A stretch of 47,639 bases of DNA from Nanobdellota archaeon (GTDB taxonomy: Archaea; Nanobdellota; Nanobdellia; Parvarchaeales; Parvarchaeaceae), in the NCBI GenBank assembly GCA_021797085.1, contig JAKAAG010000006.1:1-47639 (forward strand). The letters are read 5' to 3'. Every line of letters begins with the position of its first letter. Position 1 is the first letter of the stretch. The notes beneath the pieces were generated by a model. The model had not been told where the DNA came from and did no database searches. It saw nothing but the letters and a program-made list of their open reading frames with translations. Shown piece by piece: positions 1 through 47,639 of the stretch. Made by a program: the position numbers and the translations under genes.

Positions 1-438
1 GGCGAAACAATCTCAATTTTCATAGTGATAGCTCTTATCTTGTTTTTCCCAGCAATCTTTGGGCCATCCCAGCAGATAGGGCCAACAATGTCAGGAGTTG
101 GCTTTACTCCATTTATTGTAACTTCAGTCAACTGTGTAAGTTCTCATTTGAGTATAACTCTTGATAGCGGAGTTTTCTTGAACGGTGCTTCCTCTATAAC
201 ACTAAACAACATGTCTCTCCATGGAATTACTGGTCTGAATGCGACAAGTGCGTTCTCAACATCAATAACGCCTAAAACCGTTCTTTCTAATAGTAAATTC
301 GTAATAAGTTTTAACGATTTAAAGTGTAATTCCAGGGATTTCGTAACAGCATCTGGAAACCTAAGTTATAGCCCGCTAATCAAAGGTGTTACTTCTACTG
401 ATTACACAACCGGATTTATAAATGCATTACTCAGTTGA
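1..438 (+). CDS. 3' part of a membrane-anchored pilin-like/surface protein (5' end outside window)
   Basis: Frame is open from base 1 (GETISIFIVIALILFFPAIFGPS...); TM helix then Ser/Thr/Asn-rich ectodomain similar to that of the next gene (510-1160). Confidence 0.6.
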   Translation, partial: GETISIFIVIALILFFPAIFGPSQQIGPTMSGVGFTPFIVTSVNCVSSHLSITLDSGVFLNGASSITLNNMSLHGITGLNATSAFSTSITPKTVLSNSKFVISFNDLKCNSRDFVTASGNLSYSPLIKGVTSTDYTTGFINALLS

Positions 439-509
439 ATTATTTCATAGGTTTCCTTATTTTCTGAGATATGGTATAAGTTTTTAAATAAACAAATCCT
501 ATCTCTTCT

Positions 510-1160
510 ATGGTTTGGGATACAAGCAAGAAAGCAAGCAAGCTTTGGATACTTTTAGGCTTAATAGGAATTGGTCAGCTTGTAGCATTGATATATTCTC
601 TGGTTAAAAAGAACGACAGGGACAGAGTCTTAGGCGTTCTTTTCATTCTGGGTTGGCTTGGAGACATAATAATATACTTCTTAGAGAAGGATAAGGATCA
701 GTACATGGCAAGCATGTCGCTGTATCTTTTGATAGGTGAGATTGTTGTTATTGTCGTTGCGGTGTTATTCTTTTCGCTTGGTTTATTTAGTCCTGGCCTT
801 GCAAGTGTAACAGCAAGTAGTAGCGGATTCAGTCCATTCACGGCAAGCGCAGTGGTGTGTAATAGCAGTGGATTAGAGGTGTCCTTCTATGTGAATTCTT
901 TACCTGACGGTGCAAACTCCGCAACAATAATAAAGGCAACCTACTTTTCAGGATCAGGGATTACTCCTAGTTCTGGTACATTGACGCCTTCTGTTTCAAC
1001 AATATCAACAGGTACCAGCTTCATTTTGTCCTCACCTTCTGCAAGATGCAGTTCTGGATCTCCGTTTGTAGCGTCAGGGGCATTGAATTACGCAGTCAAT
1101 ATTAATGGAGTTTCAGAAAACTATAGTGCAACTGGTACAATAGCCGGCATGGGCAGTTGA
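510..1160 (+). CDS. membrane protein: N-terminal multi-TM module followed by pilin-like ectodomain
   Basis: TM segments plus 'GLFSPGLASVTASSSGFSPFTASAVVC...' resembling the post-TM segment of the class III signal-peptide protein at 41636 and the partial CDS at 1-438. Confidence 0.65.
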   Translation: MVWDTSKKASKLWILLGLIGIGQLVALIYSLVKKNDRDRVLGVLFILGWLGDIIIYFLEKDKDQYMASMSLYLLIGEIVVIVVAVLFFSLGLFSPGLASVTASSSGFSPFTASAVVCNSSGLEVSFYVNSLPDGANSATIIKATYFSGSGITPSSGTLTPSVSTISTGTSFILSSPSARCSSGSPFVASGALNYAVNINGVSENYSATGTIAGMGS

Positions 1161-1197
1161 AATAAGCGGAATTCTTTTTAAGGCTTTTTATAAATCC

Positions 1198-1761
1198 TCA
1201 GTAGATCTTCGCTACTCTTATACTTGATACAAAAGTTGATAAAGAAAGCAAAAACAAAGATATTGGAAGGATGTAAACGAAGTGATTCATTAAAAGAAAC
1301 GAAAGATCAACCAGAACAATTGCGGCTATGGCAAGGTAATTGGCATTCTTATATTTTGCCAGCGAGCTTATGCTGTTTACCATGTAAATTTCAAAAACAG
1401 AGTAAACAGTCCACAGCAGCGCAATAAGTAGAAGGTAAGGGTTAAGTGCATAGTGGCCCAATGGGAATACTGTGATTTGGCTATTTCCAAAGTAGAGGAA
1501 GATAAGGAGCAATGCTATACCAATAATCCATATGATCACATATGAATACCTAAAAAGCGTTTTTCTGTCTTTTTTCCATGCCTTTCTCCAGAATCTGTTT
1601 CTAAGGTAAAGGCCGGCAAGGTAAAGTACAATTATAAACGAGAAAGGAAAGAAGGAAAGCTTGTAATCTAAAATGAATTCTATGGATAGGACAGCAAGCG
1701 AAATTGTAGTAAGCGAAGAAAGGAAAAAACCTGCTTGCCTGGTTAAAACCTCAGCTTCCAT
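1198..1761 (-). CDS. multi-pass membrane protein, unknown function
   Basis: 187-aa ORF with about 6 hydrophobic segments; overlaps the downstream end of the PH-domain gene by 11 nt. Confidence 0.6.
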   Translation of the reverse strand: MEAEVLTRQAGFFLSSLTTISLAVLSIEFILDYKLSFFPFSFIIVLYLAGLYLRNRFWRKAWKKDRKTLFRYSYVIIWIIGIALLLIFLYFGNSQITVFPLGHYALNPYLLLIALLWTVYSVFEIYMVNSISSLAKYKNANYLAIAAIVLVDLSFLLMNHFVYILPISLFLLSLSTFVSSIRVAKIY

Positions 1762-2311
1762 TTGGATTCTGATATGTCACGTTGCCGATAAGCTTTAGAA
1801 CCGCTCCTTGAAAGGAATACGGATCACGTATGCCTCTAAGTACAATGTTGGGCCGGCCCTGCTCTTCTGGCCGTATAACAACCTTCCCTAGTTTAAGTAT
1901 CCTGTCTAAAATGCTTATGTCAACTGAAACATCGCTTATCTTTGAAGGAAGGATTATGTTTGTGTCCTTTGCTATGACTCCTTTTTGTATTATCACTCTG
2001 GAATTGGTTATTATGTATTCTATAAAGTAGACCTGCAGCTCAGAAATAAGTATATATATTATACCTATAATCTCCAAAACTGTTGAAATAATGGGAAGAG
2101 CTCCAATAAATGGGATGTTCTTTATACCTACATAGGAAAGAGCGGCAGAAAAGGAAAGGTCATAAGAAGGTTCAAAGATTGACAAAGCGGCAAATATTAC
2201 AATAGAGATAACAATAAGCCATACCCCTCTCCAAAATTCCTTCTGCCCCAGTATGGAAGGCTTCTCTGACCTTATTACTTTCTCGTTGGCAAGCATGAAC
2301 TGTTTCATCAT
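1751..2311 (-). CDS. bacterial-type PH domain (DUF304-like) membrane protein
   Basis: Two hydrophobic segments followed by 'YIITNSRVIIQKGVIAKDTNIILPSKISDVSVDISILDRILKLGKVVIRPEEQGRPNIVLRGIRDP', the bPH_2 pattern. Confidence 0.75.
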   Translation of the reverse strand: MMKQFMLANEKVIRSEKPSILGQKEFWRGVWLIVISIVIFAALSIFEPSYDLSFSAALSYVGIKNIPFIGALPIISTVLEIIGIIYILISELQVYFIEYIITNSRVIIQKGVIAKDTNIILPSKISDVSVDISILDRILKLGKVVIRPEEQGRPNIVLRGIRDPYSFQGAVLKLIGNVTYQNPNGS

Positions 2312-2360
2312 ATAACTATTAAATTAAATTAGCAATATATATCTTAGTTTAGGTGATTAT

Positions 2361-3047
2361 ATGAAAGTTGGAGCGTTGTTTACTGGCGGAAAAGATTCGA
2401 CTTACTCAGCATTCCTAGCAGGAAAAGAGAATGAAGTGGTATGTTTGATGAACATGTACTCGGAAAACAAGGACTCATACATGTTCCACACTGTGGGTGA
2501 TAAACTTCTTCAAATGCAGGCAGATGCTCTTTTAATACCTCTGGAAAGGCATAAGACAAAAGGAATAAAAGAAGAGGAGCTTTCTGATTTAAGGAATTTT
2601 ATAGCTGACATAAAGGAAAGATATAAAATAGAAGGAGTGGTAAGCGGTGCTCTCGCAAGCGAATACCAGTACAGTAGAATTAATGCAATCCTCAGTGACT
2701 TAGGACTTGTTTCTATAACACCACTATGGCACGTTAACATTGAGCAGTACCTCAGAAACTTGATAAAAGACGGCTTTCATGCAGTGATAGTGTCAGTTTC
2801 TGCTGACGGCTTGGATGAAGGATGGCTTGGCAAGGAAATAGACAACGAAAACCTAGAAAAGCTCATAGATCTAAGCAGAAGATACAGGTTCAACCTTGGC
2901 TTTGAAGGCGGAGAAGCAGAGACAGCCGTTTTGGATGGCCCGAATTTCAATTATGCAATAAAAATAAAAAAAAGTAAAGTAGTAAAAGACGAAGGAAAAG
3001 CATACTTGAGCATAGAAGAAGCTATAAAAGTTGACAAAGAAAATTGA
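2361..3047 (+). CDS. dph6: diphthine--ammonia ligase / Dph6-like PP-loop ATPase
   Basis: N-terminal PP-loop 'MKVGALFTGGKDSTYSAFLA', 'VVSGALASEYQYSRI', 'GFEGGEAETAVLDGPNF' typical of Dph6/MJ0570 family. Confidence 0.85.
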   Translation: MKVGALFTGGKDSTYSAFLAGKENEVVCLMNMYSENKDSYMFHTVGDKLLQMQADALLIPLERHKTKGIKEEELSDLRNFIADIKERYKIEGVVSGALASEYQYSRINAILSDLGLVSITPLWHVNIEQYLRNLIKDGFHAVIVSVSADGLDEGWLGKEIDNENLEKLIDLSRRYRFNLGFEGGEAETAVLDGPNFNYAIKIKKSKVVKDEGKAYLSIEEAIKVDKEN

Positions 3048-3137
3048 ATTTTTGTAATTTTTTTATAACTATAAATAATTAACAAATCCCCTATTATCTA
3101 TGTACAGAAAACAAATGATGTCACCAGCTGAACAGGG

Positions 3138-3299
3138 GTGTATTTTAGTTTAGTGCCTATAGTTAACAAGCTCAGGGGCATAAGCGAAGCGCATATTCCA
3201 GCGAGTGTTAACAATTACATACCATTTGAATGCAGGCCAAAAAGCTGGAAAATTCTGTCCAACTCCTTAGCAGATTACATAGAGATGTTGAAAAAGTGA
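3138..3299 (+). CDS. small hypothetical protein (53 codons, GTG start) with overlapping short upstream ORF
   Basis: Read from sequence (absent from ORF track): (M)YFSLVPIVNKLRGISEAHIPASVNNYIPFECRPKSWKILSNSLADYIEMLKK*. Upstream ORF ATG 3100..TAG 3153 in another frame (MYRKQMMSPAEQGCILV*). TATA-like 'tataaataat' near 3069-3080. Confidence 0.35.
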   Translation: MYFSLVPIVNKLRGISEAHIPASVNNYIPFECRPKSWKILSNSLADYIEMLKK

Positions 3300-3328
3300 G
3301 CGGAAAAAAAGACTTAGTTTTTATAGAA

Positions 3329-3895
3329 TTACATTGTTTTTTCAATTATCCTTTTTATCTTTTCATTTAATTCCGCAGATTCGTTTTCGCTGTTTTCGAG
3401 CCTGAAATCCGAAAGCTTTTCGGTTTCCTTTAAATTGAATATCTTTCTTTCGTTTCTGTCGCCGTTTAAAAACTCCTTGTATGATGAAGGAGCGTCAATC
3501 CTTTTTCTGTCCATTGTTCTTTTGAACCTTACCATCACAGGGGCATATACGAATATGTTGTAGAATTTTACCCCCTTCTGCCTCTTGAAGAACTTAATGT
3601 CGTTTGGAAAGCGTATCCCGGCTATTGCTATCCTGTCTTTTTTCACGCTTTTTATCCTTTTCATGCAGAGCTCCATTACATAGTCTTTTCCATACTTTTT
3701 CCTCAGTATGCCTTGGAGTTTTTGCTGCTCTTCTCTTGAAATCTTCCCCTTCTTCATCTTTGAAAGTTTCTCTCTTATTATGTCACCGGGGGAAATCTTG
3801 TAAAATCCGTATTTTTCTGTTAGAATGTCTGCTATGTAATCCTTTCCCCCTCCTGGAAGGGAAGACAAGCCAATAATTAAAACGTCTTTTTTCAC
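3329..3895 (-). CDS. P-loop nucleotide kinase, archaeal dephospho-CoA kinase-like (UPF0200-like)
   Basis: 'LIIGLSSLPGGGKDYIADILTEKYGFYKISPGDIIREKL' and 'RIAIAGIRFPNDIKFFKR', the pattern of archaeal AAA/CoaE-like kinases. Confidence 0.7.
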   Translation of the reverse strand: MKKDVLIIGLSSLPGGGKDYIADILTEKYGFYKISPGDIIREKLSKMKKGKISREEQQKLQGILRKKYGKDYVMELCMKRIKSVKKDRIAIAGIRFPNDIKFFKRQKGVKFYNIFVYAPVMVRFKRTMDRKRIDAPSSYKEFLNGDRNERKIFNLKETEKLSDFRLENSENESAELNEKIKRIIEKTM

Positions 3896-3976
3896 TGCTT
3901 ATAATGGAAGTTTTATAATAAAAATGTTTAATTGGCCGGAAAAGTACTTATTTGTTATTAATTCATATAATAATGG

Positions 3977-4504
3977 ATGGAAGACATTCCTAGGGCTGAA
4001 AGCAGGCTTGAGATATTTCTTTCACAGAGCCAGTTCAAAAAACAGGTCGATTCTTTGGGCTATAACGTATTCTCTTTTTTGTCTGACATGTATGAGGAGG
4101 GCAAGTTCAATGAAAATATACGGAAAATGTTTCCAAATGAGAAGAAGCAGGAATTTGATGAGATAGCAGAAGAGCTATCGGAAAAGAACGGCGCTTATCG
4201 CGGAATAATGTACAGGTACTTAGTGGATTCTGGAGATTACAGGCCGAAAGCCGTTTTTGGAAACGAGTATGAAAGAATAATGGGCCTGAAAAACAAAATA
4301 CTAGAGAAATTCGGAAAAAGCGGATATGGCTCTCTGTACAGTAATTTCATAAACGCGCAGTTCAATGATTCATTGATGGAAGCTGAGGGAGACGAGTTTT
4401 TCTACCTTGGAAAAAGAAGGTTCACACCGAAAGATAAAGACGAAGAGCTTATATGGATTTTCGGAAAGGTGGTTGAACTTATTTACAGGATTAACAACGA
4501 TTAA
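3977..4504 (+). CDS. hypothetical protein, paralog of next gene
   Basis: 175-aa ORF; alignable with 4506-5024 product (LEIFLSQSQFKKQVDSLGYNVFSF / LEALLSNSQITAQFFNLGYGVFRA). Confidence 0.65.
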   Translation: MEDIPRAESRLEIFLSQSQFKKQVDSLGYNVFSFLSDMYEEGKFNENIRKMFPNEKKQEFDEIAEELSEKNGAYRGIMYRYLVDSGDYRPKAVFGNEYERIMGLKNKILEKFGKSGYGSLYSNFINAQFNDSLMEAEGDEFFYLGKRRFTPKDKDEELIWIFGKVVELIYRINND

Positions 4505-4505
4505 A

Positions 4506-5024
4506 ATGGAAAAACCTTTGACGATGAAAAAGCTGGAAGCTCTTCTTTCCAATTCACAGATAACTGCACAGTTTTTCAACTTAGGTTACGGCGTTTTCAG
4601 GGCCTATTCAAAGGCTTACCAAGAATATGGCAATTTCTATGATCCTACTGATCCGAGTGGTAAAAGATACAACGACTTTAAGGAAGCAGATGAAGATGTA
4701 AGGTACATTAACAATAAAAATGGGGGAAAAGCTCTTCTTAGATACTGGTTTGAAACCAACAAGGATTATGTAGACAGGAAACTTTTCGGAAGGTTTTACA
4801 ACAGGGTTAAGTACCTAGAAAGAATGCTGGTTGACAACAAGCTATTGCAAGAGTTTGTCTACAGCGAATTGGTTGTGGAATTCATTGCAAACTTAGCATC
4901 AGATGAAAGCTTCAAGGAATACGGCTTCGATCAGTTTAATGACGGAAGGGAAAAGATCCTGCCGGCATACATAAAGGCTTTAGAATCTGTGTACAAGCTT
5001 TACATACAGAAGGCTTTGAACTGA
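4506..5024 (+). CDS. hypothetical protein, paralog of previous gene
   Basis: ATG at 4506 directly after the upstream stop at 4504; the ORF-track start at 4407 would overlap the upstream gene by 98 nt. Confidence 0.65.
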   Translation: MEKPLTMKKLEALLSNSQITAQFFNLGYGVFRAYSKAYQEYGNFYDPTDPSGKRYNDFKEADEDVRYINNKNGGKALLRYWFETNKDYVDRKLFGRFYNRVKYLERMLVDNKLLQEFVYSELVVEFIANLASDESFKEYGFDQFNDGREKILPAYIKALESVYKLYIQKALN

Positions 5025-6914
5025 TTATTTTAGGCGCAAAGCATCCAGTACATGTGGAGCGTGCGTCTCTACCCTGAACCTCTTCCTTATGTAGCTAGAA
5101 AGCTCCAGTATCTTCCCTTCTTCGCCGTGCCCTATTATTATTTTTCTCGGTCTTGGCCTTATGTCATTTACGAATCTTTCCAGTTGCTTTCTATCAGAGT
5201 GGCCGGAAAAACCCTCTATGGAGTAAACTAATGCACTTACCGAGAAATGTCTCAGCTTTCCATTAAGTTCTATATCAACCTCTCTTCCTCCGTTTTGTAT
5301 TGTTCTTCCAAGTGTTCCAACTCCTTGGTAAGAAACGAGAACAATGGCGTTCTTCGGATCTTCACACAAATTTGCAAAGTAGCTAACGGCTGGTCCGCCA
5401 TTTAACATTCCAGATGTTGCAAGTATGATTGCGGGCCCGCCTGCAAGAACTTGCTGTCTTTCTTCTTCACTGACAGTGTGCTTGAATATTGGCGATAAGA
5501 AAGGGTTGTTGTTGTGCGCTATTATCCTGTTTCTTGTTTCGCTGTTCATGAATTCGGGGTAAACAGTGTAGATTGCAGTTACGTCCCAAAGCATTCCGTC
5601 AACTATTACAGGTGCTTCAGGCAAAAGGCCATAGCGCTGCCATTCCTCTATGAGAAGCATCAATTCCTGGGCCCTTCCGACACCAAGTACTGGTACAAGC
5701 ACTTTGCCGTTGTTTGCTATTGTCTTGCTTATTATATCAAGGAAGAACTGTTCCGTTTCTGTTCTAGATGGCTGCGTATCAGACTCTCCACCATAAGTGC
5801 TTTCCATTATTAGCGTTTCAACCCTTTCAAACTGCGTTTCTGCCCTGTTTAGCGTCTTTGAATTGTCATACTTGAAATCTCCCGTGTAAAGTACGTTGTA
5901 GAAGCCGTTTCCTATGTTTAAATGTATCATTGCTGATCCCAGGATGTGACCGGCATTGTGCAGCGTTATCCTTATGTCAGGCGTTATGTCAGTAACTTCA
6001 TGGAAAGGCAGTGTTATTGAGTGCTTAAGCATTTCTTTGACGTCGTCAACATCAAATAATAATTTTGAGTTTGTCCTGCTTGCCAGGTTTATGTAATCTA
6101 AATGAAGTAAGGTCATAACATCCCTTGTCGGGGCAGTTGAGTATACTGGTCCTTTGTAACCATATTTGTAAAGCGCAGGAAGGAAACCGCAGTGATCTAG
6201 ATGGCTGTGCGTTATCACTACTGCGGCTAACTTAGAAATGTCAAACTCCGGAGCGTCTACTCTCGGGACAGGTTCCTTTGGGTTGCTTACATCAACACCT
6301 ACATCCAAAAGCACGGAACTTATCGGCGTTTGTACCAACACTGCAGACCTTCCAACGTGTCTGAATGCGCCTAAGGCGCTTATCCTTACCCAGTACTTGT
6401 CGTCAACCTCAAATTTCGAGTTGTATATGCTTTCTCCGATTTCATTAAGCATTTTTCTCCTGAATTTTGAATTGTCATAAAGCATCTCCCTTATAGCCTT
6501 TACTATATCGGATTTTATGAGCGGGGAACGCGCAAGTATAACAGACCAGCCTGTTTCTTCTTTTATCCTGTTTATGCCCGCTTTTCTGTCCCCCGATAAA
6601 ATCTCCGGCCTTTCGGCCTCTATCGTTACAATGCTTCTGGGCTCGTCAAACCAAAAATCAGTTATGTGTGCTTCCCCAAAATCCATCTTTCTTATCTTTT
6701 CTTCTGCTTCTTTTTCATTCATTAAAAGAGATGGATCAAGCCTTACTTCTACTCTTTTCTTCTCTTTGCTTACAAGGTTCCTTATAACTTCTGTATTGTC
6801 AAGAAAGAAGTTTCTGTTCTTTGTGTATATAACTATGTTTGAAACCTCGAAGTTTATGTCCTCTATAAGGGACTTGTCAGCTATGAATTCCGTTATTTCC
6901 TTTTTTATGTCCAT
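5025..6914 (-). CDS. fttA: KH-domain beta-CASP ribonuclease, archaeal termination factor FttA/aCPSF1
   Basis: Metallo-beta-lactamase 'VITHSHLDHCGFLPALYKYG', 'GHILGSAMIHLNIG', 'YTGDFKY', beta-CASP 'GFSGHSDRKQLERFV', 'IIGHGEEGK'; N-terminal KH regions. Confidence 0.95.
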   Translation of the reverse strand: MDIKKEITEFIADKSLIEDINFEVSNIVIYTKNRNFFLDNTEVIRNLVSKEKKRVEVRLDPSLLMNEKEAEEKIRKMDFGEAHITDFWFDEPRSIVTIEAERPEILSGDRKAGINRIKEETGWSVILARSPLIKSDIVKAIREMLYDNSKFRRKMLNEIGESIYNSKFEVDDKYWVRISALGAFRHVGRSAVLVQTPISSVLLDVGVDVSNPKEPVPRVDAPEFDISKLAAVVITHSHLDHCGFLPALYKYGYKGPVYSTAPTRDVMTLLHLDYINLASRTNSKLLFDVDDVKEMLKHSITLPFHEVTDITPDIRITLHNAGHILGSAMIHLNIGNGFYNVLYTGDFKYDNSKTLNRAETQFERVETLIMESTYGGESDTQPSRTETEQFFLDIISKTIANNGKVLVPVLGVGRAQELMLLIEEWQRYGLLPEAPVIVDGMLWDVTAIYTVYPEFMNSETRNRIIAHNNNPFLSPIFKHTVSEEERQQVLAGGPAIILATSGMLNGGPAVSYFANLCEDPKNAIVLVSYQGVGTLGRTIQNGGREVDIELNGKLRHFSVSALVYSIEGFSGHSDRKQLERFVNDIRPRPRKIIIGHGEEGKILELSSYIRKRFRVETHAPHVLDALRLK

Positions 6915-6991
6915 AAATTAATATAAAGTCTCTACCATAGGCTAAAATTCCAATAATCAGTTTATCCCATAAGATAAATGAAAAAGATGCA

Positions 6992-7612
6992 TTACTTGCT
7001 TACTACTTTCTGTATTTCTTCGTCTGAAAGTTTCTTGTAACCTTTTTTGTTTATTACTGCTATGTCTATTCCTTCTCCAGTGTAAACATCTCTTTTTATC
7101 GAAGAAGAGATTGCCTTATATGCCAGTTTTATTGCTTCCTCTTCTGTCATGTTGTCTTTGTAATCACCTTCAAGCACACCTAATGCGAATATTCCGCCGC
7201 TGCCAGTTACAGTGAATTTGTCCTTTCCCTGTCCACCGGCTTCATCTATTGAGAAAAGCTTTGGCTCTTTGTCGTATCCGCCTATTATAAACTCACCGTA
7301 AATCAAATTCATAGAAAGCCTTTTATTGAAAAGTATTGCACTCAATAAGCTAACCGCTCCGTCGGTATCCAATTTTGAACCTGACCTTATCTCATAAAGA
7401 GTAAGCTCTGATCTCATTAATCTAACCATGGCCTGCAAATCAGCAACCATCCCGGCCGTTGTTATGCCTATACTATCGCTTATAGCCATGACTTTTTCTG
7501 CATTCTTATTAGCGACTATGTGATCTGCAGTTGCCCTTCTATCTGCTGCAAGGATTACTCCGTCTTTGTACACTAATCCTAATGTCGTTGTTCCTGTTTT
7601 TACTATGCTCAT
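6992..7612 (-). CDS. psmB: proteasome subunit beta
   Basis: 'KTGTTTLGLVYKDGVILAADRRATADHIVANKNAEKV', catalytic N-terminal Thr motif, 'GSGGIFALGVLE'. Confidence 0.95.
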   Translation of the reverse strand: MSIVKTGTTTLGLVYKDGVILAADRRATADHIVANKNAEKVMAISDSIGITTAGMVADLQAMVRLMRSELTLYEIRSGSKLDTDGAVSLLSAILFNKRLSMNLIYGEFIIGGYDKEPKLFSIDEAGGQGKDKFTVTGSGGIFALGVLEGDYKDNMTEEEAIKLAYKAISSSIKRDVYTGEGIDIAVINKKGYKKLSDEEIQKVVSK

Positions 7613-7738
7613 ATAAGAATCTTAGTATTTTATTTACATTTCCTAATGACTTTATTAGTATTTAAACTTTTCTTAAACCGTTAGTTTTATATATGTGAAT
7701 TTGGCTAAGTATTAAACTAAGAAGATCTATATAATGAT

Positions 7739-8563
7739 ATGAAAGCAAGAACCTCTTTTACAATCGACGCAGATGTTGTCGCAAAACTTGACTCTTTAGT
7801 TGACAATATTTACTATAGGTCAAAGAGCGAAGCCGTTGAGGACATACTAAGAAAGTACTTTGAGAAACAGAACACCGCAATAATCCTTTGCGGTGGGGAA
7901 TTCACAGTCAATGGAACGGATTATTACAGGCCATTGGTAAAGATAGGTGAATCAACTGTAATAGAAAGGATAATTTCAAAGCTCAGGGTAAACAACTTCA
8001 GGAGCATAATGATATCCGGGAAGACTGAACTATTGAAGCAGATATTCTCAATATTGAAAAACGGTGAAGGATACGGAGTTGACATAAAGTACATAGATGA
8101 CAATAACTTAAAGGGAAGTGCGAAGGCTCTCGAAAGGGTAAAGCAGTACGTTGGAACAACAACTTTGTTTGTAACCGGCGATTCGATATTTGACATTGAT
8201 TTAAGAGACATGCTTAAATTCCACATGGCGCACAATAGCCCTGCTTCTATGGCGATATACATGCCAACTGATGTTTCGTTTCCTACAAAAGACAGGGTTA
8301 CATTGAAGGGAAGCAAGATACTCACGTATGAAAAGCTGCCTGAGCCCGTGAATTCAAAGCTGATACCTACATCTATTTTCCTGTTAGACCAGGATGTTTT
8401 CAAGTACATCCCACCCGGTGATTTGGAGTGGAACATAAAAACGGATCTGCTACCTTTGCTGGCAAAGGATGGCCTGCTTTTTGGCTATATCTACAACGGC
8501 GGATGGCTCAGCATAAAGACAAAGGAAGATATTGAAACCGCAAAGAAGCTTCTTGAAAAGTAG
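7739..8563 (+). CDS. ribbon-helix-helix (CopG-like) domain fused to sugar-phosphate nucleotidyltransferase-like domain
   Basis: N-term 'MKARTSFTIDADVVAKLDSLVDNIYYRSKSEAVEDILRKYF' = RHH; then 'TAIILCGGEFTVNGTDYYRPLVKIGESTVIERIISKL...LFVTGDSIFDIDLRDMLKFH' = Rossmann NTase fold. Confidence 0.8.
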   Translation: MKARTSFTIDADVVAKLDSLVDNIYYRSKSEAVEDILRKYFEKQNTAIILCGGEFTVNGTDYYRPLVKIGESTVIERIISKLRVNNFRSIMISGKTELLKQIFSILKNGEGYGVDIKYIDDNNLKGSAKALERVKQYVGTTTLFVTGDSIFDIDLRDMLKFHMAHNSPASMAIYMPTDVSFPTKDRVTLKGSKILTYEKLPEPVNSKLIPTSIFLLDQDVFKYIPPGDLEWNIKTDLLPLLAKDGLLFGYIYNGGWLSIKTKEDIETAKKLLEK

Positions 8564-8626
8564 TTTCTGTAATTCTTAAACAGTTTAACAGAAATGCTTA
8601 AATCTTAATGTCTACTTAGTTTTTCT

Positions 8627-8893
8627 ATGGAATTCAAGGATGTAGCAGAGCCAGTTGAGAAGATAACAAGAGAAGGCTCAAGAAATTTTATAAAGATAGG
8701 ACTTACAAAGGGAACAGAAGGGGAAAAAGAGATAACATTCATAAGCATAAAGAAAGGTTATACCATGGAAAAAGACGGAAAGGAAGAGGAAAGAATAAAG
8801 ACTAGTTTGACGGTTAATTTCGATGAACTGCCACTGCTTATAGAAGCATTGCAGAACTTCAAGAACAAGTTAGAATCAAGCAGCTTCTCTTAA
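8627..8893 (+). CDS. small conserved-looking protein, possibly PC4/ssDNA-binding-like
   Basis: 88-aa ORF; 'FISIKKGYTMEKDGKEEERIKTSLTVNFDELPLLIEALQNF' is reminiscent of PC4-type folds; weak. Confidence 0.45.
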   Translation: MEFKDVAEPVEKITREGSRNFIKIGLTKGTEGEKEITFISIKKGYTMEKDGKEEERIKTSLTVNFDELPLLIEALQNFKNKLESSSFS

Positions 8894-9532
8894 TTACAGA
8901 TCAAGGTAACTTATAATTTTTATCTCGGGTCTTTGTTTTATCTTCTTGTTTATTAGATTCACTTTTAATATGTCCTGCTCTCTGTCCTTGTTAAGTGAAG
9001 ATTTAGATTCGGGGTCAAACATACCGGGATGCACTATTATTTCATAGCTTTTCCCTTCCTGCATATCATCAATATAGGAATAGATTTCTTCTATGCTGTG
9101 GTTTGTTGCGAAGAATGCTTTCTCACTTGTGTGTTTTCCTGTTTCATTTAGACCTAGGTTTCTTACGGGCACAGCCTTTTCATCCCCAAACTTTATTATT
9201 TCCAAAGCGGCGTTCTCCATTAATCTGTATTTCGGCATGTGTATGTCAAAATGCGAAGGCTGGAAACCGAAAATATTAAAGAATAGTGAATACTGCTCTT
9301 CTATCTGTTTTCTTATGTCCTCGTTTTCATCTATTTCAAAATGAATCCCTATGCTTATTCCGTCTTTTCTAAGTATCCCAAGCTCTTCAATCTGGTATTT
9401 TTGCGTCGGGTCTACTCTTTTGACCATTACCGTTGTAGATTTTAATTTTCCTTCTCTTAGAAGCTTTATTATCTCAGTATTAAATATTTTAGAATGACCG
9501 AAATCGTCGGCATTCAATATAAGTTTTATCAT
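8894..9532 (-). CDS. ChbG/HpnK (YdjC-like) family carbohydrate deacetylase
   Basis: 'LILNADDFGHSKIFN', 'SIGIHFEID', 'PSHFDIHMPKY', 'YEIIVHPG', metal-binding motifs of the YdjC family. Confidence 0.85.
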   Translation of the reverse strand: MIKLILNADDFGHSKIFNTEIIKLLREGKLKSTTVMVKRVDPTQKYQIEELGILRKDGISIGIHFEIDENEDIRKQIEEQYSLFFNIFGFQPSHFDIHMPKYRLMENAALEIIKFGDEKAVPVRNLGLNETGKHTSEKAFFATNHSIEEIYSYIDDMQEGKSYEIIVHPGMFDPESKSSLNKDREQDILKVNLINKKIKQRPEIKIISYLDL

Positions 9533-9607
9533 ATAATTTATTTAAATTATTTATTTTTATTAAATTTCTCCTATAAATTTATAAATGATCAGGTTATTAT
9601 TAAATAA

Positions 9608-11494
9608 ATGGATTCAAGACTTTTTATCCTTTCATTATTGCTTGCTGCATTTTTAATGGTAGGCGCTGTGCATGCACAAGGTGTACAGAATGTAGTTGGT
9701 TCTACCAGCCTTTACATATTTGGAGTTACAAATTCTTCAAACGGCACATTGGTAGGTGTGCCTGCGCTTCTTAATCTTACAATAACAAATGGAACCGGCC
9801 AGGTTTTTTTGGGATCAACCCCCTTGACTCAGACAGACACGCAGGCACAGGCGGTACTGTCAGCAGAATTGGCTTGTCAGCTGCTTAATGTTAACTGTGA
9901 CAATTACAATTTCTATTATTACATTACTTCTTCTTCTGTTGAAGTTGGAGGGCCAAGCGCAGGATCAGCATTTACAATGGCGGCCATGTCAATATTATCC
10001 GGTAAACCTCTAAATAAAAACGTTGCAATGACAGGTACTGCCAATCCGGACGGCAGCGTTGGCATAGTGGGAGACGTTTCACAGAAATCTGAAGCTGCCG
10101 CGAATCAGCATATAAAAACGTTTCTTTATCCCTCTACCGACACAATCTCATCAGCTGCACTTTCTTATGATGAAGCACATGGGGAAATTCCAATTCCTGT
10201 AAGCTCAGAATATCAGGCATTCCAGTACTTTACGGGATATAATATAACCCCAACCGTTGATTACAATATACAAACAAGTCTTTACCTTTCATTAATGAAG
10301 CAGACTTACTTGCAGTTTGATTCATATCAAAATAGCTTATATTCATCTTTGCCTAGTGTTAACGATAGCAACTCTTCCATACAGCTGCTTATAAATGAAG
10401 CGATGTCAGACATGTCAGCACAGAAAGCAGAGGCGGCCAATGGTAGTTATTATGTTGCAGCCAGCAGCATGATAACTTCTTCATCTGATCTGTTACAGGC
10501 AAAACTTCTTGAGAGCTTGCCTTCTTCAGGTCAAGACTCATTTGTAAATACTTTAATTTCCCAAGAAAATTCTACAATAAAAGGAATAGAGAACAACATA
10601 TCATCGAATTATGTTTCCAATTCCTCTACTTTAATACTAAAGTTCATAGCTTTTGACAGACTTATGCAGGCCAGGAATTATCTAAATGATTCAATTCAAA
10701 GCCTTTCTTCAGGAGACTTGCAAAATGCAATCTATTATTATTCGCTTGCGGCAGTAAAAGCCCAGACCGCGTACTTTTGGGTTTCAATACTTCCAAAGGG
10801 AAGTTCTAACTTTTCGCAGTCTCAGTATGAAGCATTGAGTAATTACTACCTTTACAAGGCATCTTCCTACAATGATTACGCAAGTTTACTCGGCGTAGAT
10901 TTGCCTCCGGAGGTATCTGAAATGCAGTCTTACTTGAGTTCTGCACAGTCAAGATATTACAGCGGTAATTACATTTCATCAATATTTGCATCCATAGAAT
11001 CAATAAGCTTAGCTCAGATGCTTATAGAAGAAAACAGCCTTATCAACATTTCAGTACTGTCACAAATAGGTAACCAAAGCGCAATTGCAACTCTTAATAC
11101 AATAAATTCCGCAGAAGCAAGCGGAATAACTCCTTTTTTGGGGATAAGCTATTACTATTTTGGAAACCAGTTCTACAACCCCTCAAATGTAAGCAATTCT
11201 GATTTTTCTGAGTACCTGCTTTTCGAAACAGAAGCAAGGGACTTTACGCAGCTTGGTATGCTTGTTTCAAATGCTAGCCTTATACCCCACACTCCTTCAC
11301 TTCAGCCAATACCTGTTTCAACTCCTGTAGCTCCTTTGTTGGAGGAGATAAGTTTTATAGTTCTAGGAATAGCAATAGGGGTAGTACTTGCAGGCATAGT
11401 CTTTGAATATAGGCTGTACTTAAAAACCCGCAAAAACAAGAGCAATGAGAGTGGTAAAAAGAAAGTAATCCACAAGAAAAGAAGCAGAAAGTAA
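9608..11494 (+). CDS. secreted, membrane-tethered Lon-like (S16) serine protease
   Basis: Signal peptide (MDSRLFILSLLLAAFLMVGAVHAQ), S16 Ser motif 'GGPSAGSAFTMAAMSIL', 'AMTGTANPDGSVGIVGDVSQKSEAA' (Ser/Lys dyad), C-terminal TM and basic tail. Confidence 0.85.
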   Translation: MDSRLFILSLLLAAFLMVGAVHAQGVQNVVGSTSLYIFGVTNSSNGTLVGVPALLNLTITNGTGQVFLGSTPLTQTDTQAQAVLSAELACQLLNVNCDNYNFYYYITSSSVEVGGPSAGSAFTMAAMSILSGKPLNKNVAMTGTANPDGSVGIVGDVSQKSEAAANQHIKTFLYPSTDTISSAALSYDEAHGEIPIPVSSEYQAFQYFTGYNITPTVDYNIQTSLYLSLMKQTYLQFDSYQNSLYSSLPSVNDSNSSIQLLINEAMSDMSAQKAEAANGSYYVAASSMITSSSDLLQAKLLESLPSSGQDSFVNTLISQENSTIKGIENNISSNYVSNSSTLILKFIAFDRLMQARNYLNDSIQSLSSGDLQNAIYYYSLAAVKAQTAYFWVSILPKGSSNFSQSQYEALSNYYLYKASSYNDYASLLGVDLPPEVSEMQSYLSSAQSRYYSGNYISSIFASIESISLAQMLIEENSLINISVLSQIGNQSAIATLNTINSAEASGITPFLGISYYYFGNQFYNPSNVSNSDFSEYLLFETEARDFTQLGMLVSNASLIPHTPSLQPIPVSTPVAPLLEEISFIVLGIAIGVVLAGIVFEYRLYLKTRKNKSNESGKKKVIHKKRSRK

Positions 11495-11525
11495 TTAATT
11501 TAAGCCACTAACTTTATTTCATTAG

Positions 11526-12992
11526 ATGGATACAAAAGAAGAAAGAGACGACGAGCTTTTAAGGATAGCACTTTCTAGAGGGATATTTTTCCATTCTTCG
11601 GAAGTGTTCAGCGATAACATAGCCGGATTTTGGGACTATGGCCCGATAGGCGTAAGAATACTCAACAATTTGTTAGAACAGTGGAGACAGACTCTTTATT
11701 CAATGAATGGCTTTGAAATTTCAGGCAGCGTTGTTCTTCCAAAGATAGTGTTACAGGCCTCCGGGCATGAAGCCAACTTTTTTGACATGGAGATAAAGTG
11801 CAGCAAGTGCGGGACTGTTTATAGAGTTGACAAGCTTTTAGAGGAAAAAGACAGCAGCAAAAACTTTGAGGGTTTAACGGAAGATGAATATCTGAAGTAC
11901 ATAAAGGAATATTCCATAAAGTGCAGCAAGTGTGGCGGAGAATTGGACGGAATAAAAAAATTCGGAACAATGTTTCCTTTGAAGGTGGGCGAAGATATTC
12001 CAGCTTATCTTAGGCCCGAAGCTTGTCAGTCAATATTTCTTGATTTTAAAAGAGTCTTTGAGGCTTACGGCAAAAAGCTTCCAATGGCAATAGCACAAGT
12101 TGGCAAAGCATTCAGAAATGAGATATCCCCAAGAAACAATCTTTTGAGGCAGAGAGAATTTTATCAGAATGATATAGAAATCTTCTTTGTAGAAGATAAT
12201 TTCAAGCTTGATAAAGACTTCAAAATAAACGTTTATGACAAAGAGGATAGTGGACTGGGCGAAATAGCAATTAGCGATGCACTTTTAAAGGGAGTAATAA
12301 AAAGCAGTGTAACTGCATATGGAATAGCAAAAGTCCATGAATTTTTGCTAAGAGTAGGATTCAGAAACGAAGATATAAGGTACAGAAAACTTTATGAGGA
12401 CAAGGCATTTTACTCAAAGGAATCTTTTGACGTTGAAATAAGAAAACAAGAGCAATGGATAGAGCTGGTTGCATGCAATAACCGCGGAGAGCATGACCTC
12501 TCGGCATACGAAGAGTACGGTGCGAAGGGTTTGAGAATAGAAGGAAAGATACCGCAGATATTTGAGATGTCCATGGGAACTGACAGGCTGTTTTATCTTC
12601 TTTTGTTCTCTTCATTTAGGAAAGATGAGCAAAGAGCTTGGCTTTCTATGAATAGTTCTATATCCCCTTTTAAGGCTGCAATATTCCCTTTGGTATCAAA
12701 GGATAATCTAGATGTCAAAGCAAATTCTCTTTTCAATAGTTCAAGGTACCGGAATGATATATTGTACAGTGAAAATGGAAGCATAGGAAAAAGGTACAGA
12801 AGGGCGGAAGAAGTCGGAATAAAGCTAGCCTTTACAGTTGATTATGATACTATGAAAGACAATACGATAACTGTAAGGGAAAGCGATTCGATGAAACAGT
12901 TCAGGATAAATGCAGATAATCTAGATCTTGTTATTTTGGATTCAGCTTCAACTGATTTTGAGGAACTTAGGAAAAAGTATGAATATCATTGA
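11526..12992 (+). CDS. glyS: glycyl-tRNA synthetase (class II, archaeal/eukaryal type)
   Basis: 'RGIFFHSSEVFSDNIAGFWDYGPIGVRILNNL', 'YLRPEACQSIFLDFKRV', 'AQVGKAFRNEISPRNNLLRQREFYQNDIEIFF'. Confidence 0.95.
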   Translation: MDTKEERDDELLRIALSRGIFFHSSEVFSDNIAGFWDYGPIGVRILNNLLEQWRQTLYSMNGFEISGSVVLPKIVLQASGHEANFFDMEIKCSKCGTVYRVDKLLEEKDSSKNFEGLTEDEYLKYIKEYSIKCSKCGGELDGIKKFGTMFPLKVGEDIPAYLRPEACQSIFLDFKRVFEAYGKKLPMAIAQVGKAFRNEISPRNNLLRQREFYQNDIEIFFVEDNFKLDKDFKINVYDKEDSGLGEIAISDALLKGVIKSSVTAYGIAKVHEFLLRVGFRNEDIRYRKLYEDKAFYSKESFDVEIRKQEQWIELVACNNRGEHDLSAYEEYGAKGLRIEGKIPQIFEMSMGTDRLFYLLLFSSFRKDEQRAWLSMNSSISPFKAAIFPLVSKDNLDVKANSLFNSSRYRNDILYSENGSIGKRYRRAEEVGIKLAFTVDYDTMKDNTITVRESDSMKQFRINADNLDLVILDSASTDFEELRKKYEYH

Positions 12993-13837
12993 TATCTCCA
13001 TTTATTAATAGTTTCACCTATGTTGTCTATTAAGTGCATTACCGAAAATGATTCTCTTTCTTTTTTCGCAACCGTTCTTCCAGTATAACCATTTATAAAA
13101 GCTGCAGCTGCAGCTGCCTCTACTAAATTGTTATTCTGGCACATCATTGCTGCAGTTATCCCTGCTAATGAATCCCCTGTCCCGCCTTTTGTCATATACA
13201 CCGAATTGTTCTTGTTAATGAATGTGTTTTCACCGTTTGATATTACGTCTACATGACCCTTCAATATTATAGTCGTGTTGAATTCTCTTGCTTTCTCGTA
13301 AACTTGCTTTATTCTCTTTTCCAAGTCTTTGGAAGGGTCTTCCTTGAAAAGTATTTTGAATTCGTTTGAATTCGGCGTTATAACTATATTCTTTGCAAGC
13401 TGGTTAGCATCAGCCACCTTTATCGCATCCGCATCTAATACTATTTTCATGCTTATCTCTTTTAGAATCTTGTTTACAAGAATAGTTTGCTCATACCCTG
13501 TTTTTATCCCATTTCCCAAGACCATTACATTGTATTTCTCTGACTCTTCCTTTATAATATGAAAAGCGCTTGAATTTAGTTCCACTCCATTAATCGCTTC
13601 AGTTATTATCTCTGGAGAGAATCCCGCACATGTGTCTGCTGCTCTTCTTGGCGCAATTATCTTTGTTAGGTCAGCTCCAGCCCTTAATGCAGAAAGGGCG
13701 ACTATTGCGGGTGAGCCAGTATATTCCTCAGATCCACCAACTACTAAAACTTTGCCAAAGTTGCCCTTATGTGACCAGTTATCCCTCTTTTTATATACTG
13801 TTTTTATGATTTTTTGATTTAATGTTGTGTAAATCAT
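12986..13837 (-). CDS. nnrD: ADP/ATP-dependent NAD(P)H-hydrate dehydratase
   Basis: 'GNFGKVLVVGGSEEYTGSPAIVALSALRAGADLTKI', 'VLDADAIKV', 'TPNSNEFKILF', 'TKGGTGDSLAGITAAMM'. Confidence 0.88.
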   Translation of the reverse strand: MIYTTLNQKIIKTVYKKRDNWSHKGNFGKVLVVGGSEEYTGSPAIVALSALRAGADLTKIIAPRRAADTCAGFSPEIITEAINGVELNSSAFHIIKEESEKYNVMVLGNGIKTGYEQTILVNKILKEISMKIVLDADAIKVADANQLAKNIVITPNSNEFKILFKEDPSKDLEKRIKQVYEKAREFNTTIILKGHVDVISNGENTFINKNNSVYMTKGGTGDSLAGITAAMMCQNNNLVEAAAAAAFINGYTGRTVAKKERESFSVMHLIDNIGETINKWRYQ

Positions 13838-14826
13838 AAGTTAAGAGAGGAGCTGTGCCCTCCAAAAAGGGATGCATTTGGAGAAATGTACTTTTTTATG
13901 TTGTTTATTGCTATGTATGCTTCCGCACCGCCGACTGCTATAAGGGCAAACTTAGGTTCATCAGTTACGTTTGCTATATCACCAGCAGCATAAACGCCGT
14001 CAATGCTGGTTTTGTAGTTGTGGTCCACCTTTATGTATCTGTTAGTTGTCTCTATTGGAAGGGATTTGAAGACAGAGGGATTAACTTTGTAGCCTATTGC
14101 AACCACTACAGCATCAACCTCAAGTGTTTTGCTTGTTTTATTTGTGTTATCAAAAAGTTCTATGCTTTTCACAGTGTTTCCATCGCCGTTGATACTTTTA
14201 ACATCAGTATTCATTATTATCTCGGCTTTACTGTCTCTTTTTACTGCATCAACGCTAGATTCGGCTGCTTTAAAAGTGTTGTTGTGCTGTATTATGTAGC
14301 TCTTCTTGCAAACTGGAGAAATCTGCATCTGGTAATCAAAAGCCGAATCCCCACCGCCGATAACCGCAACTGTTTTGTCCTTGAAGTCCTTTACGGACTT
14401 TACTGCGTAGTACAGGCCTTTTCCTTCATATTGCTCTTCTCCATTTATACCTAACTTATTTGGGTGGAAATCTCCTACTCCCCCGCATATAAGGACTGCT
14501 TTGCTGGTGTATTTTTTCTGACCGTTAACTTCTATTGTGAATCTATCATTTTCAGGTATTATATCTGTTACCTTTGAATTGAATTCAATCCTTCTTTTGA
14601 AAAGCATGCTCTGCTCGTACATTTTATCTGACAGTTCTATGGCCTTCATCTTCGGAACAGCTTGCACGTCGTACACCATCTTTTCAGGATAAAGTTCCAG
14701 CATCTGCCCACCATGTGTGTCCAAGCTTTCAAGGGTTATGCTGTTTATCTCTCTAAGGCCTGCACAAAAAGTTGCAAACATTCCTGTCGGTCCTGCTCCT
14801 ATTATTATAAGGTCAGTATCTTCCAT
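13834..14826 (-). CDS. ferredoxin--NADP+ reductase-like (TrxR-fold) flavoprotein
   Basis: 'DLIIIGAGPTGMFATFCAGLREI', 'AVIGGGDSAFDYQMQI', 'GVYAAGDIANV'; no redox CxxC at the TrxR position, FNR type 2-like. Confidence 0.8.
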   Translation of the reverse strand: MEDTDLIIIGAGPTGMFATFCAGLREINSITLESLDTHGGQMLELYPEKMVYDVQAVPKMKAIELSDKMYEQSMLFKRRIEFNSKVTDIIPENDRFTIEVNGQKKYTSKAVLICGGVGDFHPNKLGINGEEQYEGKGLYYAVKSVKDFKDKTVAVIGGGDSAFDYQMQISPVCKKSYIIQHNNTFKAAESSVDAVKRDSKAEIIMNTDVKSINGDGNTVKSIELFDNTNKTSKTLEVDAVVVAIGYKVNPSVFKSLPIETTNRYIKVDHNYKTSIDGVYAAGDIANVTDEPKFALIAVGGAEAYIAINNIKKYISPNASLFGGHSSSLNL

Positions 14827-14833
14827 GGGCTTA

Positions 14834-15076
14834 TTAACTGTACTCTCTCCAAGTATAACCGCAGTTTACGCACTTATAGAACCTAGTTGGCGGTTCATCT
14901 GAGCTTCTTGTCTGCTCGGTCCAAGATATTATCTTTTTCTGGCCGCATTTAGGGCATTCTGTGTTTGTTTCAAACTCCATCTGGGACATGTTCTCTTCTT
15001 CCGATGGGGCCTCTTCCACAGTCTTTTTCTTGAGCTTTTTCGTCTTTCCTTTTAGTTCCATGTCTTCTTCTTTCAT
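14834..15076 (-). CDS. tfs: transcription elongation/cleavage factor TFS-like (C-terminal zinc ribbon only)
   Basis: 'CPKCGQKKIISWTEQTRSSDEPPTRFYKCVNCGYTWREY', the TFIIS C-ribbon with DE hairpin. Confidence 0.85.
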   Translation of the reverse strand: MKEEDMELKGKTKKLKKKTVEEAPSEEENMSQMEFETNTECPKCGQKKIISWTEQTRSSDEPPTRFYKCVNCGYTWREYS

Positions 15077-15172
15077 TTTATAGTATAGTAATTTGCAATT
15101 CTTAAATCTTGCTTTTCATTTAAAAACCTTTCTAAAAACTAAATTTATAACTCATAAAAGTTATATTAAAAT

Positions 15173-17479
15173 ATGAAAATAAGTCATCTGGCAGTTATTT
15201 TGCTCTTATTATCCATGCTTTCAATATCATTGGCTCATGCACAGCCGGGGATACCTCCCCCATCTACATCTACTTCAAGCGCATCATTTCTTTCGGGGCT
15301 ATCTTCTGGAAATTCCTACATTTATGCAGGATTCTTTGCAATAGTGATGTTTATAATATTCGCGATAGCGTTGGATAGGACACAGCTTTCTAGCGGGAGA
15401 ATTGCAATTTCCTTCATCTTTGCACTTGTAACCTTCTTTCTTCTTTATAGTGATAATACTTTGCTGCATTTCTTCCTAAACACCTTTATAGTTCTGGCAT
15501 TTATAGCATTGATATTGGGGATGCTTGCCGCAGTTAAGTCTCCTAGGTCTATAAGGTTGATTGGCCTGGTTGTTGCGCTTTTTCTTATTATAATCTTATT
15601 TGAAAATGACACAGGTCTTACCAATTCTGTAAACTCCATACTGCATATTAACATACTTAGTATACTCCCGCTTGTATTTGGAATAATTACAGTAGCCGTC
15701 TTCATAATTCTGCTCCTAAGAGGAGTAAAAACTCACAGCAATATGGTTTTAAGGGCCATCCTGCTTTTCATAGTCTTTCTCTTGATTGCATTGCTAATAC
15801 CTGGGTTTGCAGGCTTCCTTTTCAGTCCAATAGTTTTGCTTCCATTGTTTGTTGCCATACTGCTAGTGATATTTTTGGTTAGAAGGGCAAGCATACATGG
15901 CCCGAAGCGCTCAAAAGAGGATAAACAAGCAGAAAAAGAGGCAAAGGTGCAGCAGAAAGCGCTTTCTTCAATAGGAAAAAGAAAGCAGGCAAATTCTTCT
16001 ACTCTTCAAGAGTATAGGGATCTGTTGAAAAAGGGAAACCTTACTCCACAAGAGCAGTTGAGGATGGCCGAGCTAAAAAACAAACTGGCAAATGAAGCCT
16101 GGAAGAACGTTGCAGATAGGACAAAGCTTACGCAGGTTCAATACTCTAAGAAACAACTTTCAAATAATAGGGATTTGCAGAAACTAACCGGCTTTTTCTC
16201 AAGAGATCAGGCTTTAAAGAATTTAAAATCAAATGCCCAAAGTAATTACAAGCTGTCCTGGTCGCAAAAAAGAGCATTGAAGAAAGAGCAGAAAGACCTT
16301 AACAAGAAAAATACCTTTATAAGCAACACTGGAAATAACCAGGCCGGAGATCTTTTTGATTTAGCAAACGCAGCAAACCAAGGTGCGCTAGGTAAAGTGC
16401 CTTCAAAAAGAGAAGCAAAGAAAATGTATGAGCGTAGGCTTAAAAACGAGGGCACTATTAAAAGGTCATTTTTTGAGAGAAGAAAGGAAGCAAAAGAGCT
16501 GCAAAAATCCAGGGAAGAAGCAGCAAAGAACAATGAACTTTTCCAGATGGCAAACGCAGTAAACAAAGGTGGTTTGGGTATACCTCCCACCCAAGGTTTA
16601 GCAAAGAGGATGTTCAGAAGAAGAACATCAAAAGAAAGCAGACAACAGGAAGTTTTGGATTTGCTTAAGCAGCGTAATTCTTACTTAGATCCCAATCTTA
16701 ATTTATCGGATTCTACGAGATCAAAGCGCGTCAAGGAAATAGATAAAAAACTTAAGAAGATATCAGATAAAATAGATCCAAATTCTATAGTTCCAAAATC
16801 CCCTGAGCAGATAAGGCAGGAAAATCTTAGAAATCAACAGGCACAGGAAAGAAGACAAGAAATGAGCCAGGATCAAATGCTTGGAGAAGCACAATTGGAA
16901 GCCGCAAGGAGACATGCAGAACAAGAAAGACAAGAGAAGGAAAAAGAAGCTGCTTTAAAACAAGCCAGAAACCCTACAGATGAGATTGGAGAGCAGATTG
17001 ATGACTTTAATGAATTCCTTAAAAAGCAATATCCTAAAGCTCCTCCTGAAAAGGAAGTTAGGAATCCTACAGATGAGATTGGAGAGCAGATTGATGACTT
17101 TAATGAATTCCTTAAAAAGCAATATCCTAAAGCTCCTCCTGAAAAGGAAGTTAAGAATCTTACACAAGAGAATGACCTCCTTAAAAAACAGTCTCCAGAA
17201 AACACCCCTACTACTTCTGTTGGGCCCAACAGTGCATTTGACAAGAGATTGAAACCTCCTTTATGGTTCTCCCATAAATCTCCAGTGGATGAAAACGGAA
17301 AATTGGATGTGCAAATGCAGAACCAAATAGAAGTAAATGGTTTAATGGACAGGCGTGAAAATTTGGTTGGCTTAATAAACTCTGGCAAACTATCTGGAAG
17401 ACAGCTTAAGGACGCACAAAATGAATTAAATAGGATTGATTACCGGCTGAAAAAATACGGCAGGGACATACATAGATAA
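15173..17479 (+). CDS. multi-pass membrane protein with long charged coiled-coil-like tail and internal repeats
   Basis: Signal peptide, about 8 hydrophobic segments, then Lys/Gln/Glu-rich tail with an almost identical 31-aa tandem repeat. Confidence 0.8.
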   Translation: MKISHLAVILLLLSMLSISLAHAQPGIPPPSTSTSSASFLSGLSSGNSYIYAGFFAIVMFIIFAIALDRTQLSSGRIAISFIFALVTFFLLYSDNTLLHFFLNTFIVLAFIALILGMLAAVKSPRSIRLIGLVVALFLIIILFENDTGLTNSVNSILHINILSILPLVFGIITVAVFIILLLRGVKTHSNMVLRAILLFIVFLLIALLIPGFAGFLFSPIVLLPLFVAILLVIFLVRRASIHGPKRSKEDKQAEKEAKVQQKALSSIGKRKQANSSTLQEYRDLLKKGNLTPQEQLRMAELKNKLANEAWKNVADRTKLTQVQYSKKQLSNNRDLQKLTGFFSRDQALKNLKSNAQSNYKLSWSQKRALKKEQKDLNKKNTFISNTGNNQAGDLFDLANAANQGALGKVPSKREAKKMYERRLKNEGTIKRSFFERRKEAKELQKSREEAAKNNELFQMANAVNKGGLGIPPTQGLAKRMFRRRTSKESRQQEVLDLLKQRNSYLDPNLNLSDSTRSKRVKEIDKKLKKISDKIDPNSIVPKSPEQIRQENLRNQQAQERRQEMSQDQMLGEAQLEAARRHAEQERQEKEKEAALKQARNPTDEIGEQIDDFNEFLKKQYPKAPPEKEVRNPTDEIGEQIDDFNEFLKKQYPKAPPEKEVKNLTQENDLLKKQSPENTPTTSVGPNSAFDKRLKPPLWFSHKSPVDENGKLDVQMQNQIEVNGLMDRRENLVGLINSGKLSGRQLKDAQNELNRIDYRLKKYGRDIHR
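16967..17152 (+). repeat. two tandem 93-bp coding repeats
   Basis: RNPTDEIGEQIDDFNEFLKKQYPKAPPEKEV twice (16967-17059, 17060-17152); nucleotide differences seen only in the first codons (aga aac / agg aat). Confidence 0.95.
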
Positions 17480-17538
17480 AATAGCAATATTTATTTATCC
17501 TATGTTTTTATTCTTAGATTGTATTTATGCTTTGTTAA

Positions 17539-17611
17539 GGGCTCGTGGCGCAATTGGCAACGCGCTCCCATGGCATGGGAGAGACTACGGGTTCAAATCC
17601 CGTCGAGTCCA
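17539..17611 (+). tRNA. tRNA-Ala (anticodon GGC)
   Basis: Acceptor GGGCTCG/CGAGTCC with G3-U70; D-loop AATTGGCAA; anticodon arm CTCCC-ATGGCAT-GGGAG; T arm ACGGG-TTCAAAT-CCCGT; discriminator A; no encoded CCA. Confidence 0.95.
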
Positions 17612-17643
17612 CTGACTTTTTAAATCGGCCGATAAATTAAATT

Positions 17644-18174
17644 TTAAGCTTCCGCTTCTGATCTATTATCCTTTCGTGTTCTTCCAAAGTAATTTTTTAG
17701 CATCATGAAGAAAATGGGAACTTGGTAGAAATAGAATATTGAGTTCCATATTCCACCGTAATAATTTCCAAGGGGGTGTGTACCAACCGTGGTGTAATAA
17801 AGTACTGCATTTATTGCGCTCCCAATTTCATACATAAATGCATATTTTGCCGTTTTTACTCTGTTCTTAGCAGTTGCGGTAAGCCCTGCAATTGTTAATC
17901 CTTCTTGGACAAGTGCTATATTGTACCATTCGTGCCCACCAACTATGAAATAAGTATACAGAAAAGGAAGGATTACCTTCGTATTGTAAGCAAAATCCTT
18001 GCTCCAGTTTGCAACGCCAATAGACAATGCACCAAGAGAAGCGATATAAGGTCTAAAATAGCTAATCTTTTCATGATAAAGTTCCTTGAATTTAGTTAAA
18101 AGCCCTGTTTTTTTGGGTGTTGGGTTATACCCCAGCAACTTTTCCAAGTCTTCAGTCATTGTTAATTTAGGCAA
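17644..18174 (-). CDS. membrane protein, unknown function
   Basis: 176-aa ORF with several hydrophobic segments. Confidence 0.6.
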   Translation of the reverse strand: MPKLTMTEDLEKLLGYNPTPKKTGLLTKFKELYHEKISYFRPYIASLGALSIGVANWSKDFAYNTKVILPFLYTYFIVGGHEWYNIALVQEGLTIAGLTATAKNRVKTAKYAFMYEIGSAINAVLYYTTVGTHPLGNYYGGIWNSIFYFYQVPIFFMMLKNYFGRTRKDNRSEAEA

Positions 18175-18279
18175 ATATCCTTTTTATATCTTAGTAAATT
18201 TCTATAACCTTCGAATGTTTTTGTATTCTAGTTCAAGTATTAAATCACTTCTTACTGCCTTTTATAATGCAAAATGAAA

Positions 18280-18816
18280 TCAATTGCCCGTACTTTCTAT
18301 CATCCTTATCTCAGTTGCTCTTGTGGGGTATATCTTGCTTAATTTCTTATGAAGTTGGTTCTGTACCTTTCCAGCAAGAACGTCCAAAATTAATTCCTTT
18401 AAGTTCTTCTTTTCGGCTAAATTGTCTATGAATTCATTAGCTTCTGCTCTTACAAATTTTTTGTATTTGTTCTCTGCCTTGTTTATTATTATCAATGCCT
18501 TTATTGCATATTCCTTTTCGTCTATTTTTACCTTTCTCACTACTTCTATTTTTGAAGAATTATGCCTTACCATCCTGCCGATTTGTTCTCTTGAAAGCAC
18601 AAGTGATTCAAGCTGCGCGTTTGCCGTGTTTTCGGTTGAAGAGATCAATCTAAAGCCAAGTTTAAAGCCAGGCTTTGTCTTTATCTCGGGCAGATTGTTT
18701 GCATTTACAAGTAACACTCTTTTTGGTATATTAGCTTCATTTCCGTAGACGCTGCCTATCTCTGCGTTGTCAAAATCAACAGCTTTTACCTTGTACCAAG
18801 AATTGGGCTGATTCAT
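18280..18816 (-). CDS. rps3ae: 30S ribosomal protein eS1 (S3Ae)
   Basis: 'SWYKVKAVDFDNAEIGSVYG', 'LVLSREQIGRMVRHNSSKIEVVRKV', 'LSKIYPTRATEIRMIES'. Confidence 0.88.
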   Translation of the reverse strand: MNQPNSWYKVKAVDFDNAEIGSVYGNEANIPKRVLLVNANNLPEIKTKPGFKLGFRLISSTENTANAQLESLVLSREQIGRMVRHNSSKIEVVRKVKIDEKEYAIKALIIINKAENKYKKFVRAEANEFIDNLAEKKNLKELILDVLAGKVQNQLHKKLSKIYPTRATEIRMIESTGN

Positions 18817-19238
18817 ATCTTTACTACCAACCTTGCAGATTCAAGTGAATATTCATAATCTTTAGGCAATACTTTGGTCTGTTTATAGTATTTAATGAGC
18901 TTTTTTATCCGGTTCTCAAGAACAACCAGGCTTCTTATGGAATGTTTGTCTTTCTTCATCTTATCAACATGCATGTGCAGCTTTACTGCCTTTTTATAGA
19001 GAGCTATTAAGTCTTCTGGCAATTGCTCTTGTATCCCTCTGCTTTTGAGTATAGAGCTTATGCTTTTCTTTGTAATGTCCTTTACAGACGGTATTCCATA
19101 CTGATCTTTCAACACAGTGCCTATTTCTGATTTTGTAAGGCCCTTCTGTGATTTGTTTATTATGAGCTGTTCTACTTCCTCCTGCTTGTAATTAAGCCAG
19201 TGAGGCACGAACCTGTTCTTAACATTAATAACTTTCAT
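18813..19238 (-). CDS. rps15: 30S ribosomal protein uS15
   Basis: 'GLTKSEIGTVLKDQYGIPSVKDITKKSI', 'LYKKAVKLHMHVDKMKKDKHSIRSLVVLENRIKKLIKYYK'. Confidence 0.92.
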   Translation of the reverse strand: MKVINVKNRFVPHWLNYKQEEVEQLIINKSQKGLTKSEIGTVLKDQYGIPSVKDITKKSISSILKSRGIQEQLPEDLIALYKKAVKLHMHVDKMKKDKHSIRSLVVLENRIKKLIKYYKQTKVLPKDYEYSLESARLVVKI

Positions 19239-19821
19239 TATATCTCCTCCTTTCTTCTATATCTTTAAGATGAGTATCTATTCCTTTAAATTCTTTTCTA
19301 ATTTTGGATTTATAACCCTGTAGGAAATATGAGTATGCTTCTTTGTATAATTCGTTGTGCTTTGATTTCAGCGCATTTTTAAACAGGAATATGTCGCTTG
19401 CAAAATCCTCGTCTTTTGATGAATGATAACTTAGTCCGAAATCGATAATATACAGTTTTTTATCTCTTCTTATAATGTTTGCGGTAGTAAGGTCCCCATG
19501 TATCACACCTAGGTTATGCATTTCTGCAACTGCAATGCCTACCTCCTTTGCATCGTTGGCTGAAAATTTCTCTGCCAGTCGTATTCCTTCTATTTTTTCC
19601 ATCCAGATCTCCTTCTTGTCTTCTTTGTATTTTAAAGGCTTTGGAACGTTTAATCCACCTTTGTATAGAAACTGCATTATATTGAATTCTGCCTTGCTTC
19701 GGCTTTTTCTGAGTTTCTCATCTATCTCCTTTATCCTGTATCTCTTTTTTATCCTTTTTTTTATTATTGTGCCTTTTTCCTCATATACAACAGCTTCAGA
19801 TCCAACAGCAAGCGTTTTCAT
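19225..19821 (-). CDS. bud32: KEOPS kinase Bud32 (stand-alone)
   Basis: 'AVGSEAVVYEEKGTIIKKRIKKRYRIKEIDEKLRKSRSKAE', 'GVIHGDLTTANIIRRDKKLYIIDFGLSYHS'. Confidence 0.92.
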   Translation of the reverse strand: MKTLAVGSEAVVYEEKGTIIKKRIKKRYRIKEIDEKLRKSRSKAEFNIMQFLYKGGLNVPKPLKYKEDKKEIWMEKIEGIRLAEKFSANDAKEVGIAVAEMHNLGVIHGDLTTANIIRRDKKLYIIDFGLSYHSSKDEDFASDIFLFKNALKSKHNELYKEAYSYFLQGYKSKIRKEFKGIDTHLKDIEERRRYNESY

Positions 19822-20513
19822 GTTTTTATGAAGACTCTGTCTTCGTCCTCCAATATGTGCGAAAGAGCAACCCTCTGGCCCTGGAATTTCGCGCTTTTGC
19901 CGAATACTACTGCATAAGCGTTTTTTTCGGTCTTAAGGTGCAGTTTTTTAACCAAGTCTTTGACGGTTTCACCCCTTTGCATTGCAACGGCATCCTTTGA
20001 GTTTTCAGTGTAAACCCCTATGACTCCAAAGTCTCTAAGTGCTTTTTCCACGTCTATCTTTTCACTTATTATTTGGAAGCTACAGTATCTGTCTATTTTT
20101 TCCTTTGATATTATTATTTCACTTTGTATTAGCAGATCCTTGTTTTTTTCCGGGTCTTTAATTGACAGCATCTGAACCTGCACATTGTTTATCTTTACTA
20201 TGCCGTAAAGCAGGTTGTCTATTCTTGTTAGATTAAACAGCTTTAGTACGTTTTCATCGCTGAACCCCACTAAAGAAACTCTCGGCCATCTCTTTCTTAT
20301 TGCGGTTGCCTTGTGAATTAACGGCTTTCTGCTTGCCTCCTTTTTTAGAAGGGAAAGCCTTCTTTTCAATGATCCGAACTCTCTGTCTGTTCCCTTGTGC
20401 TTTGGCAGAATAACCATCATCCTTTTTAGTATTCTTTCCTTCTCTTCAAGGTCCTTTTCCTTGCTGTACCTTTCCTCTAGTTCATAATACTCCTGTGGTG
20501 CATTCATTGGCAT
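19818..20513 (-). CDS. DRG-like protein with degenerate G domain and C-terminal TGS domain (pseudo-GTPase)
   Basis: N-term 'MPMNAPQEYYELEERYSKEKDLEEKERILKRMMVILPKHKGT' and C-term TGS 'VAMQRGETVKDLVKKLHLKTEKNAYAVVFGKSAKFQGQRVALSHILEDEDRVFI' match the archaeal DRG pattern; P-loop position reads 'VGFSDENVLKLFNLT'. Confidence 0.75.
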   Translation of the reverse strand: MPMNAPQEYYELEERYSKEKDLEEKERILKRMMVILPKHKGTDREFGSLKRRLSLLKKEASRKPLIHKATAIRKRWPRVSLVGFSDENVLKLFNLTRIDNLLYGIVKINNVQVQMLSIKDPEKNKDLLIQSEIIISKEKIDRYCSFQIISEKIDVEKALRDFGVIGVYTENSKDAVAMQRGETVKDLVKKLHLKTEKNAYAVVFGKSAKFQGQRVALSHILEDEDRVFIKT

Positions 20514-20515
20514 AT

Positions 20516-21478
20516 CTACCTGTATTTTATCTCCACCGTATCGGTCCTAAATCTTGGTTTTATTGCAAGGTCTTTTTGCACGTAATCTCTCATAAGGTAA
20601 CCTGTGTAAGCAATCATTGCGCCGTTGTCACCGGCAAATTCCATAGGTATTGCCTTAAATGAAGCATTTCTGTCCTTGCACATCTTATATCCCATTTCAT
20701 TTAGCCTTTTGTTTGCTGCAACCCCTCCAGTTATTACTAAACTGTCTTTTAAGCAGTATGACATTGCTCTCTCGCTGGCTTCTATAAGCATTGAAAAGAT
20801 AGTTTCCTGCAGAGAGAACGATATATCTTCAATCTTTTCCTTGCCTATCAATCTAGATACAAACGTTTCTATTCCGGAAAAACTCACATCCATGCCTTTT
20901 ATGCTGTATGGCATTTCGATGTAGTGTCTGCTTTTCCTTGCTAGTTCCTCTATCTTGGGGCCTGCAGGAAACGGTATATTTAATCTTCTCCCCACTTTGT
21001 CTATTAGGTTTCCCACTCCTATATCCTGCGTTTCACCGAATACTATGTATGTGCCATTGTAATAAGTTATTATTTGCGTGTTGCCGCCACTTACGTACAG
21101 CATAACCGGGTCGTTTAATTTGGTGTAAAGCCTTGCTATTTCAAGATGGGCTATGCAGTGGTTTACCCCTATCAGTTTTTTATTGTATTTCTTTGATAAA
21201 AAAGTTGAAAGCTGCGCTCCCACTTTAAGAGAGGGTATTATTCCTGGGCCTTGGGAAAATGCGAATAAGTCTATATCCCTTAATTTCAGCCCGCTTTTAT
21301 CAAGTGCTCTTTTAAGTATCTCAGGGGCAAATTTGAAGTGATGCTGTGCCGCTTCCCTAGGTATTATTCCTCCCGAGGCAGGCTTAAGAGTGTCTCTTTC
21401 ATTTGCTATTATCTTTTCATCTTCAGAAATGCCAACACCAAACGTGTGCGCAGTGCTTTCTATACCCAGAGTATACAT
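20516..21478 (-). CDS. kae1: KEOPS subunit Kae1 (tRNA t6A threonylcarbamoyltransferase)
   Basis: 'LGIESTAHTFGVGI', 'NHCIAHLEIARLYT', 'LYVSGGNTQII', 'ITGGVAANKRLNEM', 'FAGDNGAMIAYTG'. Confidence 0.96.
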   Translation of the reverse strand: MYTLGIESTAHTFGVGISEDEKIIANERDTLKPASGGIIPREAAQHHFKFAPEILKRALDKSGLKLRDIDLFAFSQGPGIIPSLKVGAQLSTFLSKKYNKKLIGVNHCIAHLEIARLYTKLNDPVMLYVSGGNTQIITYYNGTYIVFGETQDIGVGNLIDKVGRRLNIPFPAGPKIEELARKSRHYIEMPYSIKGMDVSFSGIETFVSRLIGKEKIEDISFSLQETIFSMLIEASERAMSYCLKDSLVITGGVAANKRLNEMGYKMCKDRNASFKAIPMEFAGDNGAMIAYTGYLMRDYVQKDLAIKPRFRTDTVEIKYR

Positions 21479-21503
21479 TTATAGAATAAGGATCAGCGCT
21501 TAT

Positions 21504-21689
21504 TTAATTTTTATCCTTTCTTTTAAATTCAGTGTAACCGCATCTTCCGCACGTGTATCTATTATCGTGTTCAGCAAGGAAGGTACCCTCACCGCACTTA
21601 GGACATGTACGGTTGACTCTAGTTATAGACTCTCCTTCTATCTTGTACATTTTCCAGATTTCACTTTTTTTCTGCTTCTTCTTTTCCAT
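21504..21689 (-). CDS. rps27ae: 30S ribosomal protein eS31 (S27ae)
   Basis: '[27 protein letters not shown]' zinc ribbon, synteny with eS24/Spt4. Confidence 0.88.
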
Positions 21690-21963
21690 TCTTTATACCA
21701 TTCTTTTCAAGTATGTATTTCGGCAGTATCTTTTTTGCCATCTCCTCATTTTTGTAAACGTGTGCTATCCCCTTTGCTTCATTTTTTCCGTATGTGCTTT
21801 TTATAGTGTAAATAACAAGAAAACCATTTTTTCCTTCTTCTTCCAAGGCTTTTCTAGTTTCATCTATCTTTGCAGGCTCCCCGTTCTTTAATTTTGCAGT
21901 GAAGTTTATTATTTCCCTGTCAAGGTACTTATCATCTATCTTAGAGTTTATTTTAACTTCCAT
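21661..21963 (-). CDS. rps24e: 30S ribosomal protein eS24
   Basis: '[14 protein letters not shown]'-type region, '[26 protein letters not shown]'; synteny. Confidence 0.9.
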
Positions 21964-21965
21964 AT

Positions 21966-22151
21966 TTACTCAACAGAAATGGCGTACTTGCCGTTCTTTG
22001 TAATGTTCATTGCATTTGCTATAGCAGATTTTTCGCTGTCAGAGATTATAACAACGCCTTTCCATTTAAGTGAAAGGTCCTCGCTACCACACATAGGGCA
22101 TTTTCTTTCTTCAGTCAGAAAATTGCAGACCCTGCATGCTTTTAATGCCAT
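21966..22151 (-). CDS. spt4: transcription elongation factor Spt4
   Basis: 'ALKACRVCNFLTEERKCPMCGSEDLSLKWKGVVIISDSEKSAIANAMNITKNGKYAI'. Confidence 0.93.
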   Translation of the reverse strand: MALKACRVCNFLTEERKCPMCGSEDLSLKWKGVVIISDSEKSAIANAMNITKNGKYAISVE

Positions 22152-22153
22152 GA

Positions 22154-22687
22154 TTATTTCTTAGCAGCCTCCTTTTTCTTTGAGCCCATTTTTCCAAGGC
22201 CAGGTGAACGCATTGTTAATCCCACTTTCATTATCCCTTTAGTGCTCACTGCTATTATGCTTGCTATTACAGTGTCACCTGTTTTTATCGTCATTTTTGT
22301 CCTTCTGCCAGTAAGCGCGTTTTTGGAGAAATCAACAAAGTCATCCATAGTTTGTGAAATATGGACCAATCCGTCTATCGGGCCTATGTTTACGATTGCC
22401 CCTATCTCGCTTACTTCCACAACTTGCCCCTTAACAGTTTCGTGTAAAGTAGGCAGGTAAGCCAGCATCCTGAATATCGTATCGTAGTATATTGAAGCGT
22501 CATTTGGTATTATTATCCCCTCTTCTATGCTGTCAATGCCTATTAATCCAATGAGTAAAGCCTTGTCCTCTATTATCTTTCCTATGTAGTTTTTTCTTAT
22601 TATTTCCGTAGTAGCTTCTTTCCTGTCTTCTTCCAGCTTGCTCGGCTCAACTCTTACCTTATCCCTTAACGTTATAATTTCGTACAT
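22154..22687 (-). CDS. rpo7: RNA polymerase subunit Rpo7 (RpoE')
   Basis: 'MYEIITLRDKVRVEPSKL', S1-domain 'VKGQVVEVSEIGAIVNIGPIDGLVHISQTMDD', 'KVGLTMRSPGLGKM'. Confidence 0.95.
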   Translation of the reverse strand: MYEIITLRDKVRVEPSKLEEDRKEATTEIIRKNYIGKIIEDKALLIGLIGIDSIEEGIIIPNDASIYYDTIFRMLAYLPTLHETVKGQVVEVSEIGAIVNIGPIDGLVHISQTMDDFVDFSKNALTGRRTKMTIKTGDTVIASIIAVSTKGIMKVGLTMRSPGLGKMGSKKKEAAKK

Positions 22688-22792
22688 ACACTTTAATAAA
22701 ATTTTATATCCTATAAATATATTTATTTATCTCATTAAGAGATACTATGTATTTAAATAAGTTTATTTTTCGGCTATTGTGGATTAAATAAA

Positions 22793-23704
22793 ATGGAAAG
22801 CAAATCTATTCTTGTTATAGGGGCGGGGGCAGTAGGTTCAGCTTTTCTTGAAAGTTCCCAGGGAATCTTTAAAAAAGTTGGAATTTTTGATGGAGATATA
22901 ATATCAAAAAGTAATTTAATAACACAGCCTTTTTATCAGGGCTGTGACTTCTCCTCCCCTGTTTCAAAGGTGGCCTTTTCAGTAAACAAACTCAATTCTT
23001 TGAACAGCGGCACAGAATACAAAGGATATGAAAGGTATTTCACTGAAAAAGACTTCGAAACGATGAAAGAATACGATTTGATAGCGGATTTTACCGACAA
23101 TGTTAACAGTAGGAAAATAATAAACGCAGGTTGCGTAAAATACGGGAAGGCAGCAGTTTTTGTATCATTGAATGAAAAGGAAGCATCGCTGTTTTTTTAC
23201 AAGGGAAGCGCATGTTTCAACTGCCTGTTTAGGAATTCAATCGGTCATGTAAAAGAAGGCTGTGAATCAATCGTTTCAGCGCCTGAAAATGAGTTTATTT
23301 CGTTTTTGAAGGAAAACATAATCGAATTTGCTTTAAATAAAATAGAGGGCGGCAGGATAGTGCTATTTAACCTTTCAAACAAGAGGGTTTTAAGCAGCAT
23401 GCTTAAGAAGGACATGGAATGCGAGGTATGCGTTAGACACACAATGAAAAAGTTTGAAGACGGATTCTTGCAAGTATGCTCATCAGGCATAAAATTTTCA
23501 TATGGGAAGAAGCTGAACTTAAAAGAATTAAGCAGCATGCTTTCCGGCGGCCGTTTGTACGGAGAGTATCTTATTTTCAACGAGAATAATAGATCAATAC
23601 TTGTTTCTTCGGATGGCGATTTTCTGTTTACTGGCTACACAAGAGAGGAAGCTGGAAAGCTAATAACTGTGCTTGTTTCTCAAGACCCTGAAAAGAAGGA
23701 ATAA
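22793..23704 (+). CDS. divergent ThiF/MoeB/E1-like adenylyltransferase-fold protein
   Basis: 'ILVIGAGAVGSAFLES', 'IFDGDIISKSNLITQPFY', 'DLIADFTDNVNSRKIINAGCVKYGKAAVFVSL', CFNC and CEVC zinc ligand pairs. Confidence 0.78.
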   Translation: MESKSILVIGAGAVGSAFLESSQGIFKKVGIFDGDIISKSNLITQPFYQGCDFSSPVSKVAFSVNKLNSLNSGTEYKGYERYFTEKDFETMKEYDLIADFTDNVNSRKIINAGCVKYGKAAVFVSLNEKEASLFFYKGSACFNCLFRNSIGHVKEGCESIVSAPENEFISFLKENIIEFALNKIEGGRIVLFNLSNKRVLSSMLKKDMECEVCVRHTMKKFEDGFLQVCSSGIKFSYGKKLNLKELSSMLSGGRLYGEYLIFNENNRSILVSSDGDFLFTGYTREEAGKLITVLVSQDPEKKE

Positions 23705-23953
23705 GCTGGAAATAACTAACAGAGAAGCTATTGCTATCAGGTATATGTCGTTGTCTATCTCATGAGAAAGCGCACTTCCCCCTATTTTTACGTTTCCATA
23801 ATAGAAGCCATTCCCGTAAAAACTTGAATAGTTTAATGCAACAATAATTATTATTGCAATGCCTACAGCAGAGCCAACAACTGCCAGGGAGAGCAAGGTT
23901 TTCCTTCCAACCTTGTATTGTTTGCGTTTTTTCATATTTCGGTATAAGTACAA
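23660..23953 (-). CDS. small membrane protein (2 TM)
   Basis: 97-aa ORF with two hydrophobic segments and basic N-terminus; overlaps the 3' end of the ThiF-like gene. Confidence 0.5.
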   Translation of the reverse strand: MYLYRNMKKRKQYKVGRKTLLSLAVVGSAVGIAIIIIVALNYSSFYGNGFYYGNVKIGGSALSHEIDNDIYLIAIASLLVISSLFLLFRVLRNKHSY

Positions 23954-23985
23954 TTATTTAAATACTTCCCAGTCATAATATTAAT

Positions 23986-24549
23986 ATGTTAGAAAATATC
24001 GTTGCGTTAGCTTTCAATTCGACGTCGAACAAGACAAACGTCACTACGACGTTGACTGCACCTGCTCCTGGCGTTTCGTTGCTGTTTTCAGGCGTAGAGT
24101 CATTTCTTTTTCCATTTCTTCTGGTTTTTGCAATAGTCTACGGAGTTCTACAGAGAAGCGAGATCTTCAAGGGCAAAAGCGACATAGACGCAATAATCGC
24201 ATTTGTTCTTGGAATAATATTCGCCACTACAAATTATACGCTTAAGCTAACCTACCTTATACTCCCTATTGTTGGTATAGTTGCAATAGTCATATTCATG
24301 CTTCTAGTTATAGGGTCTATGCTTTATGGCAGCAGCTCTGAACTTTTAAAGAGCAAGTCGGGAAGGAAGATAGTAGTAATCGTAGCCGTTCTGATTTCAA
24401 TAGGATTGATAATATGGGTTCTTATAACTGCCAATTTAGGATTCGTTGGCCTTTCCTCAAAATCTGTATCTCAAGATCTGTATACGTACGCTCCTTACAT
24501 AGTGGTATTCCTTGCGCTAATAATAGGCGCGTATTTTCTATTCAAATAA
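23986..24549 (+). CDS. multi-TM membrane protein, paralog cluster member 1
   Basis: 'FLLVFAIVYGVLQRSEIFKGKSDIDAIIAFVLGIIFA' resembles 'FVLVFALVYGLLARSKFFSSSDIPALIAVAVGLITL' of member 3. Confidence 0.7.
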   Translation: MLENIVALAFNSTSNKTNVTTTLTAPAPGVSLLFSGVESFLFPFLLVFAIVYGVLQRSEIFKGKSDIDAIIAFVLGIIFATTNYTLKLTYLILPIVGIVAIVIFMLLVIGSMLYGSSSELLKSKSGRKIVVIVAVLISIGLIIWVLITANLGFVGLSSKSVSQDLYTYAPYIVVFLALIIGAYFLFK

Positions 24550-24614
24550 TTGAATACTTATAAGTGAATATATTTAAAGAAAAGTTTAAATACTAAAAGT
24601 ATCCATAATTATTC

Positions 24615-25178
24615 ATGGTAATCGCGGCAGCAGGGTCTTTGTATTCGCAGATTGATAAGGCACTGAGTCTTATAACTCCTCCAAACGTTACAAACCCAAT
24701 AGAGTTCTGGCTGGCTTTTCTTCTTATCCTTGCAATTCTAAGCACAGTTCTTAAGAACGTAAGCTACTTTGCTGACAATAAAAACAAAGGGGCCAGGGGA
24801 TTAGTAGCACTTATAATATCCTATTTCGCTGTAACAGTTGCATGGGTAAGCCCGATACTTATTTACATGTCCTCTACTCTTGCAGTTACTGCCCTTATAC
24901 TAGTGGCGATGCTTATAGTCGCAAGCCTGCTTAAGTTTGACATAACAGGAAATAACGCAAAATGGCTTTTCGTCGTAGCGATAGGAATACTCTTTTTAGG
25001 TGGAGGTGTGTTTTCAAATGCGCTTGTACCTTCCAGTTCAGGAGTTGGCAGCGAACTTTCTAACATTGGTTCCTCACTAATAGGACCCAATCTTGCATAT
25101 CTTATTTTAGGAATAATAATAATTTTTGTTATTGCCTTTACTTTCGGTGGCGGCAGCGGTTCAAGCAAGAACCCATAG
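24615..25178 (+). CDS. multi-TM membrane protein, paralog cluster member 2
   Basis: Same length (187 aa) and hydropathy arrangement as neighbours; TATA-like 'gtttaaatac' just upstream. Confidence 0.68.
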   Translation: MVIAAAGSLYSQIDKALSLITPPNVTNPIEFWLAFLLILAILSTVLKNVSYFADNKNKGARGLVALIISYFAVTVAWVSPILIYMSSTLAVTALILVAMLIVASLLKFDITGNNAKWLFVVAIGILFLGGGVFSNALVPSSSGVGSELSNIGSSLIGPNLAYLILGIIIIFVIAFTFGGGSGSSKNP

Positions 25179-25187
25179 GAGGATAAA

Positions 25188-25754
25188 ATGATAAATTTAC
25201 CGGCTTTTGGTTTGTATGATTTAGCAGTATTTGTCTTAGTCTTTGCTCTAGTATACGGATTGCTTGCTCGTTCAAAGTTCTTTTCAAGTTCTGATATTCC
25301 AGCGCTTATAGCCGTTGCAGTCGGTTTAATCACTTTGATGTCTTCTTTCTTTGTAAGCTTTTTGATAACATTTTTACCATATGTTTTAACCATAATGTTC
25401 TTTATTTTCCTTGTAATATTCCTACTTTCCACTGCTTTAGTCCCCCAGAATTCAATAGTTGATTACTTAAAGAAAAGTTCACTGGTTCCTGCATTAGTAA
25501 TTTTCGTAATGTTTATCTTCGGATTGATAGCATTCGGAACAGTTTCAAGCTATTATCCTGGCGTTTTAGGAGCCGTAAATTCTACTACTAACAATACGAC
25601 TGCAATCTCAACCTCTTCTTTCCCAGGAGATCTTAATTCAACATATATTATGTCAATATTGACTAGTCCATCGTTTCTAACTACAATACTTACTTTGATG
25701 GCAATGACAATAGCCGTTTTTGCATTGACAAGACAGGCTCCCGGCAAAAAATAA
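25188..25754 (+). CDS. multi-TM membrane protein, paralog cluster member 3
   Basis: 188 aa; motif shared with member 1. Confidence 0.7.
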   Translation: MINLPAFGLYDLAVFVLVFALVYGLLARSKFFSSSDIPALIAVAVGLITLMSSFFVSFLITFLPYVLTIMFFIFLVIFLLSTALVPQNSIVDYLKKSSLVPALVIFVMFIFGLIAFGTVSSYYPGVLGAVNSTTNNTTAISTSSFPGDLNSTYIMSILTSPSFLTTILTLMAMTIAVFALTRQAPGKK

Positions 25755-25755
25755 T

Positions 25756-26238
25756 CTATAGGATTTTATAATAGTTTGCAAAGTCGCTGTTGAAAAGATG
25801 AAGGGAGTTGGCAGTGAATCTGAATTCTCTTGCTTCAAATTCCTTTTCGTCTACTCTTCCAATTATTTTCTTTGATCTGCACAAAGTAACGTGGGGAGTG
25901 AAGTCTTTTTCGCTTTCGATTTTTAAGAAGGAACACAGTTCTTCAAATTGGGCTTTAATGTTTCCATACACTTTTGCGTATATAGTTTTCGGATTTTGAA
26001 TCGATGGAAAGGCCCCCAAACCATTAATTTTCAGTTCTTCTGAGAACTTGAGTCCTTTTAAAAAATTCAAAAGTTCCGGTTTAATTTCAACGTTTCCGAG
26101 GAAGAGAACGGTGATATGCAGCTTATCTACAGAAACAAATTTTCCTGTAACTTTTTGTGCAAGCAATGGATAAAAGAATGAAGCTATTTCCTTTTTTGTT
26201 TCTTCCGGTATTTCTATAGCTACAAAGTAACGGTTCAT
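25756..26238 (-). CDS. thpR: RNA 2',3'-cyclic phosphodiesterase (2H family)
   Basis: 'MNRYFVAIEIPEETKKEI', HxT motifs 'LHITVLFLGN' and 'PHVTLCRSK'. Start at 26238 gives an ATGA overlap with the upstream gene; the ORF-track start is too long. Confidence 0.88.
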   Translation of the reverse strand: MNRYFVAIEIPEETKKEIASFFYPLLAQKVTGKFVSVDKLHITVLFLGNVEIKPELLNFLKGLKFSEELKINGLGAFPSIQNPKTIYAKVYGNIKAQFEELCSFLKIESEKDFTPHVTLCRSKKIIGRVDEKEFEAREFRFTANSLHLFNSDFANYYKIL

Positions 26239-27155
26239 TTTACAGTTTCTATAGAGTCTATCTGTCCGTCCCCGTCTATGTCGTATCCCCTTACCATAAG
26301 GCTCCAAGGCACTTCTCCGTTGTACCCTTTAAAGGTTATACCTGAAAATCTCGTTGCGGCAAGCATTGCCGATAATGTCCCAACGTTTCTTATTCCTCCT
26401 ATAAGTATTATGTCCTTGTCCTTGTCAAATGGATTCTTTATTTTCTCTATCGTTCCTTCGTAATCCCTTATGTGTATTCCGTTTCTGTCCTTCAATCCCC
26501 ATCCTTCTTCCTTTATGAATTTTATGGGAAGGAAATTGTTTATGTCTCTTGTTACTAGGTTTGTAACTGGGCCACCAATTACTATAAGGTTCTTCTTGAA
26601 AAGGTTCTTGGATATAACATCTGTGTCAAGTATTATAGGCATTGACTGCGGCAAATCTATGAACTGACCAAAGAACATACCCAAATATGCAGTGTAGTGC
26701 GAATCTCTTGCTACTGCCTTGTATTCTCCATGAGGATCAGATGCTCCTACGCATATGTATCCATCAAACTTTCCGTTGTTTATGAATTTGCTGAAAAAGT
26801 TAAGCGCATACTGGTTTTCCTTTGTTTTCATCTTAGGATCAAATTTTATCTTGTTATCGTTTATTTCATATGAAAATGAGTTATATGCAGCTTTTATTAT
26901 CTCTCCGGTCTTCTGCGGCTCTACGCTTATCAACCCCGCTTTTTCAAGTTTTCCAATGTAGAATGCCGTTGTTTTCTTGTCAAACTTTAATTCCTTTGCT
27001 AATGCTGCTGAACTATAAGGTTTTTTTGATACTTTCTTCATTATTGAAATTGCCTTTTCATCAGCTATCGGCTTAACGTCATTTATGTTTTCAATTATCT
27101 TGGTATCATTTACAAAGTATCCTTCTCCGTCGTTTTTAAGAATATAGCTTTTCAT
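26235..27155 (-). CDS. winged-helix domain fused to S-layer-like domain with C-terminal EF-hand loop
   Basis: 'EKAISIMKKVSKKPYSSAALAKELKFDKKTTAFYIGKLEKAGLI' = wHTH; 'KNLIVIGGPVTNLVTRDINNFLPIKF...IILIGGIRNVGTLSAMLAATR' resembles archaeal S-layer domains; 'DIDGDGQIDSIE' = EF-hand loop. Confidence 0.7.
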   Translation of the reverse strand: MKSYILKNDGEGYFVNDTKIIENINDVKPIADEKAISIMKKVSKKPYSSAALAKELKFDKKTTAFYIGKLEKAGLISVEPQKTGEIIKAAYNSFSYEINDNKIKFDPKMKTKENQYALNFFSKFINNGKFDGYICVGASDPHGEYKAVARDSHYTAYLGMFFGQFIDLPQSMPIILDTDVISKNLFKKNLIVIGGPVTNLVTRDINNFLPIKFIKEEGWGLKDRNGIHIRDYEGTIEKIKNPFDKDKDIILIGGIRNVGTLSAMLAATRFSGITFKGYNGEVPWSLMVRGYDIDGDGQIDSIETVK

Positions 27156-27296
27156 AGTAAAACCTCATTTACCTTACTTTTTATAACTAGGTTGATTTAA
27201 GTATTTAACTCTTTTTAGTTTGAATATTCGAGTCATGCCATTGGTATAAAAGCTTTAAATATAAGTTTCCTTCTTACAAAAGCTTAGACTACTTTT

Positions 27297-29051
27297 ATGT
27301 GCGGTATCATAGGTTATAACGGAAACGAGAATTCTATCCCCCTTGTTTTGGAGGGTATAAAGAACTTAGAGTATAGAGGGTATGACAGTTTCGGATGCGC
27401 CTTTGAAGGCAAAAACAACAATATAGAAGTAAGAAAGGACACTGGCAGAATAAATAAGATTATAGAAACCTATGGAATAAGCAGTGAAAGTTCAAATAAA
27501 AGCATAGCGCATACTAGGTGGGCCACGAATGGCGGCGTTACAAAGGCAAATTCGCATCCACTACTGGATTGCAGCGGAAAAATAGCGGTTGTTCACAATG
27601 GAATAATAGAGAATTTTCAGGAGCTTAAAGACAGTTTGAAAAATCACACCTTTTCTTCAGATACAGATACAGAGGTTCTTCCGCATTTGATAGAAGAAGA
27701 AATGAAAAACGGAAAAAGCTTTGAGGATGCAGTTATTTCAACATCAGAAAAGATAAAGGGCTTTTCTTCATTTGTTGTTATGAACTCTTTAACGGATAAT
27801 ATCATTGCTGTGAAAGAAGGTTCTCCGCTTGTTTTGGGTGTTAAGGAAAATGGCATATTTGTTGCAAGTGATGTGCCGTCTTTTCTGAAGCACACAAATA
27901 AAGTAGTGTACCTTTTTGATGGGGATGTAATATCTATAGGGAAAACAGGTTTCAAGGTTCTCAAGTCTAATAACTTTGGCAAACACAAGGTAAGAGAAGT
28001 GAATTTTTCGATTTCAGATGTAGACAAGGGCAAATACAGACATTTCATGTTTAAGGAGATAATGGAGCAGCAAACACTGGTTTCAAAGCTTGTCAACTCA
28101 GATCTTTCATACCTCAAAAGCGCAGCATCAGCGGTTTCATTGTCTAAGAAGGTATTTCTTGTCGGATCGGGGTCCTCATTTCACGTTGCGCTCCTTGCTG
28201 CCAGCCTTTTCAGGGATCTTGGAAGGGAAGCAATCGCCGTCCAGCCGCAGGACCTGTTAAACTATTCGAAAACAATTGGGAAAGAGGACATTTTTATAAT
28301 AATATCGCAGAGCGGAGAAACAATGGACATAATAGAATCCCTTCCGATAATAAAAGAAAATAAGAAAATAGGCATAATAAATACAGAAGGTTCTTCGCTT
28401 GCAAATTCAGTTGATTATTTCATAAACATAAATGCTGGACATGAAAAGGGAGTTGCAGCTACAAAAACATTCACGATGTCGGCGATACTTTCCTGCTTGA
28501 TAGCAATGTTTTCAGAGGGAGAAGAAAAGGAAGGATTGAATGATCTTAACCTTTTGAACATAAACCTCTATAATCTTTTTGTACCCTCGGTTTATAATGC
28601 AATAAAGGAAGCAGCATCTGCAATAAAAGGAGAAAAGAACCTGTTTTTCCTAGGCAGGGGAACTGATTATATATCCGCTATGGAGGCTGCACTAAAGATG
28701 AAAGAGATAACATACATACACGCAGAAGCTATAGATTCAGCAACATTTAAACACGGCCCGCTTGCACTGATATCAAAGGGAACATACTCCATAGCATTGG
28801 TGTCCGACAGGTTCAAAGACCGGGAAATAAACAACTTAAAAGAGATAAAGGCAAGGAACGGAAAAATAATCGGAATAGCAAATGAGAAGCTTGACGTATT
28901 TGACTTTCTTATAAGATCGCAGCCGGCAGGAATATTCAGCTTTGTTCCACAAGTAATAATATCACAGCTTCTTTCATACTATGTTTCTCTATCAAAGCAT
29001 ATAGATCCAGATCACCCAAGAAACCTTGCAAAGGCCGTAACTACTAAATAA
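27297..29051 (+). CDS. glmS: glutamine--fructose-6-phosphate aminotransferase
   Basis: 'MCGIIGYNGNENSIPLVLEGIKNLEYRGYDSFG', 'HTRWATNGGVTKANSHP', SIS domains, 'HIDPDHPRNLAKAVTTK' C-terminus. Confidence 0.96.
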   Translation: MCGIIGYNGNENSIPLVLEGIKNLEYRGYDSFGCAFEGKNNNIEVRKDTGRINKIIETYGISSESSNKSIAHTRWATNGGVTKANSHPLLDCSGKIAVVHNGIIENFQELKDSLKNHTFSSDTDTEVLPHLIEEEMKNGKSFEDAVISTSEKIKGFSSFVVMNSLTDNIIAVKEGSPLVLGVKENGIFVASDVPSFLKHTNKVVYLFDGDVISIGKTGFKVLKSNNFGKHKVREVNFSISDVDKGKYRHFMFKEIMEQQTLVSKLVNSDLSYLKSAASAVSLSKKVFLVGSGSSFHVALLAASLFRDLGREAIAVQPQDLLNYSKTIGKEDIFIIISQSGETMDIIESLPIIKENKKIGIINTEGSSLANSVDYFININAGHEKGVAATKTFTMSAILSCLIAMFSEGEEKEGLNDLNLLNINLYNLFVPSVYNAIKEAASAIKGEKNLFFLGRGTDYISAMEAALKMKEITYIHAEAIDSATFKHGPLALISKGTYSIALVSDRFKDREINNLKEIKARNGKIIGIANEKLDVFDFLIRSQPAGIFSFVPQVIISQLLSYYVSLSKHIDPDHPRNLAKAVTTK

Positions 29052-29086
29052 GTTAACCTTTTTTACACACATCTGCTATAATTTAT

Positions 29087-31405
29087 ATGGTAGAGACATA
29101 TTTTCTTGTAGATGCAGATTATACAGTGATAGACAACTTACCAGTGATAAGGCTTTTCTGTGTGGATGAAAAACTGGAAAGGAGAATATTCTATGATAGA
29201 AATTTCAAGCCTTATTGCTATGTAGACGCTGGGGAGGAAGAATTCAAAAAAACAATTGGAGGATTGTCTTTCATAGATTCTTTCAATGAAGTTGAAAAAT
29301 ACAGGCTTGGAGAAAAGAAAAAATTGCTGCAGGTCTTTACCAAATTGCCGGAAGATGTGCCGAAGATAAAGCAGCTTAGTTTCCCTACATATGAAGCAGA
29401 CATACCATTTTACAAAAGATATCTTATTGACAAAGGAATAGGAACCTTTAATCGTTTGAGCATAGATTCAGAGGGAGATTACTTGATTAATATAAAAGAC
29501 GAAGGCATCGGAAATTTTCCAATGAAAGCGGCCGCTTTGGACATAGAGACTTTTTCAAAACGCTCTTTTCCGAATGCAAAATCAGATCCAATAATTGCAG
29601 TCTCCGTGGTAAGTGTAGGACTGAAAAAGTGCATCACATGGCTTAATGCGGAAGGAAATGACATTATAAAGGTAAAGGATGAAAAAGAGCTTATTTTGAA
29701 GCTTTCTGAGTTGCTGTCATTGAACAATTTTAATGTTATAGTGGGATATAACTCCGATTCTTTTGACATGCCTTATATTTCTGAGAGGTCAAAGATACTC
29801 GGGATAAAATTCATGATAAACGGATTTGAACTCAAGATCAAAGGGGAAAAGAGAAAAATAGCAGAGGTAACTGGAATTTCGCATGTTGACATACTTAATT
29901 TTATAAGAAACATATACTCAATATACAACCTTAAAACAGAGGTTCTTACCCTAAGAGAAGTAGCCGCTGAAATGACTGGGGAAAGGAAGGGAGAGTTTGA
30001 CTGGGATAAAATAAATGAGGTTTTTACTGACGGTGAGCTCGCAACGGAATTGTGCAATTACTGCATACAGGATTCAAACGTTACGCTCCTTATTTTTGAC
30101 ACACTTTTGCCGTTGATATCCGAGCTCAATAAGCTAGTTGGACAGACATTCGCAGATGTTTCAAGGATGACGACAGGCTCTGTGGTTGAGAATCTAATAA
30201 TGAAGAAGGCCATACTTAAAAACGAGCTGATACCAAACAAGCCTTCTGATTTTCAGGTTAATGATAGGATAAAGAAAATAAATGTAGGTGCGTTTGTTTT
30301 CCAGCCAACTGCAGGGCTTTATGAAAATATCGCGGTAGTTGACTTCCGCAGTCTTTATCCCAGCATAATAGTATCTCACAATATCTGTCCGTCTACTATA
30401 CAGTATAATAACGGAGAAAGAACATTTTTGCCAAAAGAGAAAAAAGTAGGTTTGATACCATCTGTTTTAGATGAAGTAATAAGGCTTAGATTTGAGGCAA
30501 AAGACAGACTTAAAATCGACAGGGATAATAAGCAGTTGAATGCAAGGGTATTGGTTTTAAAGTTGATAGCAAATGGGTTTTATGGCTACCTGGGTTATTA
30601 CAATTCAAGGTGGTACTGTTTTGATTGCGCTGGCGCAACAACATCACTGGGAAGGAAGTACGTACAAGAAGTAATCTCAACGGCCTCTTCATATAAATTT
30701 AAAGTATTGTATGCAGACACAGATTCCGCTTTTCTTCAGTTTGGAGAGAAAAAACAGGCAGTAAATGATTTTATAATTGATATAAACAGCAAACTTCCAA
30801 AACCGATGGAATTGGAGCTGCAGGGATTCTACGCGCGTGCAATATTTGTAAGCTCAAAAGGGGGGATAGGCGCAAAGAAAAAATATGCAATGTCTGATTT
30901 CGATGGCAATTTAACAATAAAGGGTTTTCAGTCTGTTAGAAGAGACTGGGCGGTAATAGCAAAGAATTTACAAAAGGAAGTACTTAAAAAAATTCTCTTA
31001 GAAAACGACAAGCAATCTGCGCTTTCAACCGTAAAAAACACAATAGAGAGAATAAGACTTGGAAAAGCAGATTTGGAGGAACTTGTCATTCTTACAAGGC
31101 TGAGAAAAGATCCTTCTTCTTACCAGCAGACAAACAGACACATCTCTGCAGTTGAGAAAAGCGGAATGAAATTCGTAAGCGGAGACACTATAAAGTACAT
31201 AATAGCTAAAGGTAAAAGCAATGAAACCGTGTCTGAAAAAGCAGTGCTTTATGACATTGCAAGAAAGAACGGGATAAAATATGATCCTGATTACTATATA
31301 TATAAACAAGTTTTGCCTTCAGTTCTGCAGATACTGGAAGTTATAGGTTATTCCGAAGAAGATGTTCTTGGCAAGAAAAATAATTCACTTGAAGGGTTTT
31401 TATAA
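29087..31405 (+). CDS. polB: family B DNA polymerase
   Basis: Exo motif 'ALDIETFSKRSFP', 'VGYNSDSFDMPYI'; pol motifs 'DFRSLYPSIIVSHNICPST', 'KLIANGFYGYLGY', 'YADTDSAFL'. Confidence 0.96.
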   Translation: MVETYFLVDADYTVIDNLPVIRLFCVDEKLERRIFYDRNFKPYCYVDAGEEEFKKTIGGLSFIDSFNEVEKYRLGEKKKLLQVFTKLPEDVPKIKQLSFPTYEADIPFYKRYLIDKGIGTFNRLSIDSEGDYLINIKDEGIGNFPMKAAALDIETFSKRSFPNAKSDPIIAVSVVSVGLKKCITWLNAEGNDIIKVKDEKELILKLSELLSLNNFNVIVGYNSDSFDMPYISERSKILGIKFMINGFELKIKGEKRKIAEVTGISHVDILNFIRNIYSIYNLKTEVLTLREVAAEMTGERKGEFDWDKINEVFTDGELATELCNYCIQDSNVTLLIFDTLLPLISELNKLVGQTFADVSRMTTGSVVENLIMKKAILKNELIPNKPSDFQVNDRIKKINVGAFVFQPTAGLYENIAVVDFRSLYPSIIVSHNICPSTIQYNNGERTFLPKEKKVGLIPSVLDEVIRLRFEAKDRLKIDRDNKQLNARVLVLKLIANGFYGYLGYYNSRWYCFDCAGATTSLGRKYVQEVISTASSYKFKVLYADTDSAFLQFGEKKQAVNDFIIDINSKLPKPMELELQGFYARAIFVSSKGGIGAKKKYAMSDFDGNLTIKGFQSVRRDWAVIAKNLQKEVLKKILLENDKQSALSTVKNTIERIRLGKADLEELVILTRLRKDPSSYQQTNRHISAVEKSGMKFVSGDTIKYIIAKGKSNETVSEKAVLYDIARKNGIKYDPDYYIYKQVLPSVLQILEVIGYSEEDVLGKKNNSLEGFL

Positions 31406-31458
31406 AGAATAATACTATTAATATTATGGTTTGTTATTTTATACCTGCAGGAAACTAA

Positions 31459-32010
31459 ATGGAAAACAAGTTTAATAATGATTTTATAGAGAAAATTACA
31501 GACGATGGAGTAGGCATGCTTTTCGTAAAAGAGAGGTACAAACTAGATGAAGCGGCCATAGAACTTCTTTCAAGGATAAAAAACAAGGGCTTTAAGCTAA
31601 TTTATGTTACTTCAGGCCTTCCATTCAAGTCCATAGAAGAAAAGCTCGAGTTGGCAAAGGTAAACGATTACTTTATTATAGATTCAGTGACGGCCCCAAT
31701 AATTCAGGACAGCGTTTCTGATAATAAATGCATATTTATAAAATCACCCGGAGATCTAACAGAGATAAGCATAACTCTGGAAGGATTGCTTAAAAGAGAG
31801 GGAGAAACGTTTGTAGTTATAGATTCAATAACCTCATTTCTTATATACAATTCAGAGAACGAGATACTTAGGTTTATACATTTCACTTCATCAGTAGCAA
31901 GAGAAAGAAAAAGCAAACTGGTTTTCATAGTAATAGAAAACAATGGAATAAACAAAAACTTCTTGGACAAGATAAGAAGCTTCATAGACGAAGAAGCGGT
32001 ATTGGATTAG
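31459..32010 (+). CDS. RecA/KaiC-superfamily-like protein lacking Walker A
   Basis: 'TFVVIDSITSFLIYNSENEILRFIHFTSSVARERKSKLVFIVIE' resembles the KaiC Walker B region; no GxxxxGK[ST] upstream. Confidence 0.6.
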   Translation: MENKFNNDFIEKITDDGVGMLFVKERYKLDEAAIELLSRIKNKGFKLIYVTSGLPFKSIEEKLELAKVNDYFIIDSVTAPIIQDSVSDNKCIFIKSPGDLTEISITLEGLLKREGETFVVIDSITSFLIYNSENEILRFIHFTSSVARERKSKLVFIVIENNGINKNFLDKIRSFIDEEAVLD

Positions 32011-32016
32011 ATTTTA

Positions 32017-32907
32017 ATGGAAAGCGAAGAAAGGGAAAAATGGCTGTTAGCCGGCAAGATAGGTAAGGAGATTAGAGAACTTGGAATTTCTTTGTGCGTA
32101 CCCGGAGCAAAGCTTCTTGACATAGCAGAAGCCATAGAAAAGAGAACAATGGAAAGGGGAGCAAAACCATCCTTCCCTCCAAATATATCGATAAACCAGA
32201 TTGCAGCGCATTACACTCCGAAGTATGATGATAAAACGGAGCTTAAAAAAGGAGATATAGTTAAGGTTGATGTGGGGGCAAGCGTCGATGGCTATCTTTC
32301 AGATACAGCAGCTTCTGTTGCTGTGGGAGAAGAGGGAAACAAACTTGTCAGTGCCACCAAAGAAGCATTGGATGCAGTAATTAAGATAATTAAACCGGGG
32401 ATAGCTGTAAGTGAAATAAGCACAGTAATAGACGATAAAATAAGCAGTTTGGGTTTTTCCCCAATAGTTAATCTTGGAGGGCACGGGATAGGAAGGTACA
32501 GTCTGCATGAAGGAGAATTTATCTCCAATTCAAAGAATTATTCTGGGTCTTTTTTAAGAAAGGAAGGAGTTGTTGCAGTGGAGCCCTTTGCTACAAATGG
32601 CGGGGGCTATGTCATAGATAGCGCGGAGGTTCAGATTTACCAGTTGGTTGCCAATAAAAATGTAAGAAGCACGCTTGGCAGGGAGATTTTAAAATACATT
32701 GCAGAGGAATACAATGAATTGCCGTTCGCAAAAAGGTGGATAATAAATAAATTTGGGAGATTGGCGGAGATAGAAATAAGGAATCTTGTTGCAGCAGGAT
32801 CATTGCATGAATTTAATGTGTTGAAGGAAAGAGACAATGGTTTAGTATCTCAGTTTGAGCATTCATTTCTTTTTGATGACGGTAAAGTTATAGTAACAAC
32901 TTTATAA
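32017..32907 (+). CDS. map: methionine aminopeptidase type II
   Basis: 'FPPNISINQIAAHYTPKYDDKTELKKGDIVKVDVGASVDGYLSDTAASV', 'NLGGHGIGRYSLHEG', 'VAVEPFATNGGGYV'. Confidence 0.95.
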   Translation: MESEEREKWLLAGKIGKEIRELGISLCVPGAKLLDIAEAIEKRTMERGAKPSFPPNISINQIAAHYTPKYDDKTELKKGDIVKVDVGASVDGYLSDTAASVAVGEEGNKLVSATKEALDAVIKIIKPGIAVSEISTVIDDKISSLGFSPIVNLGGHGIGRYSLHEGEFISNSKNYSGSFLRKEGVVAVEPFATNGGGYVIDSAEVQIYQLVANKNVRSTLGREILKYIAEEYNELPFAKRWIINKFGRLAEIEIRNLVAAGSLHEFNVLKERDNGLVSQFEHSFLFDDGKVIVTTL

Positions 32908-32949
32908 TAAAGCAAAAAAGCATTAATGATTACAAATCCTAGTAGAATA

Positions 32950-33948
32950 ATGGGCGTTAAGTTAAATGGTTTATTCGAATCAAAAAAAATAAAGATGGCG
33001 GAGCTTTCCGGCAAGGCAATCGCAATAGATGCCTTTAATTGGATATTCCAGTTTCTAACCACTATACGGTTGGCAGATGGCTCCTATCTTACTGATTCAA
33101 AGGGGAGAGTGACAACGCATTTAAATGGCTTATTTTACCGTTCAGTTTCACTTATAGAAAATAGGATAAAGCCCGTTTTTGTATTTGATGGAAAAGCACC
33201 TAAGTTCAAGAAAGAAACACTGCAGGAACGGGAGAAAACAAAAGAAGAGGCAATGGAAAAGATGGAGCACGCTTCTACACAAGAGGAAAAGGCAATGTAT
33301 ATGCGCAGGCTTGCAAGGATAGATGATTATATAATAGACTCTTCAAAGGAGCTTCTTAGTTATCTTGGTATACCTTATGTGCAGGCACCGGCAGAAGGAG
33401 AAGCACAAGCTGCAGTTCTAAGTCAGCAGGGAAAAGTTTTTGCGGCCGCTTCTCAGGACTATGACACCCTGCTTTTCGGAGCAAAGAAGGTGGTTAGAAA
33501 CCTAAATATAACAAACAAGCGAAAAGTAAGCGGGAAGGGCATAATGACCGGGGTTTCCCCCGAAATAATAGACGCAAGTTATAATTTAAGCAAACTTGGT
33601 ATAAGTAGGGAACAGCTCATAATTCTTTCTCTTTTTGTAGGCACAGATTACAACAAAGGTGTTGATGGTATCGGTCCCAAGAAAGCTCTTAAATTAGTTA
33701 AAGAAAAGAGCAGGGAAGACCTTTTTAATTCCTATGATTTCAGGTCAGATTATGATATAAACGAAATCTATGAATACTTTATTTCTCCGAATATAATTGA
33801 TGTCAGTGATGATTTAAATATGGGTAAAATAGAAAGAGAGAAACTGATAAAATTTCTGTGCGATGAGCATAGTTTTTCAAAGGAGAGAGTAAACCAATAC
33901 CTAGAAAAGGTAAAAACAGAAGACAATTCACTTTCTTTTTATGGATGA
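32950..33948 (+). CDS. fen: flap endonuclease 1
   Basis: Start at 32950 'MGVKLNGLF'; 'GKAIAIDAFNWIFQFLTTIR', 'PVFVFDGKAPKFKKETLQER', 'APAEGEAQAAVLSQQGKVFAAASQDYDTLLFG', 'GTDYNKGVDGIGPKKALKLV'. Confidence 0.96.
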   Translation: MGVKLNGLFESKKIKMAELSGKAIAIDAFNWIFQFLTTIRLADGSYLTDSKGRVTTHLNGLFYRSVSLIENRIKPVFVFDGKAPKFKKETLQEREKTKEEAMEKMEHASTQEEKAMYMRRLARIDDYIIDSSKELLSYLGIPYVQAPAEGEAQAAVLSQQGKVFAAASQDYDTLLFGAKKVVRNLNITNKRKVSGKGIMTGVSPEIIDASYNLSKLGISREQLIILSLFVGTDYNKGVDGIGPKKALKLVKEKSREDLFNSYDFRSDYDINEIYEYFISPNIIDVSDDLNMGKIEREKLIKFLCDEHSFSKERVNQYLEKVKTEDNSLSFYG

Positions 33949-34216
33949 TGTTTTAAGGGAAAGAACAGAGAAAGAGATAAGCATGATGGAGAAGGTTTTT
34001 CATTCTTTGTCATTAAAGGACAGTGAAAACAAGCTTTCTTCCGAGTTTTTTGACATGTCGTCAAATTATTTTAGCGACAGCAAGTTTTTTATTGAGAAGA
34101 AAGATTATGTGCGGGCATTTGAAGCAGTAGTTATAAGTTGGGCTTATATTGATGCCGGACTCAAAGCAGGTTTCTTCGAAGTACCTGCTTCTCTAAAGGA
34201 GTATTTCACTTTTTGA
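33941..34216 (+). CDS. DUF357-like helical protein
   Basis: 'MSSNYFSDSKFFIEKKDYVRAFEAVVISWAYIDAGLKAGFFEV' is the DUF357 pattern. Confidence 0.75.
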   Translation: MDDVLRERTEKEISMMEKVFHSLSLKDSENKLSSEFFDMSSNYFSDSKFFIEKKDYVRAFEAVVISWAYIDAGLKAGFFEVPASLKEYFTF

Positions 34217-34278
34217 CCAATAAAAGCCACTTTTATCAGACTAGAAATATTTATATATTATAACGTAGTAAAGATTTC

Positions 34279-35484
34279 ATGGCAGTGGAAAGGGAAAGGA
34301 TTCCCGCCGTTGTAGTGTTGATGCTTATACTTATAGGTTCGATAGTAATTTATCTACTCCTTGTACCTGCGCCTGTAGCATATAAGCTTCTTGGAATAAA
34401 CAACACAAGTGTGTCTACGCCCTCTGTACCTGCAGGAGAGTACTACCAGAATCTTGATACATATATAGGAGGAAACAGCAAATCTGTAAATACCTCCTAT
34501 ACTTTAGGTACTTTTGGTGTTAACTATCCTATCATTAATTCAACTATATTCAATGCAAGCAGTGTATCAATAGGCTCAAGCATATTCGGCTCTTCTTCAT
34601 ATAATATAAACTTGAATCTTTCTCAGTCATCAGATTACTTTATTGAGATAACTGTCCAGTCTGTCTCTGGCACTCCAAGACTTAGTTTTTCATTGAATGG
34701 CAATTCATTCTTTTCTACCCTGCCTGCAAAAAATGAAACAATAATAAAGGAAATACCAAATACAGGAACAGGCAAGTATGTTTTATCAGTAACCGACAGT
34801 TTGAATGGTTTTGCCCTTTCTCAGTCTTTCAAATTGGCAAAAATAAAAATTATAAAAGAGCAGGGTAAAAACAATGCAAATATATTGCCTATAAAAGTAT
34901 TGACTTTTAGCGGTGTTGGCGACTATTCGATTGTTTATACTCCAATAGGTTATGGGAACTTAAATGTTTCAGTCAATGGTCAAGTTATTTCAAGTATAAA
35001 CAATGGAGATAATTCACAGCTTACGGTAAATATACCGTCTATTGTAATATCAAAAGCAATCCGCAATTCCAATCTTTCAAGTTCTTCAATAATACTTCCC
35101 TTGTTGTTTAATGTAGGTTTTCAGCCCGCTGAAAATGTTTCATATGAAATAGCAAATGCCTATCTTAACTATACGATACCATACATAGCGGCAAATTCTC
35201 CGACAGTTTACTATTCTGTTAATGCAACTCATGGCAATTACCTTCTAACATTGTATGTATCTAGCATAATAAGAAAAGGCAATATTTACCTTTACTTTAC
35301 TCCAAGCGGTGCAAATTTAACCATTGCTGCAAATACTCTTTCAGATGGCGAAAATGTGCTTCTTATACCTTCAAATCTCATAGGAGTTACCGCAACAAAT
35401 GGAAACTACAGCGGAACAATAAAGCTATCCACAGACGGTTTAGTTATACCCTCTTATATTTCAATCAAATCTGTTAAAGGTTGA
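34279..35484 (+). CDS. N-terminally membrane-anchored extracellular protein
   Basis: N-terminal TM, 401 aa, Ser/Asn-rich beta-type ectodomain; TATA-like 'atatttatatatt' upstream. Confidence 0.7.
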   Translation: MAVERERIPAVVVLMLILIGSIVIYLLLVPAPVAYKLLGINNTSVSTPSVPAGEYYQNLDTYIGGNSKSVNTSYTLGTFGVNYPIINSTIFNASSVSIGSSIFGSSSYNINLNLSQSSDYFIEITVQSVSGTPRLSFSLNGNSFFSTLPAKNETIIKEIPNTGTGKYVLSVTDSLNGFALSQSFKLAKIKIIKEQGKNNANILPIKVLTFSGVGDYSIVYTPIGYGNLNVSVNGQVISSINNGDNSQLTVNIPSIVISKAIRNSNLSSSSIILPLLFNVGFQPAENVSYEIANAYLNYTIPYIAANSPTVYYSVNATHGNYLLTLYVSSIIRKGNIYLYFTPSGANLTIAANTLSDGENVLLIPSNLIGVTATNGNYSGTIKLSTDGLVIPSYISIKSVKG

Positions 35485-35518
35485 AATTTATATATAGCAA
35501 TCTCTTCTATTTCTTATT

Positions 35519-37000
35519 ATGGTGCTTAAAATAAACAGGAAAGGTCAAGCAGCTGCAGGGGGAAGTCCTTCTCCAACTCCGCCTACACCTCCAACTCCAC
35601 CTCCTCCTTCAAGTCCAAAACCAAATTCTAGTTCGAAGTATGGCAAAAAAGGAAGGAACGTGTGCGACATCTGCGGGCTACACTTTAAAACTAAGGCACA
35701 ACTGTATCAGCATCAGATAGCTGAGCACGGAGTATCAGCCGATTTTATAAGGCTTGAGCAAGAGGAAAAGCAAAAGAACAGGTTATTCGATACTACATCT
35801 GCAAAAAGGAGCATAAAGAGAAACTCTGTTCTTTTCGCACCAATAATTGTTTTGTTAGTCATAGTTGTTATCTATTTCATATTTATTGCACCAACAAACG
35901 TGGGCATAGTCTACACTGAAGTTACATACGGCTCTATTTTCTCAAAGATAGGCGGGTTGATCTCGTCAGGTATTTCATCGATTTCAACCTTTATTGCAGA
36001 AGTGCAAAATCCAAATCTTCTTGTTACGCAGCCCCAAGTCACTGCAGTGAATTCAACTCCAACATTTTTATCCTTTCTTACTTTTAGTTATCCCCCCAAT
36101 CAGCAGGTAGTTCTCACAACGAATCCACAACAAGGCAGCATTCTTTACTCTGTATACAACAATGGAAACGTTCCATTGGGGCCAGATACCTCCAATAACT
36201 TAGAAGTAAATATCTCATGTGGAAGCACAGTTTCACCAGGCGCGGCAAAGTACTGTCAGGACTTGCTATCAAAATTTATAAGCCCTCCAGAAACGCAAAG
36301 CTCACCACCTGCAATAAAAGATTCGAGTTTAGTTGGCATACTGGCACAGGGCGAAACCAAAGAGAATATTACCAATTTTGAATTATCCTGTCCTCCTTCT
36401 TCAGACAAGCTTACTTTTCCTTTGTCCATGTCTTTCCTTGCAAATTTTCTGATTAAGAATTACACTGCAGCAGTTATACTTCCAATAGAATTTATGTCGG
36501 ATTCTTTCCAATCACAACTTGTATCTTCTTCTCAGGCACTTGTACCAGCAGAGCCTTCATTTAATTTTTACTCCGCAGGGCCAGTACAGATTGAAGTTTA
36601 TACTGTAGTAAAGCAGCCGGTAATAACAAAGATAGATTCGGTTCCTTTGGAGGTAACTTTAAAGAACAACGGCAACTATCCTTATGAAATAAATAATGTG
36701 TCTCTGTACATAAGTAAGGATTTCTATCCTTCCAATCCATCTACAAGTTACTGGAACTGCGTGACTGCAAATCCTGTTCAAATGCAAGGTTTTCAATTTC
36801 CAGGATCAAATTATTGGGACTGTTACATAAGCAACAGCAAGGTATTAAGCTCAGGTTCAACATTCTATCTGGATTTGAACCCTGTGAACTCTTTGAATGG
36901 CATGCATTTCAATACTATGACTGTAATAGGCTACGTAAACTATAACTACAATGAAACTTTGAACATGCCTGTGGTAATATCAAATCAGGCATGCAGTTAA
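35519..37000 (+). CDS. C2H2 zinc finger + single TM + large ectodomain protein
   Basis: Pro-rich N-term, 'CDICGLHFKTKAQLYQHQIAEH' (Cx2Cx12Hx4H), TM 'SVLFAPIIVLLVIVVIYFIFIA', about 370-aa ectodomain. Confidence 0.8.
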   Translation: MVLKINRKGQAAAGGSPSPTPPTPPTPPPPSSPKPNSSSKYGKKGRNVCDICGLHFKTKAQLYQHQIAEHGVSADFIRLEQEEKQKNRLFDTTSAKRSIKRNSVLFAPIIVLLVIVVIYFIFIAPTNVGIVYTEVTYGSIFSKIGGLISSGISSISTFIAEVQNPNLLVTQPQVTAVNSTPTFLSFLTFSYPPNQQVVLTTNPQQGSILYSVYNNGNVPLGPDTSNNLEVNISCGSTVSPGAAKYCQDLLSKFISPPETQSSPPAIKDSSLVGILAQGETKENITNFELSCPPSSDKLTFPLSMSFLANFLIKNYTAAVILPIEFMSDSFQSQLVSSSQALVPAEPSFNFYSAGPVQIEVYTVVKQPVITKIDSVPLEVTLKNNGNYPYEINNVSLYISKDFYPSNPSTSYWNCVTANPVQMQGFQFPGSNYWDCYISNSKVLSSGSTFYLDLNPVNSLNGMHFNTMTVIGYVNYNYNETLNMPVVISNQACS

Positions 37001-37001
37001 T

Positions 37002-37997
37002 ATGATGAATAAAAAAGGAGCGAATGGAAGCGGAATTGCAGCGGGAGTAATTGTACTTGTTATTATAGTAATATTATTTCTATACGGCCCGTACCTTCTT
37101 AACAGTCTTGGTTTTTCTCCTGTTCCAACTGCCACGTCATTAAATCATACCGTTGCGGTTGGAGTGATTTCAGTTAACGCCCCCGCAAAAGTTTCTCCTT
37201 CCTCAACATTTGGTGCGACGTTCTTGGTTGCAAACAACCTAAACGGAAAAGCAGCCTCTAATATTTATTTCTGTCTTGATAATCTGGGCCTTTTTACCAT
37301 CCTTTCAAGTCCGGAAACTTCTTCTCCTAACCCTAATGGCAATGCAATAACCAGCGGAAGGTGCGTAAGCATTCCTTCGCTTGCAACCGGTGATATCCTA
37401 TCTGAAGGGTTTACATTTTCGGCTCCACCTGCAAATGCTTATGGGAACATACAATACTCGCAGAATCTAGGTTATTACCTTAATTTTTCCTATGTTGCTA
37501 CTGCATCCCAGCAGCTCGAATTTGTTTCTCAGAGTGCGAGCACAAATGGCAATTATCCTGCGCCGGTGACACAGCCCTCTGATGTCACAGCAGGGCCCAT
37601 TTATTTCTCCTCCTCTTCATCACAGCCTGTTGTTTATGGCCAAGATATAGAATTAGGGCTATCACTTAACAATGTCGGTAGTGGGGTACCAATAGGAAAT
37701 ACTCAAATAAACATCATATTAAACAGTTCTATAATAAATATAACAGATGCAAGCGCTTTAGGTTTTACAGTTAAGCAGTTCTCGAATGGAACTGCCATGT
37801 TTTCAAAAACGATTGTTATAGGCCCAACTGGCGCTTCTATAGAGCTGCCGATATCCTTGAGTACAAGCGAGTTCAGTAAGCTGTCTGGATCAAGTATACC
37901 TTACATCCAGGCTAATATGCATTTTAGCGTTTCATATTCTTATGAGGAAGAAGGCTATTTCCCAGTAGGGCTATACATAGAACCTTATTCAACTTAA
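37002..37997 (+). CDS. surface protein with short prepilin-like N-terminus and TM anchor
   Basis: 'MMNKKGANGSGIAAGVIVLVIIVILFLYGPYL' followed by beta-rich ectodomain. Confidence 0.7.
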   Translation: MMNKKGANGSGIAAGVIVLVIIVILFLYGPYLLNSLGFSPVPTATSLNHTVAVGVISVNAPAKVSPSSTFGATFLVANNLNGKAASNIYFCLDNLGLFTILSSPETSSPNPNGNAITSGRCVSIPSLATGDILSEGFTFSAPPANAYGNIQYSQNLGYYLNFSYVATASQQLEFVSQSASTNGNYPAPVTQPSDVTAGPIYFSSSSSQPVVYGQDIELGLSLNNVGSGVPIGNTQINIILNSSIINITDASALGFTVKQFSNGTAMFSKTIVIGPTGASIELPISLSTSEFSKLSGSSIPYIQANMHFSVSYSYEEEGYFPVGLYIEPYST

Positions 37998-38038
37998 ACG
38001 GTTAAACGTTTTTATAGTTAATTAACTATTATTATTTT

Positions 38039-38971
38039 ATGAATAGATTGGGTGCAAGCGGAGTTGCAATTGCAGGAGTGTTAATAGTTGTCATCATACT
38101 AATTGTTGTATTGTATAGCTTTAATAGCGGTGCTTTAAAGCTTGGCAAATCTAGTACAAGTACCCCAAGCACTTTTAGCATATCCGCATATTCTAATGTT
38201 TCGCAGCTTTATTCCGGTAAGTCATCCCCGCTTTATGTAACCTTGTTTAATCCATTTAACCAATCTTTAACCGCAAGTCTTCAAGTCCTTACTGCCCCCC
38301 CTGTTTCAATTGTGCCCGGATCAAAATCCATTTCTGTTCCTGCTAGCATGAAAACTCCTTCAACAATTCTTTTTAACACTTCATGCACAAGTTCAAGCGG
38401 GTCAGTTATACCTTATTTTGCATTAGAAGTACAGAATTTTTGGCAGAACTTAACAACTTCAGTAATCACGTACCCTTACGGAACAAAATCCGGTTTGATA
38501 CCCCAGTCTATATACTCTAATTCAAATTCCGGTTTTATGACTCTGTCAGCTTTACCTGCATCGGTTGAGACTCAGATCCCATCAGGTTCTCTATCTACAA
38601 CAATCACTTTAGATGTCTCTCCTAATTATGATTCAGGAAACTATAAGTCTGGCGCCCCTTACACGGCTATCTCCAACAATAATCCAAATGACTACATTAA
38701 AACAATAAGCTTGTATATAGACAATACGACAGGAGGGATTGCAAGCGCATTTGTTTATTACAACGGTCAGAATTATCCATTCTCGGTTTCGGGCAAAACT
38801 CTCTCTTTGACTCTTCATAACGTGAACCTTCAGTTGATATCGGCAGGTTCTGGCTTACCTATTGAGATAACTGTTACTGATGACAACGCAAGTTCACAGA
38901 ATACAATAGCAATAGATACAAACTATAATTATTACGTTGCATTTACAGGCAACCAAATTTCCTGTATATAA
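38039..38971 (+). CDS. surface protein with short prepilin-like N-terminus and TM anchor
   Basis: 'MNRLGASGVAIAGVLIVVIILIVVLYSF'; ectodomain similar in layout to neighbours. Confidence 0.7.
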   Translation: MNRLGASGVAIAGVLIVVIILIVVLYSFNSGALKLGKSSTSTPSTFSISAYSNVSQLYSGKSSPLYVTLFNPFNQSLTASLQVLTAPPVSIVPGSKSISVPASMKTPSTILFNTSCTSSSGSVIPYFALEVQNFWQNLTTSVITYPYGTKSGLIPQSIYSNSNSGFMTLSALPASVETQIPSGSLSTTITLDVSPNYDSGNYKSGAPYTAISNNNPNDYIKTISLYIDNTTGGIASAFVYYNGQNYPFSVSGKTLSLTLHNVNLQLISAGSGLPIEITVTDDNASSQNTIAIDTNYNYYVAFTGNQISCI

Positions 38972-38973
38972 TC

Positions 38974-39861
38974 ATGAAAAATAAAGGGCAGTCTGGAGTT
39001 ATAATAATTGTTGTGATTATAATAATAGTCGGCGTTTTCTTTCTTTATAAGGGGGGATACCTTAATTTCAAGAGCAGCACTACAACAACGACTACGCAGA
39101 ACATAAATCCCTACTTGCCAATTTCATTTAATGTGTCTGCTGTAACTTCTTTATCACACCTGTATACTGGAGAAAGCATGGATTTCATATCGAATGTTTT
39201 TAACAATGGCAAAAGCTATTTGAATGTGACTTTATCTCCATACGGATGTTCTTTTCTACCCGTGCAGAGCAAGAGCTTTTTGATACCTCCTGATTCACCT
39301 TCCTCTTCTACTTGGACTTTTTCAAGCTCAAGTCCGACAAGTTGTTCAATAACCTTTAGCGCTTGCTTCAATGCAGTCTCCTACACAAATTATCCGCTCA
39401 CTATAGAAAACTACAATTTTAGCGGTTCAGTCCCAATATCCTCGATTACTTCTTCATCAGGTCTTCCAATAAGCTTGGGATTGGAGTTGTCTAATACTAC
39501 AATAATTGCAAGCCCAGTTCCATCAAATCAGAGCGAGTATATCGAGGGCAGTTCATTAACCTCCATAGGCTCAACTTCTAAGCTTAACTGGGTTTATATA
39601 CGCATAAAAAATGGCAAGGGGTATTTCACTTCCTCTACCGGTAGCACCTACGCTATAAACCCAAGTATAAACATCTCTTCATCAGAGTACTCACTTAATT
39701 TCCAGTATGGCAGGCTGCTTGCACCAATACAATTTTCCCTTGTAGTAAATCCTATTTCTAATTCAATTGGTTACAGTTCTGATACCTCAATAAACGTCAG
39801 TGCAGGTTATACATACTGTTTGACTTCTAATAGCATACCTATAACAATAAGTTCATCCTAA
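38974..39861 (+). CDS. surface protein with short prepilin-like N-terminus and TM anchor
   Basis: 'MKNKGQSGVIIIVVIIIIVGVFFLYKGGYL'; ectodomain alignable with 38039 product ('VSAVTSLSHLYTGES' / 'ISAYSNVSQLYSGKS'). Confidence 0.7.
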   Translation: MKNKGQSGVIIIVVIIIIVGVFFLYKGGYLNFKSSTTTTTTQNINPYLPISFNVSAVTSLSHLYTGESMDFISNVFNNGKSYLNVTLSPYGCSFLPVQSKSFLIPPDSPSSSTWTFSSSSPTSCSITFSACFNAVSYTNYPLTIENYNFSGSVPISSITSSSGLPISLGLELSNTTIIASPVPSNQSEYIEGSSLTSIGSTSKLNWVYIRIKNGKGYFTSSTGSTYAINPSINISSSEYSLNFQYGRLLAPIQFSLVVNPISNSIGYSSDTSINVSAGYTYCLTSNSIPITISSS

Positions 39862-39864
39862 GCT

Positions 39865-40599
39865 TTATAGAAGTTTTAGCGCGTCCTTCTCGTTTTCATT
39901 CAGCTCCCCAGGTATGACAAGCGAGGAGGGAGGCTTAAGGCCATTTAAATCCTTATTGTTTATATTTATGATTTTTTGGTCAACGCTGCCCATTTTTGAT
40001 ATTGCGATTACATTTTTCCAGTCTATTATTTTTATCCCTCTTTTGTTTTCTATCTCTTTAAGTATCTCAACGGCCCTTTCAGGGCTTACAAACTCTTCAT
40101 TGTTTTTTACCTCCAAGAGGACAAGAGAATGGTAATTGCATTTTATATTTTTTTCTATTACTTCAAAAAAGCTTTCTGGATGAAAATGCTCGCTGTAAAT
40201 TGGTATACTGGTAGTGCCGCCGAATTTGTAAAGTGACAACCCTGTTTCGCCCAATGCAGAGAATATACTAGAGGAATGGATTATTTGTATTTGTATATTT
40301 CTAGCTTTGCATTCCTGTATCAGTGAAAAATGGGTAGTAGCGGCAAGAGGATCACCTGGCACCAAAACAGCAATCTTTTCAGTCATGGCTTTATCTATTA
40401 TTAGATTGCTTTCCATCGTTTCTCTTCCGACAATTGCTATTTTTTTGCCGATTTCTTTTTCAAGGTTTTCAAGGAAAGTTATGTCATTTAAATTCGTATA
40501 TCTCTCAAGCAGAATTTCATCGCATTTTTTAAGTTCATCTATAGCCCTTAAAGGCAAATCATTTAAATAATATAATCCCGTACCAATTAAGTATAACAT
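39865..40599 (-). CDS. dph5: diphthine synthase
   Basis: 'MLYLIGTGLYYLNDLPLRAIDELKKCDEILLERYTN', 'VLVPGDPLAATTHFSLIQEC', 'SSSIFSALGETGLSLYKFGGTTSIP'. Confidence 0.94.
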   Translation of the reverse strand: MLYLIGTGLYYLNDLPLRAIDELKKCDEILLERYTNLNDITFLENLEKEIGKKIAIVGRETMESNLIIDKAMTEKIAVLVPGDPLAATTHFSLIQECKARNIQIQIIHSSSIFSALGETGLSLYKFGGTTSIPIYSEHFHPESFFEVIEKNIKCNYHSLVLLEVKNNEEFVSPERAVEILKEIENKRGIKIIDWKNVIAISKMGSVDQKIININNKDLNGLKPPSSLVIPGELNENEKDALKLL

Positions 40600-40609
40600 G
40601 GTATATCAA

Positions 40610-41431
40610 ATGGATTATCTGATATTTATCTTTGTACTTTTGATGTTGCTGATAGCTTCTATACAGGACTTCAGAAACAGAGAAGTACCTGATTCAATAA
40701 GCTATATCCTAATGGCAGGCACACTGCTGCTTTCATTTATTTATTCCTTAGCTTACAACACCATTTCAAATCTAATCTATATACCCATTTCCCTGCTGCT
40801 GCTTTTCGGGTTTTCCTACTTCATGTATCGCTTAGGTCAATGGGGCGGAGGGGATGTAAAATTAATGCTTGGGTTAAGCTTCGTTTTCACCTCTTTAAAC
40901 GTTTTTTCGGACAAATCCTTTATTGCATTGTTTATAAACATCCTCCTTTTTGGAGGGATTTACGGGTTAATCGGCACAATATTATTTGGATTAGTGAAAA
41001 TAAACAAACTCAAAAAGCATTTCCAAAGGTATGACGTTCCTTTTTTCATTGCATCAGCTGCCATTATAATTCTATCGGTTTTGTTGGTTCCATTCCCAAT
41101 AAACATTTTCATTGCAGTAGGCGTATTCATGATATTTTCCATCCGCTTTGTATTTTTGGTAGCAAACAACCTAATGTACATACAAGAGAAGGTTTCAAAA
41201 CTTACTGAGGGAGATTGGCTTGCAGAGTCACCAAAGGATTCAAACGGCAAAAAAATAGTGCCTGAAAGAAGCACTGGATTGACAAATGCAGACATTCAAA
41301 AGCTAAAGGAAAAAGGTATAAAAGAAGTTATAATCAAGATTGGCCTGCCTTTTGTTCCTGGCATATTCTTTGCAGTTATTATAACAGTTTTATTAGGCAA
41401 TCCGTTCCTTCAGCTTTTTTCTGCATTATAA
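40610..41431 (+). CDS. archaeal prepilin peptidase (A24 aspartic protease)
   Basis: 'ASIQDFRNREVPDSISY' and 'GQWGGGDVKLMLGLSF' catalytic Asp motifs; multi-TM. ORF track starts at 40598; ATG at 40610 (MDYLIFIF) equally plausible. Confidence 0.9.
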   Translation: MDYLIFIFVLLMLLIASIQDFRNREVPDSISYILMAGTLLLSFIYSLAYNTISNLIYIPISLLLLFGFSYFMYRLGQWGGGDVKLMLGLSFVFTSLNVFSDKSFIALFINILLFGGIYGLIGTILFGLVKINKLKKHFQRYDVPFFIASAAIIILSVLLVPFPINIFIAVGVFMIFSIRFVFLVANNLMYIQEKVSKLTEGDWLAESPKDSNGKKIVPERSTGLTNADIQKLKEKGIKEVIIKIGLPFVPGIFFAVIITVLLGNPFLQLFSAL

Positions 41432-41433
41432 AA

Positions 41434-41529
41434 TCAATCTTCTAGTAACTCTTCATCTTTCTCAATATCATAATCTTCATCAGGGTCTTCAGTTTCCCCA
41501 TCGTTTATAGAAAATTCCTTTCTTTTCAT
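41434..41529 (-). CDS. candidate acidic microprotein (31 aa)
   Basis: Read from minus strand: MKRKEFSINDGETEDPDEDYDIEKDEELLED*; TATA-like 'cttaaatataac' about 30-45 nt upstream on the minus strand. Confidence 0.45.
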   Translation of the reverse strand: MKRKEFSINDGETEDPDEDYDIEKDEELLED

Positions 41530-41635
41530 AAATACACTACAATATAGTAATATACATTGTTATATTTAAGCTTTTCATTGCTTTTTTTTAGATTAAACTT
41601 ATTTAAAATAATAAAGTTTATTAATCCTTATACAT

Positions 41636-44600
41636 ATGCAAATTAAAACTGGCAAAAAGGGACAAACAGTTGTAGAATCCTTGATGACCTATGGTTGGAT
41701 GATTGTTCTTGTAGCAGCAGTTTTAATTGTTGTTTTTCTTCTAGGGTTATTTTCTCCATTACATTTTATTTCACCTTCTTCAACAATAAGCGGATTTACA
41801 GGTGTAAAAGTAACTGCCGTAATTGCAAATTACAGTTATATGGAATTTTATCTTACAAATTCTCTTTCGGTTTCAGTCAATTTAAACAAATTCTCCTTGC
41901 TTTATAACAATACGAGGTTATCAAATGTAAGCTGCCAGTATTTGACACTATCACCAGGTCAGAATTCAATATGCTTTACAAAATTAAAGCTTGCAAACAC
42001 CCGGGACACAGTTTCATTGGGAATCACATTTGCCATTTCAAGTGTTATAAACGCTTCTTCAAATGGTACAATGTCCTTTGTTCCTACAAATATAAATCTG
42101 CCATTGCCTTCCATTATAACCGAATTCAGTGAGGAGGGCCTTCCAACTGGCTCTCAATGGTGGGTGGATTTCAAAGGTGCTAATCATACCTCTACAGGCA
42201 CTGAAATACTGTTTGCCTCCGTCCCAGGTAACTATTCCTTCATCGTTGGCAACACATCATTTAACGGCTGTACATTCACCGCTCTTCCTTCTTCTGGTTA
42301 TTCTGAAGCAGGCCTTCTAAACAATATAATATTCATTAATTCCTGTGCGGCTACCTTCATAGAGAAAGAGTTGCCCCTAGGCACAAAGTGGAAAGTAGAA
42401 TATGCGGGCGTTAATCAGTCTTCAACTACCAATTTATTGGTGTTTACAAATGAAAAAAGAGGCACATACCCATATTCAGTTAACGATTCTATAGTGGCGG
42501 GCTGTATATACCAACCTTCACCTTCCTCTGGATCTTTGGCCGTAGGGCAATACCAATATATACGTTTTCTAGGAGAATGTACAACTACATTTACTGAAAG
42601 TGGTTTGCCTTCTGGTTACAAATGGAATATGTCATTTGATGGGCTTGGAAAGGAAAATACCACAAGTAATATCTATTATTTCGGCTCTCCTGGAAATTAT
42701 TCTTATTCCATTAGCACGTTGTCTAATTCTTCTTCTTACCCTGTTTGTAGCACAACATACACTCCCTCACCTTCTTCTAATACAGTGGCGGCAGGTTCCA
42801 CGGTCTTAATTACTTTTTCAGCAGAAACAACATGTACAACTACATTTACTGAAAGTGGTTTGCCTTCTGGTTATCAATGGGATGTTACATATAATTCGAT
42901 ACCAAAATCTGCAGATGCACCTGCCGATATACCGTTTACAACAAAATCGAGCGGCAGCAGCATACCTACTTATCCATACTCCATTCCATACCTTTCAAAT
43001 TCCTCTTCGACATTGGATTGTAAAACAACATACGCCCCATCTCCATCATCTGGGTCAGCAGAAGCAGGTACTACGGTTCCGATTAGTTTTACTGATTTCA
43101 CAGTATGTATAACAACCTTTACTGAAACGGGATTAGGCTCAGGAACAGTATGGTCTGTAACTTATAATGGAAATACTAATAGTGGCACTGCACCATCAGA
43201 TATAACATTTAAAACAAATACTACTGGTGCAGGCATTCCAGCTTATTCCTATACTATAAATAAAATTGCTCCAACTACTTCTTCAACTTTAGACTGCACA
43301 ACGGCTGCTACTCCTACCCCTTCCTCCGGAACTAATTTACCCGCAGGCTCAACTGTAGCGGTTTCTTTCGCAGCAGAAACAACATGCATAACAACATTTG
43401 ATGAGTCGAACCTCCCAACCAATTATCTTTGGAATGTTACTTTTAACAACACTAAGAACTATTCTACCTCTACGAGCATGGAGTTTACGACCGTTAACTC
43501 TGGGAGCACGATACCTTCTCTGCCTTACTCCGTTCCAACTTTAACATCAACAAGTGTAGAATGGAACTTCGGTACTTCAAGTTATCAGGGGGATATATAC
43601 CAAGGGATGCCTACAGAAGCGTTTCCATCATCTTTGAGTGATTTGAACAACAATGTGGTGGCATGCGGTTCACCATATGATTCCCAAGGTTATACTGCCG
43701 TAGGTTATATGTACTTTACCTCTTCAATTACGGTAACTATAACTTCAGATGACGCTATGGCAGTTTTCTATACCCCAGTTGGGTCTAATTCCTGGACAAG
43801 TGTCTTCGGGAGTAATGCTTGGCATGGAGAAGGGGCGACACAGTATGGGCCAACAACAGTTTCAGTAACACCAGGTTGGTATGAAGTTGCAGTGGACTGG
43901 ACAAATATCTGTGGCCCAGGTATGAGTGCCTTTGAGATAAATGGTGCTTACATGTTATCTAGCCAATTTAATGTAATTGGGTGGACTCCCTCTAATGATA
44001 TACAATTATTACCCTATTCAGATGTTTCAACGGATCCTGCTAGCCCTTCAGATATTACAGTAGAGCAGACGGGTTCATGGTCTCATGAATTCAATGGTTA
44101 CTTTACGTATACTTACACACCATCACCATCCTCTAATACAGTATCGGCCGGCTCTACAAATTCAATTTCATATTCTACAAGCGGTTCATCAACAACAGAA
44201 TTCTATGAAACTAACTTACCTTCTTCAGCTTCAAGTTGGTCTGTGTCATACGATAATGGCGCAGCTAGTGGCTCAAACTCCGCAGGTTCTCCTATAACAC
44301 TTTCATTAGGCAGTCAATCATCACAGAATTCATATCCTGCAACTGCAACAGCAGACACCTCTACCGGCTTAGCATGTACTGCATCCGCTTCTGTTGAAGA
44401 AGGCACTACTTATACGTTTACAAATTGGTTGTGCAGACTACCAGTCTATATAGATAATACGCAGGGCACTGCAACGCCTGCACCCTTCCAGCAAGAGTTG
44501 ATAGTTAATTCTCAAACATACTCTCAGTACGAGGCTTCAAATCTAGATAATGTGGAGTTTACTTATGCTAATGGAACAATTATACCTTCTTGGCTTGAAT

Positions 44601-46927
44601 CTGGAAACTCCAGTACAGCACCTTCAACCGTTTATTGGCTTAAGATAGGGGGAGGAATACCAGCAAACTCGGAAATGGAGATATACATTAATTTTGCACT
44701 TCCGACATCAACTAATGTTTTCAATACAGTGAATGTGGGAGAGGCTCCGCAGCTTTCTCCAAATTATGCAGAGTATGATGACGGAGCTGATGTATTCAAT
44801 GTCTACTCCAACTTCGCCGGCACAAGCCTGCCAAGTGATTTCACCTCTTATGTTGGAGACGCCACACTGTCAGTGGATAATGGCCTTCACCTACAAGTAG
44901 CAAACAACGGCTGCTCCAGTACATGGGCAGGTATAATCTACAACAACCCTATAGACTCAGCAGATTCTATAGTGGAAACCTATAGCTCGGGAACCAGAGT
45001 TGCAGGACCTGAAGATGTTGGATTGTATACAGGAAATAGCGACACTGCAGGAGGATATGCAGGAGTGGCCGATACTTGGGGATGGGGATACGGAACAATA
45101 AGCGGTGGATACGGAAACATAGGCAATCCATTTGACATAAGCTCAGGTAGCGGAGTGGCAAGCATTTACTGGATAGGAAATGGAAACGAAGGCATCGGAT
45201 GGAATTACAACTTTGTCTCATCAACAAACACGAATGAAGGGTGGAGCAGCAGCTTATATGCATCTATACAGACTGGGGAGTGCTCTCCTAATGCAAACAT
45301 GGTTTATTACTGGTTTAGGGTCAGGGCATACCCTCCAAATGGGGTTATGCCATATGCATGGGTCCAGCCAGTTTTGCCATCAGGTATTAGTGATTACACA
45401 CCATTAACAATATCTAACACACAATCCTCTGCAACTTCTACTCCTTTCCAGCAGTTGGTAACTATAAATCCTTCAAGTCCATTATGGTCTTATATAAATC
45501 ATGACGGCCAGTCAACAGGTCAGAACTTGGAATTTATGTATGGGAATGGTACTATAATTCCAAGTTGGTTAGAATCTAATTTAACTTATATTTCACCAGG
45601 GTATAGTTCTTCTACGGGTTCTACCTCTGCATCGACGACAGTACCAAGTGATAATTATTACTTATGTGCAGGTGGCGATGGTAATGGGGCTTTAAGTTCA
45701 TATTCTTGGACCAACTTGGCTTCTACGACTTATACAAGTCTGGGATATCAAAGTTCACCGACCTGCAGCGATTCATCTAGCAGCTCTGATATAGTTGTTG
45801 GCGGCGTTTCTTTAAATCAAAATTACATTAGTGACCAAGTAAATACCTATAATTCAGTATCATCTTTTAGCTGGCAATTCACAGTTCCATCAAATGCAGG
45901 TTATACACTTTTAGTTGGATCATGTGGTTGGTTTGAATGCAGTTCTATATCTTTACCGGCTGGTTGCAGCCAGTTGTTCTTTACTCATGGTGGAGACAAC
46001 TATGAAACGGCATTTGCCGCAGCATGTAACCTTAATCCAGGCAGTTACACAGTTTCTGGCAACCTTAATGGTGCTGGGTATGTCAGCATTGGGGCATTTT
46101 ATTTCTATTCTACTTTAAATTATTGGATAAAATTGGGAAGCATACCTGCATATTCAAGCGAACCTATATATATTGGAGTTGCATCCACATCTACAAATCT
46201 ATTCAATGGAAATACAGTTGGAGAAGCACCACAGCTTTCAAGTTCATACGCAGAATACGATAATGGTGCTAATGTATTTAATTACTACACTAACTTTGCC
46301 GGTACAAGCCTTCCTTCGGGATGGAGTAGTATAGTGGATAATGGAGTTGCTTCCGATTCAGTAAGTAATGGATTAACATTAAGCGTTTCAGGTACTAATT
46401 ATCCGTTGATATGGGTATGGTATGATACAGCACTTTCTCCTACAAACGAGATATTTGATGCTTATTCTACATCCACTACTTTCAGTACAGGCGTAGAAAC
46501 AACCGAAGTTGCTCTTTCAACTGACAAATATGGAAATGACTTACCCAGTTGTGGAGTTTATCAGACTTATAACGGATATTCAAACAATCAAGGGTCCTCT
46601 ACTAATTCATGGAACATAGCAGAAGCCGTTGAATCAACAACGTGCGACAGCTCTTCTAGCAGTAGCTTTGGTGGAAACTTTTTAGATGGCGTTTATACTG
46701 TTAGGAGCATAAACTGGCAGGGAACCGGTAATGAAAACGCAGGCATTGATTATACACGTAATAACTGGGATAACACGGTTGTTTCTCAGTCCAATGTTTA
46801 CTTTGGTTTAGGCCTATATGAAGGTAACCAGGGAGATTCGCTTAATTTCAAGGTACAGTGGGCGAGGGAAAGAGCATACCCTCCAAATGGGGTTATGCCA
46901 TCTGTAAATATCGGCCCAGTTGCATAA
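41636..46927 (+). CDS. giant class III signal-peptide (prepilin-like) repeat adhesin
   Basis: 'KTGKKGQTVVESLMTYGWMIVLVAAVLIVVFLLGLFSP' prepilin-type N-terminus; about 7 'TTFTESGLPSG.W.V.Y.G...C.TTYTPSPSSG' repeats; two DUF2341-like modules. Confidence 0.9.
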   Translation: MQIKTGKKGQTVVESLMTYGWMIVLVAAVLIVVFLLGLFSPLHFISPSSTISGFTGVKVTAVIANYSYMEFYLTNSLSVSVNLNKFSLLYNNTRLSNVSCQYLTLSPGQNSICFTKLKLANTRDTVSLGITFAISSVINASSNGTMSFVPTNINLPLPSIITEFSEEGLPTGSQWWVDFKGANHTSTGTEILFASVPGNYSFIVGNTSFNGCTFTALPSSGYSEAGLLNNIIFINSCAATFIEKELPLGTKWKVEYAGVNQSSTTNLLVFTNEKRGTYPYSVNDSIVAGCIYQPSPSSGSLAVGQYQYIRFLGECTTTFTESGLPSGYKWNMSFDGLGKENTTSNIYYFGSPGNYSYSISTLSNSSSYPVCSTTYTPSPSSNTVAAGSTVLITFSAETTCTTTFTESGLPSGYQWDVTYNSIPKSADAPADIPFTTKSSGSSIPTYPYSIPYLSNSSSTLDCKTTYAPSPSSGSAEAGTTVPISFTDFTVCITTFTETGLGSGTVWSVTYNGNTNSGTAPSDITFKTNTTGAGIPAYSYTINKIAPTTSSTLDCTTAATPTPSSGTNLPAGSTVAVSFAAETTCITTFDESNLPTNYLWNVTFNNTKNYSTSTSMEFTTVNSGSTIPSLPYSVPTLTSTSVEWNFGTSSYQGDIYQGMPTEAFPSSLSDLNNNVVACGSPYDSQGYTAVGYMYFTSSITVTITSDDAMAVFYTPVGSNSWTSVFGSNAWHGEGATQYGPTTVSVTPGWYEVAVDWTNICGPGMSAFEINGAYMLSSQFNVIGWTPSNDIQLLPYSDVSTDPASPSDITVEQTGSWSHEFNGYFTYTYTPSPSSNTVSAGSTNSISYSTSGSSTTEFYETNLPSSASSWSVSYDNGAASGSNSAGSPITLSLGSQSSQNSYPATATADTSTGLACTASASVEEGTTYTFTNWLCRLPVYIDNTQGTATPAPFQQELIVNSQTYSQYEASNLDNVEFTYANGTIIPSWLESGNSSTAPSTVYWLKIGGGIPANSEMEIYINFALPTSTNVFNTVNVGEAPQLSPNYAEYDDGADVFNVYSNFAGTSLPSDFTSYVGDATLSVDNGLHLQVANNGCSSTWAGIIYNNPIDSADSIVETYSSGTRVAGPEDVGLYTGNSDTAGGYAGVADTWGWGYGTISGGYGNIGNPFDISSGSGVASIYWIGNGNEGIGWNYNFVSSTNTNEGWSSSLYASIQTGECSPNANMVYYWFRVRAYPPNGVMPYAWVQPVLPSGISDYTPLTISNTQSSATSTPFQQLVTINPSSPLWSYINHDGQSTGQNLEFMYGNGTIIPSWLESNLTYISPGYSSSTGSTSASTTVPSDNYYLCAGGDGNGALSSYSWTNLASTTYTSLGYQSSPTCSDSSSSSDIVVGGVSLNQNYISDQVNTYNSVSSFSWQFTVPSNAGYTLLVGSCGWFECSSISLPAGCSQLFFTHGGDNYETAFAAACNLNPGSYTVSGNLNGAGYVSIGAFYFYSTLNYWIKLGSIPAYSSEPIYIGVASTSTNLFNGNTVGEAPQLSSSYAEYDNGANVFNYYTNFAGTSLPSGWSSIVDNGVASDSVSNGLTLSVSGTNYPLIWVWYDTALSPTNEIFDAYSTSTTFSTGVETTEVALSTDKYGNDLPSCGVYQTYNGYSNNQGSSTNSWNIAEAVESTTCDSSSSSSFGGNFLDGVYTVRSINWQGTGNENAGIDYTRNNWDNTVVSQSNVYFGLGLYEGNQGDSLNFKVQWARERAYPPNGVMPSVNIGPVA
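42113..44434 (+). repeat. about 7 tandem 'FTESGLPSG...C...SPSSG...C' protein repeats
   Basis: Repeat boundaries by eye; 42-nt exact match 'atgtacaactacatttactgaaagtggtttgccttctggtta' at 42577-42618 and 42832-42873. Confidence 0.85.
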
Positions 46928-46928
46928 T

Positions 46929-47459
46929 ATGGAAGATAAGAAAGTAAGCAGAGGTTTAGACAAAAACACCAAGAAGAATTTAAAAAGCAATATAATCCAA
47001 AAAAAAGAAAACACGTCTAACTCCAATCTATATTTTTATTTGATTCTATTGTTTAGTCTGGTTGCTCTTGCGGGAGTTTTATATTTAGTGTTTTCATTTT
47101 CTATGCGTTTAATTCCGGAGACTTTATGCAATATTGGTTCAAGCAGATTCAACTGCACAAACATACTTACAAGCACTTATGCTAGATTTTACGGTCAGTA
47201 CCTTTATTTATACGGTTTGTTCTTTCTAGTCATAGAATTGGCTTTGCTTGCATTTATAAAGCATTACAAAAATAAAGCTATTTTATTTTATTCGTTTTTT
47301 GCCATACTTTTGATTGGTTCGGCAATATCGGTTTACCTTCTTTTCATAGAGTTTTCTGTTTTAATATTTATTTGTCTACCTTGTACGATTAGCTTAATCT
47401 CAATATTGGCAATGCTTCCTTTTTCATTTTTGTACAGATATTACTCAAAAAAGCAATAA
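46929..47459 (+). CDS. vitamin K epoxide reductase (VKOR) family disulfide oxidoreductase
   Basis: 'CNIGSSRFNCTNILTSTYARFYGQYLYLYGLFFLV' and 'FICLPCTISLISILAML' (CxxC), multi-TM; starts 1 nt after the adhesin stop codon. Confidence 0.82.
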   Translation: MEDKKVSRGLDKNTKKNLKSNIIQKKENTSNSNLYFYLILLFSLVALAGVLYLVFSFSMRLIPETLCNIGSSRFNCTNILTSTYARFYGQYLYLYGLFFLVIELALLAFIKHYKNKAILFYSFFAILLIGSAISVYLLFIEFSVLIFICLPCTISLISILAMLPFSFLYRYYSKKQ

Positions 47460-47501
47460 AATAGGAATTTGTGCATTAAACAGCCAAATATAAGCAAAAG
47501 C

Positions 47502-47510
47502 TTTATAAAC
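47502..47510 (+). promoter_or_regulatory. archaeal TATA-box-like element upstream of right-edge non-coding region
   Basis: 'aaaagctttataaacc'; no long ORF follows within the window. Confidence 0.45.
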
Positions 47511-47639
47511 CTTTTCTACTTATTAGATATTTATCGGTTAAACAATAATATGCACTTCTTTATTTGATAATAAAGAAGGAAGTGTCGAGCTGTTAAAAAC
47601 AGCAATGTGACTGTGTGATTTGCTAATCCAAGCTATTAG

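Follow-up and report, generated by a model that had tools for sequence, protein, structure and literature searches.

DRG proteins are described as GTPases with striking conservation across archaea and eukaryotes. In yeast, Rbg2 occupies the factor site of the ribosome, where its TGS domain contacts 18S rRNA h5/15, its HTH and G domains contact the 60S stalk base, SRL and H89, and its S5D2L insert contacts the A-site tRNA (PMC8040806). Yeast Rbg1 needs its GTPase activity for function and its TGS domain for polysome association, S5D2L being not absolutely essential, and the TGS domain is the main binding site of the Rbg1 partner Tma46 and the route to polysomes (PMC3510508). GTPase-derived folds that have lost their nucleotide motifs but are maintained by selection have been described in CENP-M, reported to be unable to bind GTP (PMC4080450), and in the pseudoGTPase domains of p190RhoGAP (PMC5593906); these are eukaryotic relatives of small GTPases, whereas the protein described here is an archaeal protein of the OBG/DRG type with a TGS domain, encoded in a ribosomal operon. 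Pseudo-GTPases as such are already known, and a DRG-type one in archaea is what is added here; no published description of a DRG pseudo-GTPase, or of the DRG-like family to which this one is assigned below, was found in the open-licence literature searched.

The window, i.e., the whole stretch of 47,639 nucleotides analysed (contig JAKAAG010000006.1 of the Nanobdellota archaeon assembly GCA_021797085.1), carries this ORF in an operon with the order Rpb7-like, Spt4, S24e, S27ae, kae1, ORF, bud32, S15 and S3Ae (Table 1). Close relatives identified by sequence are Candidatus Parvarchaeota and Nanoarchaeota MAGs. An earlier reading made from the sequence alone (the sequence-only reading) had proposed 4-nt overlaps with both neighbouring genes, which holds for the bud32 junction, where the ATGA overlap is found in all genus-level relatives examined, and not for the kae1 side, which is a 2-nt gap. 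A ThiF/E1-like gene (22793-23704, plus strand) is divergent from the rpoE operon, and a similar-looking ORF was noticed by eye at the equivalent site in another genus of the same family (L210 4492-5325, G154). Elsewhere in the window, a plus-strand ORF of 768 aa without a Pfam match (15173-17479) combines a hydrophobic N-terminal part with a near-perfect tandem peptide repeat, NPTDEIGEQIDDFNEFLKKQYPKAPPEKEV, and a plus-strand ORF of 1763 aa (41636-46927) has a sub-threshold DUF2341 match only and is possibly a surface protein.

Table 1 Location of the DRG-like ORF, its segments and the neighbouring genes in the window
Feature	Position	Strand	Basis
Rpb7-like RNA polymerase subunit (SHS2 + S1)	22154..22687	-	
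Spt4 / RpoE2 zinc finger	21966..22151	-	
Ribosomal protein S24e	21661..21963	-	
Ribosomal protein S27ae	21504..21689	-	
kae1, KEOPS t6A transferase, 2 nt upstream of the ORF	20516..21478	-	
Predicted pseudo-GTPase ORF, P-loop-less DRG-like MPxN member, 231 aa	19818..20513	-	ORF, Pfam and alignments
N-terminal helical region, residues 1-62: MPxNAPxxY helix (family-specific) and two helices around LPKHKG	20328..20513	-	
Basic motif HxxxxIRKxWPR, residues 67-78	20280..20315	-	
G1 (former P-loop), residues 82-94, VGFSDENVLKLFN	20232..20270	-	Alignment with motif-bearing relatives
G3 strand (former), residues 113-121, VQMLSIKDP	20151..20177	-	Alignment with GKS-bearing relatives
TGS domain, residues 165-231, DRG-type AKFQGQRVxLxHxLxDxD motif	19821..20021	-	
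ATGA 4-nt overlap, ORF stop / bud32 start	19818..19821	-	
bud32, KEOPS kinase/ATPase	19225..19821	-	
Ribosomal protein S15 (uS15)	18813..19238	-	
Ribosomal protein S3Ae (eS1)	18280..18816	-	

The sole Pfam match of the ORF was the TGS domain (E = 2.7e-8), preserved at the C-terminus as had been proposed, with no Pfam match to a GTPase domain and none to the S5D2L insert (PF16897), whose insertion region is also missing in the alignment. A phmmer search of the PDB led to the TGS domains of yeast Rbg1/Rbg2 and human DRG1, and a profile comparison with the DRG TGS gave E = 1.6e-13. The N-terminal helical region, in which the two helices around LPKHKG lie where DRG has its HTH, is the best-conserved stretch of the ORF (segment dN/dS 0.014) and is followed by the basic motif HxxxxIRKxWPR, with seven positions invariant across 20 genus sequences and its IRKRWPR patch nearly invariant genus-wide. 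Segment 61-78 has a net charge of about +6, and positive charge is found in the N-terminus, linker and TGS. The earlier observation that a protein of this length carries no G1 P-loop, DxPG or NKxD was borne out in both the sequence and the alignment. VGFSDENVLKLFN does align at the P-loop, its coordinates having been one codon off (correctly 20270-20232), while SIKDP or a similar sequence stands in the G3 column and, compared with GKS-bearing relatives, about 14 aa of switch I and 8-11 aa of switch II are deleted.

The AlphaFold2 model of the protein (12 sequences, no templates) has N-terminal helices at residues 7-18, 22-38 and 43-62 (pLDDT about 76-88) and a small core of alternating strands and helices at residues 78-160 (pLDDT mostly 71-89), the TGS part being poorly predicted with the 12-sequence alignment. 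The best PDB matches of the model in Foldseek were G domains (Galpha, Nog1 and a Rab) at E about 1e-3 with low TM-scores (0.2-0.25). The model supports, though not strongly, a putative remnant of the G core, small and Rossmann-like, between the N-terminal helices and the TGS domain.

Of the 32 genomes in the window's family (f1), 27 had an intact homologue; 24 of these belong to the window's genus, two to genus g16 and one to genus g17. The homologues measured 214-232 aa (231 aa in 21 of the 26 sequences printed), and GK[ST] or a P-loop was found in none of the f1 sequences. Close relatives were searched at this locus for an intact DRG, which would have spoken for a pseudogene or sequencing error, and none was found; since 27 genomes have the P-loop-less form without stops, the ORF is not a product of chance or error. 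The remaining five f1 genomes gave no match to the ORF and none to kae1, in a search that included no positive genome although the same protein query matched other loci strongly; because both genes are missing together, a missing contig is the likely and simplest cause and there is no evidence for loss. Pairwise dN/dS (Nei-Gojobori) of the ORF against five close relatives was 0.024-0.061, similar to the values of 0.027-0.065 for kae1, where computable, and 0.058-0.166 for bud32. Together with the intact orthologues, these low values rule out a pseudogene, frameshift or sequencing error, in agreement with the earlier view of a maintained pseudo-GTPase of, broadly, DRG ancestry. When genus members sharing less than 80% identity were compared, identity was 77% over residues 1-60, 61% in the TGS domain and 41% over residues 79-162, a pattern in which the ends of the protein are conserved while the middle, the former G region, drifts.

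In other families of the class, the best matches were proteins of about 265-310 aa with an N-terminus of the form MPxN...PKHKG, a P-loop and a TGS domain; no specific name for them was found, and they are referred to here as the MPxN family. A profile of the window's genus matched these GKS-bearing relatives at E = 1.8e-38 over 228 columns (hhalign), and a profile of the relatives searched against the PDB led to yeast Rbg1 at E = 6.1e-51. In the tree, the f1 proteins formed one clade (100/99) nested with relatives from f6, f9, f13 and f14 (98/91), the exact sister group being uncertain given long branches (the f1 stem, L088 and L095), and the ORF fell outside the separate clade of canonical DRG proteins (100/99). 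These comparisons, full-length homology and nested placement, assign the ORF to the MPxN family and trace its origin to a DRG-like, GKS-bearing protein of 265-310 aa. The attribution to DRG in the sequence-only reading consequently needs narrowing: DRG ancestry stands in the broad sense, but the nearest kin are a separate DRG-like clade, and the N-terminus taken as archaeal DRG, though conserved, marks with its MPxNAPQEYY...PKHKG... pattern a distinct family, the canonical DRG in these genomes starting ...KNKATEHHIG... at that place. The f1 proteins share with the GKS-bearing members the MPxN...PKHKG helices, the position of the G core and the TGS domain, and some of those members likewise adjoin bud32, but the P-loop and switches that the relatives retain in part, as GK[ST] and a G3 of mostly ExPA/S, are gone in f1. 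With canonical DRG and Rbg1-Rbg2 of the OBG family, the ORF has in common the TGS domain, a helical region at the HTH position, an ancestral G domain and the occurrence of a single DRG-like protein per genome; it differs in the lack of G1 GxPxxGK[ST], G3, G4 and S5D2L, in its N-terminus and in its clade. YchF/OLA1, also of the OBG family, shares the OBG-type origin and the C-terminal TGS domain, and the genome encodes it intact in a gene of its own (C33).

Erosion of the nucleotide motifs was surveyed in 126 homologues outside f1 (121 MPxN-type, four canonical DRG and one other DRG-like protein). GK[ST] was found in 121 of the 126, including 116 of the 121 MPxN-type proteins, while DxPG was limited to the four canonical DRG rows and the one other DRG-like protein. 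The G3 of MPxN proteins is mostly ExPA or ExPS and not DxPG, and NKxD at G4 is mostly missing, indicating decay at switch II and G4 as a general trait of the MPxN family, with f1 at the extreme end. Loss of the GTPase cycle thus began before the f1 lineage, which in addition lost the P-loop, both switches and 40-80 residues relative to its GKS-bearing relatives. The GKS-bearing MPxN proteins measure about 265-390 aa, and because some members of 369-394 aa retain the inserted region, the shortening is probably derived. The P-loop is also damaged elsewhere, in f26 (SPKS/SDKT; L189, L196, L197 and L198) and in f57 (GRS; L134, G196), independent cases that suggest a repeated drift to pseudo-GTPases in the MPxN family. 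One DRG-like protein of 316 aa (L097, G149:C6:70800-75500) has intact DLPG and NKVD, a different N-terminus and no insert of S5D2L size, in a genome that also encodes a full-length MPxN protein. With G-domain homology, lost nucleotide motifs and selection that keeps the gene, the window ORF is best described as a predicted pseudo-GTPase.

The distribution of the two kinds of protein across the class bears on the place that this one takes in the cell. Of the 234 genomes of the class, 125 encode an MPxN-type protein (matches counted including fragments) and 62 a canonical DRG, called at 388 bits or more and of 350-420 aa with DxPG and an insert of S5D2L size. A single genome, G035, has both, against about 33 expected if the two were independent, with kinship between genomes uncorrected. 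This near mutual exclusion points to occupation of the DRG niche, and we infer that the MPxN family would replace canonical DRG in roughly half of the class. A search for an intact DRG elsewhere in the genome, run with a DRG profile on 28 genomes of the window's genus (98-100% complete ones included), found no canonical DRG, the profile matching only the TGS domain of this ORF and, weakly, YchF-like proteins (the weak matches in G000 are YchF). In the absence of a canonical DRG from the genus, the DRG place is either taken by the window ORF or vacant.

While the ancestry, motif loss, selection and gene order of the ORF are read directly from the comparisons above, its function can be approached only through what such features suggest. 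We favour, as rather probable, a nucleotide-independent scaffold that binds RNA or the ribosome in place of DRG and represents the end state of the MPxN family. Such a protein would bind RNA, most likely in the factor-binding (A-site) region of the ribosome, or possibly tRNA. The N-terminal helices, the TGS domain and the IRKRWPR patch would make the contacts and the former G domain would serve as a passive spacer, so that affinity or partners, rather than GTP hydrolysis, would govern docking and release. RNA or ribosome binding, lack of nucleotide binding and functional substitution for DRG are all presumed here from sequence and from the yeast proteins. A decaying remnant of a dispensable gene would fit the shortened protein, the lost motifs and the fast evolution of the former G part, but is already contradicted by dN/dS of 0.02-0.06, near-constant length, absence of stops and a gene order conserved across three genera, and we regard it as scarcely credible. 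Some pseudo-GTPases retain nucleotide binding, and the G-fold-like core of the model would allow a switch that still works by an unusual binding mode without the Walker A lysine. Deletion or replacement of the P-loop, switch I and switch II, and the lack among genus sequences of any alternative invariant lysine or glycine motif in that region, make a surviving switch very unlikely. Since Rbg1 gains access to polysomes via Tma46 and the TGS domain, conservation of the TGS domain may instead reflect a protein partner, and the main binding site for Tma46 on Rbg1 (PMC3510508), along with the Rpb7-like and Spt4 genes of the operon, could speak for an adaptor that has nothing to do with the ribosome, such as a TGS scaffold for protein-protein contacts in transcription or elsewhere. 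The positive charge of N-terminus, linker and TGS, the ribosomal-protein neighbours and the near mutual exclusion with canonical DRG all argue against this, and we consider it unlikely.

The position between kae1 and bud32 invites a different explanation, in which the protein is an accessory subunit of KEOPS, placed between Kae1 and Bud32 in the complex just as its gene is in the operon. Its TGS domain and basic patch would then hold the tRNA on which t6A is made, a tRNA-binding task left by a missing subunit such as Cgi121. The kae1-ORF-bud32 order is invariant in the 27 f1 loci, with S15 and S3ae next wherever the contig extends, the ORF is coupled to bud32 by ATGA in the genus, and Cgi121 is undetected there. 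In f6 (G027), a GKS-bearing ORF adjoins bud32, followed by S15 and S3ae, and in f9 (G030) the order is Sua5, GKS-bearing ORF and bud32, with kae1 about 4 kb away. The Sua5/YrdC gene there, for step 1 of t6A synthesis (L206:8935-9573, minus strand; Pfam E = 2.2e-53), lies directly upstream of the GKS-bearing relative and forms a t6A cluster in f9. In other f9 genomes bud32 is about 5 kb from the GKS-bearing gene, and the two are unlinked in the other families examined; being limited to a few related families, the bud32 linkage is a sub-clade property, consistent with the tree. The co-conservation with Bud32 and Kae1 that had been suggested is thus real as linkage, but confined to f1, f6 and f9 and set within a broad transcription and translation operon whose rpoE, spt4, S24e, S27ae, S15 and S3Ae genes make it not specific to KEOPS. 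Cgi121 (PF08617) had no match in any of the 234 class genomes, including those whose DRG-like gene is unlinked to KEOPS, while Bud32 was found in 218; as the model also misses Sulfolobus and a divergent Cgi121 is possible, this absence is uninformative and gives no specific gap for the ORF to fill. Pcc1 gave weak matches in many f1 genomes, including the 98-100% complete ones, and none in G000. The ORF itself showed no homology to Kae1, Bud32, Cgi121, Pcc1/Pcc2 or Gon7, with only TGS in Pfam and nothing above cut-off in NCBIfam. Taken with the distance from bud32 in most other families, these results leave the accessory subunit a possible though doubtful reading. Its structural variant, in which a GTP-free, DRG-derived TGS protein belongs to a reduced KEOPS (Kae1, Bud32 and perhaps Pcc1) and couples t6A synthesis to the ribosome or presents the tRNA, seems to us rather doubtful, and any KEOPS-specific role is possible but weak.

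For the scaffold in place of DRG that we prefer, the consequence would be an entire archaeal family dependent on a DRG-like protein unable to act as a canonical GTPase, so that part of the DRG job may be done without GTP. The MPxN family provides an ordered series from translation GTPase to pseudoenzyme, in which G3 and G4 eroded first and the P-loop followed, and docking by the N-terminal and TGS domains becomes testable as a role separable from GTP hydrolysis. The linkage to bud32 and Sua5 in related families gives, in addition, a concrete starting point for connecting DRG-like proteins with t6A synthesis.
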